DNA from: Marinobacterium rhizophilum DSM 18822
GTDB taxonomy: Bacteria; Pseudomonadota; Gammaproteobacteria; Pseudomonadales; Balneatricaceae
DNA: 64,000 nt
Reading direction: 5' to 3'
NCBI RefSeq assembly: GCF_000378045.1
Contig: NZ_KB899092.1
Span: 62,001-126,000 of the forward strand
Shown here: piece after piece, positions 1 through 64,000 of the stretch
Numbering within the stretch: the first letter of the stretch is position 1
How the letters are laid out: every line of letters starts with the position of its first letter
Position numbers and translations under genes: made by a program
The notes under the pieces: generated by a model
Databases searched by the model: none
What the model was told of the DNA's origin: nothing
Seen by the model: the letters and a program-made list of their open reading frames with translations, nothing else

Positions 1-117
1 GAGGCCGGCCAGGCCTACAGCGATGCCGTGGCGCGCCTGCTGGGCGATCAAGTTGAGCATCGCTTTCTGGAAGTACAGAAAAAGGGCTTTTTCAAGCGCC
101 TGCTGGGAGGTAAGTAG
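1..117 (+). CDS. minD: Septum site-determining protein MinD, C-terminal end (partial)
   Basis: Only the last 38 residues are in the window, in frame from base 1 to the TAG at 115-117. The end reads [12 protein letters not shown], the amphipathic basic/hydrophobic helix that anchors MinD ATPase to the membrane in its ATP form. MinD recruits MinC and is stimulated by MinE, producing pole-to-pole oscillation that places the division septum at midcell. The stop codon shares one base with the GTG start of minE (TAGTG), so the two genes are translationally coupled. Identification is firm because of this tail and the minE gene that follows. Confidence 0.9.
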
Positions 118-371
118 TGAGCATTTTCGATTACTTTCGCAGCAAAACAAAGAACGCGTCTGCGTCAGTTGCCAAGGAGCGGCTGCAAATCATCGTCGCT
201 CACGAACGCGGGCAGCGTCAGCAGCCGGATTACCTGCCGCAGATGCAACAGGAAATCCTTGATGTAATCCGCAAGTACGTAGCGATCGACCAGGAAAGTG
301 TCAACATTCAGCTGGAAAACAACGATCACTGCTCGGTGCTCGAGCTGAACGTGACCCTGCCGGACCGATAA
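117..371 (+). CDS. minE: Cell division topological specificity factor MinE
   Basis: 84 residues, normal length for MinE. It starts with MSIFDYF, the N-terminal membrane-binding segment, followed by the anti-MinCD region (residues about 12-31, [10 protein letters not shown]) and the dimerising topological-specificity domain ending [10 protein letters not shown]. The protein stimulates MinD ATPase and drives its release from the membrane. The GTG start overlaps the minD stop by one base, which settles the start choice and indicates a minCDE operon whose upstream part lies outside the window. Confidence 0.95.
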
Positions 372-542
372 GTTTGTGCCAGTACGCCGGTGGTTTGAGA
401 TCCCGTCCTGGGGCTCAGGCCACCGCCAGCGTTCCCCCGCAAGCCGTCGCAGATGCAGTGGTGGCCTGATAACCACAGGCCTCCGGTGTCCCTTTTTCTG
501 CAGGCCTTTCCCGTACGGTTAGGACATTGTCTTTGCTCTGAA

Positions 543-566
543 CGGTCGTTCAGACCGATGGTTTTT
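543..566 (+). terminator. Possible terminator after minE
   Basis: A short stem CGGTC/GACCG (543-547 and 553-557, loop GTTCA) is followed by ATGG and five T residues at 562-566. The same bases also sit in a 16-base near-palindrome CTGAACG-GT-CGTTCAG (538-553). The two foldings compete, and the stem is only 5 bp, so this is a weak call. The position, between convergent minE and the gene ending at 573, is right for a terminator. Confidence 0.35.
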
Positions 567-584
567 CACCTTTCACCTTTCACC
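564..584 (+). repeat. Three tandem copies of a 7-base unit
   Basis: The unit TTTCACC occurs three times in a row (564-570, 571-577, 578-584), followed by a partial fourth copy TTTCA. It overlaps the last codons and the stop of the minus-strand gene ending at 573. A change in copy number would alter the C-terminal residues of that protein (currently GER-stop). No other role is visible. Confidence 0.7.
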
Positions 585-1055
585 TTTCAGCAGTGCGCGC
601 ACCCGGTCTACTGTTCGGTTGGGGAACTGGCGGTAATCGGGGTAGGGCGTGAGCAAAATGTTATCTCGTACCCATACCCGCCCTTCGGTATCCAGTGGCA
701 TGAAATTGGCGGTATCCAGTCCCAGGCGCTGCCAGCTGGCCTTGCCGGCGATCAGGTGCCAGCGGGCGTCGAGTAGCAGGCTGTCGGCGAAACAGATCAC
801 CTCGTCCTCGTGCAGTACTGCTTGATCCCGGTAATCCTGCCAGCGCATGCTGGCTGGACTGCACAGTTTGGCCAGTATGCTGAAAATCTTGCGCCAGTGA
901 TTGCCGTTGTGACGGATCAGCGCCGGTACATCGGGCGCCTGTGGGCAAACATCGGCCTGCGGCCAGAGAGGGCGGTTGGGCAGGTACAGTGCGACGCGGG
1001 CGTCAGGAGCGCCTAGCAGCGCACAGTCCTGTGTCATGGTGGTTGATGGTGTCAT
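573..1055 (-). CDS. Unrecognised conserved-looking protein, coupled to hrpB
   Basis: 160 residues, soluble, with no signal peptide or membrane segment. I do not recognise the family. Visible features are a proline-rich N-terminal third, a central segment rich in Trp and His, and a C-terminal stretch with WVRDN and a basic tail. The ATG overlaps the hrpB stop by four bases (ATGA, 1052-1055), so it is translated as the second gene of an hrpB unit. Its opposite-strand frames look like shadows. It may be a short family of unknown function restricted to related gammaproteobacteria, but that is a guess. Confidence 0.75.
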   Translation of the reverse strand: MTPSTTMTQDCALLGAPDARVALYLPNRPLWPQADVCPQAPDVPALIRHNGNHWRKIFSILAKLCSPASMRWQDYRDQAVLHEDEVICFADSLLLDARWHLIAGKASWQRLGLDTANFMPLDTEGRVWVRDNILLTPYPDYRQFPNRTVDRVRALLKGER

Positions 1056-3607
1056 TTGCGCCGCTTTACTCCCGCGCCGGGGGGCGCAGTCAGTGGATTG
1101 TCGGGCCAGTGGTGTTTGGGGTAACGGCCTTTCATGTCCTTTTGCACCTCGCGATAACTGTTGCTCCAGAAACTCGCCAGATCCTGGGTCACCTGCAGTG
1201 GACGCTGAGCCGGTGACAGCAGGTGCAGCTTGAGGGCAAGCGTGCCGATGCGGGGCGTTTGCGAGCAGCCGAACAGTTCCTGCAGTTTGACGGCAAGTAC
1301 CGGCGGGTCCTGTTCGTAGTCGATGCGTGCGCGATGGCCGGAGGGGAGCTGATACTGTTCCGGCGCCAGTTCATTAAGCTGCTGGGGCAGGGGCCAGGGC
1401 AGCAGGCTGTGCAGGATGGCGCTCAGGTCCAGTGCGGCAAAATGATTGATGTGACTGACCCTGTCGAGCCAGGGCAGCAGCCAGGTCTCCAGGGTATCCA
1501 GCAGGGCAGTATCCGACAGGTCGGGCCACTCGGTCTCAGTACTGCTACCCATTTTCTGCAGCAGGTCCTGGTGGCGTACAAAGGCTACCCGGGTACGCCA
1601 GCGCTGCAGGTTCTGGGTCCAGGGCAGCAACCCCAAGCCGCGTTTTCGGACCAGGGCGCAAAGCGCATGGGCACGGGCCTGTGGCTCAATGCTGTGCAGA
1701 GATTCACGACTTAGAATCAGGCTGCCGACCCTGCGCTGGCGTTCGGCGATCAGGCGGTTTTCGCTGTCCTGCCACTGCACGTGTTCGCGGGTTTGTACCA
1801 GTGGAGCCAGAACGTCGTCAAACAGCGCAGGATCCAGAGCGGTGGCCAACTGGATTCTGTCCACGGCGTCCCCGCTGCGTCCGCTCAGCTGCGCCGTTGC
1901 CAGCCAGGGCGCATTGCGCAGTGGGTCTTCGGGGTTGATCCGTGCCGAACGGCCATTGCTGAGCTTGTAGTCCAGCCCCTGGGACTGGCGCCGCGCAGCA
2001 ATGCGGTCGGGGTAGGCGCAGGCAATCAGCACGGCCTGGGCAGTATCGCCTGCAAGTGCCGACGAACTCTGTACGGGGACGGCGAGCGAGCGGCACAGGG
2101 TGCGGAACTGATCAACCTGCTGGCGCAGACGCTGCCACTGGCCTCGTTCGTGGGCTTGCAAGCGGATATCACCGCGCAACCAGGCCAGGCGCAGGCTGAT
2201 GTCGGCCTGGGAGCGTCCCAGTGGATCGCGATCCGACAGCAGGGCGGCAAGCTCGCAGGCCGCCTCCAGCAGGTCGAGACGACAGCCTTCGAGCAGCATA
2301 TGCGCCAGGCGCGGATGGGCAGGCAGTTGCGCCATTCGCTCGCCGTGGGGCGTGAGCCTCCAGCCTGCGTGATCTTGCCGCGCCGCGCCAAGGCGTTGCA
2401 GCAGTTCCAGTGCCTGCTGGTAGGGGCCGGCAGCAGGGGCATCGAGCCAGGCCAGCTCGTTTGGGTCGGTGATGCCCCATTGCAGCAGCTGCAGGGCCAG
2501 TGGTGCCAGGTCCGCCTGGCGTATTTCCGGTTCACTGTGGGGGCTGAGTGCCTGTTGCTGGCTTTCGGACCAGAGGCGATAGCACAGGCCCGCCTCGGTG
2601 CGGCCGGCGCGGCCGGTGCGCTGCACACTGGAGGCGCGTGAAAGGCGGCGGGTTTGCAGGCGTGACATGCCGGTGCCTGCATCGAAGATGGCCTGACGAC
2701 TCAGGCCGCTGTCGATGACCACCCGTACACCTTCAATGGTCAGGCTGGTTTCGGCGATGGCGGTTGCGAGTACCACCTTGCGCTGGCCGGGGCCCGCGGG
2801 TGCGATGGCGCTGCGCTGGGCGTCCAGACTCAGGTCTCCGTAGAGCGGGCTGAGGATGACATCATTGGCCACATTGTTCAGGCTTTGCAGCTGCTCGCGC
2901 AGCAGGCGGTGGGTTTCGCGTATCTCCCGCTGCCCGGGCAGAAACACCAGCACACTGCCACGTTCTTCATTCAGCGCCTGCATGACGGTCGTGGCAACAC
3001 GCGCCTCGATACGTTCCCCCGGCTGGGCGCTGGCGCCGTAGCGAATATCGACCGGCCAGCTGCGACCTTCACTGCGAATCAGTGGCGCATTGTCCAGCAG
3101 GCGAGCGCTGGCGTCGCCATTGAGCGTGGCGGACATCAGCAGAATGCGCAGCGGGTTGTCCTCGCGCAGCAGTGCGCGTCCCTGCAGTGTGAGGGCGAGG
3201 CCGAGGTCCGCATCCAGGCTGCGTTCATGGAACTCATCGAAAATCACCAGGCCGACACCCTCAAGTGAGGGATCGGACTGCAGCATGCGGGTCAGGATGC
3301 CTTCGGTGACCACTTCGATGCGGGTTTGGGGGCCAACGCGAGTATCAAACCGAATGCGATACCCCAGGGTCTGCCCAACTTTTTCGCCCAGTGTCTGGGC
3401 CATACGCTCGGCGGCGGCCCTGGCCGCCAGGCGTCGGGGTTCCAGCATGAGAATTTTCTGGCCCGCAAGCCAGGGCGCGTCCAGCAGCGCCAGGGGTACC
3501 CGCGTGGTCTTGCCGGCACCGGGCGGAGCTTCCAGTACGGCTTCGGTGCGTTGGGTCAAGGCCTGCTGCAGTGCAGGCAGGATCTGGTCAATCGGCAATG
3601 ATGTCAT
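1052..3607 (-). CDS. hrpB: ATP-dependent helicase HrpB
   Basis: 851 residues, the usual length for the DEAH-box helicase HrpB. Walker A APPGAGKTT lies at residues 27-35, the DEFH box follows in FDEFHERS near residue 124, then SAT and the motif VI sequence QRTGRAGR. The long C-terminal region is typical of HrpB and not of the longer HrpA. The enzyme is an RNA/DNA-type helicase of uncertain physiological substrate. The frame can be extended four codons upstream, but MTSLPID at 3607 fits the family start better. Its stop overlaps the next minus-strand gene by four bases. Confidence 0.93.
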   Translation of the reverse strand: MTSLPIDQILPALQQALTQRTEAVLEAPPGAGKTTRVPLALLDAPWLAGQKILMLEPRRLAARAAAERMAQTLGEKVGQTLGYRIRFDTRVGPQTRIEVVTEGILTRMLQSDPSLEGVGLVIFDEFHERSLDADLGLALTLQGRALLREDNPLRILLMSATLNGDASARLLDNAPLIRSEGRSWPVDIRYGASAQPGERIEARVATTVMQALNEERGSVLVFLPGQREIRETHRLLREQLQSLNNVANDVILSPLYGDLSLDAQRSAIAPAGPGQRKVVLATAIAETSLTIEGVRVVIDSGLSRQAIFDAGTGMSRLQTRRLSRASSVQRTGRAGRTEAGLCYRLWSESQQQALSPHSEPEIRQADLAPLALQLLQWGITDPNELAWLDAPAAGPYQQALELLQRLGAARQDHAGWRLTPHGERMAQLPAHPRLAHMLLEGCRLDLLEAACELAALLSDRDPLGRSQADISLRLAWLRGDIRLQAHERGQWQRLRQQVDQFRTLCRSLAVPVQSSSALAGDTAQAVLIACAYPDRIAARRQSQGLDYKLSNGRSARINPEDPLRNAPWLATAQLSGRSGDAVDRIQLATALDPALFDDVLAPLVQTREHVQWQDSENRLIAERQRRVGSLILSRESLHSIEPQARAHALCALVRKRGLGLLPWTQNLQRWRTRVAFVRHQDLLQKMGSSTETEWPDLSDTALLDTLETWLLPWLDRVSHINHFAALDLSAILHSLLPWPLPQQLNELAPEQYQLPSGHRARIDYEQDPPVLAVKLQELFGCSQTPRIGTLALKLHLLSPAQRPLQVTQDLASFWSNSYREVQKDMKGRYPKHHWPDNPLTAPPGAGVKRRK

Positions 3608-3640
3608 GGTATGAAGCAAGCCAGGTACTGCATCTTGGCC

Positions 3641-4141
3641 TCAGCTGTTTTCGGGCTGGAGACGGCTGATGCGTGCAGTGATAAACAGGGTCAGCAATAT
3701 GGCGGCGCAAAAAGCATAGAGGCCGTAATGAATCTGTACCTGGGCGATGGCGCCGAGTTTCACCGTGACGACCAGAACCGCGACCACGAAGACATCGAGC
3801 ATCGACCAGCGCCCATAGTCATGCATCAGTTTCAGGTATCGGGGCAGGCGACTGTCATGGTGTATCGCAGCCCCGGTGAGACGCAGCAGCACCAGGAGCT
3901 TGAGTATGGGCAGCAGAATGCTGAAGCCGCTAATCAGCAGGAACAGCAGGTACTGACCCTGCAGCAGCAGTTGCCAGGTACCGGAAAGGACCGAAAAGTT
4001 GCTTTGGATAAACAGAAATTGCTCGATGGTCAGCATTGGGGCACAGAGCCCCACAAGCAGCAAAACAGCGGTAAGGCCCAGTAGCAGCCGTAGGTGCCAG
4101 GCCCTGCGTGGGGTGAGAGCGGGGCGGGTTGATGTCGACAT
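3641..4141 (-). CDS. PqiA-like (paraquat-inducible protein A family) membrane protein
   Basis: 166 residues with four predicted membrane segments, at about residues 17-36, 60-85, 110-130 and 140-157. The pattern matches a single PqiA-type domain, as in PqiA/YebS (LetA): a long Gly/Leu-rich second helix, then a loop with RYLKLMHDYGRWSMLDVFVV. Family members sit in the inner membrane and work with MCE proteins (PqiB/YebT) in lipid trafficking. Here no MCE gene is adjacent and there is only one domain, so a partner elsewhere must be assumed. No clear ribosome binding site precedes the ATG. Confidence 0.75.
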   Translation of the reverse strand: MSTSTRPALTPRRAWHLRLLLGLTAVLLLVGLCAPMLTIEQFLFIQSNFSVLSGTWQLLLQGQYLLFLLISGFSILLPILKLLVLLRLTGAAIHHDSRLPRYLKLMHDYGRWSMLDVFVVAVLVVTVKLGAIAQVQIHYGLYAFCAAILLTLFITARISRLQPENS

Positions 4142-4376
4142 TGGCGCGTTGATTCTTCCTGTCGAAGTTTGAGTCTTGGCATGATACCGGACAGGCCTTT
4201 AGCTGTCCTGTCATTGCCAGTGTGATTGATAAGCGTATTAGCTGGGACTGGGTGGCGGATATGTGTTGTCGGATTTGGCGGCCAGCGGGGTCTGAGTGAG
4301 CGTTGTTAATAGGCGTGAATATAGGCTAGGCTGCGCTGGTGTTATCTGGCACACTGGGGATCTTGCCTGTAATTCA

Positions 4377-4919
4377 ATGCATTTTTTTATGATTTTGAGC
4401 GATCTTAGACAGCGTTTAAAACGCCCGCTGGCAGTCTTGCTGGTCTCCATGCCAGTGATATTGCTGCTTGGCGCCGACGCCGGCTGGGCCGCTGAGAAGG
4501 ATTCCTCCGCGTCCTCGACTGAAATTGTAGCCAAGAGTACTGCCAAAACCCGTCCCCTGGCACTCGACAGGATGCAGGGCGCCGGCGTCGCCAGTTCGAA
4601 AGTCCGGCTCAAAGTTACCGCGACCGCCTACAATTCGCTGCCGGATCAAACCCAGGGCAATGCCAACATTGGTGCCTGGGGGCACCGGCTGAAACCCGGT
4701 ATCAAGGCTATTGCCGTATCCCGTGATTTGCTTGGGATGGGGCTCGAGCCGGGCACCGAAGTTGAAATTGAAGGCCTGCCTGGGCGCTACCGGGTGCTGG
4801 ATAAAATGCACAGCCGTTGGGCCCGAAAAATCGATATCTACATGGGTGTCGACCATGATGCCGCACTGGCCTGGGGTAAAAGACCCGTGGTCATTCGCTG
4901 GGAAAACCAGGATTCCTGA
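4377..4919 (+). CDS. Exported 3D-domain protein
   Basis: 180 residues if translated from the ATG at 4377; an ATG at 4389 is an equal candidate, and the frame is open further upstream. A signal peptide is clear (RLKR, then a Leu/Val-rich core, cleavage near GWAAE). The mature part carries a 3D domain, named for three conserved aspartates: TAYN, then GHRLKPG, AIAVSRD, VLDKM and KIDIYMG. This fold is related to the barrel of MltA and RlpA, so a role in peptidoglycan processing or binding in the periplasm is plausible. The N-terminal 60 residues are low-complexity linker. Substrate unknown. Confidence 0.8.
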   Translation: MHFFMILSDLRQRLKRPLAVLLVSMPVILLLGADAGWAAEKDSSASSTEIVAKSTAKTRPLALDRMQGAGVASSKVRLKVTATAYNSLPDQTQGNANIGAWGHRLKPGIKAIAVSRDLLGMGLEPGTEVEIEGLPGRYRVLDKMHSRWARKIDIYMGVDHDAALAWGKRPVVIRWENQDS

Positions 4920-4956
4920 TCGCGCCCGTGCCATTGGTGTACAGCGTACGTTTTCG

Positions 4957-4979
4957 CAAAGAAAACCCATTCTTTGACA
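4957..4979 (+). promoter_or_regulatory. Inverted repeat overlapping a -35 box upstream of NAD-glutamate dehydrogenase
   Basis: CAAAGAA (4957-4963) and TTCTTTG (4970-4976) form a perfect 7-bp inverted repeat with a 6-base spacer. Its right arm overlaps a perfect TTGACA at 4974-4979. No good -10 box is found at 17 bases, so the promoter itself is tentative. A protein bound here could control the dehydrogenase gene that starts at 5117. The regulator is not identifiable from sequence. Confidence 0.4.
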
Positions 4980-5116
4980 ATCTTTTTCCCATTTTTTTGC
5001 CTAGAGTGTAGAACATCTGATTTCCATCAGCTGGGCTGGGGATGCACGCGCCACGCGTTCTGGGCACCCCGGTCGATTTCGGCACTGTCTGAGCAAAAAA
5101 GGGGCTAAAGGATTCG

Positions 5117-8100
5117 ATGTCCGAACAACGAAGTGATAACAAGACACGATTGCTGACACAACTGGGCGAACTGTTCGAAAGCAGGCTCGCATCTGACGCA
5201 GCGGCTCAGGTCGGCGCTTTCACTGCCGCCTACTATCGGGTTTCACCTTACGATGAACTGGCCGAGCGACGGCTGGAAAACCTCTATGGCGCAACCCTGT
5301 CCTGTTTTCAGTTTCTGCAGGAAAGCGAAGCGCATGAGCCACGGCTGCGGGTGTTCAACCCGGACCTCGAACAGCACGGCTGGCACTGTAATCACACCGT
5401 TATTCAAATCCTGCACCCCAACATGCCGTTCCTGGTGGATTCGCTTCGCATGGAGTTGAATCGCCGTGAGATGGCTATTCATGTCGTACACAGCGCAGTA
5501 CTGAATCTTTCCCGCGACGCTGAGGGACACGTGACCGGACTGGTGGACGCCGGCGCCGATGGCGCCTTGCGTGAAGCGCTGATCTACCTGGAAGTTGATC
5601 GCCACAGTGCGGCCGATGAGCTTAAAACACTGCGCGCTCAGCTGAGCGAGGTGCTGGGCGAAGTAAGGGCGTCGGTGGGTGATTTCCCGGCCATGCGCGC
5701 CCGCCTTGAGAATCTGCGTGATGAATTGAACACGCGTGAAACGGGCGCCTCCCGCGAAAGCTTGAGCGAAGCCGCAGCATTCTGCGACTGGATGCTCAGT
5801 GATCGCTTTACGTTCCTTGGCTACGATGAATTGGCGTTTAGCGGCGAGGGCGATAACTTCAGCGTGACGAGGGTTGCCGGCAGTGAACTGGGTACGCTGA
5901 AGCTGCACGTGCAGAACGGTCGCCGTCGCACGGGCGACGATCTGCGTGCGGAGGAGCGGGACTTCATGCTCTGCGCCGATCCGCTGATGTTCGCCAAGGA
6001 TGCGGTGCGCGCCCGGGTACACCGTCCGGCACATCAGGATATGGTGGTGATCAAGCGCTACGACGCCAAGGGCAAGGTGTGCGGCGAACACCGTTTTTAC
6101 GGTCTCTGGACCTCGCCGGTGTATGTTGAGCCACCCTTGCGGGTGCCTGTATTGCGCAGGCGTACTGAAAAGACGCTGGCGAGGGCCGGGTTTGATCCCC
6201 AGGGCCACAGTGGCAAGTCGCTGGTGCAGATCATTGCCGAACTGCCGCGGGATGAACTTTTCCTGGCCAATGATGAAGAATTGTTCGACATGGCCATGGG
6301 CATTTTCACACTGCAGGAGCGCCGCAAGGTCAAGCTGCTGATTCGCCGCGACAGCTGCTCCAAGTTTGTCAGCTGCCTGTACTTTGTGCCGCGTGATCTT
6401 TACACCACGGCGCTGCGCCAGCAGGTGCAGCAGCACCTGAGTGAACACTTCAATGCCACTGACTGCGAGTTCACCACCCGTTTCAGTGAATCGCTGCTGG
6501 CGCGGGTGTATCTGGTGCTGAAGGTGAATCCCGCCGTCCCGCTGGAGTTCAACGCCCAGGCCATCGAAGCGGAGGTGATCGAGATCTCCAAGGCGTGGAG
6601 CGAAGACCTGCACGCCGCGCTGGTCGAGAGTGCCGGTGAAGAGCGGGGCAACCATCTGGCCAATCATTATCGCCATGCCTTTCCGTCGGCCTACCGGGAA
6701 GATTTCAGCCCAAGCAGTGCGGTCTATGACATACAGCGCATCGAGCAGCTGGGCGAGAACCTGACCATCAACCTGAGCTTTTACCGGGTACTGGAGCAGA
6801 GTCGCGAAGTGTTGCGATTCAAGCTGTTCCACCCTCAGCAGCCGTTGATCCTGTCCGACGTCATCCCGGTGCTTGAGAAGCTCGGCATGCGGGTGGTGGG
6901 CGAGCATCCGTACAAGGTTAAACGCCGCGATGGCGCCCGCTTCTGGATTCATGACTTCACCCTGCGCTACGACAGTTCGGAGCCGGTGGAGCTGGAAGAT
7001 GTGAAGCAGAACTTTCAGGATGCCTTTTCCACCGTCTGGGCGGGGCGGGCCGAGAACGACGAGTTCAACCGTCTGGTCATCGGCGCCAATCTTTCCTGGC
7101 GTGATGTCGCCATGCTGCGGGCCTATGCCCGATACAACCAGCAGATCCGTTTTGGTTTCAGTCAGCCCTACATTGCCGAGGCGCTGGGGCGTCATCTCTA
7201 CCTGACCCGTCTGCTGGTCGCGCTGTTCAAGGCGCGCTTTGAGCCGGGTCGCCAGAGCAGCAGCAAGGTGCAGGCGCTGACAGAGCGTATTGCGGCCAGC
7301 ATTATCGAGGGCCTCGACAAGGTCGACAATCTCAACGACGACAAGATACTGCGGCGCTTTCTGGAGCTGATTCAGGCCACCCTGCGCACCAACTACTACC
7401 AGCCTGACGAACAGGGCGAGTTGAAAGACTACTTCGCCTTCAAGCTCAATCCCCACGGCATTGCAGATATTCCGCTGCCCAGGCCCATGTTCGAGGTCTT
7501 TGTCTATTCGGCCCGGGTCGAAGGTGTGCATCTGCGCGGCGGCAAGGTCGCCCGTGGTGGTTTGCGCTGGTCGGACCGGCGCGAGGATTACCGTACCGAG
7601 GTGCTGGGGCTCGTCAAGGCGCAGCAGGTTAAAAACGCCGTCATCGTGCCGGTCGGGGCCAAGGGTGGCTTTGTGCCCAAGATGCTGCCGGTGAATGGCA
7701 GTCGCGACGAGATCCATGCCGAGGGTATCGCCTGTTACCAGATATTTATTCGTGCCCTGCTGGATATCACCGATAACCTGGTGGGGGCTGATCTGGTCCC
7801 GCCCAAGGGGCTGGTGCGTCACGACGAGGATGATCCCTATCTGGTCGTGGCGGCTGACAAGGGCACCGCGACTTTCTCCGATATTGCCAACGAAATCGCC
7901 GAAGAATACGGTTTCTGGCTCGGAGACGCTTTTGCGTCCGGCGGCAGCCAGGGCTACGACCACAAGAAGATGGGCATCACGGCGCGCGGCGCCTGGGAGT
8001 CGGTGAAGCTGCATTTCCGCGAACTGGGGCTCGACACCCAGACCCAGGAGTTTACGGTGGTGGCCATCGGGGACATGGCGGGGGACGTGTTTGGTAATGG

Positions 8101-9955
8101 TATGCTGATGTCACGCCATATTCGCCTGGTCGCGGCATTTAACCATCAGCATATCTTTATCGACCCGCAGCCTGACCCTGCCAGCAGCTATGCCGAGCGC
8201 GAGCGTCTCTTCGCGATGCCCCGCTCGAGCTGGGATGACTATGATCGCAGCCTGATTTCCGCCGGTGGCGGCATCTTCCTGCGCAGTGCCAAGTGGATCG
8301 ACATCAGCCCTGAAATGAAGCAGCGCTTTGGCATCACGGCGGATCGCCTGGCGCCTAACGACCTGCTGTCGACATTGCTGCGCGCCCAGGTAGATCTGAT
8401 CTGGAACGGGGGGATCGGTACTTACGTCAAGGCGAGCCACGAGAGTCATGCCGATGTGGGCGACAAGGCCAACGATGCATTGCGTATCGATGGCAAGCAA
8501 TTGCGCTGCCGGGTGCTGGGGGAAGGCGGCAACCTCGGCTTCACGCAGCAGGGGCGTATCGAATACTGCCTGCATGGTGGCGCGTCCAACACCGACTTTA
8601 TTGACAACGCCGGCGGCGTCGACTGCTCCGACCATGAAGTCAACATCAAGATCCTGCTGAACGAAGTGGTGGCCAACGGCGATATGACCGTCAAGCAGCG
8701 CAATGCCATGCTGCGCGAGATGACCGACGAGATAGCTCGCCTGGTACTGAAAAACAACTACAGTCAGGCGCTGGCCATCAGTATGGCCAAAGCGCATTCG
8801 TGCCATTCGATGGACGACTATATCCGCCTCATCCACCGGCTTGAATCGTCGGGCCGGCTGGTGCGGTCGCTGGAATTCATTCCATCCGACGAGGTGCTGC
8901 AGGAGCGCAAGGCGCAGAAGCTGGGCCTCACCCGGCCGGAGCTGTCGGTACTTATTTCCTACACCAAGGCTGAGCTGAAAGAGAAGCTGACCGGTTCATG
9001 GATTACCGAGGATGCGTTTTTGTCCAAGGCCATAGTCACAGCGTTCCCGCAACAGCTGGTCGAACGTTTCCCCGAACAGGTGCAAAACCATCGCCTGCGC
9101 TCGGAGATCATAGCGACCCAGATTGCCAATTCGCTGGTGAACCACATGGGCATCACCTTCATGCAGCACCTGCAGCAGGCCAGTGGTCGCGACCAGGCGG
9201 CCATTGCGGCTGCGTATGTGATAGCGCGCGAGCTGTACGACATCGAACCGCTGTGGCACGAAATCGAAGCCCTGGACAACCAGGTGCCGGCGCAGTTGCA
9301 GCAGGAAATGATGCTGGATCTTATGCGCCTGGTGCGCCGGGCCAGTTACTGGTTCCTGCTCAAGCAGCGCGGCAGCCTGGAAGTGGCGGCCACGGTTGAG
9401 CGATACCAGCCGGGTATTCGCGAGCTTAGCCCGACGATTGCGCAGCGCCTGCAGGGCGAACCCTTGCAGCACTGGCAGCAGCGCAGCAGCAGTCTGGTGG
9501 ATGCCGGTGTACCTGACAGCCTGGCAGCGATGGTGGCCTCGGCTGACAGCCTCTATGCACTGCTTGGCGTGATAGAGGCGGCGATGCAGACCGGCCAGTC
9601 GCTGGAGCGTGTTGCGGCGGTTTACTTCGATCTGGCGCAGCGGCTTGAGCTGCACTGGTTCGACCAGCAGGTACGCGCCATCGAGGTTGGCAATCATTGG
9701 CAGTCCATGGCCCGTGACGGCTTGCGCGAGGATCTCAACATCCAGATGCGGCTACTGACGATCAACGTGCTGGAAGAGGGCGCTGATAACGCCGATACCA
9801 CGGCGTTGGTAGACAGCTGGCTGGAGCGCCAGGCGCCGTTGCTGGGCCGTTGGCAGCAGATGCTCACTGAGCTGCGCGCCAGCAGTGGTCACGACAGCGC
9901 CATCTTTACGGTGGCCATGCGCGAACTGTTCGACCTGGCCCAGGCCGGCGGCTGA
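5117..9955 (+). CDS. gdhB: NAD-specific glutamate dehydrogenase, large (180-kDa) type
   Basis: 1612 residues, matching the large NAD-GDH class (about 1600 aa) known from Pseudomonas and Streptomyces. It oxidatively deaminates glutamate to 2-oxoglutarate and ammonia with NAD, feeding amino-acid carbon into the TCA cycle. The N-terminal half is the long regulatory region. The catalytic core begins near residue 800, with GGLRWSDRREDYRTE and the lysine-bearing VPVGAKGGFVPK near residue 848, followed by the dinucleotide-binding part (VVAIGDMAGDVFGNGM). A purine-rich ribosome binding site precedes the ATG. The gene stands alone, with a strong hairpin terminator after it. Its minus strand holds a 923-codon open frame that is only a shadow. 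Confidence 0.97.
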   Translation: MSEQRSDNKTRLLTQLGELFESRLASDAAAQVGAFTAAYYRVSPYDELAERRLENLYGATLSCFQFLQESEAHEPRLRVFNPDLEQHGWHCNHTVIQILHPNMPFLVDSLRMELNRREMAIHVVHSAVLNLSRDAEGHVTGLVDAGADGALREALIYLEVDRHSAADELKTLRAQLSEVLGEVRASVGDFPAMRARLENLRDELNTRETGASRESLSEAAAFCDWMLSDRFTFLGYDELAFSGEGDNFSVTRVAGSELGTLKLHVQNGRRRTGDDLRAEERDFMLCADPLMFAKDAVRARVHRPAHQDMVVIKRYDAKGKVCGEHRFYGLWTSPVYVEPPLRVPVLRRRTEKTLARAGFDPQGHSGKSLVQIIAELPRDELFLANDEELFDMAMGIFTLQERRKVKLLIRRDSCSKFVSCLYFVPRDLYTTALRQQVQQHLSEHFNATDCEFTTRFSESLLARVYLVLKVNPAVPLEFNAQAIEAEVIEISKAWSEDLHAALVESAGEERGNHLANHYRHAFPSAYREDFSPSSAVYDIQRIEQLGENLTINLSFYRVLEQSREVLRFKLFHPQQPLILSDVIPVLEKLGMRVVGEHPYKVKRRDGARFWIHDFTLRYDSSEPVELEDVKQNFQDAFSTVWAGRAENDEFNRLVIGANLSWRDVAMLRAYARYNQQIRFGFSQPYIAEALGRHLYLTRLLVALFKARFEPGRQSSSKVQALTERIAASIIEGLDKVDNLNDDKILRRFLELIQATLRTNYYQPDEQGELKDYFAFKLNPHGIADIPLPRPMFEVFVYSARVEGVHLRGGKVARGGLRWSDRREDYRTEVLGLVKAQQVKNAVIVPVGAKGGFVPKMLPVNGSRDEIHAEGIACYQIFIRALLDITDNLVGADLVPPKGLVRHDEDDPYLVVAADKGTATFSDIANEIAEEYGFWLGDAFASGGSQGYDHKKMGITARGAWESVKLHFRELGLDTQTQEFTVVAIGDMAGDVFGNGMLMSRHIRLVAAFNHQHIFIDPQPDPASSYAERERLFAMPRSSWDDYDRSLISAGGGIFLRSAKWIDISPEMKQRFGITADRLAPNDLLSTLLRAQVDLIWNGGIGTYVKASHESHADVGDKANDALRIDGKQLRCRVLGEGGNLGFTQQGRIEYCLHGGASNTDFIDNAGGVDCSDHEVNIKILLNEVVANGDMTVKQRNAMLREMTDEIARLVLKNNYSQALAISMAKAHSCHSMDDYIRLIHRLESSGRLVRSLEFIPSDEVLQERKAQKLGLTRPELSVLISYTKAELKEKLTGSWITEDAFLSKAIVTAFPQQLVERFPEQVQNHRLRSEIIATQIANSLVNHMGITFMQHLQQASGRDQAAIAAAYVIARELYDIEPLWHEIEALDNQVPAQLQQEMMLDLMRLVRRASYWFLLKQRGSLEVAATVERYQPGIRELSPTIAQRLQGEPLQHWQQRSSSLVDAGVPDSLAAMVASADSLYALLGVIEAAMQTGQSLERVAAVYFDLAQRLELHWFDQQVRAIEVGNHWQSMARDGLREDLNIQMRLLTINVLEEGADNADTTALVDSWLERQAPLLGRWQQMLTELRASSGHDSAIFTVAMRELFDLAQAGG

Positions 9956-9964
9956 TAGAGCGTC

Positions 9965-9993
9965 AAACCGGCAGGTATTCTGCCTGCCGGTTT
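9965..9993 (+). terminator. Rho-independent terminator after glutamate dehydrogenase gene
   Basis: A perfect 11-bp stem, AAACCGGCAGG (9965-9975) pairing with CCTGCCGGTTT (9983-9993), has a 7-base loop and ends in a T-rich stretch. It lies 10 bases past the stop codon. Confidence 0.85.
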
Positions 9994-10116
9994 CCTTCCC
10001 CGTTTCCTGTCATTTCCCTGTAGCCGTCTTGCTGCCATTTAATATGCCTCCATGCATCGACCTCGGCCTGGACCCTGTGCACAATAGAGCCCTTTAAAGA
10101 CTGCTCCGGATTTGCT

Positions 10117-10830
10117 GTGCCCCTGATCAAATCTTACCTGCTGCGCCCCCTGCTCAAGGCGATACTCTGGCTTGTCGCCGGCTGGATTGGCTTTAGTGTC
10201 TTGCTTGTGTTGCTGCTCAAAGTGGTGAACCCCCCGGTATGGTCATGGCTGATCCAGCGCGAGATCTTTCCGCCGGCGGGTTATCCGGATGAGTATGCGC
10301 ATCAGTGGGTGGCGACGGATCGAATTGCGCCAGCCATGCGGCTGTCGGTGATTGCCGCGGAAGACCAGCGTTTTGCCGAGCACAGTGGCTTTGATTTCAA
10401 AGCCATCAAGCGGGCACTGGATCACAACCTGGATGGCGGTAATGTGCGCGGTGCAAGTACCCTGACCCAGCAGACCGCGAAGAATCTGTTTCTGTGGTCG
10501 GGGCGCAGCTGGGTACGCAAGGGTCTGGAGGCCTGGTTTGCACTGCTGCTCGAACTACTCTGGGACAAGAGTCGCATTCTTGAAGTGTATCTGAATATCG
10601 TCGAGTTTGGCCCCGGCATCTATGGTGTCGAGGCGGCCGGGCGCTACTATTTCGGTACACCGGCGAAATCCTTGTCGAACCTGCAGGCCGCGCGCCTGGC
10701 GGCGGTTCTGCCCAACCCGTACCGCTACCGTGCGCAGCCGCCGAGTCCTTACGTACAGCGTCGCAGTCAGTGGATTTTGCGACAAATGCGCCAGCTCGGC
10801 ACAGTCACGCTTCAGGCGGTCGATGGCTAA
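10117..10830 (+). CDS. mtgA: Monofunctional peptidoglycan glycosyltransferase MtgA
   Basis: 237 residues, the usual length. There is one N-terminal membrane segment (residues about 15-38) and then a family-51 glycosyltransferase domain. It shows the catalytic glutamate in [14 protein letters not shown], then [16 protein letters not shown] and [19 protein letters not shown]. The protein polymerises lipid II into glycan strands at the outer face of the inner membrane and has no transpeptidase domain. The start is a GTG (MPLIKSYL); no ATG fits. It is a single gene between two hairpins. Confidence 0.95.
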
Positions 10831-10917
10831 ACCGGTGCCCGGCTTTGGCAATACGGATTCCCTTTGCGGGTAGCATAGGCGGCCGGCCGTAGCAGGCGCA
10901 TTACCCCTCAGAGGAGG

Positions 10918-10942
10918 CCGGCACCTGTTGGCAGGTGACCGG
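10918..10942. repeat. Hairpin in the mtgA-sbcD gap
   Basis: CCGG-CACCTG (10918-10927) pairs with CAGGTG-A-CCGG (10932-10942) around a TTGG loop: 10 bp with one bulged A. No T tract follows on either strand, so it is not a standard terminator. It sits about 60 bases ahead of the sbcD start and could be part of its leader. Confidence 0.5.
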
Positions 10943-11000
10943 GTGTGTGGTTGTCTGTTTGACCGCAAGGTTAATAAAAACGCCCTGATCAGGACTATCA

Positions 11001-12302
11001 ATGCGAATACTTCACAGCTCGGACTGGCATCTTGGGCAGCATTTCATGGGTAAAAGCCGCGAGACCGAGCACCGTGCCTTTCTGGCCTGGCTCATCGAGC
11101 AGGTACAGGCGCATCAGGTGGATGCGCTGATTGTCGCTGGCGATCTTTTTGATACCGGTACTCCACCGAGCTATGCCCGCAGGCTCTACAACCAGTTCAT
11201 TGCAGACTTGCGCCTTACCGGGTGTCAGCTGGTGATACTGGGTGGCAACCATGATTCGGTATCGACCCTGCACGAGTCCCGCGAACTGCTTGCCTGCCTG
11301 GGCACACGGGTGATTGGGGGCGTCACGACCGACCCCAGAGACCAGGTTATCGTGCTGCAGCAGCGCGACGGTACGCCCGGTGCGGTGCTCTGTGCCATTC
11401 CCTACCTGCGCCCACGTGACCTGATCGAGAGTCATGCCGGCGAAAGTACGCTGCAAAAGCGCCAGGCGCTGAGCGAGGCCATTGGTCATCATTATACCGT
11501 TATCTATGATATGGCCCGCCAGGTCCGGGATGATCTGCAAAGCGCTCAGCAGGCAAGCGGCGCGGTACTCGGGGCGGATTCTGCGGCCTCTGTCCCGTTG
11601 CCAATTATCGCCACGGGGCATTTGACCTGTGTCGGTGGTCAATTGTCCGAGTCTGTGCGCGAACTTTATATCGGTACCCTGGAAGCCTATCCGGCGGGTG
11701 CCTTTCCACCGGCGGACTATATCGCACTGGGGCACTTGCATCGCGCCCAGGCCGTGGGCGGAGAGTCCCATATCCGTTACAGCGGCTCACCCATCGCACT
11801 GAGTTTTGACGAGAGCAGGGGTAGCAAGCAGGTACTGCTGGTGGATTTCGCTGCCGGCAAGCTTGACGAAATCACGCCGCTGGCGGTGCCGGTGTGGCAG
11901 CCCATGCACAGTCTGAGTGGCAACCTGACAGAGCTGGAAGCCCAGCTGCAGGCCCATTTCGGTGATGGTGGCGATGAGGCTGCGGCCGGACCGCTCACCT
12001 GGCTCGAAATTGAAGTGCGTGGGGATGATTACCTCAGTGACCTGCAGCCACGGGTACAGCAGCTGGTGGAGGGGATGCCTGTCGAGGTGCTGCGTATTCG
12101 GCGTCAGCGCAGTGCCAGCAATATCGCGCTTGAGCGCGATAGCCGTGAAACCCTGCAGGAGTTATCCGTGCACGACGTATTTGAACGTCGCCTGGCGCTG
12201 GAAGAAAACATGGATGAGATCACACGGGAGCGCCTCGTCGGCGCCTTTGATTCACTGCTGCAACAGATACAGGACGGGGATCAGAACACATGCGAATCCT
12301 GA
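11001..12302 (+). CDS. sbcD: Exonuclease SbcCD subunit D
   Basis: 433 residues. It is a Mre11-type metallophosphoesterase with the manganese-binding motifs in order: SDWHLGQ (residues 7-13), [17 protein letters not shown], and ALGHLHRAQ. With SbcC it cleaves hairpins and processes double-strand ends at the nucleoid. The C-terminal region is the capping/SbcC-binding part. It overlaps sbcC by 13 bases, the usual coupled arrangement. Confidence 0.96.
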
Positions 12303-15300
12303 GCCTGCGGTTAAAAAATATCAACTCGCTCAAGGGCGAGTGGAAACTGGACTTCCGCGCCCCGGAATTCAGGGATAACGGCCTCTTTGCCATTACCGGT
12401 CCCACGGGTGCGGGCAAGACGACGCTGCTTGATGCCATTTGTCTGGCGCTTTATCACGCCACGCCACGCCTCAGTGTATCCGCGGGCAGTAACGAGCTGA
12501 TGACCCGTCATACTGCTGACTGTCTGGCCGAGGTGGAATTCGAGGTACGGGGCGAAGAGTACCGCGCCTTCTGGTCGCAGCGCCGCGCTCGCAATCAGCC
12601 AGAGGGTAAGCTGCAGGCCCCACAGGTTGAGCTGGCCCGGGGAGATGGCCAGCTGCTCAGTACCCGCATCGGTGAAAAGCTGACGCTGGTGAGCGAACTG
12701 ACCGGGCTTGATTTCGCACGCTTCACCAAGTCGATGATGCTGGCCCAGGGTGGCTTTGCGGCCTTTCTGAATGCCAGTCCCAACGAGCGCGCCGAGCTGC
12801 TGGAAGAGCTCACCGGCACCGAGATCTACGGCGAGATATCGCGTCTTGCCTTTGAGCGCAAGCGAAACGAAGAAGAAGCCCTGCGCGTATTGGCGGCCCG
12901 TGCCGGTGCGGTTGAACTGCTGGATGTATCAAGCCTGGCTGCGCTCGAGGCCGAACAGGCAGAACTCGCGGTGCAGCATGCAAAGCTGCAGGCAGAGGAT
13001 GCCCGGCTGCAACAGGAGATTCAGGGGCTTGAGGCCCTGAGTGAGGCGCGGACGGCGCAGCAGCAGGCCCAGAGTGAACAGATGCGGGTGCAGCAGCGGT
13101 TTGAGAGTGAAGCTGCCCAGCTGGCAAAACTTGATGCGTGCCTGCCGGCGCTGGATATGCGCCCATTGCACCAGCAGTGGCAGTCGGACCTGACACAGGC
13201 AAATGCACTTGCAAAGGCCCGTGCACGGGATGCGTCATTGCTCAGTGAGGCGCAGCAGCAGCTTGGCGCGCAACAGGTACGGGAACAGCAGGAACAGCAG
13301 CATCTTGACGCCGCCAGGCGCAGCCGCGAGACAACTGAAACCCGCCTGCTGGAGGAAGTCATGCCGCTGGACAACCGCCAGGCACAGCTGGCCGAGCGTC
13401 AGCGCGAACTTGCGCAAACGCTGGCGGAACAGGCGCGGGGGCTTGCGGAACGGACTACAGAGCGCGATTGGCTCGCGACCCAGTTGCAGCAGGCAACGAC
13501 ACAGCGCAACCAGGCGCAGGATTATCTGCAGCAACACCAGAGTGCGGCCCGTTTGGGCGATCAGTTGCCATTGTGGCAGGACCGATTCGCTCAACGGGAA
13601 CGCCTGTTGCTGCAACTGGACGAGATGCAGCGGCGCCAGCAGGATCTGTCGCTGCGCCAGGCTACCCTGGCGCAGGAAGTGCCCGCGTTGCAGGCCGGGC
13701 AGGCCGAGAGCCAAAAACGGCAGCAACAGCTTCAAGCACAAGCTCGAGAAACTCAGTCGCAACGGGATGCGCTGCTGCAATCCCGTACAGTGGCGCAGCT
13801 TGAACAGGCCCTCAAAACCGTTCAGGGCGCTGTGCGCACGCTGGACCGGCTCGAGGGCCTGGGGCAGCGCTGGCGGACCCTTGAAGCCGCCGTCAGGCAG
13901 CGTAGCGGGCAGATTGAGCAATGTGGCGCGGACCTGGTCGCGCAACAGGCGTTGCTCAGCGCCGCACGCCAGCAATACAGTGACTGCAAGCAGCACCGCG
14001 ATGATCTGGAACGGTTACTGGCACAGGAGCAGCGCATCAGCGACCTGACGCAATACCGTGACCAGTTACAGCCGGACGAGGCTTGCCCGCTGTGTGGCTC
14101 GCACCAGCATCCCTATGTGACTGACTATCGGCAGCCGGACCTGTCCGAGACGCGCCAGCGCTACGATGCCAAAAAGCAGCAGCTCGAACGGTTGCAGCAG
14201 GAGGGGCAGAAGGTCGCCGCGGCGGCGGCGACACTACAGGCCCGGCTCGATCAGTTACAGGAGCAAAATGCCCAGGACAGGGCGGAGCAGGTGCGCTTGC
14301 AGGACGAGGCCCTGCCGCTACTCGAGGCCCTGCCAGATGAGGCAGGCAAAGCCTTGCAACTGACGGATGAGGCAGGTTGCGCCCGCTATACACAGCAATA
14401 TGGGCAACAGCTGGCGGCACATGAGGCACTGAGCCTGCAGTTGCGCGAGCTGGATCAGGTGACGCAACAACTGCGCGAGGATGCGACGCAGCTTGACAGC
14501 CTGCTGGCCCGTCAGGCCCATGGGCTCGAGTTGCAGGCGCGGGAAATTCAGGTGCTGGCTCAGCAGCAGGCGCAGTGTGAAGACGAAATCCGGGCGCAGC
14601 AGGCAGCGCTGAGCGTGCTTGAGGCGTCTTTGCAGCAAGCACTGCAGGAGGTGCTGGGCGAGACGCGATTGCCGCAGGCTGATGCGCAGGAGCGCTGGCT
14701 GGCGGACACGTCAAAGGCGTGGGCTGACTATCAGCGGATGCAGGCACGTCATGACGAAGATGTGCGCAACTGCGAACACATTGGCGCGAAGCTCGACGTG
14801 CTGGGGCGCGAGTTGACACTGCTGCAACAGCAGCAGGCGGTGAACGTTGAGCAGCAGCGCGTCTGGGGCCTGCAGAGCGAGGAACTCGCCCGCGAGCGTG
14901 CCGGCCTGTTTGCAGGCCGGACGGTCGCGCAGATTCGCGCACAGGCGCAGCAGGTACTGCAACAGGCTGAAAGCCGCTGGCAGCAGGCCGCGGCACAGCT
15001 GGCGACAGTACAAAAATCGGTTGACGCACTGCGAGGCAGTCTCGACACCCTGGTGGTGCGTCAGGCAGAGATAGAGCAGCAGCTCGGGCGCTCAGCGCCG
15101 GCCTGGCAGCAGGCACTTGCAGCCAGTCCCTTTACCGATGAGGACGGTTACCGTGCGGCGCTGCTCGAACCGGAGTTGCGCCGCGAGTTGCAGGCGCTGC
15201 GTCAGACACTGGATGCGGAGCTGGCGCGGGCCCAGACCCTGGTGCAGCAAGCGCGTGCGCGAAAGATCGATCTCGAACAGCAGCCGTTTGCTACGCTGGA

Positions 15301-15988
15301 GCCCGAGGCGGTGCGTGCTGCCCGGGCAGCGGTTACCGAGCAGCTGCAGGCTATCGGGCAGCGCCGCGGTGCGCTGATGCAACAGCTTGAGCAGGATGCG
15401 CGTCTGCGTCAGGCACAGCAGGCACTCCTGCAGATGATCGAGACGCAGCAGGCGAACTCCGATACATGGACGCAGCTCTCAAGCCTGATTGGCTCCCAGA
15501 AGGGTGATCGCTTTCGCCGTTTTGCCCAGGGACTGACGCTGGATCACCTGATCCACCTGGCCAACCGTCAGCTGGAGCGCCTCGATGGTCGCTACCGGCT
15601 GCAGCGCAAGCACGGTGATGAGCTTGAACTGGAGGTTATCGACAGCTGGCAGGCCGATGCCCTGCGCGATACACGCACGCTGTCAGGAGGGGAAAGTTTT
15701 CTGGTCAGCCTGGCGCTGGCGCTCGCCCTGTCGGATCTGGTCAGTCACCGGACGAGTATCGATTCGCTGTTTCTGGACGAGGGCTTCGGCACGCTGGATG
15801 CGGACACGCTGGATACCGCGCTGGACGCGCTGGACAGCCTGAATGCCAGCGGCAAGATGATTGGTGTGATTTCCCATGTGGAGGCGCTCAAGGAGCGCAT
15901 ACCGGTGCAGGTGCGAGTGCGAAAGGGCAATGGTCTGGGATGCAGCCGGCTGGATGCGCGCTTTGCATATGAGCCTGCGCCTGTATAA
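12290..15988 (+). CDS. sbcC: Exonuclease SbcCD subunit C (Rad50-like)
   Basis: 1232 residues, an SMC-like ATPase. Walker [10 protein letters not shown] lies at residues 37-45. The Zn-hook CPLC sits at residues 599-602, between two very long Gln/Arg/Glu-rich coiled coils. The signature [17 protein letters not shown] starts near residue 1131 and Walker [11 protein letters not shown] near 1159. It forms the ATP-driven DNA clamp for SbcD. The coiled coils have a very high glutamine content, which gives the gene a repetitive CAG-rich composition and long open frames in other frames. Confidence 0.96.
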
Positions 15989-16069
15989 CGGCGGAGCCTC
16001 AGTCGGGCGCCCGACCCGGCGGCCATAAGGGTGTGTTCCGGCCTGCAGGATATAGAGGCCTGGGGGCGC

Positions 16070-16357
16070 TCATTGTTGCAGCTCCTCTTTGAGCAGCGGT
16101 AAATTGCTGCGTACCCAGCTTCGTCTGATGGGGCCCCAGTCCTTGACCCTGTAGAGACCGCAGTTATTGCGCTCGCCGTCGCTCTGCTCAAAGATACAGC
16201 TTATGCCGATATCTTCGAGGTCCTTGAGGCTGTCCTGCAGGGTGCGTCTTGGCATGCCGGTCTTTTCCTGCAGGGTGCGCAGGTTGTGCCGGCCATTATC
16301 TATCAGCCAGGCCAGATAGATTTTGCGAAAGAAGGCGCGCTGAGATCTGCGGGTCAT
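16070..16357 (-). CDS. Small winged-helix DNA-binding protein
   Basis: 95 residues with a clear ribosome binding site (AGAGGAA). The sequence LRTLQEKTGMPRRTLQDSLKDL is a helix-turn-helix, and the following GISCIFEQ with ERNNCGLYRVKDWG fits a winged-helix wing. The N-terminus is basic (TRRSQRAFFRKIY). It is likely a transcriptional regulator, but no target is evident. It is convergent with sbcC and divergent from rhlE, with 235 bases before rhlE that could hold both promoters. A 14-bp perfect palindrome (16002-16015) lies beyond its 3' end. Confidence 0.75.
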   Translation of the reverse strand: MTRRSQRAFFRKIYLAWLIDNGRHNLRTLQEKTGMPRRTLQDSLKDLEDIGISCIFEQSDGERNNCGLYRVKDWGPIRRSWVRSNLPLLKEELQQ

Positions 16358-16592
16358 GTGCCGGTTCCTCTCGTACGTAACTCCAATCAGCCTAGTCCAA
16401 CGGGCGCAGTCTGACCATTTTCAGACGCGGCAAGGCTTGCAGCCTGATGCGTGGCACATTAACCGCGGTGTTGAATAGTACTCGCACCCGGGGGGGCTTT
16501 ACGGTAAGCTGCGCCGCTTAGCTGTATCCTGGGCCGGTGCCGTATGTACAACACGTCAGGGCCTGCCGACCGATTCCACATTACGGACATTC

Positions 16593-17936
<1,344 letters not shown>

Positions 17937-17964
17937 ATAGCGACAGCGCTTTGCGGGCGCTTTG

Positions 17965-18041
17965 GTGCCACCCCACTGCCGGCCCGTCATTATCTTGCAT
18001 AGAACAAGATGATGGCGGGCCGGCAGTGCCGTTTCTGGCAC
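17965..18041. terminator. Long stem-loop between rhlE and the convergent VOC gene
   Basis: The main stem is 24 bp: 17974-17997 pairs with 18005-18028 around a 7-base loop (CATAGAA). The only two mismatches in DNA become G-U pairs in the plus-strand RNA. An outer 6-bp stem GTGCCA/TGGCAC (17965-17970 and 18036-18041) extends it across an internal loop. It lies between two convergent 3' ends, so it could block both transcripts or protect them from decay. There is no T tract, so simple intrinsic termination is uncertain. Confidence 0.6.
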
Positions 18042-18071
18042 GCAATCCAAGCTGCTTCTCTGAATAGGCCC

Positions 18072-18494
18072 TCAGGGCTTTGCCAGGCGCTGGCCCGATA
18101 CTGCCGGGTGGTAGATCGGCTGCACGGTATTGCCTGCGGGATCAAGGCAGTAAAAGCTGCGTACGCCAGGGTCATTACTGTGGTCGTGGGGACGACTCAG
18201 AATTTCGACGCCCTGTTCAGCCAGATAGGCGGCCCAGGCATCCACGTCGGCGGGTTCATCGCAGATAAATCCAAAATGATCCAGTCGTTGGGGGCCGCTC
18301 GCGCGGTCCTCTGCCTTGGCGCGACTCAGGGACAGGTTGTCGTTGCCCAGGGTGAGGTACACCAGGTTGCGGTGCGGGCGGTGCAGCACCTGCATGCCCA
18401 GCAGATCGACGTAAAATCGTTCCACTGCTTCCAGGTTGAGTACCGTAAAGGCGATATGGCGCATGCCGTTCAGGGCATTGGGGCGGGTGCTCAT
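18072..18494 (-). CDS. VOC-fold (glyoxalase/dioxygenase superfamily) protein
   Basis: 140 residues with two beta-alpha-beta-beta-beta units. MRHIAFTV carries the first metal-ligand His (H13) and LDHFGF the second (H73). The usual glutamate in GNxxE is glutamine here (GNTVQ, Q125), so metal binding may be altered. A ribosome binding site GGAG precedes the ATG. It is divergent from the ABM-domain gene at 18621 with a shared promoter region, so the two may act on one aromatic or quinone-type substrate. Exact reaction unknown. Confidence 0.8.
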   Translation of the reverse strand: MSTRPNALNGMRHIAFTVLNLEAVERFYVDLLGMQVLHRPHRNLVYLTLGNDNLSLSRAKAEDRASGPQRLDHFGFICDEPADVDAWAAYLAEQGVEILSRPHDHSNDPGVRSFYCLDPAGNTVQPIYHPAVSGQRLAKP

Positions 18495-18564
18495 GCAGTG
18501 TCTCCGGTGCTGTCAAAACGAGCGCCAAGGCTTGTCTTGACCTATATTTGTATTTAAAGTCACG

Positions 18565-18591
18565 ATTAATTGTATACATAAAGTAATTAAT
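18565..18591. promoter_or_regulatory. AT-rich inverted repeat between divergent VOC and ABM genes
   Basis: ATTAATT (18565-18571) and AATTAAT (18585-18591) form a 7-bp inverted repeat. Inside it lies TTGTATACA, itself nearly palindromic and of the type bound by some GntR-family regulators. It sits 30 bases ahead of the plus-strand ATG (18621) and 70 ahead of the minus-strand ATG (18494). It is a reasonable common operator; the regulator is not known. Confidence 0.4.
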
Positions 18592-18620
18592 ATTGATCGC
18601 ATTTACAATCGGAGCTGCCC

Positions 18621-18926
18621 ATGTACTGCATTTTTCTCAGCATAGACCTCAAACCCGGTGCCAAAGACCGCTACCTGGCGCTCATTGCTGCCAATGCCCA
18701 GGCGTCGGTTGCCCAGGAGCCAGGCTGCCATACCTTTGATGTGCTGCTTGATCTCGAGCACGCCGATCGGGTCTATCTGTATGAGGTGTACGAGAGCCCG
18801 CAAGCACTGCAGGCACACAAGGAAAGCCCGCATTACCTGCGTGATCGCGAACAGATCAATGCACTGATCGAGCGCCAGCAGGTCGTGCGGGCCGATGTGG
18901 CCGGGCTCTTTCCGCCCCGGGGGTAG
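18621..18926 (+). CDS. Antibiotic-biosynthesis-monooxygenase (ABM) domain protein
   Basis: 101 residues, the length of YgiN/LsrG-like ABM proteins, small dimeric ferredoxin-like folds. Matching motifs are the N-terminal strand CIFLSIDLKPG, then EPGCHTFDVL, and YLYEVYESPQALQAHKESPHY with the conserved E and H. Family members are quinol monooxygenases or isomerases without cofactor. A good GGAG ribosome binding site precedes the ATG. It is paired divergently with the VOC gene. Confidence 0.8.
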   Translation: MYCIFLSIDLKPGAKDRYLALIAANAQASVAQEPGCHTFDVLLDLEHADRVYLYEVYESPQALQAHKESPHYLRDREQINALIERQQVVRADVAGLFPPRG

Positions 18927-19129
18927 GAGGTCGTCCGCGCATACTCACCTTGCTGCGAACCTTCTGAGCCTGGCGGTTTTTTGTGCAGCTTCGCAAGCTG
19001 TATTCTGACGTACAGTAAGAATGGTTTTTTCATCGCAGTGAATGCCAGGGGCGAAAGCGACGGCTGCCACGCCGCTGTTGTAATATGCAGTGGTAGCAAT
19101 CATTCGACGATGTTGGACCAGGCGTATCT

Positions 19130-20887
19130 ATGAAAAGCACCGAATATTCAGCGTGGAACCCCGGTCTTGGATCAGATATTCCTGTCGAATATCGGTGCCT
19201 TGAAACTATCCATCGGCCGGAAAATGTCTTCACCCGCCTTGCTGATGTGGAAGAAATCGCCCGGCAGGTCGGGCTCGCACAGGAAGAGCTGGTCGCATTC
19301 AGGCCGGAACGCCTGGCGCTGCATGAACTGCTGGTTAGAGTTACCGCTGATATCGTGGCGTTAGAAGGGGAGGACGAGTTCGGTCTTGGCGTGCACTTTC
19401 GTGAGATTGCCAAGCATTTGCTCAGTGATTATATCGATCCGAATCTGGACTCTATTACACAGGCGTATGTCGAATTGCGCCAGCAAGTTGAGACCCGGGT
19501 ACGGCAGGAGCTGACAAGCTCATTAATGGCCCCTGTTCAGACGACGCAGGCAAAAAGACGCTTTTCTATTCTACAGTTAATTCGCAAGCCCAAACCCAAA
19601 CCCGCTTCCCTGTTTCAGGAATCCATTCAGGAAAAACAGTATCGCGTCATTGCCGGATTCAAAGAGAAAGGGCTTGTTGAGCAAGCTCCCGTTGCCAAGG
19701 CAGTCTACAGAGGTCTGTATCGCGTACTTGGCTCCATCGCCAGCTCGAGCGGCCTTGTCGGATCCGATATCGATTATCTTTCAGGGCTGGTCACTAACCA
19801 TGTGTGCAACAGCTATGGAAGCCAGGTCATTGGTCACCATATTGCGCCGCTGGTACATGAAGTGATCCAGCAGATCGGGTTGACGCCAACCGTCTCGGCA
19901 GAAAAACCGGTACTGATTAGCTTGAAGGGGGCATCCGCTGCGGGCAAAAGCTCCCTGCGGCCCATGCTCAAAAAGGTTATGGGCGAATACGGCATTCAAT
20001 CGGACGGTTATGGAACGATCAGTCCTGATATCTGGCGGCGCCTTCTGCTGGATTATGATGCTCTGGGGGATGCGTACAAGTATGCCGGACGGTTGACCAG
20101 CAAGGAGGTGGCGATTATCGATCGGAAACTGGATTACTATATTCGCGACAAGGCCAAACGAGATAAGTCGATTCCTCATCTGCTGGTTGACCGCTTTCGT
20201 TTCGACAGTTTTTCAACCGAAAGCATATCGCGAATCCTGCATAGTACCTATGCCCGGTATGTCGATACGATGCACATGTATTTTGTGATCACGCCGCCGG
20301 AAGAAACGGTGCAACGGGGCTGGGAAAGAGGGTTAAAAGTCGGTCGTTACAAAGCCGTGGAAGACTTTCTCGGCCACAGTGTTGAAACCTATGTCGGTAT
20401 TCCGAAACTGTTCTTTAAATGGCTGGCGTGCCGCAAACCGATTTACAAATACGAATTCCTGGATAACAGTGTGCCCAAGGGAACGTATCCGAAGACCATT
20501 GCCTTTGGTGATCAGCAAGAGATGGTCATTCTCAACCCGCTGGCGTTTATCGCTATCGAGCGTTATCAAAAAATCAATATAAAAGCCAAATCACCCGAAG
20601 AGGTGTATCCGGACAGTGCCGCATTTTCCGTCAAGAACAACATGGGATTTCTAATGAAATGCCTTGGCGGAATACCCATGATCCACTTTCTGGACGAGGC
20701 AACGAATGAACCTTACCTCAGGGTGAGCTCAGGCGTGTTTGAAGTGGTCAGTCCTCGAATAATGGCAGCAAAGCTGTCAGACCCCCAGATGCGCGAAATA
20801 ATTCAGTTAATGGCGCCGGCCGTTATTGAGAACCTGGAAATTGAGGTCTTTGATGCCGGGCCGCTCCGGGCAGAAAACAACACCTGA
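19130..20887 (+). CDS. Unrecognised 585-residue P-loop protein
   Basis: I do not recognise this family. The N-terminal 260 residues are mostly helical, with a Lys/Pro-rich hinge (IRKPKPKPAS, 151-160) and no known motif. A Walker A motif GASAAGKSS lies at residues 267-275, followed by SPDIWRR (298-304). A Walker B-like LLVDRFRFDSFST (351-363) follows, and then RGWERGLKVGRY (397-406), a possible arginine-rich lid. That order resembles small-molecule/zeta-toxin-like kinases, but this is only a resemblance. The gene has no close neighbour on its strand. It uses more AT-rich codons than the flanking genes, which hints at transfer. No signal peptide. Confidence 0.7.
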   Translation: MKSTEYSAWNPGLGSDIPVEYRCLETIHRPENVFTRLADVEEIARQVGLAQEELVAFRPERLALHELLVRVTADIVALEGEDEFGLGVHFREIAKHLLSDYIDPNLDSITQAYVELRQQVETRVRQELTSSLMAPVQTTQAKRRFSILQLIRKPKPKPASLFQESIQEKQYRVIAGFKEKGLVEQAPVAKAVYRGLYRVLGSIASSSGLVGSDIDYLSGLVTNHVCNSYGSQVIGHHIAPLVHEVIQQIGLTPTVSAEKPVLISLKGASAAGKSSLRPMLKKVMGEYGIQSDGYGTISPDIWRRLLLDYDALGDAYKYAGRLTSKEVAIIDRKLDYYIRDKAKRDKSIPHLLVDRFRFDSFSTESISRILHSTYARYVDTMHMYFVITPPEETVQRGWERGLKVGRYKAVEDFLGHSVETYVGIPKLFFKWLACRKPIYKYEFLDNSVPKGTYPKTIAFGDQQEMVILNPLAFIAIERYQKINIKAKSPEEVYPDSAAFSVKNNMGFLMKCLGGIPMIHFLDEATNEPYLRVSSGVFEVVSPRIMAAKLSDPQMREIIQLMAPAVIENLEIEVFDAGPLRAENNT

Positions 20888-20950
20888 TTCCAGCCGCCGA
20901 GCGCGCCGACAGCGCGCCGTTGCCAGTCGGCCAGCCTTGCCTGGCGCGCG

Positions 20951-22429
20951 TCAGGACTCACCGGGCAGCAGCGGGGCAAAGCTGGGTACAAATATCTGTT
21001 CGACTGGCGGGTGCAGGTGCGTGCGCTCCGGATAGCTGGCGCGAAGGCGTTCGTATTGATCCTGGGCACGCTGGTGCCATTCGTCGTAGGGCACCCCCTC
21101 GATGCGGTAATCCTCCACGCGGAAGCGACCATCGACGATCACGGTTTTAAAATCGCGGCCGCAGCCGTTCATGATCATGGTCTGGATGGGATCCACGCGC
21201 TGGCCAAGATGAAAGCCCGACAGGTCGAACACCGTGATATCGGCCTTGGCGCCAGCGGCCAGGCGACCGAGGTCGTCGCGCCCGAGTGCGCGGGCGCCAT
21301 CCAGGGTGGCGGCGTTATAGAAGTCGGCGGCACTCGCTGCGAGGGCATCATCCTCCATAACCCGGTTGAGCATCACGCCGGCGTGCATGTTGCGAATCAG
21401 GTCTGCCGGGAAGGTGTCAGTGCCAAGGCCAATGTTGATGCCCCTGGCCCGCAATCGGCTGAAACTGTTCAGTGCCTTGCCACTGCGCCCGAATACGATG
21501 GGGCAGTGCACCAGGGTGCTACCGGAATCGCGCAGGCTGTCCAGTTCCCGTTCAATATTTTCGGGCCGGGCCTGGACGCCGCCCAGAAAGAGGCCGTGGG
21601 GCAGCAGGGTACGTGGGCCCAGAAAGCCGATATCCTGCAGCAGCCTCAGGGATGAGGTGCCAAAGCGCTGTTGCATCGTTTCCACTTCCAGCTGCGACTG
21701 GCAGCAGTGCAGCCGTATCGGGCACTGCAACAGGTTACTCGCGGCAATGCTGCGTTCCAGCAGTTCCTGTGTACAGCCCTCAATGCGGTCAGGGGCCAGC
21801 ATGGCGCGCACTAGGCCGCCGTGACTGTTTTCGTAGGTTTGGGCAAAGCGAATGGCATCGTCGAGTCCCCGCAAGCCGCGGGCCTCGTCCCAGTGCATGT
21901 CGAAACGCCCATCAGGCCGTATCATCGAGAGCCCGGTGCGATAGGCCGGCCCCAGATAGACCCGCAAGCCCATTTCGGCGGCGATGTCAGCGGCGCGGGC
22001 AAACTCGTCGTAGGTTTCAGCCCATTCGCGGTACAGCAGGGAGGTGATGGGCAATGCCGTGGTGATGCCGTTATGCAGCAGCTGGGCATAGGCGTAGCGC
22101 TTCATGAAGTCTTCGTCGTTGCGGTCGTAGACCTCCCGAGATCCCCGTTCGACGTAACTGCTGGCCCAGACGCGGCCGCAGCGCCAGGCGGGACCGTTGT
22201 CAAACGCCAATACCGTGGAATCCAGGTCCGCCAATGCATCAAGATCGATAAAGCCCGGCCCGACGATGGCGTTGCCGGCATCGATCTCCCGGTCGACCGG
22301 ACCGCTGTAGCCATAGCCACAGAAGATGATGCGGTCATCCTGATAGACCACTTCGCCATTTTCGAGCAGGCGGTGGCCGGTACCATCAAAGCCGATGACA
22401 TAGCGGCCGGTAATGCGGGTGCAGCTCAT
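20951..22429 (-). CDS. Amidohydrolase-superfamily protein with an altered metal site
   Basis: 492 residues from the ATG at 22429, which has GAGGAGA just upstream; a TTG five codons earlier is unlikely. The overall layout is that of the AtzA/TrzN/SsnA branch: a small beta domain, VGPGFID, LHCCQSQLEVE, LPHGLFLGG, LVHCPIVFGRSG, and LGTDTFPADLIRNM. However, the HxH that should follow PGFIDx is DAL here (D64-A65-L66), so two metal-ligand histidines are missing. It may use a different metal geometry or be catalytically changed. It follows the AtzC-like gene by 15 bases in one transcript, so it probably acts in the same pathway. Confidence 0.8.
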   Translation of the reverse strand: MSCTRITGRYVIGFDGTGHRLLENGEVVYQDDRIIFCGYGYSGPVDREIDAGNAIVGPGFIDLDALADLDSTVLAFDNGPAWRCGRVWASSYVERGSREVYDRNDEDFMKRYAYAQLLHNGITTALPITSLLYREWAETYDEFARAADIAAEMGLRVYLGPAYRTGLSMIRPDGRFDMHWDEARGLRGLDDAIRFAQTYENSHGGLVRAMLAPDRIEGCTQELLERSIAASNLLQCPIRLHCCQSQLEVETMQQRFGTSSLRLLQDIGFLGPRTLLPHGLFLGGVQARPENIERELDSLRDSGSTLVHCPIVFGRSGKALNSFSRLRARGINIGLGTDTFPADLIRNMHAGVMLNRVMEDDALAASAADFYNAATLDGARALGRDDLGRLAAGAKADITVFDLSGFHLGQRVDPIQTMIMNGCGRDFKTVIVDGRFRVEDYRIEGVPYDEWHQRAQDQYERLRASYPERTHLHPPVEQIFVPSFAPLLPGES

Positions 22430-22444
22430 GCCAGTTCTCCTCAA

Positions 22445-23635
22445 TCAGACCAGACATTCGCCATTGCGGGCGACAATGCGTCCGGCCTTGCAGACCAGGC
22501 TGCGCGGCGGGCGGCTGACGATGGCGTGGGTGGGGGTTTCTGCGTCCACCAGGACGAAGTCGGCACTGCAGCCGGGCTCAAGACCGTAGTCGGTCACGCC
22601 TATGGTCCTGGCGCCGCCATAGCTGCAGATATCCAGAATCATTTCCAGTTCGTCGTCGTGGCGAAAGTTGCTGCGAAAGCCCATCAGCATGGCGCGTTCC
22701 AGCATGTCGGCATTGCCGTAAGGGCCCCAGGCATCACGGATGCCGTCCGAACCTGCGCAGATTTTGACACCGGCCTCGTACAGCCGCTTGATAGGGGGGA
22801 AAGCGATATGCCCGGGACCATGGGTCATGATGGTGATATCCAGCGCCTGAAACTGCGTGATCAGCTCGCCCAGCTGGGCTTCAGGGATCATTCCGAGGCA
22901 AAAGGCGTGGCTGATGGTCACCTTGCCGTGCATGCCCAGTGCCCGGGTGCGCTCCAGAATAAGCTCGATGGATGTTGCGCCCAGCTGGTCGGCTTCGTGC
23001 AGGTGAATGTCGATACCCACGCCCTTGCGATCGGCAATGTCAAAAATGCAATCCAGATGGCCGGCAGGGTCTCGGTCGATGGCGCCGGGGTCGATGCCGC
23101 CGACAAGATCGGCGCCGGAATCGATTGCGGCTTCCAGCAGCTCCCTGGTGCCGGGGCGGATCATCAGGCCGCTCTGGGGAAAGGCAACCAGTTGCAGCGT
23201 CATGCTGTCGCGGAAGGTTTCCTTGCTGGCCAGTACCGCTTCGATGCTGGACAGACCGATGTCGGTGTCCACATCCACATGGGTGCGTATATGGGTGGTA
23301 CCCATGCGAATGGCCTGGCGGATCTGGTTGGCGGACTGCACCTCGGCGGACAGGTTCAGCTCGCGGCGCAGGCGGCGTTCGTTCTCGATCTTGTCGATGA
23401 TGCGCGGGCCCGCCTGGTGGCGTTGCCAGCGCTGGCCCCAGAACGTTTTGTCGATATGGGTGTGGGCGTCGACCAAGCCAGGCAGCAACAACTGCCCGGC
23501 GCCTTCGATGGTGTCTGCTTCTTGCGCTTCGAGATCTGTGCCCAGGGCGGCTATCTGGCCGTCGCGTATCAGCAGGTCGGTGGCATTCCTGCCCAGCGGG
23601 CGTACATTTCGAATCAGCAGGCTGTTGTTATGCAT
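22445..23635 (-). CDS. Amidohydrolase (cytosine deaminase/AtzC-like)
   Basis: 396 residues. Metal ligands are present in order: HTHID after LLPGLVDA, then HLHEAD, SHAF, and the catalytic aspartate in CAGSDGIRD. This is the pattern of cytosine deaminase and N-isopropylammelide hydrolase, which remove amino groups from N-heterocycles or related cyclic amides. Substrate cannot be read from sequence. It lies between the GntR gene and the second amidohydrolase on the same strand. Confidence 0.88.
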   Translation of the reverse strand: MHNNSLLIRNVRPLGRNATDLLIRDGQIAALGTDLEAQEADTIEGAGQLLLPGLVDAHTHIDKTFWGQRWQRHQAGPRIIDKIENERRLRRELNLSAEVQSANQIRQAIRMGTTHIRTHVDVDTDIGLSSIEAVLASKETFRDSMTLQLVAFPQSGLMIRPGTRELLEAAIDSGADLVGGIDPGAIDRDPAGHLDCIFDIADRKGVGIDIHLHEADQLGATSIELILERTRALGMHGKVTISHAFCLGMIPEAQLGELITQFQALDITIMTHGPGHIAFPPIKRLYEAGVKICAGSDGIRDAWGPYGNADMLERAMLMGFRSNFRHDDELEMILDICSYGGARTIGVTDYGLEPGCSADFVLVDAETPTHAIVSRPPRSLVCKAGRIVARNGECLV

Positions 23636-23750
23636 TGTTTTATAAGCTCCTATCTCGAAAAAAGGCGAACAGCATCCCTGCGCGGCTCATTGCGGCAGCA
23701 CGGGGTTGGGCAGGTCAGGTGGTCACGGGCGGCGTAGCCGCACGTGCGGA

Positions 23751-24455
23751 TCAGGCAAATACTTTCTTTAGATCGACCTGCTGTTCCTGTGGCGGGTCCA
23801 GGTCGAGCTGATTTTGGAGTTCAGTCAGATGAGCGTCCATGATCTCAACGGCCTGTTCGATGCGGTGTGCGGCGATGGCGTCGATCAGATCGTGGTGTTC
23901 GCAACAGGCGCGATCGCCCGCGCTGCGGCCATTGGCTGAGTGCGAGCGCTGATAAAGCGCAACGATAAGTGACGCGCGGGAAATGATTTCGTGCAAAAAC
24001 TGATACAGCACAGGACGCTTGGCCAAGGCGCCAATCAGGAGGTGGAACTCCCCCGATAGCCGGATGCGCAGGCTGTTGTCGCCGTCGCTGTGGGCCTGGT
24101 GTTCTCGCTCAACGTGTTTTTCGAGGATCTGGCGGTCCATTGGGCTGCACTTTTGCGCCAGCTCGCGCACCATTTCGAGTTCCACCAGGCGACGGGTCTT
24201 GAAGACTTCCTGCGCTTCTTCACGGCCAGGTTTGGCGACAAAGGCGCCGCTGTTGGGAATCAGCGTGACCAGGTGGTGATGGGCCAGTTGCTGCAGCAGC
24301 TTGCGGACATTGCCCCGGCTGAGGTCAAAGGATTCGCACAGGTCATCCTCCTTGAGCCGTGTTCCCGGCAGCAACCTGTGCGAAACGATAGCCCCCCAGA
24401 CACGCTGGTAGGCGGCATCAAGCTGACTGTTTACAGACGTCTTGGCAGTGCCCAT
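23751..24455 (-). CDS. GntR-family (FCD-type) transcriptional regulator
   Basis: 234 residues. The N-terminal winged helix-turn-helix shows LLPGTRLKEDDLCESFDLSRGNVRKLLQ and the wing LIPNSGAFVA. The C-terminal FCD ligand-binding helices include EFHLLIGALAKRP and EHHDLIDAI with metal-binding histidines. It is the first gene of the minus-strand catabolic unit and faces the ABC importer operon. Regulators of this type usually repress a divergent uptake operon until the substrate or a product binds. Candidate operators are annotated in the divergent gap. Confidence 0.92.
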   Translation of the reverse strand: MGTAKTSVNSQLDAAYQRVWGAIVSHRLLPGTRLKEDDLCESFDLSRGNVRKLLQQLAHHHLVTLIPNSGAFVAKPGREEAQEVFKTRRLVELEMVRELAQKCSPMDRQILEKHVEREHQAHSDGDNSLRIRLSGEFHLLIGALAKRPVLYQFLHEIISRASLIVALYQRSHSANGRSAGDRACCEHHDLIDAIAAHRIEQAVEIMDAHLTELQNQLDLDPPQEQQVDLKKVFA

Positions 24456-24580
24456 GGCAAGTACTCGCTTTGTATCTGCATCTATTGGTAAGGCGCAGCG
24501 GATGAGTGCTGTGTGGTCCCCGCAAGTCCATCTAAACGGGAGCGCGGGGACATTCAGAAGCTAGGCTAGCGTTCTTGTGA

Positions 24581-24609
24581 TAACGATGCAACCTGTAATT
24601 GTTAACGAT
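24581..24609. promoter_or_regulatory. Direct repeats TAACGAT near the GntR gene
   Basis: TAACGAT occurs at 24581-24587 and 24603-24609, 22 bases apart, about two helical turns. The same heptamer forms the inverted repeat at 24816-24838. Both copies lie 126-154 bases ahead of the gntR ATG, where its own promoter should be. They are likely additional binding sites for the same regulator and could give autoregulation. Confidence 0.45.
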
Positions 24610-24772
24610 AATGCCGGTTCGGCACGCATCCTGCCGTGCCTGCCGTCAAATCAGCGTAAGTGAAATAAAATCGGGCCTTATGGCCGCGGGCGCTGGTGTC
24701 TTTAAGTGGCTGAAGTACTATAAAAAATGCCAAATAGTTGCCGTTATGGTCAGGTTTGGAGGGATTTTTTGC

Positions 24773-24801
24773 TTGACACCCGTCGCAGGCTGATATCTAT
24801 T
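24773..24801 (+). promoter_or_regulatory. Promoter for the ABC importer operon
   Basis: A perfect -35 TTGACA (24773-24778) is followed after 17 bases by TCTATT (24796-24801), a 4/6 match to -10. The predicted start near 24808 is immediately before the inverted repeat at 24814-24840 and 120 bases before the first gene. Confidence 0.55.
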
Positions 24802-24813
24802 GAATGCAAGATT

Positions 24814-24840
24814 GTTAACGATTTATAAATTATCGTTAAC
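24814..24840. promoter_or_regulatory. Operator-like inverted repeat at the ABC operon transcription start
   Basis: GTTAACGAT (24814-24822) and ATCGTTAAC (24832-24840) are perfect 9-bp inverted arms, spaced by 9 bases. They lie just downstream of a strong -35/-10 pair. A repressor bound here would block transcription, and the natural candidate is the divergent GntR protein. TAACGA recurs at 24912-24917. Confidence 0.6.
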
Positions 24841-24927
24841 CTGTCGGGGTCGAATCTGGCGCAGTAATACAGGTGTCAGTTTCGGCAGAACATAGATGGC
24901 AAGAGCAGCGATAACGAGAGAATAATA

Positions 24928-26505
24928 ATGCGAAAAAAACTGCTTAGTGTAGCAATGACCCTGACTCTGGGACTTGGCGCGGCGATGCCCTCGCTGGCCA
25001 ATACCCTGCGCATCTCGGAAGCTTCCGATATTGCTTCGCTGGATCCCTATTCGGTGACCGAGAGCAATACTCTGGGTTTTCTGCATCATATTTACGAGCC
25101 CCTGGTGCGCTACAACGCCGAGCTTAAGCTTGAGCCTGCGCTGGCGACCCGTTGGGAGGTCGTCGAGCCTAATGTCTGGCGATTCGAGCTGCGTGAGGGT
25201 GTCACCTTCCATAATGGCAATACACTCAACGCCGATGACGTAGTGGCCTCGATCAAGCGGGCCATTGATCCCAACGCGCCGATTCGCATCAATGTGCCGA
25301 CAGTGGTGGATGCCCGCAAGGTGGGCGAGATGAGCGTCGATATCGTGCTGAGTACGGCGGATCCGCTGCTGCTGAACTACCTCACCAATGTGTATATCTT
25401 CGACAAGGAGTGGATGACCGAGAACAATGCTCTCCAGGCGATTGACCTGCGCAAGGGCGAAGAGAACTATGCCACCACCCATGCTAACGGTACGGGCCCC
25501 TTCAAGCTGGAAAGCCGTCAGCCCGATGCCAAAACCGTGCTGGAGGTCAATCCGCAGTGGTGGGACAAGGTGCAACATAACCTGACCCGCATCGAGTTCA
25601 CCCCCATCTCGTCTGATGCTACCCGTGTGGCGGCCCTGCTGTCGGGCGAGATCGATCTGATGTACCCGGCGCCGCTGCAGGACATCAAGCGTATTGACTC
25701 CACCGCGGGTGTCCAGGTACTGCAGGCACCGTCGCTGCGCACCATCATGTTCGGCATGAATCAGCGCGACGAACAGCTGCACGATTCCGATATCAAGGGC
25801 AAGAATCCGCTCAAGGACGCGCGGGTGCGCAAGGCCTTGTACCAGGCCATTAATATGGAACTGATCCAGAAAAAGGTGATGCGCGGCAATTCCCGCAATT
25901 CCGCCCTGGTGGTGGCGCCGGAAGTGCCGGGCTACGAAGCGGCGCTCAACGAGCGCTTTCCGTTTGACGCCGCCGCGGCAAAGGCGTTGCTGGCCGAGGC
26001 AGGCTATCCCGATGGTTTTCGGGTGGGGCTGGACTGCACCAACGATCGCTACGTGAATGACGAGGAAATCTGCCAGGCGGTCGTCTCCATGTGGGCCAGG
26101 GTCGGCATAAAGGCCAATCTGACGGCCCAGAGCAAGGGTAATCACTTCCAGAAAATGCTCAGTGGCGGATCGGATATCTACATGTTCGGCTGGGCGACCC
26201 TGCCCATGCTCGATACGTTCAGCGCACTGACGGGCTTTCTGGCAACGCCGGCCGAGAAACTGGGCACCTGGAATCCGGGTGGCTATTCCAATGCGCGCAT
26301 AGATGAGCTCATCGGCCAGATTTCCAGCGAACTGGACGAGCCCAAGCGCCGCGCAATGCTGGCGGAAACGCTAAAAATTGCCCGCGATGAGGTCGCACTG
26401 ATTCCGCTGCACCAGCAACCGTTGTCCTGGGGTATCCGTGAGGGCATCACGTTACCGCAGACGCCGGACGACAAGCCACGCCTGTGGTACGCGAAGGTTA
26501 ACTGA
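24928..26505 (+). CDS. ABC transporter solute-binding protein, family 5 (peptide/nickel type)
   Basis: 525 residues. A standard signal peptide ends ...MPSLANTLRI, and there is no lipobox cysteine, so the protein is soluble in the periplasm. The mature part shows the family-5 pattern: SLDPYSVTES, YEPLVRYN, LEPALATRWEV, LREGVTFHNG, FAL-type lobes, and KGKNPLKDARVRKALYQAI. It delivers an oligopeptide- or small-amine-like ligand to the permease pair encoded next. It is first gene of a five-gene plus-strand run. Confidence 0.93.
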   Translation: MRKKLLSVAMTLTLGLGAAMPSLANTLRISEASDIASLDPYSVTESNTLGFLHHIYEPLVRYNAELKLEPALATRWEVVEPNVWRFELREGVTFHNGNTLNADDVVASIKRAIDPNAPIRINVPTVVDARKVGEMSVDIVLSTADPLLLNYLTNVYIFDKEWMTENNALQAIDLRKGEENYATTHANGTGPFKLESRQPDAKTVLEVNPQWWDKVQHNLTRIEFTPISSDATRVAALLSGEIDLMYPAPLQDIKRIDSTAGVQVLQAPSLRTIMFGMNQRDEQLHDSDIKGKNPLKDARVRKALYQAINMELIQKKVMRGNSRNSALVVAPEVPGYEAALNERFPFDAAAAKALLAEAGYPDGFRVGLDCTNDRYVNDEEICQAVVSMWARVGIKANLTAQSKGNHFQKMLSGGSDIYMFGWATLPMLDTFSALTGFLATPAEKLGTWNPGGYSNARIDELIGQISSELDEPKRRAMLAETLKIARDEVALIPLHQQPLSWGIREGITLPQTPDDKPRLWYAKVN

Positions 26506-26573
26506 CAGGTGCGGCCGGCCGTTGGGGCCGGCCGCCTGGTAATCCTTAACCGTTATCCGCAGGAGTCATTCCC

Positions 26574-27560
26574 ATGCTTAGTTTTCTAATTCGTCGGCTG
26601 GGGCAATCGATGCTGGTGATGCTGGCCGTGGCGTTGCTGGCGTTCAGCATGTTCCGCTTCGTCGGTGATCCGGTCACCAACATGCTGTCCCAGGATGCGT
26701 CAGTCGAGGAGCGCGAACAGTTGCGCGACAGTCTCGGTCTGAGCGAACCGCTCTACGTGCAGTTTTCCACCTTTGTCGTGCAGGCCGCCCAGGGCGATTT
26801 CGGCATATCGTATCGTAACCAGCGTCCGGTGTCGGAACTGATCGCCGAGCGCATGCCGGCCACGCTGGAACTGGTTGCGGTAGCCTTTATCATCTCGCTG
26901 CTGGTCGGGGTCCCCATGGGGGTCTATTCGGCCCTCAAATCCCACAGCTGGCTGAGTCATGTGTTTCAGACGCTGTCCCTGGTCGGCATATCCCTGCCGA
27001 CCTTTGTCACCGGTATTCTGCTGATCCTGACCTTTTCCGTCACCCTTAACTGGTTGCCATCCTTTGGCCGTGGCGAGGTGGTGAATATTGGCTGGTGGAG
27101 TACTGGCCTGCTGACCGCCAGCGGCCTCAAGTCGCTGATCTTGCCGGGTATCATGCTGGGTCTGTTCCAGGTGACCCTGATCATGCGCCTGGTACGTGCC
27201 GAGATGATGGAGGTGCTGCGCACCGACTATATCCGTTTTGCACGGGCGCGGGGTCTGAGCAATCGTGCCGTTAACTTTGGTCATGCGCTGAAAAATACCC
27301 TGATGCCGGTGATCACCATTATCGGCCTGCAGCTGGGCGCCATGATTGCGTTCGCCATCATCACTGAAACCGTGTTCCAGTGGCCCGGAATGGGCTTCCT
27401 GTTTATTCAGGCGGTGAGTTTCGTCGATATCCCGGTGATGTCGGCTTACCTGCTGCTGGTGTCGCTGATCTTCGTGGTGATCAACATCATCGTCGACATG
27501 CTGTACTTCCTGCTGGATCCGCGCCTGTGCGCCGATCGTGGCACAGCTAATTCGCACTAG
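26574..27560 (+). CDS. ABC transporter permease, DppB type
   Basis: 328 residues with six membrane segments. The N-terminal LIRRLGQSMLVMLAVALLAF segment and the late EAA-like loop (VLRTDYIRFARARGLSNRAV) are typical of DppB/OppB. That loop contacts the ATPases. It forms the transmembrane channel together with the DppC-type protein that follows. Confidence 0.93.
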   Translation: MLSFLIRRLGQSMLVMLAVALLAFSMFRFVGDPVTNMLSQDASVEEREQLRDSLGLSEPLYVQFSTFVVQAAQGDFGISYRNQRPVSELIAERMPATLELVAVAFIISLLVGVPMGVYSALKSHSWLSHVFQTLSLVGISLPTFVTGILLILTFSVTLNWLPSFGRGEVVNIGWWSTGLLTASGLKSLILPGIMLGLFQVTLIMRLVRAEMMEVLRTDYIRFARARGLSNRAVNFGHALKNTLMPVITIIGLQLGAMIAFAIITETVFQWPGMGFLFIQAVSFVDIPVMSAYLLLVSLIFVVINIIVDMLYFLLDPRLCADRGTANSH

Positions 27561-27620
27561 GACGGGCTTGAGCATGACGGGTATCCATAGCTTTGTTTCA
27601 CCGTGGGGAGAGCAAATACC

Positions 27621-28553
27621 ATGCAACGCTTAATGACGATGCGGGATGACTGGCACCGCTTTCTGGACAGTGACCTTTTCTACAGTTTCAAGGGCTCGCG
27701 GATTACCGTGGTGGCCGCACTGGTGACGGTGCTGATGATTCTGGCGGCGCTGTTCGCGCCCTGGATCGCGCCTCATAACCCCTTTGATGTCGCCACGCTC
27801 GATCTGATGGACAGCGAGCTGCCGCCCATGTGGCTGGAGGGTGGCGACGCGCGCTTCCTGCTGGGCACCGACAGCCAGGGCCGCGATGTCTTGTCGTCCA
27901 TGCTGTACGGTCTGCGGGTCTCTCTGGTGGTGGGTTTTGCCGGTGTCTTCGTGGCCATGATTATTGGCGTGAGCCTTGGCCTTTTAAGCGGCTTTCTCGG
28001 TGGTGTGGTGGATACCTTCATCATGCGGGTGGCCGACATGATTCTGAGCTTTCCGGCCATTTTGGTGGCGCTGCTTATCAACGGTGTGGCGCTGAGTTTT
28101 CTGCCCCAGGAAGTGATGCACGATTCCGCCATCTATGTGCTGGTACTGGCCATTGCCATGACCAGTTGGGTGCAGTATGCCCGCACGGTAAGGGGCTCCA
28201 CCATGGTGGAAAAGTCCAAGGAGTATGTTCAGGCCGCCAAGGTAATCGGGCTGCATCCGCTGCTGATCATGATCCGCCATGTCCTGCCGAATGTGCTCGG
28301 GCCTGTGCTCGTGATCGCCACCATCAACCTGGGTCTGGCGATCCTGACCGAGGCGATGCTGTCGTTCCTGGGTGTGGGCATGCCGCCGACCGAACCGTCA
28401 CTGGGGACCCTGATTCGAATCGGCAACGAGTTTTTGTTTTCCGGGATCTGGTGGGTGGTGATCTTTCCGTCGCTGACGCTGGCGCTGCTGGTGCTGGCCG
28501 TCAATCTGCTGGGTGACTGGCTGCGCGATGCGCTGAACCCAAAACTGCGCTGA
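27621..28553 (+). CDS. ABC transporter permease, DppC type
   Basis: 310 residues from the ATG at 27621, preceded by GGGGAGAG; the GTG at 27603 overlaps that ribosome binding site and is unlikely. The protein has an N-terminal membrane segment followed by the DppC hallmark FLLGTDSQGRDVLSSMLYG. Five further helices follow, and the EAA loop KEYVQAAKVIGLHPLLIMIR is present. It pairs with the DppB-type permease. Confidence 0.93.
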   Translation: MQRLMTMRDDWHRFLDSDLFYSFKGSRITVVAALVTVLMILAALFAPWIAPHNPFDVATLDLMDSELPPMWLEGGDARFLLGTDSQGRDVLSSMLYGLRVSLVVGFAGVFVAMIIGVSLGLLSGFLGGVVDTFIMRVADMILSFPAILVALLINGVALSFLPQEVMHDSAIYVLVLAIAMTSWVQYARTVRGSTMVEKSKEYVQAAKVIGLHPLLIMIRHVLPNVLGPVLVIATINLGLAILTEAMLSFLGVGMPPTEPSLGTLIRIGNEFLFSGIWWVVIFPSLTLALLVLAVNLLGDWLRDALNPKLR

Positions 28554-28565
28554 GAGGACCTAAGC

Positions 28566-29687
28566 ATGAATAACAACAAGACAGACGGTGGAACAGACAG
28601 CGGCGCCCTGCTCGATGTTAAAGACCTGCGTATCGAGTTTCCGACTCGTCGCGGCATCCTGACGGCCATTGACGGTGTTTCTCTGCGGCTGAATTCCGGC
28701 GAAATTCTTGGGGTAGTGGGGGAGTCGGGTGCTGGCAAGTCTCTTACCGGAACAGCGATTACGGGGCTGCTGGAACGTCCCGGGCGCATCGCCGGCGGTG
28801 AGATTCACTTTAACGGCCAGCGTATTGACAACCTGCCGGCCGAGGCCATGCGCAAGCTGAGGGGCAAACAGATCGGATCCATCTTTCAGGACCCGCTGAC
28901 CAGTCTTAATCCGCTGTACAGCGTGGGCCGTCAGCTGATTGAGACCATTCGCACCCACACTGATCTTACGCCGCGCCAGGCGCGGGCGCGGGCGATAGAG
29001 ATGCTGACCCAGGTCGGCATACCGGCGCCCGAGCAGCGTATCGACCAGTATCCGCATCAGTTCTCCGGTGGCATGCGCCAGCGGGTGGTGATTGCGCTGG
29101 CGCTCTGTGTCAATCCAAAGCTGGTGATAGCCGATGAGCCGACCACGGCGCTGGATGTCTCGGTGCAGGCCCAGATTATTGAGCTACTTAAACAACTGTG
29201 TCGTGAGCACGGCTCGGCGGTCATGCTGGTGACCCATGACATGGGGGTCATCGCTGAAACCTGCGATCGGGTGGCGGTGATGTACGCCGGTCGCCTGGTG
29301 GAAGTTGGCCCGGTGCAGGAAGTGGTCAAGCAAGCCCGCCATCCCTATACCCGTGGCTTGATGGGCTCCATTCCCAAGCTCGGCGATGAGGTGGAGCATT
29401 TGGTGCAGATTGATGGCGCCATGCCGCGCCTGAGCCATATTCCCAAAGGCTGTGCCTTTAATCCGCGCTGCCCCTATGCCACAGCGCGCTGCCGGGAGGA
29501 AAAGCCTGAGTTCGCCCAGGCCGGTCAGGGCGAGGTGGCCTGCTGGCTGTGGGACGGAGTGAATCCTGCCACCGATCCAGACACCCTGTTTGCCGAGGTC
29601 AGCCAGGCTCAGCGCGCCAAAAAACAGATGAATGCAGTCAGGCCGGCGCCAAAAACGTCCGTGCAGAACTGCGGGCAGGAGGTGTGA
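28566..29687 (+). CDS. ABC transporter ATP-binding protein, DppD type
   Basis: 373 residues. Walker A GESGAGKS, the signature FSGGMRQRV, Walker B VIADEPTTALDVSVQ and the H-loop VTHDMG are intact. The oligopeptide-type C-terminal extension has the cysteine cluster CAFNPRCPYATARC, common in this group and an iron-sulfur or metal site in some members. Its stop overlaps the next gene region (TGATG), so the two ATPases are coupled. Confidence 0.94.
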   Translation: MNNNKTDGGTDSGALLDVKDLRIEFPTRRGILTAIDGVSLRLNSGEILGVVGESGAGKSLTGTAITGLLERPGRIAGGEIHFNGQRIDNLPAEAMRKLRGKQIGSIFQDPLTSLNPLYSVGRQLIETIRTHTDLTPRQARARAIEMLTQVGIPAPEQRIDQYPHQFSGGMRQRVVIALALCVNPKLVIADEPTTALDVSVQAQIIELLKQLCREHGSAVMLVTHDMGVIAETCDRVAVMYAGRLVEVGPVQEVVKQARHPYTRGLMGSIPKLGDEVEHLVQIDGAMPRLSHIPKGCAFNPRCPYATARCREEKPEFAQAGQGEVACWLWDGVNPATDPDTLFAEVSQAQRAKKQMNAVRPAPKTSVQNCGQEV

Positions 29688-29689
29688 TG

Positions 29690-30733
29690 ATGAACGCGAT
29701 TGTAGCTCAAGACTCCATGGTCGCAGGGGCCGAAGAAACCGCAGCACCAATCCTGCGGGTACGTGGCCTTAAGCGTCACTTCGATGTATCGCCACCCTGG
29801 CTTAACCGGGTGCTGGAACGCAGGCCGCGCCAGTTCCTGCGGGCAGTGGATGGTATCGACTTTGAAATTCGCAAGGGCGAAACGTTCGGTCTGGTGGGCG
29901 AGTCCGGTTGTGGAAAATCGACGGCGGCGCGCCTGGCGGTGGGTCTCTATGCGCCCAGTAGCGGCAGTATCGAATTCGAGGGGGTGGATATCGGGCCCCT
30001 TAGCCGCAAACAGATGGCGCCGCTGCGCAGTCGCATGCAGATGATCTTCCAGGACCCGTATGCCAGCTTCAATCCGCGCTGGCGGGTAAGCAAGATTATC
30101 GCTGAGCCCATCCGCGTGTTCGGGCTTCTGAAAACCGCGGCAGAGGTCGATGCCCGGGTGGCCGAACTGCTCACCCAGGTGGGCCTGATGCCCGCGGATG
30201 GTGACAAGTATCCCCACGAATTCAGTGGCGGCCAGCGCCAGCGCATCTCCATTGCCCGGGCGCTGGCCAGCAATCCTGACTTTATCGTCTGCGATGAGCC
30301 GACCTCGGCGCTGGATGTGTCAGTACAGGCGCAGATTCTCAACCTGATGCGGGACCTGCAGCGCCAGTACCGTCTGACATTTCTGTTTATCAGCCATGAT
30401 CTGGCGGTGGTGTTTCATATCTCCGATCGCGTCGGGGTCATGTACCTGGGGGCCATGGTGGAGCAGGCACCTGCGGCCGAGTTGCTGCGTAATCCGCGCC
30501 ATCCCTATACGCGGATGCTGCTGGATGCGATTCCGGATCTCGATATGAGCGGTCGGGCCCGCACGCCGGTCAGTGGCGAGGTGCCAAGCCCCATTTCACC
30601 GCCCAGCGGCTGCACCTTCCATCCGCGCTGCCCTCATGCCAATGCACGCTGTTCCGTCCAACGCCCCGCCACCATCGTCACCGATGGTGGCGGGCAGGTG
30701 GCCTGCCACGCCGTGGAAGAGGGGCGTATCTAA
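29690..30733 (+). CDS. ABC transporter ATP-binding protein, DppF type
   Basis: 347 residues from the ATG at 29690, seven bases after AGGAGGT; an adjacent ATG at 29687 is the alternative. The longer open frame back to 29549 reads through the previous gene and is not coding. Walker [10 protein letters not shown], signature [15 protein letters not shown], Walker [15 protein letters not shown] and the H-loop ISHDL are present, with the C-terminal cysteine cluster [14 protein letters not shown]. It completes the importer. Confidence 0.93.
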
Positions 30734-30782
30734 AGGTTGCTGTAACGTTTTTCAAAAGGTTGTGCCTTCGGTGTCTCATTGG

Positions 30783-30811
30783 CCCGCCGGTCACTTCGAA
30801 CGGGCGGGACC
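30783..30811 (+). terminator. Weak hairpin after the ABC operon
   Basis: CCCGCC (30783-30788) pairs with GGGCGG (30802-30807), followed by GACC and a short run of T. The stem is short and the loop is 13 bases, so partial read-through into the flavin reductase gene at 30909 is possible. Confidence 0.3.
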
Positions 30812-30908
30812 TTTATTGGCCCGTATTAATCACATCGAGTACATGAGGGCTGCCTCGACAGGGCGCCCGTCATGTTGAGCGAGCGGGCCTGTTCCCGCCT
30901 GGAGACCC

Positions 30909-31556
30909 ATGATGGAATTTGATTTCACCCGCCTGAGCAAACAGGAAAAATACAAGCTGTTGGTGAGCTTTGTGGTGCCGCGTCCAATCGCGCTGGTGAC
31001 CAGCCGCTGCCCTGATGGCATTAACAATGCTGCGCCCATCAGCTTTTTCAATGTGTTCAGCGACGAGCCGCCACTACTGATTCTCGGCATTCAGCACAAA
31101 CCCGACGGGACGCCCAAGGATACGACGCGCAACATCCGCGCCACCGGGGAGTTTGTCGTCAACATGGTGGACGAGGGTATCGCGCGTCAGATGATTGTCT
31201 CGTCGATTGACTTCCCGCCTGAGGTGGACGAAATGGACGCCTCGGATCTGACCTGTGCCGATAGCAGCCAGGTAATACCGGGGCGCATTCTGGAGGCACC
31301 GGTGGCATTTGAATGCCGTCTGGAGCGCAGTGTGGAGTACCCCAACCGTTCCATCATCTTTGGGGAGGTGGTGAACATGCACGTGCAGGACCAGTATATT
31401 GATGCCGAATGTCTGCGTGTGCGCTCGCCTGCCTACTGCCCGATTTCGCGCATGCACGCCGATACCTATACCTCGACGCAAGACCAGTTCCAGTTGCCCA
31501 GGGTCAGTTACGAGGAGTGGCTGTCCAGCCGCGAGCTCAAGCTTGATCATGTCTGA
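30909..31556 (+). CDS. Flavin reductase-like FMN-binding split-barrel protein
   Basis: 215 residues. The FMN-binding split barrel is shown by VVPRPIALVTSRCPDGINNAAPISFFNVFSDEPP (broken here only by normal variation) and by TRNIRATGEFVVNMVDE. Such proteins reduce FMN for a partner monooxygenase or act as short-chain oxidoreductases. No monooxygenase gene is next to it, so either the partner lies elsewhere or it acts alone on the imported compound. ATG at 30909 or 30912 are both usable. It closes the plus-strand side of the catabolic cluster. Confidence 0.82.
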   Translation: MMEFDFTRLSKQEKYKLLVSFVVPRPIALVTSRCPDGINNAAPISFFNVFSDEPPLLILGIQHKPDGTPKDTTRNIRATGEFVVNMVDEGIARQMIVSSIDFPPEVDEMDASDLTCADSSQVIPGRILEAPVAFECRLERSVEYPNRSIIFGEVVNMHVQDQYIDAECLRVRSPAYCPISRMHADTYTSTQDQFQLPRVSYEEWLSSRELKLDHV

Positions 31557-31656
31557 CACGCCTGGTCCGGCTTTATGAAAAAGGTAAGGCAGCACTGGAC
31601 GGGCGGGATCGCGCTGGGGGCTGCCGTAACCTGGCCATGCGTGCTACATTCAAATC

Positions 31657-32130
31657 ATGTCCGTATCCCGATCTGCCATTGATACCAAACCGTACGCCCG
31701 GGCAGGGCAGGCGGATCGCACCAAAATTCTGCTGAGGTGCCTGCACCTGGCCGTCGGCTTGCTGGGCCTGTTGGCATTTCTGGCGGCGGGACTCTATCTG
31801 TATCTCGAACTGCCCGATCGTACCCAGACCGTTCAGGTTCACAACATCATGAACCGCGCCAACCATATCTATCTATTGTGCGCAGTACTGCTCAATGTGC
31901 AGCTGGGGTGTTACCTCAGTGTGCTGAACTTGCGCTTCGCACGGGGCCTGCAATGGCTGGGATCGATACTGTTGATGATCGCTCCCGTGCTGTTGCTGCT
32001 GGCGATCTTTGACGAGCCCGTCTCGGCCGGCCCTGAGCTGCCCTATGCGTTACCGGCGGTTGCGGCCCTTTTTGCCGGTGTGGTCCTGCATGCCGCCGCA
32101 CGCGTGCTGGCACGGCGCCAGAGTCGCTGA
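31657..32130 (+). CDS. Small inner-membrane protein of unknown function
   Basis: 157 residues with four predicted membrane segments (about 29-52, 68-87, 94-116 and 126-147) and a hydrophilic N-terminal 25 residues. I do not recognise the family. It ends six bases before the acpH start, so the two are probably co-transcribed. No ribosome binding site is obvious before the ATG. Confidence 0.7.
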   Translation: MSVSRSAIDTKPYARAGQADRTKILLRCLHLAVGLLGLLAFLAAGLYLYLELPDRTQTVQVHNIMNRANHIYLLCAVLLNVQLGCYLSVLNLRFARGLQWLGSILLMIAPVLLLLAIFDEPVSAGPELPYALPAVAALFAGVVLHAAARVLARRQSR

Positions 32131-32136
32131 AGCGGC

Positions 32137-32748
32137 ATGAACTACCTGGCCCACTTCCACCTTGCCGCCTGTGCGGGCAGTTCGCTGACCGGTAATTATC
32201 TCGGCGATACGGTCAAGGGGTCTGCCCTGGAAGCCTGGCCTGCGGTGATAGAGGAGGGCATCCGCCTGCACCGCAGTATCGATGCCTTTACCGACCACCA
32301 CCCCGATGTCGTGCGCACTCTCGCCCTTTTTGAGCCGCCACGGCGTCGTTTCGCCGGTATTATTCTGGATATGGCGTTCGACCATTTCCTGGCCCTGCAC
32401 TGGTCATCTTTTCACCGTACCCCCCTGACACAATTTAGCCGTACCGTTTACGCAGAGTTGGCGCAGAATGCGCCCCTGATGCCCAGCGTTGCACGTCTGC
32501 GTTTCGAGCGTATGCGCGACCATGACTGGTTGCTGAACTATCAGCGTATCGAGGTGATTGATCGGGCGCTGGATGCCATCGCCGGCCGCCTGAGCCGGCG
32601 TACCGCGCTTTTTGGCGCGGTAGAGGACATTGAACGCCACTATGGCGCACTGGAAGCGTCGTTTCTGTGTTTTTATCCGCAACTGCTGCACTGGGTGCAG
32701 CAGCGCGATGCCGGGCAGGACCGCCGAGGGCTGAGCCCCGGCGGTTAG
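32137..32748 (+). CDS. acpH: Acyl carrier protein phosphodiesterase
   Basis: 203 residues, the normal length. MNYLAHFHLA, the metal-binding GNYLGD, EEGIRLHRSIDAFTDHHP, and GIILDMAFDHFLALHW carry the HD-like metal ligands of the AcpH family. The enzyme removes the 4'-phosphopantetheine arm from holo-ACP and is cytoplasmic. It is second in a two-gene unit and convergent with the NhaC gene. Confidence 0.9.
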   Translation: MNYLAHFHLAACAGSSLTGNYLGDTVKGSALEAWPAVIEEGIRLHRSIDAFTDHHPDVVRTLALFEPPRRRFAGIILDMAFDHFLALHWSSFHRTPLTQFSRTVYAELAQNAPLMPSVARLRFERMRDHDWLLNYQRIEVIDRALDAIAGRLSRRTALFGAVEDIERHYGALEASFLCFYPQLLHWVQQRDAGQDRRGLSPGG

Positions 32749-32764
32749 TGGTTCAATGCGGGCC

Positions 32765-34084
32765 TCAGGCCTGGCGCAGGGCCACAGTGATTGCCTGCAG
32801 GCGGGGGAAACCTGCAACGATGGCAATCAGGGCCGCCAGTCCCAGCAGCCAGCAGTAATAGATGCTGCCAATGAGTTCCAGTGGCGACAGCGCGGCAATG
32901 GAGCCAGCCAGCAGCACCTGGGCACCATAGGGCAGCATGCCCTGTATCACACAGGAGAATATGTCCATCAGGCTGGCGCTGCGCCTGGGATCCACGTCGT
33001 GGCGCAGGGCAATGTCCCGCGCCAGCGAACCGCTCAGAATGATGGCCACGGTGTTGTTGGCGGTACAGAGGTTGGCCAGCACGACGCTGGCGGCAATGCT
33101 GATTTCGCCGCTGCGGCGCTTGCTGCCCCGGGCCAGGCGATCGATCATGCGGGCCAGAAACTCCAGGCCGCCCTGATGTTTCATCAGCGCACCGAGGCCG
33201 CCGATCAGTAGCGACAGAATCAGGATTTCCTGCATGCTGGTGTAGCCGGCGTAGATATCCGCCGAGAGGCTCGCCAGGCTGTAGTCGGCAACCTGCAGCA
33301 GGCCCACCAGGCCTGCCAGCACAATGCCGCTAAACAGCACCAGCATCACGTTCAGTCCCGAAATGGCCAGTACCAGCACCGCAACGTAGGGCAGTACCTT
33401 GATCAGGTCGTAGTCCCCGGGTGCAACGATGCTGCCGCCGCTGCTTTGCAGGTACAGTACCACCAGGGTCAGGAGTGCTGCCGGAACGGCAATCATGAAG
33501 TTGACCCGAAACTTGTCGCGCATCTCGCAGCCTTGGGAACGGGTGGCCGCGATGGTGGTGTCAGAAATGATCGACAGGTTGTCGCCGAACATGGCACCGC
33601 CAATCACAGTGCCGACCGTCAGCGTCAGGGGCAGATCGGTTGCCTCGGACAGGCCAACGGCCACCGGCGCAATGGCGGCGATGGTGCCCATGGAGGTGCC
33701 CATGGAGGTGGCGACAAAGGCGGTAATCACAAAGAGGCCTGGCAGTACCAGTGACTCGGGCACCACGCTGAGACCGAAGTTCACGGTGGCGTCAACGCCG
33801 CCCACGGCCTTTGCGACACTGGCAAAGGCGCCGGCCAGCAGGTAGATGATGCACATGGTAATGATGGTGTTGTCGCCCACACCCTTGATAAACGTCTCAA
33901 TGCGGCTGTTGAGCGCGCCGCGTTCAAGTAGCAGCGCCAGTACAATGGCGGGCAGAATCGCCACCGGTGCGGAGATCTGATAAAAGGCGAAGTCCGTGTC
34001 CTGGGCCTGGTAGTACAGGCCGCTGCCGATAAACAGCGCCAGGAACAGCAGCAGGGGTAGCAGGGCGATCGCTCTGGGTTGCAT
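32765..34084 (-). CDS. NhaC-family Na+/H+ antiporter-like membrane protein
   Basis: 439 residues from the ATG at 34084, just after TTGGAGAC; the TTG at 34096 is part of that ribosome binding site. About eleven membrane segments are present. The sequence ATSMGTSMGTIAAIAPVAVGL and the internal repeat VVLANLCTANNTVAIILSGS are typical of the NhaC superfamily. These secondary carriers exchange Na+ for H+ or move organic acids or amino acids. The exact substrate is not determinable. Divergent from topB. Confidence 0.82.
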   Translation of the reverse strand: MQPRAIALLPLLLFLALFIGSGLYYQAQDTDFAFYQISAPVAILPAIVLALLLERGALNSRIETFIKGVGDNTIITMCIIYLLAGAFASVAKAVGGVDATVNFGLSVVPESLVLPGLFVITAFVATSMGTSMGTIAAIAPVAVGLSEATDLPLTLTVGTVIGGAMFGDNLSIISDTTIAATRSQGCEMRDKFRVNFMIAVPAALLTLVVLYLQSSGGSIVAPGDYDLIKVLPYVAVLVLAISGLNVMLVLFSGIVLAGLVGLLQVADYSLASLSADIYAGYTSMQEILILSLLIGGLGALMKHQGGLEFLARMIDRLARGSKRRSGEISIAASVVLANLCTANNTVAIILSGSLARDIALRHDVDPRRSASLMDIFSCVIQGMLPYGAQVLLAGSIAALSPLELIGSIYYCWLLGLAALIAIVAGFPRLQAITVALRQA

Positions 34085-34372
34085 CGCAGTCTCCAAGAGT
34101 ATGGCCGCCTTGTAGGCGACGGAAAAAACAGGGCGTTGGGTAATTCGCCGTTGTGGTCAGGGTTCGCTGCAGTGTGGCTGCGGTGATGATTCTGACGGCT
34201 AGCGCGGCATTATACGGATTGCGAACGCCGTGACTAAAGACTGTTTCCGTATGGCTATATTCTATTAAATTATTAATAATTGTTTTTATATAACCACAGC
34301 TGTATTCGTAACGCTGGCACCGGGCGTCACTTACGGCTAAAGTACCTGTTTATTTATACAGCTATCGATTGC

Positions 34373-36373
34373 ATGATACTTTATATCGCAGAAAAACCGA
34401 GCCTCGGCCGGGCTATCGCCGATGTCCTGCCGCGGCCACACCAAAAAGGCGATGGCTTCATTCGGGCTGGCAACGGCGATACGGTGAGCTGGTGCATCGG
34501 TCATCTGCTGGAGCAGGCCGAGCCCGACGCTTACGACCCGGCCTTCAAGCAATGGCGTCTGGAGCATTTGCCGATTGTGCCGCAGCAATGGCAGCTGACG
34601 CCCAAGCCCAAGACGCGCAAGCAGCTAACGGTGTTGCGCAAGCTTGTGAAGGAGGCGGATCAGCTGGTGCATGCCGGTGATCCGGATCGCGAAGGCCAGC
34701 TGCTGGTCGATGAAGTGATTGAGTATCTGGGGGTCAAGGATGCCAAGCGCGCGGCGGTGCAGCGTTGCCTGATCAGCGATCTGAATCCGGATGCCGTGCG
34801 ACGTGCGCTGCAACGTTTGCGTCCAAACCCCGAGTTTGTCCCGTTGTCGATCTCTGCGCTGGCCCGTTCGCGTGCCGACTGGCTGTACGGGCTCAACCTC
34901 ACGCGTGCCTATACCATCCAGGGGCGCAAGGTGGGCTACGACGGTGTGCTCTCCGTCGGGCGGGTCCAAACGCCATTGCTGGGGCTGGTGGTACGCCGGG
35001 ATCAGGCCATTGCCGCCTTTGTACCCAAACCATTCTACGAGGTACTGGCGCATTTACTGACGGATGCGCAGCAGGCCTTTCATGCCAAGTGGCAACCCAG
35101 CGATGCCTGTGCACCCTACCAGGATGAAGAGGGGCGGGTGCTGTCCAAACCCCTGGCCGAAAACGTGGTACGACGCATTTCGGGACAACCCGGTACGGTA
35201 CTCGAGGTCGAGAAGAAACGTCGCCGTCAGGCTGCACCGCTGCCCTATAGCCTGTCGAGCCTGCAGATCGATGCGGCCAAGCGCTTTGGGCTCAGCGCCA
35301 AGGAAACCCTGGATCTTTGTCAGAGTCTGTACGAGAAGCACAAGCTGATCACCTATCCCCGTTCCGACAGTCGCCATCTACCGCTGGAGCATCTGGCCCG
35401 CGCACCACAGGTGCTGGGTGCCATCGGCCACAATTGCGAGGCGCTGAAAGACGCACTGGCCGCAACGGACAGCCGCAGAAAAAGTCAGGCCTGGAACGAC
35501 AAGAAGGTGGACGCGCACCATGCCATCATTCCCACCGAGAAAAAGCAGGGCAGCAGTGCTCTGCAGGCACGGGAGCGGCAGCTGTACGAACTGATTGCAC
35601 GCCAGTATGTGGGGCAGTTTCTGCCAGATTTCGAATACTTTGAAACCCGGGTCGAAATCGACATTGCCGGCGGGCGCTTTCGGACCCAGGCGCGGGAAGT
35701 GATCGTGCCTGGCTGGAAACCGTTTTTTCAGCGCCAGGAGCGTGCGGACGATGATGCGGCACAGTTGCTGCCCCCGCTCAGCGTAGGTCAGGTGCTGCAG
35801 TGCGAACGCGGTGAACTGGTGGAGAAAATGACCCAGCCGCCAAAACACTTCACCGATGCGACGCTGCTGGCAGCCATGACCGGCATTGCCCGCTTTGTAG
35901 AAGATCGATCCATCCGCCAGATATTGAAGGATACCGATGGATTGGGAACCGAGGCGACCCGTGCCGGCATCATCGAATTACTGTTCCGGCGTGGTTTTCT
36001 GGAGCGCCGCGGCAAGTCGATTCATGCCACGCCCGCCGGATGCGGCCTGATCGACAGCCTGCCACGGCAAACCACGCTGCCGGACATGACGGCCCAGTGG
36101 GAGGCACGACTTGAGGCGATCTGCCAGCGCGAGGGAAGCTATGCCCAGTTTATGGAGGCGCTGCTGACTGCGCTGGGCGAGCTGGTTCAGACCGCCAGCA
36201 ATACCTTGCCCCAGGGGTTGCAGGGTGTTCGAAGCAGCACGCCGGGACGGAGCAAGCGGCGCACCGCTGCAACGGGCCGAAAGGCCAAAGCCAGGCCGGG
36301 CGACGCATCATCTGCAGCACCTGCCCGCAAGACGCCAGCACGGCGCCGCGCAAGGCCAAAATCCACCACCTGA
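34373..36373 (+). CDS. topB: DNA topoisomerase III
   Basis: 666 residues from MILYIAEKPS at 34373; the open frame back to 34280 is not needed. The Toprim domain has EKPS near the start and DPDREGQLLVDE. The active-site tyrosine is Y328 in LITYPRSDSRHLP, the same position as in E. coli Top3. Type IA topoisomerase that decatenates DNA and resolves recombination intermediates with RecQ. The last 45 residues are an Arg/Lys/Ala-rich tail likely to bind DNA. The upstream 290 bases are AT-rich and hold the divergent promoters with the NhaC gene. Confidence 0.95.
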   Translation: MILYIAEKPSLGRAIADVLPRPHQKGDGFIRAGNGDTVSWCIGHLLEQAEPDAYDPAFKQWRLEHLPIVPQQWQLTPKPKTRKQLTVLRKLVKEADQLVHAGDPDREGQLLVDEVIEYLGVKDAKRAAVQRCLISDLNPDAVRRALQRLRPNPEFVPLSISALARSRADWLYGLNLTRAYTIQGRKVGYDGVLSVGRVQTPLLGLVVRRDQAIAAFVPKPFYEVLAHLLTDAQQAFHAKWQPSDACAPYQDEEGRVLSKPLAENVVRRISGQPGTVLEVEKKRRRQAAPLPYSLSSLQIDAAKRFGLSAKETLDLCQSLYEKHKLITYPRSDSRHLPLEHLARAPQVLGAIGHNCEALKDALAATDSRRKSQAWNDKKVDAHHAIIPTEKKQGSSALQARERQLYELIARQYVGQFLPDFEYFETRVEIDIAGGRFRTQAREVIVPGWKPFFQRQERADDDAAQLLPPLSVGQVLQCERGELVEKMTQPPKHFTDATLLAAMTGIARFVEDRSIRQILKDTDGLGTEATRAGIIELLFRRGFLERRGKSIHATPAGCGLIDSLPRQTTLPDMTAQWEARLEAICQREGSYAQFMEALLTALGELVQTASNTLPQGLQGVRSSTPGRSKRRTAATGRKAKARPGDASSAAPARKTPARRRARPKSTT

Positions 36374-36497
36374 ACGGGTTAAACAGTCCTCGACGGGCTG
36401 TCTTGCCGCACGGGCGGGGTGTACCCTGTGCTGCCGCGCAGCGGCTCCACGCCAAGGCCTTCAATTCCGGGTTTTATCAATCTGAGAGAATGACCAC

Positions 36498-37262
36498 ATG
36501 GATCTGGTTTTGTCACCGGGACTGCTGGCGGCACTGTTTGGTGTTGCGCTGCTGGCGGGGTTTATCGATACCATCGCCGGTGGAGGCGGCCTGCTGACAC
36601 TGCCGGCGCTGTTACTCGCCCAGGTGCCGCCGGTGTCGGCGTTGGCGACCAACAAGCTGCAAAGCTCTTTCGGCAGTTTAACCGCTGCACTGACGATGCT
36701 ACGCCGGGGAATCGTCAAGGTGGATGATATTCGCGGTCTCGTATTCTCAAGCCTGGTCGGGTCTGTGTTTGGGACGGTGCTCGTGCAGTTTGTGGACCCG
36801 GGCATTCTGGTACTGTTGATTCCGCTCATTCTGGTGCTGATCGCGCTGTATTTTACACTGGTGCCGACGGCGGGCCTTGAAGAAACCACAGCCCGCATGA
36901 GTCGGCGCAAATACTGCTTTACCCTGGCGCCGTTGATCGGGTTTTACGACGGCTTCCTGGGGCCGGGCACAGGATCCTTTTTCGCTTTCAGCAAAATCTG
37001 GTTCAGGGGGCGTAATCTGCTGGGTGCCACCGGGGCGGCCAAGGTCATGAATTGCGCCAGCAATATTGCTTCACTGGTGGTTTTTGTGGCGGGTGGAAAG
37101 GTGATCTGGAGTCTGGGTGCGGCCATGATAGGCGGGCAGATTCTGGGCGCACTGATTGGCAGTCACACCATGATTCGCCACGGCAGTCGGATCATTCGTC
37201 CGTTGGTGGTGGGCATGTGCCTGTTAATGGCGGCGAGTTATCTGTGGAAAAATCTTGTGTAA
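36498..37262 (+). CDS. TSUP (TauE/SafE) family transporter
   Basis: 254 residues with eight membrane segments in two inverted halves. GFIDTIAGGGGLLTLPALL opens the first half and GFYDGFLGPGTGSFFAF opens the second, the usual paired motif of YfcA-like proteins. Members export or import sulfite, sulfoacetate or similar anions. No linked sulfur gene indicates its substrate. The ribosome binding site is GAGAG. Confidence 0.9.
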   Translation: MDLVLSPGLLAALFGVALLAGFIDTIAGGGGLLTLPALLLAQVPPVSALATNKLQSSFGSLTAALTMLRRGIVKVDDIRGLVFSSLVGSVFGTVLVQFVDPGILVLLIPLILVLIALYFTLVPTAGLEETTARMSRRKYCFTLAPLIGFYDGFLGPGTGSFFAFSKIWFRGRNLLGATGAAKVMNCASNIASLVVFVAGGKVIWSLGAAMIGGQILGALIGSHTMIRHGSRIIRPLVVGMCLLMAASYLWKNLV

Positions 37263-37295
37263 GGCGCGGATGAGGAGAAGCCGTGCGGACTAGGT

Positions 37296-37311
37296 TGCCC
37301 TTCAGGGCAAA
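37296..37311 (+). repeat. Small hairpin after the TSUP gene
   Basis: TTGCCC (37296-37301) and GGGCAA (37306-37311) pair around TTCA. It lies 34 bases beyond the stop and has no T tract. A larger stem follows at 37397. Confidence 0.4.
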
Positions 37312-37396
37312 GGACGTTGCGTTTGTTTGAATGGCTGACGCACAGGGCGTTATGAAGCGGTGTGATTACAACAGGGATGCTTGAAAAGCGGCGGCA

Positions 37397-37430
37397 CCGG
37401 GGCAATTCTCAGGAATGGAATTTGCCCCGG
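37397..37430. terminator. Stem-loop between convergent TSUP and small-protein genes
   Basis: CCGGGGCAA (37397-37405) pairs perfectly with TTGCCCCGG (37422-37430) around a 16-base loop. It sits 23 bases past the 3' end of the minus-strand small gene. A T-rich run follows on the minus strand after about eleven bases (CTTTTC), so it best fits that gene. Confidence 0.55.
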
Positions 37431-37452
37431 CGACGGCTATGGGCGCGCAAAA

Positions 37453-37689
37453 TTAGTGCCCGAAAAGTGAATTTTGATTGACGGTACGGCTGAACCCGAC
37501 ACGGGAAAAAACTGTACGCAATGCGGCCATGAAACGTGCCTTCTGCAGCCTGCGTTTTTCGGCCTTTTCAGCAGCAGCTTCTTCGCGGGCAATACGGAAA
37601 ATGTACTCGATTTCAGTTTCGCGACGGCTGTTCGGGTTGCTGACGGGCGAGTTCATGTGCCAGTTGTAGTAAGTGAAATCGTTGTGCAT
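37453..37689 (-). CDS. Small charged protein of unknown function
   Basis: 78 residues from the ATG at 37689, eight bases after TTGGAGAA; the TTG at 37704 belongs to that ribosome binding site. The N-terminal 25 residues are polar and aromatic (MHNDFTYYNWHMNSP). A charged helix then runs through IAREEAAAEKAEKRRLQKARF and ends in an amphipathic segment MAALRTVFSRVGF. The tail could bind membrane or nucleic acid. I know no family for it. The 5' region holds the inverted repeat at 37738. Confidence 0.65.
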   Translation of the reverse strand: MHNDFTYYNWHMNSPVSNPNSRRETEIEYIFRIAREEAAAEKAEKRRLQKARFMAALRTVFSRVGFSRTVNQNSLFGH

Positions 37690-37737
37690 GTTGATGTTCT
37701 CCAAGTTAAGGTTTGCGCTGTTTAAGGGAGTTTCCCT

Positions 37738-37761
37738 GTCAGACTGTTAGCGCTATCTGAC
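37738..37761. promoter_or_regulatory. Nested palindrome upstream of the 78-aa gene
   Basis: GTCAGA (37738-37743) and TCTGAC (37756-37761) enclose TAGCGCTA (37748-37755), itself a perfect palindrome. It lies 50-70 bases ahead of the start of the small minus-strand gene. It could be an operator, or a hairpin in its leader RNA. The following 200 bases, up to about 37960, are strongly AT-rich with no gene I can support. Confidence 0.4.
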
Positions 37762-38162
37762 TGGGTGTAGATTACTGTTTTTACGCATGTGCAACAAATG
37801 ATCCTTTTTTTGTCAAATGATGAGATATAGTCATCTATTGTTTTTGTAAGTCGGCCGAGTAGTCATTCTCTTTTCTCGTTTTAGTGAAAAACTTATTAAA
37901 TAACAGTTACTTAAGATTTATTAAGTATCTTTGTTAAGAAAATAAGACGATTGAGAAATATGACTGGCGAACAATTTTCATTGATAAAAGTCCGCTAGGC
38001 AGTTCGCCGAGGGTACGCAGTCGTGCTGAAGAGGCGAGAAGAAAGCGCAGACTGTTGCGGCTCATAATGCACCCGTTAGTGACAACAGCGCCGAGGCCGG
38101 TTATCGGACCTGACCTCGACGTTGTGGTGTTGATACTCCCGCTGCGGTTAACCCGACAGGAG

Positions 38163-38339
38163 CTAGGATGCCAGCTCCTGCCACAATTTTTCATCATTCT
38201 GGTACTCAGCGGCCATTCGATTGACGCCAATGTCTCGCAGAGTATGGTGATCTAGCTGTTGCAGTCTTGGGTGATCGGCAGGCGTCTTGCGTTGCTGCAG
38301 TTCTCCCATTTTCCGGATCAGCTGCTTGATAATGCTCAT
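38163..38339 (-). CDS. DUF1127-like small protein
   Basis: 58 residues, MSIIKQLIRKMGELQQRKT...HHTLRDIGVNRMAAEY..., not too short to be real: GGAGG lies eight bases upstream of the ATG. The LRDIGVNR core is the DUF1127 signature (L-R-D-I-G-hydrophobic-x-R). Small Arg-rich DUF1127 proteins are known in proteobacteria as stress- or nutrient-linked regulators that can bind RNA, but function here is unproved. The upstream gap of about 170 bases holds no other gene. AGGAGCT/AGCTCCT forms an inverted repeat at its 3' end. Confidence 0.75.
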   Translation of the reverse strand: MSIIKQLIRKMGELQQRKTPADHPRLQQLDHHTLRDIGVNRMAAEYQNDEKLWQELAS

Positions 38340-38513
38340 CTGTTGTTCCTCCAGCGCTGGGGCGTAATACAGGGTCCGGGGCTAATCCTTGCCCTTGCAA
38401 TGCCGGGCGAAGTGTCGAGTCGTTGAGCGATACTGAGAATCATCACTCGTCTTAAGGCAGTTCATCCATTCGCTCAAGGCGACGGACCCGGTGGCACCTT
38501 GTCTGGCCCGTGC

Positions 38514-39461
38514 CTAGGCCGCCTGCTGGACGCTGTCAAAGGCGGCCAGAATGGGTTTCAGGGCCTGTTGGATTCTGTTCAGCTGGCTGTCGCAGGTTAG
38601 CTCTGCAAGTACCCTGGAAAAGCGGGGATGCTGCACACCCGAAACGATAAATTGCCACCGGTAGGCTTTTTGCAGGGTTGCCCGAATGCACGCCTGTTCG
38701 GTGGCGCTGCAGGTTTGAGCGGTATTGCGGCAGAAATAGTCGGCATCGCTGTCGGCCTGGGCACAGACAATATTGTCGACAGCGGCCACCAGGTCGATCA
38801 GGTCATCGACGGCCTGGTCCCGCTCTGCTTCACAAAGCCGTGCGTCTTCGCGTCGCCATTCGATCTCATCCATGATCGCGTGCTGTGATTCCTCTCGCCA
38901 GTGGTATAGGAATACGTCCTTGAAAAGTGGCGACATCTGCATGTCCGGTGCGATGCTTTGTTTGTAATGCAGCTGGGTGAACAACTCGATATGGCAGGTC
39001 AATGCCAGTACAGCCCAGGTTGATTTGCTGAGTACCGCCTCTGCAACCGCGTTGGGTTCGGGTGCGAAGCAGTAGCCCGCAGGCAGTGCAGCGGCGGCCA
39101 TCTGCTCAATGCGGCGGAAGAGTTCCTGGTGCTTGAGTTCTTCGTCGCTAAAGCGAACCAGGCCTTCGAGGGCAACCTGGTCATTCAGCAGGTAGTCGTG
39201 GCTCAGTTCGATGACCTTGGCGCAGATGAAGCGCTCGACCAGACCGAACACGTTGGCGTAGGTGCGTCCCTGGATCTGACTTAACAGCCGTTTATCGTCA
39301 TCAGTCAGAAAGTCCAGATCCTGTATGCAGGAGAGGCCATCAGGCAGAAATTTGCGGTCGGCATCGAGCACGCGGCCCCGGATCAGATCCTGCTCGATCT
39401 CCCAGCGCATGCGTTTCGAAGCATCAATGCAGCGGGCATACTGTTCGGTACGGGTGTTCAT
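38514..39461 (-). CDS. Ferritin-like diiron protein, oxygenase-like
   Basis: 315 residues, mainly helical. Likely diiron ligands are spread over four helices: E76 in VERFICAKVIE, E108 and H111 in EELKH, E159 in HIELFTQLHY, and E191 with H194 in EESQH. This two-fold E...ExxH pattern matches ferritin-like oxygenases such as the AurF-like or fatty-acid desaturase-like groups. No reductase or substrate gene is adjacent. There is a good GAGGACC ribosome binding site. It stands alone between DUF1127 and the histidine kinase gene. Confidence 0.75.
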   Translation of the reverse strand: MNTRTEQYARCIDASKRMRWEIEQDLIRGRVLDADRKFLPDGLSCIQDLDFLTDDDKRLLSQIQGRTYANVFGLVERFICAKVIELSHDYLLNDQVALEGLVRFSDEELKHQELFRRIEQMAAAALPAGYCFAPEPNAVAEAVLSKSTWAVLALTCHIELFTQLHYKQSIAPDMQMSPLFKDVFLYHWREESQHAIMDEIEWRREDARLCEAERDQAVDDLIDLVAAVDNIVCAQADSDADYFCRNTAQTCSATEQACIRATLQKAYRWQFIVSGVQHPRFSRVLAELTCDSQLNRIQQALKPILAAFDSVQQAA

Positions 39462-39591
39462 GTTAGCGGTCCTCGTCTTGTTGTTTTACTGACGGTATCC
39501 AGACTAACGGGCGGAGGTATTCAGACGATGTCTGTAGTGTTTATCTTTGTAACTGTTTTGTAGTGGCGGGGATGGAAGTGTTTCTGGTGGA

Positions 39592-41679
39592 TCAGGGCGC
39601 TAAAAGCTCGCTCAGGGTCTGGCGCAGGCGGTCTGTGTCGACCGGCTTGCGAAAGAACGCGTGTATGCCGGCCTGGCGCAGGGCTGCATCATCGGTATCT
39701 TTGGCGAATCCACTATAGAGAATCATTGGCAGATCGGGCCGCAGGGCCCGTATTTCACGGGCCAGGTCGATACCCGTCATGTCCGGCATGGTCTGGTCTG
39801 TAATGACTATATCGAACTCTTCGGCACGGCTGTTCATCAGCGTCAGCGCGTCCGGACCGCTATAGCAGATACTGACCTGCAGACCCCAGGTGCTGAGCAG
39901 GTCTGCCATGAATTCGGCCACCGTGGCTTCGTCATCCACCAGCAGCACATGCCCGCGCATTTTGGTTTTCTGTTGCGCTTTTTCGACATTGGCAGTGTCA
40001 TCCGGCAGGCGGTACTGGCAGGGCGGCAGCAGAATATGGAAATTTGCGCCTGCCTGGGGGGCTGTATTGACCAGTATGTGGCCGTGATGCTCGTGCACAA
40101 TGCCATGTATCATGGCCAATCCCATGCCACTTCCCTGGCCTGCAGTCTTGGTTGAATAAAAGGGCTCAAAAATGCGCTCCAGGGTTTGGGCATCCATTCC
40201 GGAGCCCGTATCGGCGACCTGCAGCTCAATATAGTCACCCGCCAGCGTGGCATGGCAGGAAGCGCAGATCTGATCCTGAACCTGCAGGCTGCCCAGTGAT
40301 ACATGGATTTCGCCGCAGCCGTTAAGGGCATCACGGGCGTTGATACACAGGTTCATCAGGATTTGTTCGATCTGCATCGGGTCCGCGAGTACGGCAGGCA
40401 GGCGCGCGCCCAGCTGTTCGGTGAGCTGAATGCCTGGCGGCAGAATGGCGTCCATCATGCGCAGGCCGTCATAAACCGGGTCGGACAGCTGGATTGGGCG
40501 TCGTTGTCCCTGCTGTCCTCGGCTGAAGGTGAGCAATTGCTGAATCTGGTGACTTGCCCGCTGATTGGCCGCATGGATTCGATCCAGGTAGCGGAGCATG
40601 ACGGGATCCTTGTAACCCGCGGCCTGTTCCTGGGCGAGTACGATATAGCCCATCACGGTGGTGAGAATGTTATTGAAATCATGGGCGATTCCGCCGGTGA
40701 GTTGGCCGATGGCCTGCATCTTTTGCGCCTGGCGTAACTGCGACTGCAGTCGTTTTTCCGTTGCAACGGCCTGTACGCGGTCCCGAATATCACGCAGGTA
40801 ACCGATAAAAATCGTTTCGTCGCCTTCGTCACGGGCGACCTCTATGGTGAGTTCGACAGGGATTTCCTCGCCGTTGGCGGCAAGTGCGGGTACCTCCACC
40901 CGGCGTCCGAGATAGTCGCCTTTCCCGCAGGAAAGAAAGCGGGCCAAACCGGCTTTGTGTCCGTCCCGAAAGCGTGCTGGGATCAGCATATCAGCCAGGG
41001 GCTTGCCAATCACCGCGCTCTTCCTATAGCCAAAACAGGCCTCTGCGGAAGGGTTTAGATCGATAATGTTACCGTTGCTGTCCATGCTGATGATCGAGTC
41101 GAGCGCGGCTTCGAATATGGTTCGATAACGAATTTCAGACCGCTTGTGCGCGCTGGTGTACTGCTGGCGTTCCAGTTCCAGTGCCGCGCGAGTGGAGAAA
41201 ATACGCAACACCGGCTGAATCATATCCTCGTCCTGCAGTGGCCTGTCATTCATGACGGCCATTAGCCCGAGGGTGTTGCCCTGTGAATCGAACAGGGGAA
41301 TGGCGGCATAGCTTTCGATGCCAAGTTCGACCAGGTGGGGGTCGGGAAAAAGTTGGCGCATGTTGCGGGGGAAGTAGCGATATTGCAGGCCGATGACTTG
41401 TTCGCAGGGGGTACCGACCAGGTCATACTCATAGCTGTCGACGAACCGGCCAAGGCTGTATGCAGCGATGACCTGGACACGACGGGTATCGCCAGGCAGC
41501 AAGGTGCCGATGAGGGCATGCTGCACACCGAGTGCGAGCGTCATGCGTCGCACCAGTTGCTTGAAGATATCGCCGCCTGCCTGGCAGGTGACGGCTTCGG
41601 CCGCCTGAAACAAAGCCTCGCGCAGGCGCTGTTCTTCAATGGAGTGTTTCATGACGGCATCCGCATTCGGCGTTTCCAT
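39592..41679 (-). CDS. Hybrid sensor histidine kinase (GAF-PAS-HisKA-HATPase-REC)
   Basis: 695 residues, soluble (no membrane segment). A GAF domain spans residues about 25-170, PAS about 185-305 ([15 protein letters not shown]), then HisKA with the phospho-acceptor H333 in GGIAHDFNN. The HATPase follows with [10 protein letters not shown] and DTGSGMD. A C-terminal receiver has VLLVDDE and ITDQTMPD with the phospho-aspartate near residue 625. The ATG at 41652 is an alternative start. It lies 84 bases behind the OmpR-type regulator on the same strand, so the pair probably works as one system. The signal is cytoplasmic and unknown. Confidence 0.9.
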
Positions 41680-41763
41680 AGGCTGCAGTGTATCAGCCGG
41701 TCGGCGGAGAGATGGCGTTATGAGACCGATTGCAACAATTGATACAAGATAGAAACAAAGGCT

Positions 41764-42492
41764 TTATTCAGTGGTGGGTATGAACATGTAGCCGCTGCCG
41801 CGCACGGTACGAATGCAGCGGGGGCGTTCCGGGTCGGATTCTATCTTGCGCCGTAACCGGGCTATGCGAATGTCGATGCTGCGATCGTTCGGATCCCAGT
41901 CGCGATTCTGGGTGAGATTGAGAATCTGGTCTCGGCTCAGAACGCGATTGGGCCGGTCGATCAGAATCTGGAGCAGTTCGAACTCCATCTGTGTCAGTGC
42001 CAGTTCCTCATCACCCGGCCCGAACAACTGCTGTGACAACAGGTCCAGCGTACAGCGGCCCACCCGGACCCTCTGTGACGGCTCGGCGCCGGTATTCGGG
42101 GTCGTGACTGGAAGTTTCTCATAGCGGCGCGCCACGCTTCGAACCCGGGCCAGTAATTCGCGCGGATCAAAAGGTTTGGCTAGGTAGTCGTCGGCACCGA
42201 TTTCAAGGCCGACGATACGGTCCACGGCTTCGCCGGCGGCTGAAATGATGATGATGCCGATATCCAGGTGTTCGCGAATGTAACGGGCCAGCGAAAGCCC
42301 GTCTTCTCCCGGCATGCTGATATCGAGCAGGACTACCGAGGGCTTCTGTTGCGCCAGCAATGTGCGAGCAGCGGCCGCATTCTCGGCCTCAAGTATTCCG
42401 TACCCCTGCAGCTTGAGGTAATCGCTGATCATTTCGCGAATCGCGGCATCATCGTCGATCACTAGTACCGAGTGTTCGCTCTCTGTGATCAT
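41764..42492 (-). CDS. OmpR-family response regulator
   Basis: 242 residues from the ATG at 42492 (GGGGAG upstream); the frame open to 42660 is not coding. The receiver has the acidic triad D13-D15, the phosphorylation site D57 in VVLLDISMPGEDG, and a Lys in AKPFDPREL. The C-terminal winged helix shows RDWDPNDRSIDIRIARLRRK and VRGSGYMF. It follows the small secreted-protein gene by only 31 bases and precedes the hybrid kinase. It is likely phosphorylated by that kinase or by its receiver relay. Confidence 0.92.
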   Translation of the reverse strand: MITESEHSVLVIDDDAAIREMISDYLKLQGYGILEAENAAAARTLLAQQKPSVVLLDISMPGEDGLSLARYIREHLDIGIIIISAAGEAVDRIVGLEIGADDYLAKPFDPRELLARVRSVARRYEKLPVTTPNTGAEPSQRVRVGRCTLDLLSQQLFGPGDEELALTQMEFELLQILIDRPNRVLSRDQILNLTQNRDWDPNDRSIDIRIARLRRKIESDPERPRCIRTVRGSGYMFIPTTE

Positions 42493-42523
42493 GTAAAGCT
42501 CCCCAGAGATGCTTGCGACGCCT

Positions 42524-43066
42524 TTACTCGGGTAGGCGATGTAACCGGGCGGTGACTTCCTTGCTGATCTTTCCATCCAGTATTCGTGTGTAGGCCAGAT
42601 CCATATCGCCATCGTCGCGCAGTGTGCGGTCGTAGGTTTGCATGTCGTAAGAGCCCTCATTGGTAATCATCAAGGCATATACAGTGAGTGTCTTGTTGTG
42701 AATGCGGGCCCAGACGAAGGGATCCCCGGCCAGTGGATCCAGGGGAATATGCTTGCCAAAAACATTCATGCGCATGGCCGAGGCGTAGACGGCGCCACGG
42801 CGCGTCTTTCGAAACAGGATGCGGTAGGTGTGTTCCTTGAGCGTCAGGTCGTCCCGTTTTACCCGCGTGCCCCAAGACACTTCGAAGTTATCGTCTTTGG
42901 GTTCTATCCCGACCGTCAGCTGTCTGAGGTCGGCTTCGCCACTGACCTGAGCATCCGCAGTACCGGCGTAATGACCGTAAAATGCCTCTATTTCCAGATC
43001 CTCGGCATACAGCGGGCCTGCCAGGAACAACAGTGACAAGGTCAGCAGAGAAATTAGTTGGCGCAT
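42524..43066 (-). CDS. Secreted protein of unknown function
   Basis: 180 residues from the ATG at 43066; an ATG four codons upstream (43078) is also possible. A signal peptide is clear (MRQLISLLTLSLLFLAGPLYAED). The mature part is beta-rich, with repeated short hydrophobic strands, RILFRKTRRGAVYA and WARIHNKTLTVYAL. No known family comes to mind; a lipocalin- or beta-barrel-like periplasmic fold is possible. It is 31 bases upstream of the response regulator, so it may be sensed by, or a target of, that system. Confidence 0.75.
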   Translation of the reverse strand: MRQLISLLTLSLLFLAGPLYAEDLEIEAFYGHYAGTADAQVSGEADLRQLTVGIEPKDDNFEVSWGTRVKRDDLTLKEHTYRILFRKTRRGAVYASAMRMNVFGKHIPLDPLAGDPFVWARIHNKTLTVYALMITNEGSYDMQTYDRTLRDDGDMDLAYTRILDGKISKEVTARLHRLPE

Positions 43067-43192
43067 ACGGTGTTCCATTCAGTGTAGTGTTCTTTTATGC
43101 AGGGTAGCAGACGGTGTTTGTCTATGAGCGCTGCCCCCATGAATCCTGTTGCAGTGTCTTTAATTTGGCAAGTATAGCGTTCTGTAGAAAAA

Positions 43193-45796
43193 TTACAGAT
43201 TACTGCTGGTCAGGCTAGGCACGGTATCGTTTTCGATATTGCGTAACTCGTCCAGGACAATTTCGTACTCGGCATCGAAAAGCCCGCCCGGCGGAATTTC
43301 CTGATCGAGGTAGATAAGGGTCAGTTCCGGCAGGCGTGCCTGAATGCGACCGAGTACAGTTGATCGTTCTTCAAGGCTCATGGCGGTGAGGGCTTCGTGC
43401 ATGACCAGTACCCTTGGGTGTTTGACGATAGCGCGCAGCAACTGGATGCGCTGGCGTGCGATCAGGGGCAAGCTGCCACCTCGGATGCCGACCTGGGTGA
43501 AACCTGCCAGTACCATAACCATGGACTCGGCGTCTTGATCCTGCATGGCGGTATCAATAAGCTGCTGCAGCTGGTGCAGCTCAGCAGGATCAGTGCCGAC
43601 CACCTTGCCGAACAGGACATTTTCTCGCACGGTCAGGCCCGCACTGATGCGATCCTCGCTAAAGTGATCAAAACTGCTGCACAACGGACAGTCGGTCCGC
43701 GCCATGACGACCTGTCGTGCGGCGAGCAGCTTTTCGGTCAGCGCCTCGTCCAGCAAGTCGGCGCCGTGCTGAAGCGGCACGATGCGCAGAAACAGCTCCA
43801 GTAGCAAGACACGGTCCTCGGCACTGCGCGCGGGATCCCCACGCTCCAGTTCACTGATCCGGCGGCGAAAGTCCGCTGTGTCGAACTCGCTGAAGGTGTC
43901 CGGCAGTGGATCAAGCGGGCCGGCCTCCACCATCACTTCACCCAGTCGGTTGGCCATGCGACGGCCGCACTCCAGCGCCTGGCTGGTCAGTTCGAACTGT
44001 TCGAGCAGGGGTTCCATCAGGGGGTGTGCAGCCATTGATGCCGGATCGCTGATGGGCGGGCGGGGGATGCCGAAGCCCAGGTTCTGCGCGACTGACAGGC
44101 CGCAGTTGTAATGCTGTGGATCAAATCGCTCGATAAGGTGCTCGAGGCCGGATTCGGGTACCTGTTGCAGTAACTGTTGGCGAACCCGGAGCAGTCCGTC
44201 CGACAGTTCCTTGGGGCGTTCCGCGGGGTTGTATTTCTGGTTCATGCCGACGTCGTAGATGAGTTCGTCCGCTCCCACGACTTTCAGGCCTTCATAAAGC
44301 CAGTGCCGCATGTCTTCCCAGTTTTCCGCGTGGGCCAGGGCAAAGTCGGTCCAGATGCCGTCGAAGCGGTCGGTACTGTTGCCTGAGGCCTTAGCTTCGT
44401 AGATTTCCCAGCGCCGCTGGCTGTCGATCTGCTCGGGTGACTCTATCGGTGGCTTGAGCCGCATGCTGTAGTTGATGTTCTGCAGCATGTTGCCCGAAAA
44501 CAGGAAGGCGTCGGGGCCGACATAGGTCAGCTCACGTGCCAGCAGATCGGAGGGCAGGTCCTGCAAGTCGACTTTGCCAAACATCAGATGGCCGGTGAGT
44601 GGTGGATTGATCCGGATCAGGGTCCGCGCCAGTGCGCGCAGGCGGGAAGGGTCCTGGCAGCGTATGGCCACGCTGCTGCCGGCAGGCAGCTGAAGGTTGA
44701 TGTTGCGTACCAGGCGATTGCCAATATCGCTGCCCACCGACACTTTTTCCAGGCGGATGTTGTTATCCAGATGGGTCGGGCTGTTGTCACTGGTGGGCAC
44801 AATGGGCATGAGATCCTGGGACTGGAACTGCTCCAGAATCTGCTCGTATTTGATCAGGGAATCCTGGTACTGCTGGTAGTAATCCAGCAGTTCCTTCCAG
44901 GGAGCGGCAAGGTCCTTGTGAGCCGCAACTGCGGCGACCAGCGCCCCTATAGTCAGGTCGCCGCGAATGGCCAATACACCGCCGATGGAATAGAACATCA
45001 ACGGGGTCAGTTGGTTAATGAGGTTATTGATGAACTTCATGAAAAACTTTTTCTTGTAGATGTCGAGCCGTATGCGAAACAGTTCGCCCAGAATCTTGGA
45101 AAATTCGGCCAGATGATAGGGGCGGGTGCCATGAAGGCGTATCTCCATCATGCCGTCGACACTTTCGCCAATGCGCTGGGAAAAATGACGCACCGTCCTT
45201 ACCCGTTCCTTTTTAAGCAGATTAATTTTGCGCTGTAGTCTCGGGATGATGACGATCTGCAATGGAATCAGAAGGATGGAGGCGAAGCCCAGGATCGGGT
45301 CCTGCATGAACATGAACAGCAGGATGGTCAGCATGGTGCCACCCTGAAAGGCCGGCAGTGCAATGCTGTCGCCGATGAAACCCGCCAGCGGTTCGGTTTC
45401 GGCTGTTACGGTCGAGATCAGTTCGCCCTGGCTGACCATCTGGAAGCGCCGTGGCTGAAAGCGCAGAATGCGCTCTACCAGCTGGTAGCGCAGGCGCCGC
45501 ACCAGGCGCTCACCCACAATGCCCTTGTAGGTGTTGATATACATTTTCACCAGACCGTTGATCAGGATCAATGTCAGCAGCAATGCGCACAGGCCCAGCA
45601 GGTAGTACATCGGTTCAAGGGTGATATCGAAGAACTGCTTCAGGTTGGCAGCATCACCGATCGCATCGTTGATGATGATTTTGGGCAGTTCCAGCGAGAC
45701 GTAAAGCAATGGAAAGGAACAAAAAGTCATCAAGAGCAGACGGATCTGCTGTGGCAGGCTGTAGCGCAGAATAAATCGGACAATGGACTTGTCCAT
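43193..45796 (-). CDS. ABC exporter-like protein with degenerate, split nucleotide-binding domain
   Basis: 867 residues from the ATG at 45796, after GGAGATC. The first 330 residues form a six-helix ABC exporter membrane domain. The nucleotide-binding domain then begins, but every catalytic motif is lost. Walker A is GSSVAIRCQDPSRL (373-386), with no GxGKS. The Q-loop is VGPD (426-429). The signature LSGGQ is LPLIA (near 776). Walker B is LVMHE with His for Asp (797-801). The switch His is absent near 832. Residues 447-717 form an inserted domain containing CPLC at 703-706. It is one half-transporter without an obvious partner. It may be a non-hydrolysing scaffold or regulator. Confidence 0.85.
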   Translation of the reverse strand: MDKSIVRFILRYSLPQQIRLLLMTFCSFPLLYVSLELPKIIINDAIGDAANLKQFFDITLEPMYYLLGLCALLLTLILINGLVKMYINTYKGIVGERLVRRLRYQLVERILRFQPRRFQMVSQGELISTVTAETEPLAGFIGDSIALPAFQGGTMLTILLFMFMQDPILGFASILLIPLQIVIIPRLQRKINLLKKERVRTVRHFSQRIGESVDGMMEIRLHGTRPYHLAEFSKILGELFRIRLDIYKKKFFMKFINNLINQLTPLMFYSIGGVLAIRGDLTIGALVAAVAAHKDLAAPWKELLDYYQQYQDSLIKYEQILEQFQSQDLMPIVPTSDNSPTHLDNNIRLEKVSVGSDIGNRLVRNINLQLPAGSSVAIRCQDPSRLRALARTLIRINPPLTGHLMFGKVDLQDLPSDLLARELTYVGPDAFLFSGNMLQNINYSMRLKPPIESPEQIDSQRRWEIYEAKASGNSTDRFDGIWTDFALAHAENWEDMRHWLYEGLKVVGADELIYDVGMNQKYNPAERPKELSDGLLRVRQQLLQQVPESGLEHLIERFDPQHYNCGLSVAQNLGFGIPRPPISDPASMAAHPLMEPLLEQFELTSQALECGRRMANRLGEVMVEAGPLDPLPDTFSEFDTADFRRRISELERGDPARSAEDRVLLLELFLRIVPLQHGADLLDEALTEKLLAARQVVMARTDCPLCSSFDHFSEDRISAGLTVRENVLFGKVVGTDPAELHQLQQLIDTAMQDQDAESMVMVLAGFTQVGIRGGSLPLIARQRIQLLRAIVKHPRVLVMHEALTAMSLEERSTVLGRIQARLPELTLIYLDQEIPPGGLFDAEYEIVLDELRNIENDTVPSLTSSNL

Positions 45797-45990
45797 AGGT
45801 TGATCTCCGAGCCTGAACAAATGTCCCCTGGCACGACCCATCGTCCAGCGGTACAGAAAAGCTACACGCAGCGGCGCGCAGGTTAATTTTGCTGCTATGC
45901 AACAAACATATCTTAATAGTGTAGCCTCGTGCAGGGAAAGTATTCTGTCCTCAGCCGGAACATTTTTTAACGAACCTGCGTGTGCAAAGT

Positions 45991-46917
45991 TCAGGTTACG
46001 TCTTGGCCTGGCAATTGGATCAGGGCATGACTGGCCCAGGGATGCTGCTGCAGTTCGGTGTGCAAATGATCAAGGAACAGGCGTGTTTTGGGATTAAGGT
46101 GCTGTCGGCTGGGGTAAAGCGCAGTGAGTCCGATACTGGGGACAGGGTAGTGCTGCAGAACCGGCACCAGGTTCCCCGCATCAACCTGGGGCTGGGCGAA
46201 AAAACAGGGCAGCCTGGCGATTCCAAAGCCGCGCTGGGCCATGTAGCGCATGAACGTCAGGCTGTTGGTGCGAAGGGGGGTTTCCATCTGCAGGCTATGG
46301 CTTTGGTCCCAGTTGCCAAAATGGAGCGGATCGGAACGGTGCAGCAGACCGATATAGCGATGATGTTGCAGGTCGTGCGGGCTGACCAGTGCTGGATGCT
46401 GGCTGAGGTAGTCGGGCGCGGCGTAAAGTCCGCGCGCAACCTGAGCCACGGGCTGTGCGATAAGGCTTGAATCTTCCAGCGCCCCGACCCGAATGGCGAT
46501 GTCGACGCCTTCTTCCACCATGTCGATGACCCTGGAGGTCAGTTCCACCTCCATTTGGATCTTGGGGTATTGCTGCATAAAGCTGGACAGAGCGTCATCG
46601 AGCATGGCCAGTGCCAGTTCCGTGGGCATGGTGAGCTTAAGGCGACCCTGAGGCTCTGGCTGATTGACACTTAAGCCATGGCGAGCGTCTTCCAGTTTGC
46701 AAATCAGTGGGCGACAGCGCTCAAACAGTTCCTCACCGTCGGGGGTGAGGTGCAGCTTGCGGGTCGTGCGTTGCAGCAGGCGAATACCGAGTTCGTCCTC
46801 GAGCTGCGAAATGCGCCGGCTCAGGGTGGATTTCTGTGTTCCCAGGCGCTCGGCAGCGGCGGTAAAGCTGTTGGCTTCCACCACGCGAACGAAATAGCGC
46901 AGATTATCGAGATTCAT
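45991..46917 (-). CDS. LysR-family transcriptional regulator
   Basis: 308 residues. The N-terminal helix-turn-helix is YFVRVVEANSFTAAAERLGTQKSTLSRRISQLE, with the usual LysR layout and a substrate-binding domain after residue 90. The profile resembles the LTTR group next to quinone or oxidoreductase genes, but no clear target flanks it. It lies alone between the ABC-like gene and the SufS-SufE gene, all on the minus strand, with a 236-base gap upstream. Confidence 0.9.
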   Translation of the reverse strand: MNLDNLRYFVRVVEANSFTAAAERLGTQKSTLSRRISQLEDELGIRLLQRTTRKLHLTPDGEELFERCRPLICKLEDARHGLSVNQPEPQGRLKLTMPTELALAMLDDALSSFMQQYPKIQMEVELTSRVIDMVEEGVDIAIRVGALEDSSLIAQPVAQVARGLYAAPDYLSQHPALVSPHDLQHHRYIGLLHRSDPLHFGNWDQSHSLQMETPLRTNSLTFMRYMAQRGFGIARLPCFFAQPQVDAGNLVPVLQHYPVPSIGLTALYPSRQHLNPKTRLFLDHLHTELQQHPWASHALIQLPGQDVT

Positions 46918-47153
46918 GAGGGGGCCCAGGCAACGATTGGTGCAGTATTATCATGTTATTTGCAACAATGGCCAAGCACTGCGCGCGAGTACATCATCAA
47001 CCGTCTCGCCACGGCGCGGCCGCAGCGATGCATGCGGGAAGCAAATCACGCGCAGGCCCGAAGGGCCGAACGTATTTTCTTTTGTGCAGAGAGGCGTTGG
47101 GTGAGTCGGCAGTGTGGGCTCAGGTAAGGTGTTGTTTTGATCGCAATCTGCGC

Positions 47154-48848
47154 TCACCAGGCCTGATCGTTGTCCTGCTGTTGCCTGGCGTGTTGATAGA
47201 TTGCATCCACGATGGCTTTCAGGCCATTGCCCCTGGACGGGCTCAGGTGCTGAATGAGCTTGAGGCGTTCAAACTGTCCCTGCAGGTCAAAGCTGAGGAT
47301 ATCGTTGGCCGTTTTGCCATTGAATGCCGCCAGCAGCAGGGCGATGAGGCCGCGAATAACGCGGGCATCCGAGTCCATCTGCAGCCAGAGTTTGCCATCG
47401 CGGCGTTCGACACACAGCCAAACATGGCTTTCGCAGCCATGCAGGCGGTTGCTGTCGGTGCGCAGTGCCGCGCTCATGGCTGGCAGGTTCTTGCCCAGCA
47501 GCATGATTTCCCGATAGCGGGCCTGCCAGCCGCGGCAGTTCTCGAGTCGTTGCAGGAGCGTATCTGCAGCCACAGGTGGCGTGCTCTGGGTCTCACTCTG
47601 TAGGGGTGTGCTGTTGTCCTGTGGAGGCTGCCGGTTGTGCTCCTGCACGATCTCTCTGAGCACGCAGGCAAAGCGCTCGACTTCCGCCTGGCTGTTGTAA
47701 AACGCAAAGGAGGCGCGCAGGGTGCCAGGCAGGCCCAGGCGCTGCATCAGGGGCATGGCGCAGTGGTGGCCGGCACGTACCGCGATGCCGTACTGGTCCA
47801 GCATCAGGCCAAGATCCTGCTGGTGCAGGCCATCGACGCAGAAGGACATGACACTGACCCGCTGGGCGGCCTGACCGACGGGGCGAAAACCCGGAATGTC
47901 GCTACAGAGTTCAAGTGCCCGGTGGAGAAGCTGCATCTCGTGGGCTTCCAGTGCCTCGCGGTCAAACTGCTGCAGGTAGCCGATGGCGGCGTCCAGCCCG
48001 ATAACACCGGCAATATTGGGCGTACCGGCTTCAAACTTGAAAGGCAGTCCGGCAAAGCGAGTGGCCTCAAAACTGACATGCTCAATCATTTCTCCGCCGG
48101 CCTGCCAGGGCGGCATGGCCTCCAGCAGCGACTCGCGCGCCCAAAGGGCGCCGATACCGGTGGGTCCGAACAGCTTGTGGCCGGAAAAGACAAAGAAGTC
48201 GCAGCCTATTGCCTGTACATCAATGGGCAGGTGCGGGGTGGACTGGGCGCCATCAATCAGCACCCGTGCCCCGGCGGCCTGGGCGGCCCGGGTCATTTCA
48301 GCCACCGGGTTCAGTGTGCCCAGGGCATTGGAGGCATGGGTGAGCGCCACCAGGCGCGGTCGTTCTTCTAACAGGCGCAGATAGGCGGCCTGATCCAGGC
48401 TGCCATCGTCCAGCAATGGTATGGCCTTGAGGCGTGCGCCCAGCTGCTGGGCCAGCAGCTGCCAGGGGACGATATTGGCATGGTGCTCCAGCGCAGAGAC
48501 CAGAATCAGGTCGCCGGCGCTCAGCTGTGAGCGTCCATAGCTGTGTGCCACCAGGTTGATGGCCTCGGTCGCACCGCGGGTCCAGATGATTTCGCGCGGG
48601 CTGGCAGCACCGATAAAGCGTGCCACGTTCTCCCGGGCCCGTTCAAAGGCCCGGGTGGCCCGGCTGCTCAGACTGTGGGAGGCGCGATGCACATTGGCAT
48701 TGCTGTGGCAGTAGTACTGCGACTGCGCGTCGATCACCACCTGGGGCTTCTGGGTGGTGGCGGCGTTATCGAAGTAGATCAGCGGCTGGTTATGCACCTG
48801 CTCCCCCAGAATGGGGAAGTCGGCGCGCAGGTGTGCTATATCGAGCAT
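47154..48848 (-). CDS. SufS-SufE fusion (cysteine desulfurase with sulfur acceptor)
   Basis: 564 residues. Residues 1-405 are a SufS/CsdA-type group II desulfurase: IYFDNAATT, SALEHHANIVPW, the PLP lysine K225 in SGHKLFGP, and the active-site C363 in RAGHHCAM. A Pro/Thr/Gln-rich linker (about 420-440) joins a SufE/CsdE domain, with its sulfur-accepting C472 in LHGCESHVW. The fusion would pass persulfide directly for Fe-S assembly or other thiolation. It is the last gene of the arsC/wrbA/DUF2069 unit; its ATG shares one base with the upstream stop (TGATG). Confidence 0.9.
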   Translation of the reverse strand: MLDIAHLRADFPILGEQVHNQPLIYFDNAATTQKPQVVIDAQSQYYCHSNANVHRASHSLSSRATRAFERARENVARFIGAASPREIIWTRGATEAINLVAHSYGRSQLSAGDLILVSALEHHANIVPWQLLAQQLGARLKAIPLLDDGSLDQAAYLRLLEERPRLVALTHASNALGTLNPVAEMTRAAQAAGARVLIDGAQSTPHLPIDVQAIGCDFFVFSGHKLFGPTGIGALWARESLLEAMPPWQAGGEMIEHVSFEATRFAGLPFKFEAGTPNIAGVIGLDAAIGYLQQFDREALEAHEMQLLHRALELCSDIPGFRPVGQAAQRVSVMSFCVDGLHQQDLGLMLDQYGIAVRAGHHCAMPLMQRLGLPGTLRASFAFYNSQAEVERFACVLREIVQEHNRQPPQDNSTPLQSETQSTPPVAADTLLQRLENCRGWQARYREIMLLGKNLPAMSAALRTDSNRLHGCESHVWLCVERRDGKLWLQMDSDARVIRGLIALLLAAFNGKTANDILSFDLQGQFERLKLIQHLSPSRGNGLKAIVDAIYQHARQQQDNDQAW

Positions 48849-49239
48849 CAGTGCGGGTCAGCGCTGCGCAGCAGCTGACTCTTCCAGCGGGCGTAATACA
48901 TGGCAGCACCAAAGAGCACGCTCACCACTATGGCATAGCTCAGGCCCAGGCCAAAGGTGGCTGGGTGGGTGGCGGCCAGCACCGCTTCAATAAAGAACAG
49001 CAGCAGCATGAAGCATAGCCAGGCGTGAGCCCGAGGCTTGCCCTGCAGCACCGAGGGTGCAAAGCACAGCAGCGGCACCAGATGCCAGAGCCAGACAACC
49101 CAGGGGCGACCGCCCGGCGCCGGTTGCAGCCACAGGTACCAGGCGCTGAGCAGGCCCAGCAACGCGGCGTAGCTGCCCAGCGTCAGCAGGCGAGCGGCGC
49201 GTACCTTGGCATCGAGGTTCTTGTCGAGGGTCGTTTTCA

Positions 49240-49240
<1 letters not shown>
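48848..49240 (-). CDS. DUF2069 membrane protein
   Basis: 130 residues with four membrane segments. The pattern GSYAALLGLLSAWYLW, VWLWHLVPLLCFAPSVLQGKPRAHAWLCF and AVLAATHPA fits the DUF2069 family, found next to wrbA in related gammaproteobacteria. Function unknown. Both ends overlap neighbours by one base (TGATG at each junction), so it is translated as part of the arsC-wrbA-sufSE operon. Confidence 0.85.
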
Positions 49241-50212
<972 letters not shown>

Positions 50213-50401
50213 GGCGCTTCCGTATCGAATTTGGGCGGCGCCTATTGTAACTGCCAAAGCTTTAACGCAAAAGGACTTCACCATGAGTGCTGTTAGCTTG
50301 CGCCCGTGCGGCGTGTCATTTGACGACTGTATTATTAAGCCCGTCTCTAACAGAGGCTGTTTGAATGCAGCGTCCTGTCTGCAATGGGGGAGGTTGCCTG
50401 C

Positions 50402-51676
50402 ATGAATGCCTTGCTGGACACCCGCGGAGTACGCTTTGTGCGCTACCTGCTGAGCCATTTTGTTGACAACCAGGGGGTGCTTAATGCCGCCGCACTCACC
50501 TATACGACGCTGTTTGCCGTGGTACCGCTGATGACGGTGACCTACTCGATGCTGGCAGCGGTACCGTCATTTCACGGCGTTGGTGAAAGCGTGCAAGGCT
50601 GGGTGTTCGAGAACTTTGTGCCGGCCACCGGTGAAGTGGTACAGGATTATCTGAAGAGCTTTACCTCACAGGCGCGCAACCTGACGGCCATCGGTGTGGC
50701 CTTTCTGGCCGCGACGTCCATCATGATGATGAAAAGCATCGAAGCGGCCTTCAACCGTATCTGGCGTGTATCGAAGCCCCGGCGTGGCATGTCGAGCTTT
50801 CTGCTGTACTGGGCCATTCTGAGTCTGGGCCCTGTGCTTATCGGTTTGGGCCTGGTACTGAGTTCCTATGTGGCGGGCCTGTCGATCGTCAGTGATGCCG
50901 CTTCATTGGTGGGGCGTGCCCGTTTGCTCAGTCTGTTACCGATGGTGCTGTCTGCGGCGGCGTTCACTTTGCTCTACGCCGCGGTGCCCAATTGCCGCGT
51001 GCCGCTGCGCAGTGCCTTTATTGGTGCCGTGGTGGTGGCGGTGCTGTTTGAAACGGCCAAGCGCGGCTTCGCTTTTTTCGTTACCCAGTCACCGTCCTAT
51101 CAGCTGATTTATGGCGCCTTCGCGGCGGTGCCCCTGTTTCTGCTGTGGATCTATATTTCCTGGATGATTATCCTGCTCGGCGCCGAGCTGACCCGGGCGC
51201 TGACCGTGTATCAGCCGGTTCGGCGCCAGGTCGAGGCGTCTCATCTGCAAACCGTCGTGGCGGTGCTGTACCGGCTGTGGCAGGCGCAGCAGGAGGGCGT
51301 GGCGTTGCCTGACCGGGTGTTGCTGCAGGAGGTGGCGGGGCTGGATCAGGGGCGCTGGGACGAATACCAGGTATTGTTGATGGATGCCGGGGTGTTGCAG
51401 CGCAATGAGCAGGGTGCCTATCTGCTGAGTCGGGATCTGTCCCATTATCGCCTGCAGGAACTGACGGAGGTTTTGCCCTGGCCCATGCCGGCGCCCTTTG
51501 CCCATGAGTCCATCAATCCGTGGGAGCGGCGTCTGAATCTGCGTCTGCAGGCACTGGCACATCAGCGCAGCCAGCAGCTGGATGTGGCGATGCTGGACCT
51601 GTTCGCGCCGGATCAGAAGGGCGAAGAGAGCAGTGCGCGCCAGGGGGGGAATAATGCCAACCGCAGCCAGGATTGA
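50402..51676 (+). CDS. YihY/BrkB-family inner membrane protein
   Basis: 424 residues from the ATG at 50402, ten bases after GGGGAGG. About six membrane segments lie between residues 30 and 270: NAAALTYTTLFAVVPLMTV, AFLAATSIMMMKSIEAAFN, and GAFAAVPLFLLWIYISWMIILLGAE. A soluble C-terminal 150 residues is a winged-helix-like tail typical of longer YihY homologues. Formerly misnamed ribonuclease BN; true role unknown, possibly flippase- or transport-like. It lies opposite the arsC operon, as in Pseudomonas. Confidence 0.9.
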   Translation: MNALLDTRGVRFVRYLLSHFVDNQGVLNAAALTYTTLFAVVPLMTVTYSMLAAVPSFHGVGESVQGWVFENFVPATGEVVQDYLKSFTSQARNLTAIGVAFLAATSIMMMKSIEAAFNRIWRVSKPRRGMSSFLLYWAILSLGPVLIGLGLVLSSYVAGLSIVSDAASLVGRARLLSLLPMVLSAAAFTLLYAAVPNCRVPLRSAFIGAVVVAVLFETAKRGFAFFVTQSPSYQLIYGAFAAVPLFLLWIYISWMIILLGAELTRALTVYQPVRRQVEASHLQTVVAVLYRLWQAQQEGVALPDRVLLQEVAGLDQGRWDEYQVLLMDAGVLQRNEQGAYLLSRDLSHYRLQELTEVLPWPMPAPFAHESINPWERRLNLRLQALAHQRSQQLDVAMLDLFAPDQKGEESSARQGGNNANRSQD

Positions 51677-51944
51677 AGCCCGGCAGGTGCGTGTGACAGG
51701 GCGGGTACAGGGCGTTAGCTTTCGCTATTTCACCTGTGAACAGGCCCGCCGGGAGGGCTTGCAGGGCTGGGTGCAGAATGAGCCCGACGGCGCTGTAACA
51801 GGCTGGCTGCAGGGAGAGCCGCAGGCACTGGAGCGCATGTTGCAGTGGTTGCAGCACGGGCCGGCCCTGGCCCGGGTTGACCGGCTGGAAGTCGAGCCCT
51901 GTGACGTGGATGCGGGCTTGCGGGGGTTCGAAATACGCCGCTGA
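51654..51944 (+). CDS. acyP: Acylphosphatase
   Basis: 96 residues from the ATG at 51654, after GGGGGGA, overlapping the end of yihY by 23 bases. The catalytic Arg and Asn are in GRVQGVSFRYF and GWVQNEPDGAV. It hydrolyses acyl phosphates in the cytoplasm. The upstream frame to 51582 is yihY in another frame. Confidence 0.92.
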   Translation: MPTAARIEARQVRVTGRVQGVSFRYFTCEQARREGLQGWVQNEPDGAVTGWLQGEPQALERMLQWLQHGPALARVDRLEVEPCDVDAGLRGFEIRR

Positions 51945-51991
51945 GCCGTTCGAGATTCAGTGAGCTTTATTGGAGCGCGTGCAGAGCAGCG

Positions 51992-54907
51992 CTACAGGTA
52001 GTCTTCGATGTCGATCTGCTCATTCTGCTCCGTCGACAGGTAGCGTGCAGCGTACTGTTCACAGACGCCGCTGTGCAGAAACAGCCGGAACAGCTGCGGG
52101 TCTATATGCCCGCGGTCGCGCATCTGGCCCATGATACTTAAGGCTTCGCTCAGGCGTTTGGGGTGCTTGTACGGCCTGTCCGCGGCGGTGAGTGCCTCAA
52201 AGATATCCGCAATCGCCATCATGCGGGCCGGCAGTGACATCTGGTCTCCCGTCAGCCCCCGTGGATAGCCCTGACCGTTCATACGTTCGTGGTGACCGCC
52301 GGCAATTTCCGGTATGCCCCGCAGGTGCCGCGGATAGGGCAGTTTTTCCAGCATGATAATGGTCTGCACGATGTGGTCGTTTATCTTGTAACGCTCTTCC
52401 GCTGTCAGAGTGCCCGCCGTGATCAGCAGGTTGTACAGTTCCCCGTGATTGTAAAGATGTTCCGGCTGTTGCAGGCGAAAGCCCCAGGGGTTGTCGGCGG
52501 GGATGCGGTCGGCCTCGGTGCGCGGAATGATATGGAAATCCTTGTCGGCCAGCAGTGTTTCGCGCACCGGCAGGGTTTCGGGGTTGTCGGGCCGTCGCTG
52601 CCGCTCTTCCCAGGAAATGCCCAGGCGATCATCCAGCGTGCGTTGCCACTCACGGGTGGCAATTTGACGCAGGCGCTGCTGATCGGCCGCCGCCATCTGT
52701 TCCCGGCCCAGGTTGCAGTGGGCGACAAAGGAAAAGTCGGCATCCAGCTGAGCAAGTTCTGTCTTTAGCTGTGACTCGAGCTCGGTCCGCGATGGCGTGC
52801 CGGCACCGGCGGCGTCCAGCTGTTGCCAGAAACGCAGTTGTGCGTCGCGCTTGAGTACTTCGAAGCGGGTGCGGATTTCATGGATACGGTCATAAAAGGT
52901 TTCCAGCTTGGTGGCCTTTTCAACCACATATTCCGGTGTGGTGACCTTGCCGCAGTCGTGCAGCCAGCTGGCGATATGCAGTTCTTCCCATTGATCGGCA
53001 CTGAGGCTGAAATCCCGAAAGGCGGGGTCGGTGCTGTCGCAGGCGGCCCGGGCCAGCATTTCAGTGAGCGCGGGTACACGGGCGCAGTGTCCGCCTGTAT
53101 GGGGGGATTTGGCATCGATAGCGCCGGCAATCAGCTCGATAAAGGCTTCAAGCAGGGCCTTTTCCATACCGATGAGCTGGCGGTTTTCCAGTGTCAGTGA
53201 GGCAAAGCCGGACAGTGTCTCGATAAAGGACAGCAGGTCGCTTTCTCGTTGTGGGTGGCTTTTGTCATACAGTAGGCAGAGCACGCCGACGGACTCGCGT
53301 TTGCGGTTTAGCAGGGGGATCGCTATAACCTTGAGCCGGTCTGTACCCAAAGCCTGCAACAGTGTGAACATGGGATGGTGAGTAGTGCGGTGGTTCAGTG
53401 TCTGTGTGAGGCTGGATTCCTGCGCCAGGCAGTTGGCGAGCTGGTGGTCACTGTGCAGGCTGCAGGGGGGCAATACCGGAGGCGTCGTTGCCGCTTCTGC
53501 CAGTTTCAGACTGGCGGGCTCCAGGCGCGTATCATCGTCATTTACCAGGTAGATGGCTGCGCCAGCGGCCTGGCTGACACTCATGGTCTGGGTGGTGATC
53601 AGCTCGATCAGTGGTACAAAGGCCGTTTCTTCTGACATGCTGCCCAGCATGTCGAGAAACTGGTTCAGGGTATCTTTCATCACCGTCATGCTGTGACCAA
53701 GGTCGTCAATCTCGCGAATGCGCGAGTGGGTGCTGATGGGCTGGTCGAGCTGGAAACGCCGGATCATGCTGGCTTCATAAGCCAGCTGGCGCAGTGGGCG
53801 GGCGATCTGACGGGCCAGTAGCCAAGTCAGCGGCAGCGCCAGCAGCAGTATGATCCCGGTGATCAGGTTGGACTGGCGTCGCATTACCATCGCCTCGCCG
53901 AGCAGCTCCCGCTCCGGCGTCAAAGTCAGCAGTTCAAAGCGGATGCCGCTGGCGGGCTCCAGCCGGTGCAGTTTTCCGCGCCATTGCTCGCCGTCCATTT
54001 CGAGGGGGAAGTCGCGCATGCCTGCCTCGATCAGCGCGCTGGCCTTGTCGAGTGCCGGGGAGCCCAGACTGTCCAGACGGGCAACTTCGACGACTTCATC
54101 GTTGAGCAGAAGTACCAGCTTGCCCGGGTCTTCGTAGGCCAGGGCGTTGTAATCCTGGTCCAGCAGCACGACTTCACTGTTTGGGGTGATGCGGATGTTG
54201 GAGATCGTTTCTGACAGGCTGTCCAGGGCGATATCGGCGGCGACGACGGCCGTGCGGTCCGGTGTGCGGCTGGACAGCGTGATCCCGACCCTGCGCAGCA
54301 GGCTGAAAAAGTGCGGCGCGGTCGCGACGTGGCGATCGCTGGCAATTGCCTCCTGGTACCAGGGCTGCTGACGCGAATCCTCCTGCGCCAGGCCAGCCGC
54401 CGTCTGTCCGATGAGTTGCAGGCGGGCATCGAAAAAGAACCGCTCTGTGGTGCGCTGGCCAACGTCATTCAGTTGTATGTTATCGGCCATCAGCCGGGTG
54501 TCCTCGGGAGCGGCGAAGGCCTTGCGGATTGACTCCGTATGCGCCGGCCGCACGATAAAGGCATCGCCGCTTTCATAACCGAAACGCAAGCCCATTACCT
54601 GGGGTCGCTGCTCCAGTGCCTTGGCGAGCAGCGGAATTTTCGACAGGCGCTCCTCGAGGGTCCAGGCGCTGACCAGCGAATCCAGCGTCAGCATATTGAC
54701 CGTCTGCACGATGGGCTGGTAAGTGCGCAGAAAATCCAACGTCAGCTCGTTGCCATAGTGGGTAAACAGCTGTTCCGATGCGGTGAGGATGATTTCGCTG
54801 GACTTGCGGTAGTTGTACCAGCTGAGACTGCCCCCGAGGATGGTGATCAGGAGCACGAACAGGGTCGTGATCTGCAGGTGCAGCGGAAAGCGGCGGCGCT
54901 GGGCCAT
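51992..54907 (-). CDS. HD-GYP phosphodiesterase sensor (Cache-HAMP-GAF-HD-GYP)
   Basis: 971 residues from the ATG at 54907. One N-terminal membrane helix, a periplasmic Cache-like sensor (residues about 40-330), a second helix near 345-365, HAMP, and a GAF domain (about 440-580) precede the catalytic part. The HD pair is H650-D651 in HDCGK, and GYP is at 880-882 in HERMNGQGYPRGL. The two are about 230 residues apart, against roughly 100 in typical members. The extra residues form a helix-rich insert. Expected to degrade cyclic di-GMP in response to an external ligand. Confidence 0.88.
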   Translation of the reverse strand: MAQRRRFPLHLQITTLFVLLITILGGSLSWYNYRKSSEIILTASEQLFTHYGNELTLDFLRTYQPIVQTVNMLTLDSLVSAWTLEERLSKIPLLAKALEQRPQVMGLRFGYESGDAFIVRPAHTESIRKAFAAPEDTRLMADNIQLNDVGQRTTERFFFDARLQLIGQTAAGLAQEDSRQQPWYQEAIASDRHVATAPHFFSLLRRVGITLSSRTPDRTAVVAADIALDSLSETISNIRITPNSEVVLLDQDYNALAYEDPGKLVLLLNDEVVEVARLDSLGSPALDKASALIEAGMRDFPLEMDGEQWRGKLHRLEPASGIRFELLTLTPERELLGEAMVMRRQSNLITGIILLLALPLTWLLARQIARPLRQLAYEASMIRRFQLDQPISTHSRIREIDDLGHSMTVMKDTLNQFLDMLGSMSEETAFVPLIELITTQTMSVSQAAGAAIYLVNDDDTRLEPASLKLAEAATTPPVLPPCSLHSDHQLANCLAQESSLTQTLNHRTTHHPMFTLLQALGTDRLKVIAIPLLNRKRESVGVLCLLYDKSHPQRESDLLSFIETLSGFASLTLENRQLIGMEKALLEAFIELIAGAIDAKSPHTGGHCARVPALTEMLARAACDSTDPAFRDFSLSADQWEELHIASWLHDCGKVTTPEYVVEKATKLETFYDRIHEIRTRFEVLKRDAQLRFWQQLDAAGAGTPSRTELESQLKTELAQLDADFSFVAHCNLGREQMAAADQQRLRQIATREWQRTLDDRLGISWEERQRRPDNPETLPVRETLLADKDFHIIPRTEADRIPADNPWGFRLQQPEHLYNHGELYNLLITAGTLTAEERYKINDHIVQTIIMLEKLPYPRHLRGIPEIAGGHHERMNGQGYPRGLTGDQMSLPARMMAIADIFEALTAADRPYKHPKRLSEALSIMGQMRDRGHIDPQLFRLFLHSGVCEQYAARYLSTEQNEQIDIEDYL

Positions 54908-55267
54908 GGGCGTGCTGTCTATACGGCTCGTTAGAGGGCTACTATAGCGCAATCACTGAGCTGTCGGGAGGGTCAAGCGTCCTGAATACGGCCTGTGGCG
55001 ACCGGTTGCTCCTGGGCTATGGAAACTGGCGTAAGGGCCCGCGCTCAGGAGGCTTTAGCGCCCAGGCCGCCGTCGGTTCGTACTCCGTCAATCTGTTTTT
55101 TAATCGAGGTAACGCTTCAGGTGGCGGGGACAGGTGCCACTTGGGAGGAAGAATCGCAGCCTTTCCGGATCGAGAACGTTCACTACTGAACCCAACCCGT
55201 CAACTGTAGGCAAAAGAACCTGTGGCGGGGGCAAAGGTCCCCCGCCCGGCTGTTGAAAAACACCCTG
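54908..55267. other. 360-base intergenic region without a supported gene
   Basis: Short open frames on both strands (for example 55006-55209) have no ribosome binding site and no recognisable product. The only structure is the proS terminator at 55224-55246. The promoter of the HD-GYP gene presumably lies near 54930-54970. I see nothing else. Confidence 0.6.
55224..55246 (-). terminator. Terminator after proS
   Basis: GGCGGGGG (55224-55231) pairs with CCCCCGCC (55239-55246) over a 7-base loop. On the minus strand it lies 21 bases past the proS stop and is followed by a short T-rich stretch (TTCTTTT). Confidence 0.65.
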
Positions 55268-56986
55268 TTAGATGTTCAGCTTCTCGGCCAGGGTGGCCAG
55301 CAGCTGGTCGATCTCAATGTCCTGGTTGTCGGTGTCGCGACGGCCCTTGTATTCGAGGGTGCCGGCTGCAATGCCGCGATCCGAAATTACCACGCGATGT
55401 GGGATGCCGACCAGTTCCATATCCGCGAATTTGACGCCAGGGCGTTCCTTGCGATCGTCGAGCAGGACATCGTAGCCGGCTTGCTGCAGGTCCTGATACA
55501 GGCGGTCGGCGAGTTCCTTGACGTCGTCGGACTTGTCATAGTTCAGCGGCACCAGGGCAACATGGAAGGGGGCAATGGCGTCAGGCCAAATGATGCCCTT
55601 GGCGTCGTGATTCTGTTCGATGGCAGAGGCGACCACGCGGGTTACGCCGACGCCATAGCAGCCCATATCCATGACCTGCGCCTTGCCGTTTTCGTCCAGC
55701 ACAGTGGCGCCGAGCGCCTGGGAGTATTTCTGCCCCAGCTGGAAAATGTGGCCCACTTCAATACCACGGCGAATTGACAGGGTGCCGTGGCCATCGGGGC
55801 TGGGGTCGCCTTCAACCACGTTCCGCAGATCCGCAACCTGAGGCAGTTCAAGATCACGTCCCCAGTTGATGCCGAAGTAGTGCTTGCCATCAATGTTGGC
55901 GCCGGCGCCAAAGTCGGACGCGTGCGCCACGGCACGGTCGACGATACAGGGGATCGCCAGGTTCACCGGCCCGAGGGAGCCTGCGCCGGCACCGATGACC
56001 GAGCGGAATTCGTCTTCCGTCGCCATGGTGAGCGGCGCCGCAACCAGCGGCAGTTTTTCGGCCTTGAGCTCGTTCAGTTCGTGATCACCGCGGACCAGCA
56101 GCGCGATGAAGTCAGCCTCGCACTCGTCCGAGGCATGCACGATCAGGGTTTTGACGGTCTTTTCGATCGGCAGCTGGTGTTGCTCGACCAGGTCCGCAAT
56201 GGTTTTTGCGTTGGGGGTGTCTACCAGGTACATCTCCATGCTGGGTGCCGCGCGTTCACCGGCTGGCGCCAGGGCCTCTGCCAGTTCGACGTTGGCGGCA
56301 TAGTCACTGCTGTCGGAGAACGCGATATCGTCTTCGCCAGAGTCGGCCAGCACATGGAATTCGTGGGAAGAGCTTCCGCCTATCGAGCCGGTATCGGCCA
56401 GTACCGGACGAAAATCGAGGCCGATCCGAGTAAAGATGTTGACGTAGGTCTGGTACATCAAATCATAGGTGGCCTGCAGCGAGTCTGCGCCCAGGTGAAA
56501 GGAGTAGGCATCCTTCATGATGAATTCGCGTGAACGCATGATGCCAAAACGTGGGCGTATCTCGTCGCGGAACTTGGTCTGGATCTGGTAAAAATTGGCC
56601 GGCAGCTGTTTATAGCTTTTCACTTCGCGGCGGATCATGTCTGTGATCACTTCTTCATGGGTCGGGCCGACGCAGAATTCGCGATCATTGCGGTCACGCA
56701 GCCGCAGCAGTTCGGGGCCGTACTGTTCCCAGCGGCCGGATTCCTGCCACAGCTCGGCGGGCTGTACGGAGGGCATCAGCACTTCCTGAGCGCCAGAGCG
56801 GTCCATCTCCTCACGTACGATGCGCTCGACCTTGCGCAGTGTACGCAGGCCCATGGGCAGCCAGTTATACAGGCCTGAGGCGACCTTGCGAACCAGTCCT
56901 GCGCGTAGCATCAGCTGATGGCTGATTACTTCGGCGTCGGACGGAGTTTCCTTGAGTGTGGCAATCAGATATTGGCTAGCGCGCAT
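55268..56986 (-). CDS. proS: Prolyl-tRNA synthetase
   Basis: 572 residues, bacterial-type class II ProRS with the editing insertion between motifs 2 and 3. [20 protein letters not shown] opens the protein; [28 protein letters not shown] is motif 1 and its surroundings. Motif 2 has [27 protein letters not shown] and motif 3 lies in [11 protein letters not shown]. The insertion (about 225-405) is the Ala-tRNA(Pro) editing domain. The C-terminal anticodon-binding domain ends [11 protein letters not shown]. Ribosome binding site AGGATC. Single gene with its own terminator. Confidence 0.96.
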
Positions 56987-57117
56987 AGATCCTAAACCCA
57001 GAAATCGGAAAATGTTGCAGAAAATCGCACCATTGTAGGGACGCGGAGGTCGGCAAACAAGCCTGTTGCGCAGTTGCCGGGTTTTGACGGGTACGCGTCG
57101 CGCAGATTATCGGGGGG

Positions 57118-57597
57118 TCAGGCGGCATGGAGATCCTGTATCTGCATAAAGGCAATCAGTTGCTCCAGCTGGGATTCGTCGAACAGTGCCATGCCGTGGC
57201 GCATCAGTTCGGATGCGGTAAGGCCGCTGCCGGGTATCAGTACCTGGCGAAACTGGCCGTCATAGATCTGGTCCCGGCCACAGGACGGGCTGCGTGACTG
57301 CAGAAGCGCGCAGCAGCAGTTTTCGCGCCGGGCCACCTCCAGCGCCAGCTCCGCACCCCGCAGGTAGGCGGGCGTGAGATCTTCGCCGTCACGATCGGTG
57401 ACCAGTATCGGAAAGCGCTGGCGAATTTCCGCGGCGCGCCTTGGAACGGGCAGGCCGCCGGCAACTTCAGGGCAAAAAGGTACCAGGCGTCCCTGGTGTC
57501 GCCACTGCTCAAGCTGTGGATGGCGCAGCAGCTTGTGCTGTCCGTCGTAGCGAACGTTCTCCCCCAGCAGGCAGGCGCTGACCAGTATTTTTCCCAT
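57118..57597 (-). CDS. DUF523 protein
   Basis: 159 residues from MGKILVSACLLGENVRYDG at 57597, the usual DUF523 start. FCPEVAGGLPVPRRAAEI and LQSRSPSCG with the conserved Cys/Ser complete the signature. The family is small, cytoplasmic and without a proven reaction; the cysteine-rich pocket suggests a thiol or metal chemistry. It lies between proS and a diguanylate cyclase gene, all minus strand. Confidence 0.88.
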   Translation of the reverse strand: MGKILVSACLLGENVRYDGQHKLLRHPQLEQWRHQGRLVPFCPEVAGGLPVPRRAAEIRQRFPILVTDRDGEDLTPAYLRGAELALEVARRENCCCALLQSRSPSCGRDQIYDGQFRQVLIPGSGLTASELMRHGMALFDESQLEQLIAFMQIQDLHAA

Positions 57598-57669
57598 GTT
57601 AACAGTCTTCCTTGTCGAGCAACCGAATGATGACGGCGCAAAGACTAGCAAGGCCTTGTTAAAAAAACG

Positions 57670-58707
57670 TTAAACAGTCGGGGTGCCTGCTTGTGCAGTT
57701 TGAACCTGGTTGCGCCCCTGGGACTTGGCCCGATACAGGGCGCTGTCGGCACGACCAATAAAGTCTTCCGCCGTTTCGCCCGCGCGATATTGGGTGACGC
57801 CGAAGGACGCGGTGATGGAACTGATGGCTTCACCTGACTTTTTCAGCTTGATACGGATAGCCTGAATCTTGTCGCGCAGGTTTTCAGCCAGGGCAATACC
57901 CCTGTCGAGCGTATCGCCGGGTAGAAGAATGGCAAATTCCTCGCCGCCAAAGCGTACCGAGAGCAGCGGTTCCGAGGTATTCTCCAACAACAGCTTGCCC
58001 ACGTATTGCAGCACCTTGTCACCCATGAGGTGACCGTACTGGTCGTTGAAATTCTTGAAGAAGTCGATATCCAGCAGCACGATAGTGGTCTTGACGCCAT
58101 CTGGGCTGCTGATCAGTTGCTGCAGTTCAGTGTCAAACACGCGGCGGTTGAATAACCCCGTGAGAGGGTCGATACGGGCATCCTGCCGAGTGCGTTGCAG
58201 TTCAGCCTTGAGCGTGGCTATTTCAGCCTGGGCGTCATCGATACGCGTCTGGAACGCGCGTGTGGTGGCACTGATCGCTTCGGTGTTGAGGGCGAGGTTA
58301 TTGATAATGGATTCCAGCGGCAGTGCACTGTTTTTCCCGCCAGTCAGGGCGCTGAGGCTGTCCTGCAGGACTTCGCTGTAATCGCAGGTGCGCCGGGCGG
58401 TTTCGTGGGCGTGATCGTTGAGATCATTCATCAGTGCGATGAGGCTGCTTTGAATATCCTTGGCGGATTCAAGTTCATCCTTGATCATGTGTTCGCGGAA
58501 CAGCTGCTCGCTCACCATGACCGGGCAGGTACCGTAGGTGGTCACCGTTTTGTCCAGCACGGTATTGAGTTCGGGCATGCGCTCGGAAACGTAGGTATAC
58601 CAAAGGGCGTAGTTCAGCGGATTGGGCGGTATGTTGAACTTGACCATCAAGGGGATGGCTCGACGCAGATAGTCTGCCGCCTGGTTGGAATTCTCCGCGA
58701 ATTTCAT
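57670..58707 (-). CDS. Diguanylate cyclase (GGDEF), soluble
   Basis: 345 residues. There is no membrane segment; residues 1-175 are helical with a coiled coil (IDDAQAEIATLKAELQRT). The cyclase domain starts at DPLTGLFNRRVFD, and the active site is RFGGEEF, a functional GGEEF version. The residues five positions upstream are SEPL and not RxxD, so the inhibitory I-site is missing and product feedback is unlikely. Ribosome binding site AAGGAT. It makes cyclic di-GMP and lies 3 kb from the HD-GYP gene. Confidence 0.93.
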   Translation of the reverse strand: MKFAENSNQAADYLRRAIPLMVKFNIPPNPLNYALWYTYVSERMPELNTVLDKTVTTYGTCPVMVSEQLFREHMIKDELESAKDIQSSLIALMNDLNDHAHETARRTCDYSEVLQDSLSALTGGKNSALPLESIINNLALNTEAISATTRAFQTRIDDAQAEIATLKAELQRTRQDARIDPLTGLFNRRVFDTELQQLISSPDGVKTTIVLLDIDFFKNFNDQYGHLMGDKVLQYVGKLLLENTSEPLLSVRFGGEEFAILLPGDTLDRGIALAENLRDKIQAIRIKLKKSGEAISSITASFGVTQYRAGETAEDFIGRADSALYRAKSQGRNQVQTAQAGTPTV

Positions 58708-59023
58708 AGGTATCCTTCTTCGGTCCGACGGATATGACGTGAATGCCCCATTTTAGCGCCGGTGTCGGCGCCGATATTTCGGGCGCAGGCCGGTACTATA
58801 AAAGACTTTCCGTGTTCAGTACCAGTGATCGGAATGTCACACATCGCTAACGTACCAGCTATTGCGTCTGAAATGGAACCGGTTGGCGCGAGGAAAGCAC
58901 GCATTTCCGAACCTTGCCGAACCTTGCCGAACCTTGTTCAGGTGATTGATCTGCTTGGCAGGCTTGTCTTTGCGCGGGCATACAGGGACTATCCTTAGTA
59001 GGCAAGCTCCGGGGGAGGTGCAC
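58708..59023. other. 316-base divergent intergenic region
   Basis: It separates the minus-strand cyclase gene from the plus-strand L,D-transpeptidase gene. It contains the tandem repeat at 58907-58936 and presumably both promoters. No gene is supported; an open frame from 58946 runs into the transpeptidase. Confidence 0.6.
58907..58936 (+). repeat. Three tandem copies of a 10-base repeat
   Basis: CCGAACCTTG is repeated three times without spacing (58907-58916, 58917-58926, 58927-58936). It is 88 bases before the L,D-transpeptidase start. The 10-base period equals about one helical turn, so copy-number change could alter promoter spacing. Confidence 0.75.
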
Positions 59024-60307
59024 GTGACAAGACGAACGAGGGTTGAGGCTGTGCTAAGCGCTGTGGTGCTCAGCGGGCTGATCAGCGCGAACAGCCTGGC
59101 GCAGTCTATGACAGGGACCAGCGCAGCGAACACGCTGCACGGCCAGGCAGCGGGTCGGGTTGGAATGTTTTCGCCGGCGCAGGGACATTTCGAGTCTCTC
59201 GATGAGGCGATTGAGCACTACCGCGCCCTGGCGCTGGAATACCGCTGGCCGCCTATTATCCCGACGGGATCCCTTCGCCTGGGAGACAGTCATCCGGTGG
59301 TGGCCGATATTCGCAATCGCCTGATACTGCTGGGGGATATGGCTTCAGGTGTTGCCCCGGCTGAATCCTGGCTGTTTGATGCCCCGCTGCAAGCGGCGCT
59401 GGAGCGGTTTCAGCGTCGTCACGGCCTGGAGGTGGATGGTATCCTGGGGCGCAACACGCGCGCGGCGCTGGAGGTGGAGCCGGGCGAGCGTTATCGGCAA
59501 TTGCAGCTGAACCGAGAACGCCTGTTGCAGTTCGAGGCGCAGCGCGGGGCTCAGAACACCTATGTAGTGGTTAATATCCCGGCTTTTGAAATGCGTTATG
59601 TCGAAGCCGGAGCGCCGGTTCTGCAAATGCGTGCCATCGTGGGCAAGCTCAAGGCGCGAACGCCGCTGGTGGCCAGTCAGATTGAATCCCTGGAACTGAA
59701 CCCGGATTGGAACGTGCCCAGTGGCATTGCCTATCGGGACATCGTGCCTGATATGCAGCGCTCCCCCGATTACCTGTCCAGCAAGGGGCTTGAGCTGGTT
59801 GTTGGTCACGGTGCCTCCATGCGATCCTTGCCGTTGAGTGAGCTGGATTTCGAGCGGCTCTATCATGGCCCGCAGCCGCAGCAACGTTTCTGGCAGGCAC
59901 CGGGACCCAACAACCCGCTCGGTCAGCTGAAATTCAATTTTCCCAATTCTTATCTGGTGTACATGCACGGCACACCCAGTGCTGGGCTGTTCGAAAAGCC
60001 GGTGCGTAACTTCAGTTCGGGCTGTATTCGTATCGAGTATCCGGACCAGCTCGCCAGGCGCCTGTTCGGACTGGCGGGTGGAAACGACGGGAGTGAGTCC
60101 GTGTCGCGGCTGGAGCGCGAGATAGCCAGGGGCGAAAATCGGGTGTTGTCATTGCCTAGTCCGGTGCCGGTCTATACCACGTACTGGACCGCCTGGCTGG
60201 CGGATGACGGCCAGGTGCAGTTCCGCGATGACCTCTATGGCTATGACGCCGACGCCGGTACGGGTTCCGTGCCGGCTGATCAGCACGCCAGGGTGATGGG
60301 GCCCTGA
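59024..60307 (+). CDS. L,D-transpeptidase (LdtD/YcbB-like)
   Basis: 427 residues from a GTG at 59024, after GGGGGAGG; the open frame to 58946 is not coding. A signal peptide ends near NSLAQS. A peptidoglycan-binding domain (LEVDGILGRNTRAALEVE, about 150-170) precedes the YkuD catalytic domain, with the nucleophile C334 in NFSSGCIRIE. The enzyme makes 3-3 cross-links in peptidoglycan in the periplasm. It is of the longer YcbB type. Confidence 0.92.
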   Translation: MTRRTRVEAVLSAVVLSGLISANSLAQSMTGTSAANTLHGQAAGRVGMFSPAQGHFESLDEAIEHYRALALEYRWPPIIPTGSLRLGDSHPVVADIRNRLILLGDMASGVAPAESWLFDAPLQAALERFQRRHGLEVDGILGRNTRAALEVEPGERYRQLQLNRERLLQFEAQRGAQNTYVVVNIPAFEMRYVEAGAPVLQMRAIVGKLKARTPLVASQIESLELNPDWNVPSGIAYRDIVPDMQRSPDYLSSKGLELVVGHGASMRSLPLSELDFERLYHGPQPQQRFWQAPGPNNPLGQLKFNFPNSYLVYMHGTPSAGLFEKPVRNFSSGCIRIEYPDQLARRLFGLAGGNDGSESVSRLEREIARGENRVLSLPSPVPVYTTYWTAWLADDGQVQFRDDLYGYDADAGTGSVPADQHARVMGP

Positions 60308-60335
60308 TGCGAGCCAGATAAAATGGGTTCGTTTG

Positions 60336-60941
60336 CTATAACGCAGTCAGGCGCGTGCCGGGCAGCGAAGCCAGGCGCCGCTCGAGCACCTCGGCCTCAT
60401 CGGCGCTCAGTTCCAGCAAAATTCTCAGTTGATCCTGCCATTGGCGCTCAATCACCCGCACATTCAGTTGCTGCATCAGGTGCTCCAGGGGGCCGGTCAG
60501 CGCATGGGGCGCGAGCAACTGGTAGGTTTGGCTAAAAACCCGCGTTTCGGTGGGGAGGCTTGCCAGGCATTCCTGCACCGCCTGGCTGTATGCCCGCACC
60601 AGGCCCCCGGCCCCCAGTTTGATGCCGCCGAAATAGCGGCTAACCACCAGGGTAATTTCGCCTAATGCCGAATGGGTCAGTACATTGAGCATCGGTTTGC
60701 CTGCGGTGCCGCGCGGCTCTCCGTCATCGCTGCAGTTCCACAGGTTGTAATCCCCGGGTGCGCCGGCAACGTAACACCAGCAATGGTGATTGGCATCGGG
60801 GTAGCGGCCGCGTACCTGGGCGATAAATTCGTTGGCGGCCTCCTGGCCGGCGGTGGGTGCTGCCTGGCAAATAAACAGGCTGCGCTTGATTTCAAGTGTG
60901 ACCGCATGCTGCTGGGCAGGGCGCAGGTAGCTTTCAGGCAT
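60336..60941 (-). CDS. yigZ: YigZ-family (IMPACT) protein
   Basis: 201 residues from the ATG at 60941; the open frame upstream belongs to the cation efflux gene. Hallmarks: NHHCWCYVAG, DDGEPRGTAGKPML, and VVSRYFGGIKLGAGGLVRAYS. The family is widely conserved and of unclear biochemical role (YigZ/Impact fold, DUF1949 C-terminus). The ATG overlaps the end of the efflux gene by eight bases (ATGCCTGA), so the two are coupled. Confidence 0.93.
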   Translation of the reverse strand: MPESYLRPAQQHAVTLEIKRSLFICQAAPTAGQEAANEFIAQVRGRYPDANHHCWCYVAGAPGDYNLWNCSDDGEPRGTAGKPMLNVLTHSALGEITLVVSRYFGGIKLGAGGLVRAYSQAVQECLASLPTETRVFSQTYQLLAPHALTGPLEHLMQQLNVRVIERQWQDQLRILLELSADEAEVLERRLASLPGTRLTAL

Positions 60942-62088
60942 CGCCTGGGGACAGCCACAGTCTGATACTGGAGAACCAGTAATGCTGCTGCAGGTGATCA
61001 CGCAGTGCCTGTTGAACTGCGTTGCCGGAGAGTCCGCAGCGGGCGAGCAGGGCATTGTCCACTTTCAGCTCCAGCTCAATGCGGGCCTTGATGTAGTACA
61101 GCGACAGCTGTTCCCACTGCAATTGCGGATGCACTTCGGTCATCGCGTCCTTCAGGGCCTGCTCGACCTCGGCCCGCAGGGGAAGCGTGTCACAGTAAAG
61201 TCGCAGGTTGTCGTTGTACGTGTCGATGTGGAAGATGATATCGCCGATATCGTCAAACCGGGTTTTCAGGATGCGCACTGCGGTGTCGCCGATATAATGG
61301 CCTTCCGAGGCGCTGAGGTGGCTTTCAACCTGGATATGCATTTCCAGCAGGCTCTGGCCGCCCATGAGTCGAGTCTTCAGGCTATGCACGCTGATTACGC
61401 CATCGACATCCCGTACAGCTTGTTCCAGTTCGCGCACCTGCTGTTCCGGCAGGGCAGTATCAACCAGTTCCTTGATACTTTTCCAGGTCAGATCCCAGCC
61501 AATCTTGGCAATCAGTAACGCGACCAGCACGGCGGTGAGCGCATCGAGCCAGATCCAGCCGAGCATGGCGCCGCCAATACCGATCAGCACCACGATGGAC
61601 GAAAATGCATCGCTGCGGCTATGCCAGGCGTTGGCAATGATGAGATCTGACTTGAGGCGTTTTCCGGCGGCCAGGGTGTAACGGTAAATCCACTCCTTGC
61701 TGACGATGGAACATGCAGCAACGATCAGTGCGGGCCATTCTGGAATCTGCAGCGTCTCGCCACTGAACATCAGCCCGACGCTGTTGTAAGCCATGGCGCC
61801 GGCAACGGCTATCAGCAGGGCGCCGAGCATGACCGTGCCGGCAGTCTCGAAACGTGCATGCCCCCAGGGGTGGTCCTCGTCGGGTTCCTGATGCGATACA
61901 CGCAGAACGAGCACGACCATAAAGTCCGTTGCCAGATCCGACAGTGAATGTACGCCATCGGCAATCAGGGCGTGGGAATGTGAAACCACGCCGACAAGAA
62001 TCTTGGCGATGCCGAGGATGGCGTCCAGAAGACTGCCGACCAGTGTTACCTTCTGCGCTTCGCGCTGGCGTTGTTGAGCTGTGTACAT
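60934..62088 (-). CDS. Cation diffusion facilitator (FieF-like) transporter
   Basis: 384 residues. There are six membrane segments in the first 210 residues, with HALIADGVHSLSDLATDFMV (metal-binding DxxxD-like) and HSRSDAFSSIVVLIG. The cytoplasmic C-terminal domain continues with VISVHSLKTRLMGG and HIQVESH. It exports divalent cations such as Zn or Fe against H+. A longer C-terminal tail than FieF (about 300 aa) adds about 80 residues. Transcribed ahead of yigZ in one unit. Confidence 0.9.
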   Translation of the reverse strand: MYTAQQRQREAQKVTLVGSLLDAILGIAKILVGVVSHSHALIADGVHSLSDLATDFMVVLVLRVSHQEPDEDHPWGHARFETAGTVMLGALLIAVAGAMAYNSVGLMFSGETLQIPEWPALIVAACSIVSKEWIYRYTLAAGKRLKSDLIIANAWHSRSDAFSSIVVLIGIGGAMLGWIWLDALTAVLVALLIAKIGWDLTWKSIKELVDTALPEQQVRELEQAVRDVDGVISVHSLKTRLMGGQSLLEMHIQVESHLSASEGHYIGDTAVRILKTRFDDIGDIIFHIDTYNDNLRLYCDTLPLRAEVEQALKDAMTEVHPQLQWEQLSLYYIKARIELELKVDNALLARCGLSGNAVQQALRDHLQQHYWFSSIRLWLSPGDA

Positions 62089-62491
62089 TACAGATCCATT
62101 GATAATAAGAGCGCTAATAGTAGCGGCTGGGACGGGCCGCGGGCCAGTCCTGTAAAGTAGAAGATACAGTCAGGTTCAGTACGGTTGGCACCCGCAGCTA
62201 ACCTGTCTCAGAAAATTTACATAGCAAAATCGACATCAAACAGGCCGAATATCACCTTTATTCTAAAAATAGCGTATAACTCGTTGTTTTAGCGTAAAAA
62301 ACACTACTGTTCAAAAAGTAATCAATCTGTGTCAGGCAGCGGTATCTCGGGGCGGTTGGAGGGTATTTTTCCGCTCACCCACACACTTATCCACAGTAGG
62401 TGTGGGTATAACGTTGCAGCCCTGTAACAATGGGCTTGTGGATGCTTTTGTCGGGGTTCTGGCTCAGCACAGGCCCCGCCATGGGCGATCG
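62089..62491. other. 403-base AT-rich intergenic region
   Basis: It separates queE (minus) from the cation efflux gene (minus), whose promoter must lie here. It holds the DnaA-box inverted repeat at 62377-62407 and an AT-rich stretch from 62216 to 62325. No gene is supported. Confidence 0.6.
62377..62407. repeat. Inverted repeat enclosing a DnaA-box-like sequence
   Basis: ACCCACAC (62377-62384) and GTGTGGGT (62400-62407) are perfect 8-bp arms; the 15-base loop contains TTATCCACA (62387-62395), an exact DnaA-box consensus. It lies 85 bases past the queE stop. A single box is not an origin. It could be a DnaA-titration or regulatory site, or a coincidental hairpin. Confidence 0.55.
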
Positions 62492-63124
62492 TCAATCGAT
62501 CCCCAGAATCTTGTGGGTTTGCAGGCTCAGCTTCCACTGCGGATGATCCAGACAGTACTGCACGCAGCGCCGACGGTTGGCGTCAGCGTCGGGCCCGTCC
62601 AGCGGTTGCAGGTAGAAGTGCTCGAAGTCCAGTGCAGCAAAACGCTCGGGCGGTGCCAGCAGTTGCGGGTACACCAGCTTGAGCTCCTGCCCGGTGGTGA
62701 CCACCAGCTCGGTATTGGCCTTGGGGCTCAGGCAGGTCCAGTCGATACCGGCGGGCAGGGGTTTGGTGCCGTTGGTTTCGATAGCGATCTCAAAGCCTGC
62801 GGCCTTGAAGGCATCGATCAGGGTGGCGTCGAGTTGCAGCGCTGGCTCGCCACCGGTGCACACCAGGTAGGGCGTGCCCTGATCCGGGTCTGGCCAGAGC
62901 GCGAATGCGGCGTCTGCCAGTGCAGCGGCGGTGGCAAATTTTCCCCCGTTCTGACCATCGGTGCCGACGAAGTCAGTGTCGCAGAAATCGCAGATGGCGC
63001 TGCTGCGATCCTGCTCACGTCCCGACCAGAGGTTGCAGCCCGCAAAGCGGCAGAACACGGCTGGACGCCCGGCCTGGGCGCCTTCGCCCTGCAGGGTATA
63101 GAACATCTCTTTAACGCTGTACAT
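62492..63124 (-). CDS. queE: 7-carboxy-7-deazaguanine synthase QueE
   Basis: 210 residues from MYSVKEMFYTLQGEG at 63124 (GGAGATCCC upstream); the longer frame to 63247 runs through the palindrome upstream. The radical SAM cluster is C30-(14 residues)-C45-(2)-C48 (AICDFCDTD), the CX14CX2C spacing known for the Burkholderia-type QueE. It then has TGGEPALQLD (GGE motif). It converts 6-carboxy-tetrahydropterin to 7-carboxy-7-deazaguanine, in the path to preQ0 and queuosine. Confidence 0.94.
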   Translation of the reverse strand: MYSVKEMFYTLQGEGAQAGRPAVFCRFAGCNLWSGREQDRSSAICDFCDTDFVGTDGQNGGKFATAAALADAAFALWPDPDQGTPYLVCTGGEPALQLDATLIDAFKAAGFEIAIETNGTKPLPAGIDWTCLSPKANTELVVTTGQELKLVYPQLLAPPERFAALDFEHFYLQPLDGPDADANRRRCVQYCLDHPQWKLSLQTHKILGID

Positions 63125-63182
63125 GGGATCTCCGGTACTGTGGGGGCTGTGCAGGCACGGCCGGTCAATCGGTAACGCTGTG

Positions 63183-63242
63183 ACAGCCGTCAGTGACGGC
63201 GTTGCATGGCGTTTTTTAACGCCGTTGCATATTGACGGCTGT
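63183..63242. repeat. Nested inverted repeat in the rdgC-queE gap
   Basis: Outer arms ACAGCCGTCA (63183-63192) and TGACGGCTGT (63233-63242) are perfect over 10 bp. Inner arms ACGGCGTT (63196-63203) and AACGCCGT (63218-63225) are perfect over 8 bp. A third hairpin GGCGTT/AACGCC lies at 63208-63223, sharing the inner right arm, so two foldings compete. It sits 60 bases ahead of the queE start on the minus strand, behind rdgC. Confidence 0.6.
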
Positions 63243-63265
63243 GCCAACCGGCGCTGCGTGACCTG

Positions 63266-64000
63266 TCAGGTTGCGCCCTGAACTTCGCCGCCAAATGCAT
63301 TCAGTAGATCCGGAATCAGGCGCGTCAGTTCCAGGCCCAGCTGGGCGACGTCGGCATCAAAGCGGGCCAGTTCATCGTCAGCAACATCCTGCTGGCGTTC
63401 CTGGAACTGATCCGTCTGCTTGATACGGTGCACGCTGAGATCCTCATGCAGCAGAAAGCGCAGGTTTTCGTCCCACTCCAGTGCGAGTTTGGCGACGCGT
63501 TTGCCGGCTTCGAGATGGGCAACAATCTCGCTGCTGGTCAGGTCCTGGCCCTTGATACGAATGACGCCCCCTTCCACCAGATTGTCCTTGAGCTCGCACT
63601 CGTCGAGCAATTGCAAGGATGCTGGCAACGGCTGCTGCTGTTCCAGCCAGTGACTCATGACCGCGGCGGGGGACTGCTTGACGTCCGTAAGAATGACCGG
63701 CAGTGAGCCCAGGCTGTTACGCAGCTGGCTGAGCAGGTCCTCGGCGCTCTTGTGGCTTGATGCATCGACCAGCATCAGGCCCGCCTGGGGGGCGATCAGG
63801 GCATAGGTCTGCTGGCGTTTGGTGAAGGCGCGGGGCAGCAGGTCGAGAATGATTTCGTCCTTGAGCTGGGTACGCTCGCGACGATAGACCTTGCGTGCCT
63901 GTTCGTGTTCTATCTGCTCGACCTTTTCTTCCAGTGACTGGCGCACGACGCCGGAAGGCAGAATCTTTTCTTCCTTTTGGGTGCAGATCAGGTAATAGCC
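63266..64000 (-). CDS. rdgC: Recombination-associated protein RdgC (5' end missing)
   Basis: The frame is open to the window edge; 245 codons including the stop are present of about 300 residues. The part seen begins GYYLICTQKEEKILPSG and continues with SLEEKVEQIEHEQARKVYRRERTQLKDE and WDENLRFLLHEDLSVHRIK. These are RdgC features. The ring-shaped dimer binds dsDNA and limits RecA. The true start lies beyond base 64000. Confidence 0.92.
   Translation of the reverse strand, partial: GYYLICTQKEEKILPSGVVRQSLEEKVEQIEHEQARKVYRRERTQLKDEIILDLLPRAFTKRQQTYALIAPQAGLMLVDASSHKSAEDLLSQLRNSLGSLPVILTDVKQSPAAVMSHWLEQQQPLPASLQLLDECELKDNLVEGGVIRIKGQDLTSSEIVAHLEAGKRVAKLALEWDENLRFLLHEDLSVHRIKQTDQFQERQQDVADDELARFDADVAQLGLELTRLIPDLLNAFGGEVQGAT

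Follow-up and report, generated by a model that had tools for sequence, protein, structure and literature searches.

The 64,000-nucleotide stretch of Marinobacterium rhizophilum DNA analysed here (the window) encodes an 867-residue protein. Judged from its sequence, it is one of a widespread family of ABC exporters in which the ATPase has degenerated. These proteins are conserved most strongly in the membrane domain, their nucleotide-binding domain (NBD) carries a large insert that is shared by the full-length members, and some relatives have no NBD at all. Together, these features suggest an ABC exporter family rebuilt to work or signal without its motor. Our search of the open-licence PMC literature found no paper describing this family.

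An exporter fold with a degenerate ATPase

The gene and its parts, all on the minus strand, are as follows.

43193..45796, minus strand: degenerate-NBD ABC exporter half-transporter, 867 aa (ORF, Pfam, homologue alignment)
44807..45796, minus strand: membrane domain, residues 1–330 (Pfam ABC_membrane; dN/dS 0.048)
44459..44761, minus strand: first part of the NBD, residues 346–446, with Walker A and the Q-loop Gln gone (alignment, census, AF2 model)
43646..44458, minus strand: insert, residues 447–717, common to the full-length family
43922..44254, minus strand: repeat unit 1 of the insert, residues 515–625 (hhalign against unit 2)
43451..43783, minus strand: repeat unit 2, residues 672–782, extending into the second NBD part (hhalign against unit 1)
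43247..43645, minus strand: second part of the NBD, residues 718–850, with the signature, Walker B Asp and switch His gone (phmmer against PDB, alignment, census)

The longest open frame runs from 45841 to 43193 (882 aa), and the start at 45796 was preferred because homologue alignments begin at MDKSIV/MERSI. In the resulting 867-aa protein, Pfam ABC_membrane matches residues 69–289 with an E-value of 9.5e-22, which bears out the six-helix exporter membrane domain of the original prediction, and ABC_tran scores 16.4 bits, under its cut-off of 25. Exporters in PDB, such as YheI, were matched by phmmer at residues 45–443 and then at 715–822, on either side of the insert, and Foldseek of the full-length AF2 model returned an exporter as its top match (E 7.7e-14), TmrAB and TM287/288 being the first two. 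Averaged over blocks of ten residues, pLDDT in this model was ~71–93 in the NBD and insert, which gives the predicted NBD fold fair to good confidence, and ~41–88 in the membrane domain, where confidence is low in parts.

At the Walker A position the protein reads VAIRCQDPSRLRAL, with RCQDPSRL at the site of the consensus [AG]x4GK[ST]. The Q-loop has become VGPD, with loss of its Gln, the signature is LPLIA instead of LSGGQ, the Asp of Walker B is replaced by His (LVMHE) and the switch His is absent (LIYLDQE). The losses that had been predicted for all five motifs can thus be seen, with one exception, the Walker B Glu, which is retained (HE). By fold this is an ABC exporter and, as far as sequence features tell, it is not a recognisable ABC ATPase. 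Like type IV (MsbA-like) half-exporters, it consists of a six-helix ABC_membrane domain followed by an NBD, but it differs from them in its lost NBD motifs, its 270-residue duplicated insert and the inverted constraint described below. Its best NCBIfam match, MsbA_lipidA (TIGR02203), reaches only 140.1 bits against a cut-off of 602, unlike the MsbA lipid A flippase, and its own genome encodes, elsewhere, a separate protein above that cut-off.

The gene is conserved in Marinobacterium, with constraint inverted relative to MsbA

The disappearance of many motifs together is what a decaying pseudogene or an assembly error could produce. We rejected this reading, which is extremely improbable: the gene, its motif losses and its open frame are found in all seven same-genus genomes searched (own included), the same losses recur across genera, and dN/dS lies between 0.05 and 0.11. 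The closest named relatives are those of M. profundum (86% identity), M. sedimentorum (84%) and M. nitratireducens (72%), and the six other same-genus copies are 71–88% identical to the window protein over their full length. Nei–Gojobori estimates from our own script, for 10 pairs from five Marinobacterium genomes, gave dN/dS values of 0.048 for the membrane domain, 0.110 for the NBD core and 0.088 for the insert, compared with 0.086 and 0.097 for the membrane domain and NBD, respectively, of MsbA in the same genomes. Purifying selection in all three domains, an unbroken frame in seven genomes and graded losses across the family agree with the earlier proposal of selection for a non-ATPase function rather than decay.

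All seven genomes also hold a second family member, 34–38% identical to the window protein. The one in the window genome (C1:183863-186385, 35% identical) is likewise degenerate and carries a C-terminal cNMP_binding domain; the next match in that genome is MsbA, at 21%.

The distribution of constraint within the protein is the reverse of that in MsbA. Across the same 19 genomes, none of the 171 genome pairs showed better conservation of the NBD than of the membrane domain in the family, whereas 164 of the 171 did so in MsbA. Between the genus and other genomes (84 pairs), the family scored 0.526 for the membrane domain, 0.257 for the NBD core and 0.244 for the insert, against 0.420 for the membrane domain and 0.617 for the NBD of MsbA; within the genus (21 pairs), the corresponding values were 0.889, 0.778 and 0.737 for the family, and 0.832 and 0.843 for MsbA. 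The MsbA control ORFs were picked by requiring Walker A and LSGGQ, and such an ORF was present in 19 of 19 genomes; the part of the control independent of this choice, Walker B and a loosely defined His-Arg pattern, was likewise found in 19 of 19.

Motif loss is graded across the family

The original prediction would have fallen had homologues proved intact, with the window protein as the sole divergent copy. Homologues from other genera show the same losses, and none of the 115 aligned family members retains all motifs. The consensus Walker A occurs in 4/115, a Walker A-like Gly-Lys in 31/115 (at least two of them false, since L024 and L095 match upstream of the true site), the Q-loop Gln in 10/115, an LS-x-x-Q-like signature in 20/115 and exact LSGGQ in none, while Walker B Asp and Glu are kept in 31/115 and 36/115, and a His near the switch in 25/115. 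The tests for Gly-Lys, signature and switch His are loose patterns, and the 115 rows, from which fragments or membrane-only rows (L027, L028, L029, L073) had been removed beforehand, are not independent, 96 being left at <93% membrane-domain identity. The most complete member, L164, has a Walker A of GDGNSGKT, Walker B LVLDE, the switch His and LSGAQ, and is without the Q-loop Gln; L110–L112 retain Walker A and B. These four may still use ATP. Since every motif except the exact signature persists in some member, the ancestor was probably a near-complete ATPase that already had the insert, with motifs then lost piecemeal.

Such remnants leave some room for non-canonical binding of ATP or a different nucleotide by an NBD that would gate the membrane domain without hydrolysis. 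The predicted NBD fold, together with the Gly-Lys and switch-region His counts given above, would fit this reading, but the window clade has neither a Gly-rich loop nor the Lys or Asp, and conservation drops steeply from the membrane domain to the NBD core and insert, so we consider it improbable.

A membrane-domain tree (93 rows, quick method, SH-aLRT supports) grouped the Marinobacterium clade (support 100) with a clade containing Amphritea (96) and with Azospirillum (98); an adjoining clade (97) comprised Rhodobacteraceae and the Marinobacterium paralogue. Three members (L118, L122, L123) that share the NBD and insert and have a very divergent membrane domain were excluded from this tree and from the 112-row membrane-domain census below. 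With the full-length query at E ≤1e-60, the family was found in 14 of 57 genomes in the search that gave the seven same-genus copies and in 6 of 369 genomes of the class sample, own genome included in both. With a profile of the insert, it was detected in 31 of the 398 genomes sampled from the phylum and in 108 of the 289 from a class taken to be Alphaproteobacteria from the clustering of its members with Shimia and Salaquimonas proteins. Among 72,556 plasmid records, 262 matched at E 1e-40, mostly from Rhizobium (142) and Sinorhizobium (80). The S. meliloti pSymB member may be SMb20813, which is referred to as an msbA homologue in PMC10945364. Members are annotated as 'ABC transporter transmembrane domain-containing protein' or 'ABC transporter ATP-binding protein', and the latter name is probably misleading for this family.

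The insert is a tandem duplication within the NBD

An insert at about residues 447–717, separating the two halves of the NBD, had been predicted, and it is real, being common to full-length relatives down to 28% overall identity. It proved not to be a foreign domain. In hhalign, residues 515–625 aligned to 672–782 over 86 columns with a probability of 99.1, an E-value of 9.1e-19 and a score of 98.8, and a third, shorter copy of the motif, in the stretch following the Q-loop (~430–445), matched the two units with E-values of 1.5e-4 and 4.2e-5. Of 14 control pairs, 12 scored ≤17.8; the other two (25.7 and 29.3) both involve segment 350–460, home of the third motif copy. This self-match indicates that the insert is a tandem duplication of the post-Q-loop segment within the NBD.

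A foreign origin was rejected given this self-comparison and the lack of any credible Pfam, PDB or fold match. Pfam searches with the insert stretches of 30 members gave only seven single-member matches (E 0.048–0.094, the best being 0.048). Against PDB sequences, the best E-value for the insert was 0.64 with the single sequence and 0.044 with a profile, the latter to a designed helical barrel, and none of 43 Foldseek matches of the insert model (pLDDT 88.6) reached E ≤0.001. The CPLC motif noted earlier in the insert is present, beginning at residue 703, but it occurs in the five same-genus rows of alignment A1 and in 0 of the other 25, and is thus a genus-level rather than a family feature.

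Relatives that consist of the membrane domain only

Among 116 genomes of the host's family, seven stand-alone proteins of 385–404 aa match the membrane domain only. All seven genes lie within a few genes of those for the multicopper oxidase CopA and for CopB (gene calls were by Pfam for L093, L215, L217 and L219, and by BLAST for the others), and regulator and kinase genes are near six of them. In the 112-row census, 21 charged positions are conserved in ≥90% of full-length members, and 16 of these are identical in all seven membrane-only forms (K39, K84, E96, R101, R103, E133, E135, R198, R203, R243, K250, K254, K294, D295, E302 and D312), R97, R100, R112, E125 and E211 being those not kept in all. 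The stretches that we assign as putatively NBD-coupling are shorter in the membrane-only forms, 42 residues instead of 46 for one and 41–42 instead of 50 for the other.

The membrane-only forms are the strongest sign that the membrane domain of this family can be useful without any NBD and, together with the inverted conservation, they favour a membrane domain that would work without an ATPase of its own. In the full-length members the NBD still does something, since these retain the coupling loops and purifying selection acts on both their NBD and their insert.

Gene neighbourhoods of the window copy and its relatives

Downstream of the window gene, and on the same strand, are three genes.

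42524..43078, minus strand: first gene downstream, for a 184-aa protein that seems by eye to have a signal peptide; possible partner
41764..42492, minus strand: OmpR-type response regulator (Pfam; the scan began one codon before the Met)
39592..41679, minus strand: hybrid sensor kinase, GAF-PAS-HisKA-HATPase-receiver (Pfam)

The 184-aa protein has no Pfam match. Its homologues stand beside family members at four other Marinobacterium loci (68–85% identity) and near them at two glycosyltransferase-linked loci, L074 (49%) and L075 (40%), and because they accompany the family at these two as well, it is a candidate partner of the window exporter.

This neighbourhood raises the alternative of a sensor with an exporter fold, which would transport nothing and would relay the presence of a ligand to the two-component system next to it, a role for which transporter-like sensors such as BceAB provide an example. 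Besides the 184-aa secreted-type protein, the OmpR-type regulator and the hybrid kinase at the window locus, the regulator and kinase genes near most membrane-only loci fit such a role. However, among full-length members the link to two-component genes is seen only in Marinobacterium, and not at all loci (L084 and L085 lack it), the kinase beside the window gene comes with its own input domains, GAF and PAS, and the commonest companions in the wider set are cNMP domains and glycosyltransferases. We therefore regard a sensor without transport as unlikely, though worth keeping in mind.

The wider set started from 56 loci of our choosing, of which L140 and L149 gave no anchor, L092 and L093 are membrane-only and five Marinobacterium window-type loci were kept apart. 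For the 47 that remain, the figures are raw counts over chosen, non-independent loci, with neighbouring genes called by a simple ORF picker. A cNMP-binding domain was fused to the family member in 14, encoded by an adjacent, co-directional gene in 16, and fused or near in 32, with no such gene seen in the other 15; these are lower bounds, since the picker missed the annotated Crp/Fnr-type gene beside the S. meliloti copy. Group 1 glycosyltransferases were present in 24 loci, GT28-type ones in 23, either in 26 and both in 21, leaving 21 with no glycosyltransferase; a class III cyclase was found in eight and importer genes in 12. The annotated Shinella and Mesorhizobium loci have three glycosyltransferase genes, then the family gene, then a gene for a cNMP-binding protein, and beyond it a polysaccharide deacetylase and further glycosyltransferase genes, with two adenylate/guanylate cyclase genes in addition in Mesorhizobium. 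Both Azospirillum members scanned have a fused cNMP domain, with glycosyltransferase and importer genes nearby, the latter including one for an annotated ATP-binding protein. Pfam finds no cNMP domain in the window protein, and at the Marinobacterium window-type loci neither a cNMP domain nor a glycosyltransferase was found nearby. On another contig, the window genome has a glycosyltransferase cluster (by BLAST, two GT28 genes, an unknown, two GT1 genes and a His phosphatase gene), and no family gene is present in the 19.5 kb examined there. A role in anti-phage defence was also considered and rejected, as PADLOC models gave no family matching the window protein at E 0.001.

Could the missing ATPase be supplied by another protein? 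In TM287/288, TmrAB and BmrCD, one ATP site stays active, and the degenerate-site subunits keep Walker A. The window protein resembles these systems, which are among its top structural matches, in its lost catalytic residues, but none of the 115 sampled members is complete and no exporter partner is linked to it. Even so, it might be powered by an active ABC half-transporter with which it forms a heterodimer, or by a borrowed ATPase, encoded elsewhere. Heterodimeric exporters, TM287/288 and TmrAB among them, are reported commonly to have degenerate sites (PMC7756269), these two head the Foldseek list, and the importer genes near 12 of the 47 loci could supply an ATPase in trans. Against this, the window protein lacks the Walker A that degenerate-site subunits retain, no exporter half was found among the examined neighbours of the window gene, the paralogue in the same genome is degenerate too, with MsbA as a distant next match, two near-tandem family copies in one genome (G016) are both degenerate, and forms with only the membrane domain exist. 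Taken together, these points make a partner-powered subunit rather unlikely.

A membrane domain that may work without its own ATPase

The reading that we prefer, and which we rate as evenly balanced between right and wrong, is that of an ATP-independent permease or flippase with an exporter fold, whose NBD is a scaffold or gate, with the gate probably set in many relatives by cNMP-type ligands and with a probable ancestral link to glycans. The ATPase of the family would have been retired, leaving the membrane domain as the working part. Most likely this domain would move a substrate down a gradient, draw on an ion gradient or act as a lipid-linked flippase, and the protein's own NBD would hydrolyse no ATP in the process. 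Enlarged by the post-Q-loop tandem duplication, the NBD would act as a dimer scaffold or gate, and in many relatives this gate would probably be set by a cyclic-nucleotide-type domain, fused C-terminally or encoded next door. The ancestral job was probably connected with the product of the neighbouring glycosyltransferases, a surface glycan or glycolipid. Gating and the glycan link rest on the relatives, since the window copy lacks both the cNMP domain and a nearby glycosyltransferase, and we infer ATP-independent transport, substrate and gating alike from these comparisons.

An MsbA from which the NBD has been removed is reported to export ethidium with a pH gradient as its driving force (PMC4979069). 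The membrane domain of an exporter can therefore act as a secondary transporter, and by analogy the window family may have the same kind of activity. The seven membrane-only relatives are proposed as natural counterparts of that construct, MsbA-MD, which is described in the same source as a laboratory truncation driven by the pH gradient, whereas they occur naturally. For the link to cyclic nucleotides, HetC offers a partial parallel, being reported as a peptidase-containing ABC exporter (C39 peptidase, with its catalytic Glu required) whose N-terminal cNMP-type domain binds ppGpp (PMC10986499). Relatives of the window protein likewise combine an ABC exporter with a cNMP-type domain but, unlike in HetC as reported there, that domain is C-terminal or separate, the window copy lacks it altogether, and the ATPase has degenerated.

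A fuller history is put forward more tentatively. In it, ATP-driven pumps would have turned into permeases or flippases that need no ATP, are gated by cyclic nucleotides and are linked to the synthesis of surface glycans, and some descendants would then have shed the NBD and joined copper-resistance loci.

ABC transporters are defined by their ATPase. Even CFTR (ABCC7), in which the ABC-exporter fold acts as a gated channel, needs ATP for gating, whereas no ATP site can be recognised in the window protein. The mechanism of the family may be categorically different. A conserved family whose ATPase has decayed by degrees, while conservation came to be highest in its membrane domain, offers a natural test of whether the membrane domain of an ABC protein can function as a secondary transporter or channel. 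Its members form a graded series, from L164, with most motifs, through the window protein, with only the Walker B Glu, to the copper-linked forms without an NBD, and this series would make the question testable in laboratory bacteria.

Neighbourhoods of the ABC-like gene

Two neighbours of the ABC-like gene in the window are as follows:

42524-43078 (-), protein of 184 aa that apparently carries a signal peptide
38514-39461 (-), 315-aa protein with weak matches only (Metal_hydrol and AurF, E about 0.03)

A Pfam scan of the 184-aa protein gave no match; several genera have homologues of it alongside the ABC-like gene. In some relatives a protein of the same cluster as the 315-aa protein is found downstream of the hybrid sensor kinase. 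Loci of relatives in other genomes also encode proteins of two groups for which the one member scanned per cluster had no Pfam match:

L075:13675-14472, cluster 6 protein (cluster present in 12 of the compared loci)
L082:17469-18179, cluster 23 protein (cluster present in 4 of them)

Inspection of the neighbourhood of the window genome's own glycosyltransferase cluster, on another contig (L214:8661-14865), revealed no adjoining ABC-like gene.

Unusual relatives

One genome carries two degenerate family members in near-tandem arrangement:

L089:5817-8411, first member
L089:9424-12006, second member

In three other relatives (L118, L122 and L123; Pfam scan of L118 alone), the membrane domain is very divergent, yet the NBD and insert are the same as in the family. 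Other ABC exporter relatives comprise the membrane domain only and lie beside copper genes:

L093:7729-8943; also L092 and L215-L219

Both of those aligned (n=2) have an additional N-terminal stretch of about 80 residues.

An apparent desulfurase-acceptor fusion

A further window ORF appears to combine two sulfur-transfer proteins:

47154-48848 (-), SufS/CsdA-type cysteine desulfurase (residues about 6-400) and SufE/CsdE-type sulfur acceptor (about 426-556)

This ORF is apparently a natural fusion of the two.
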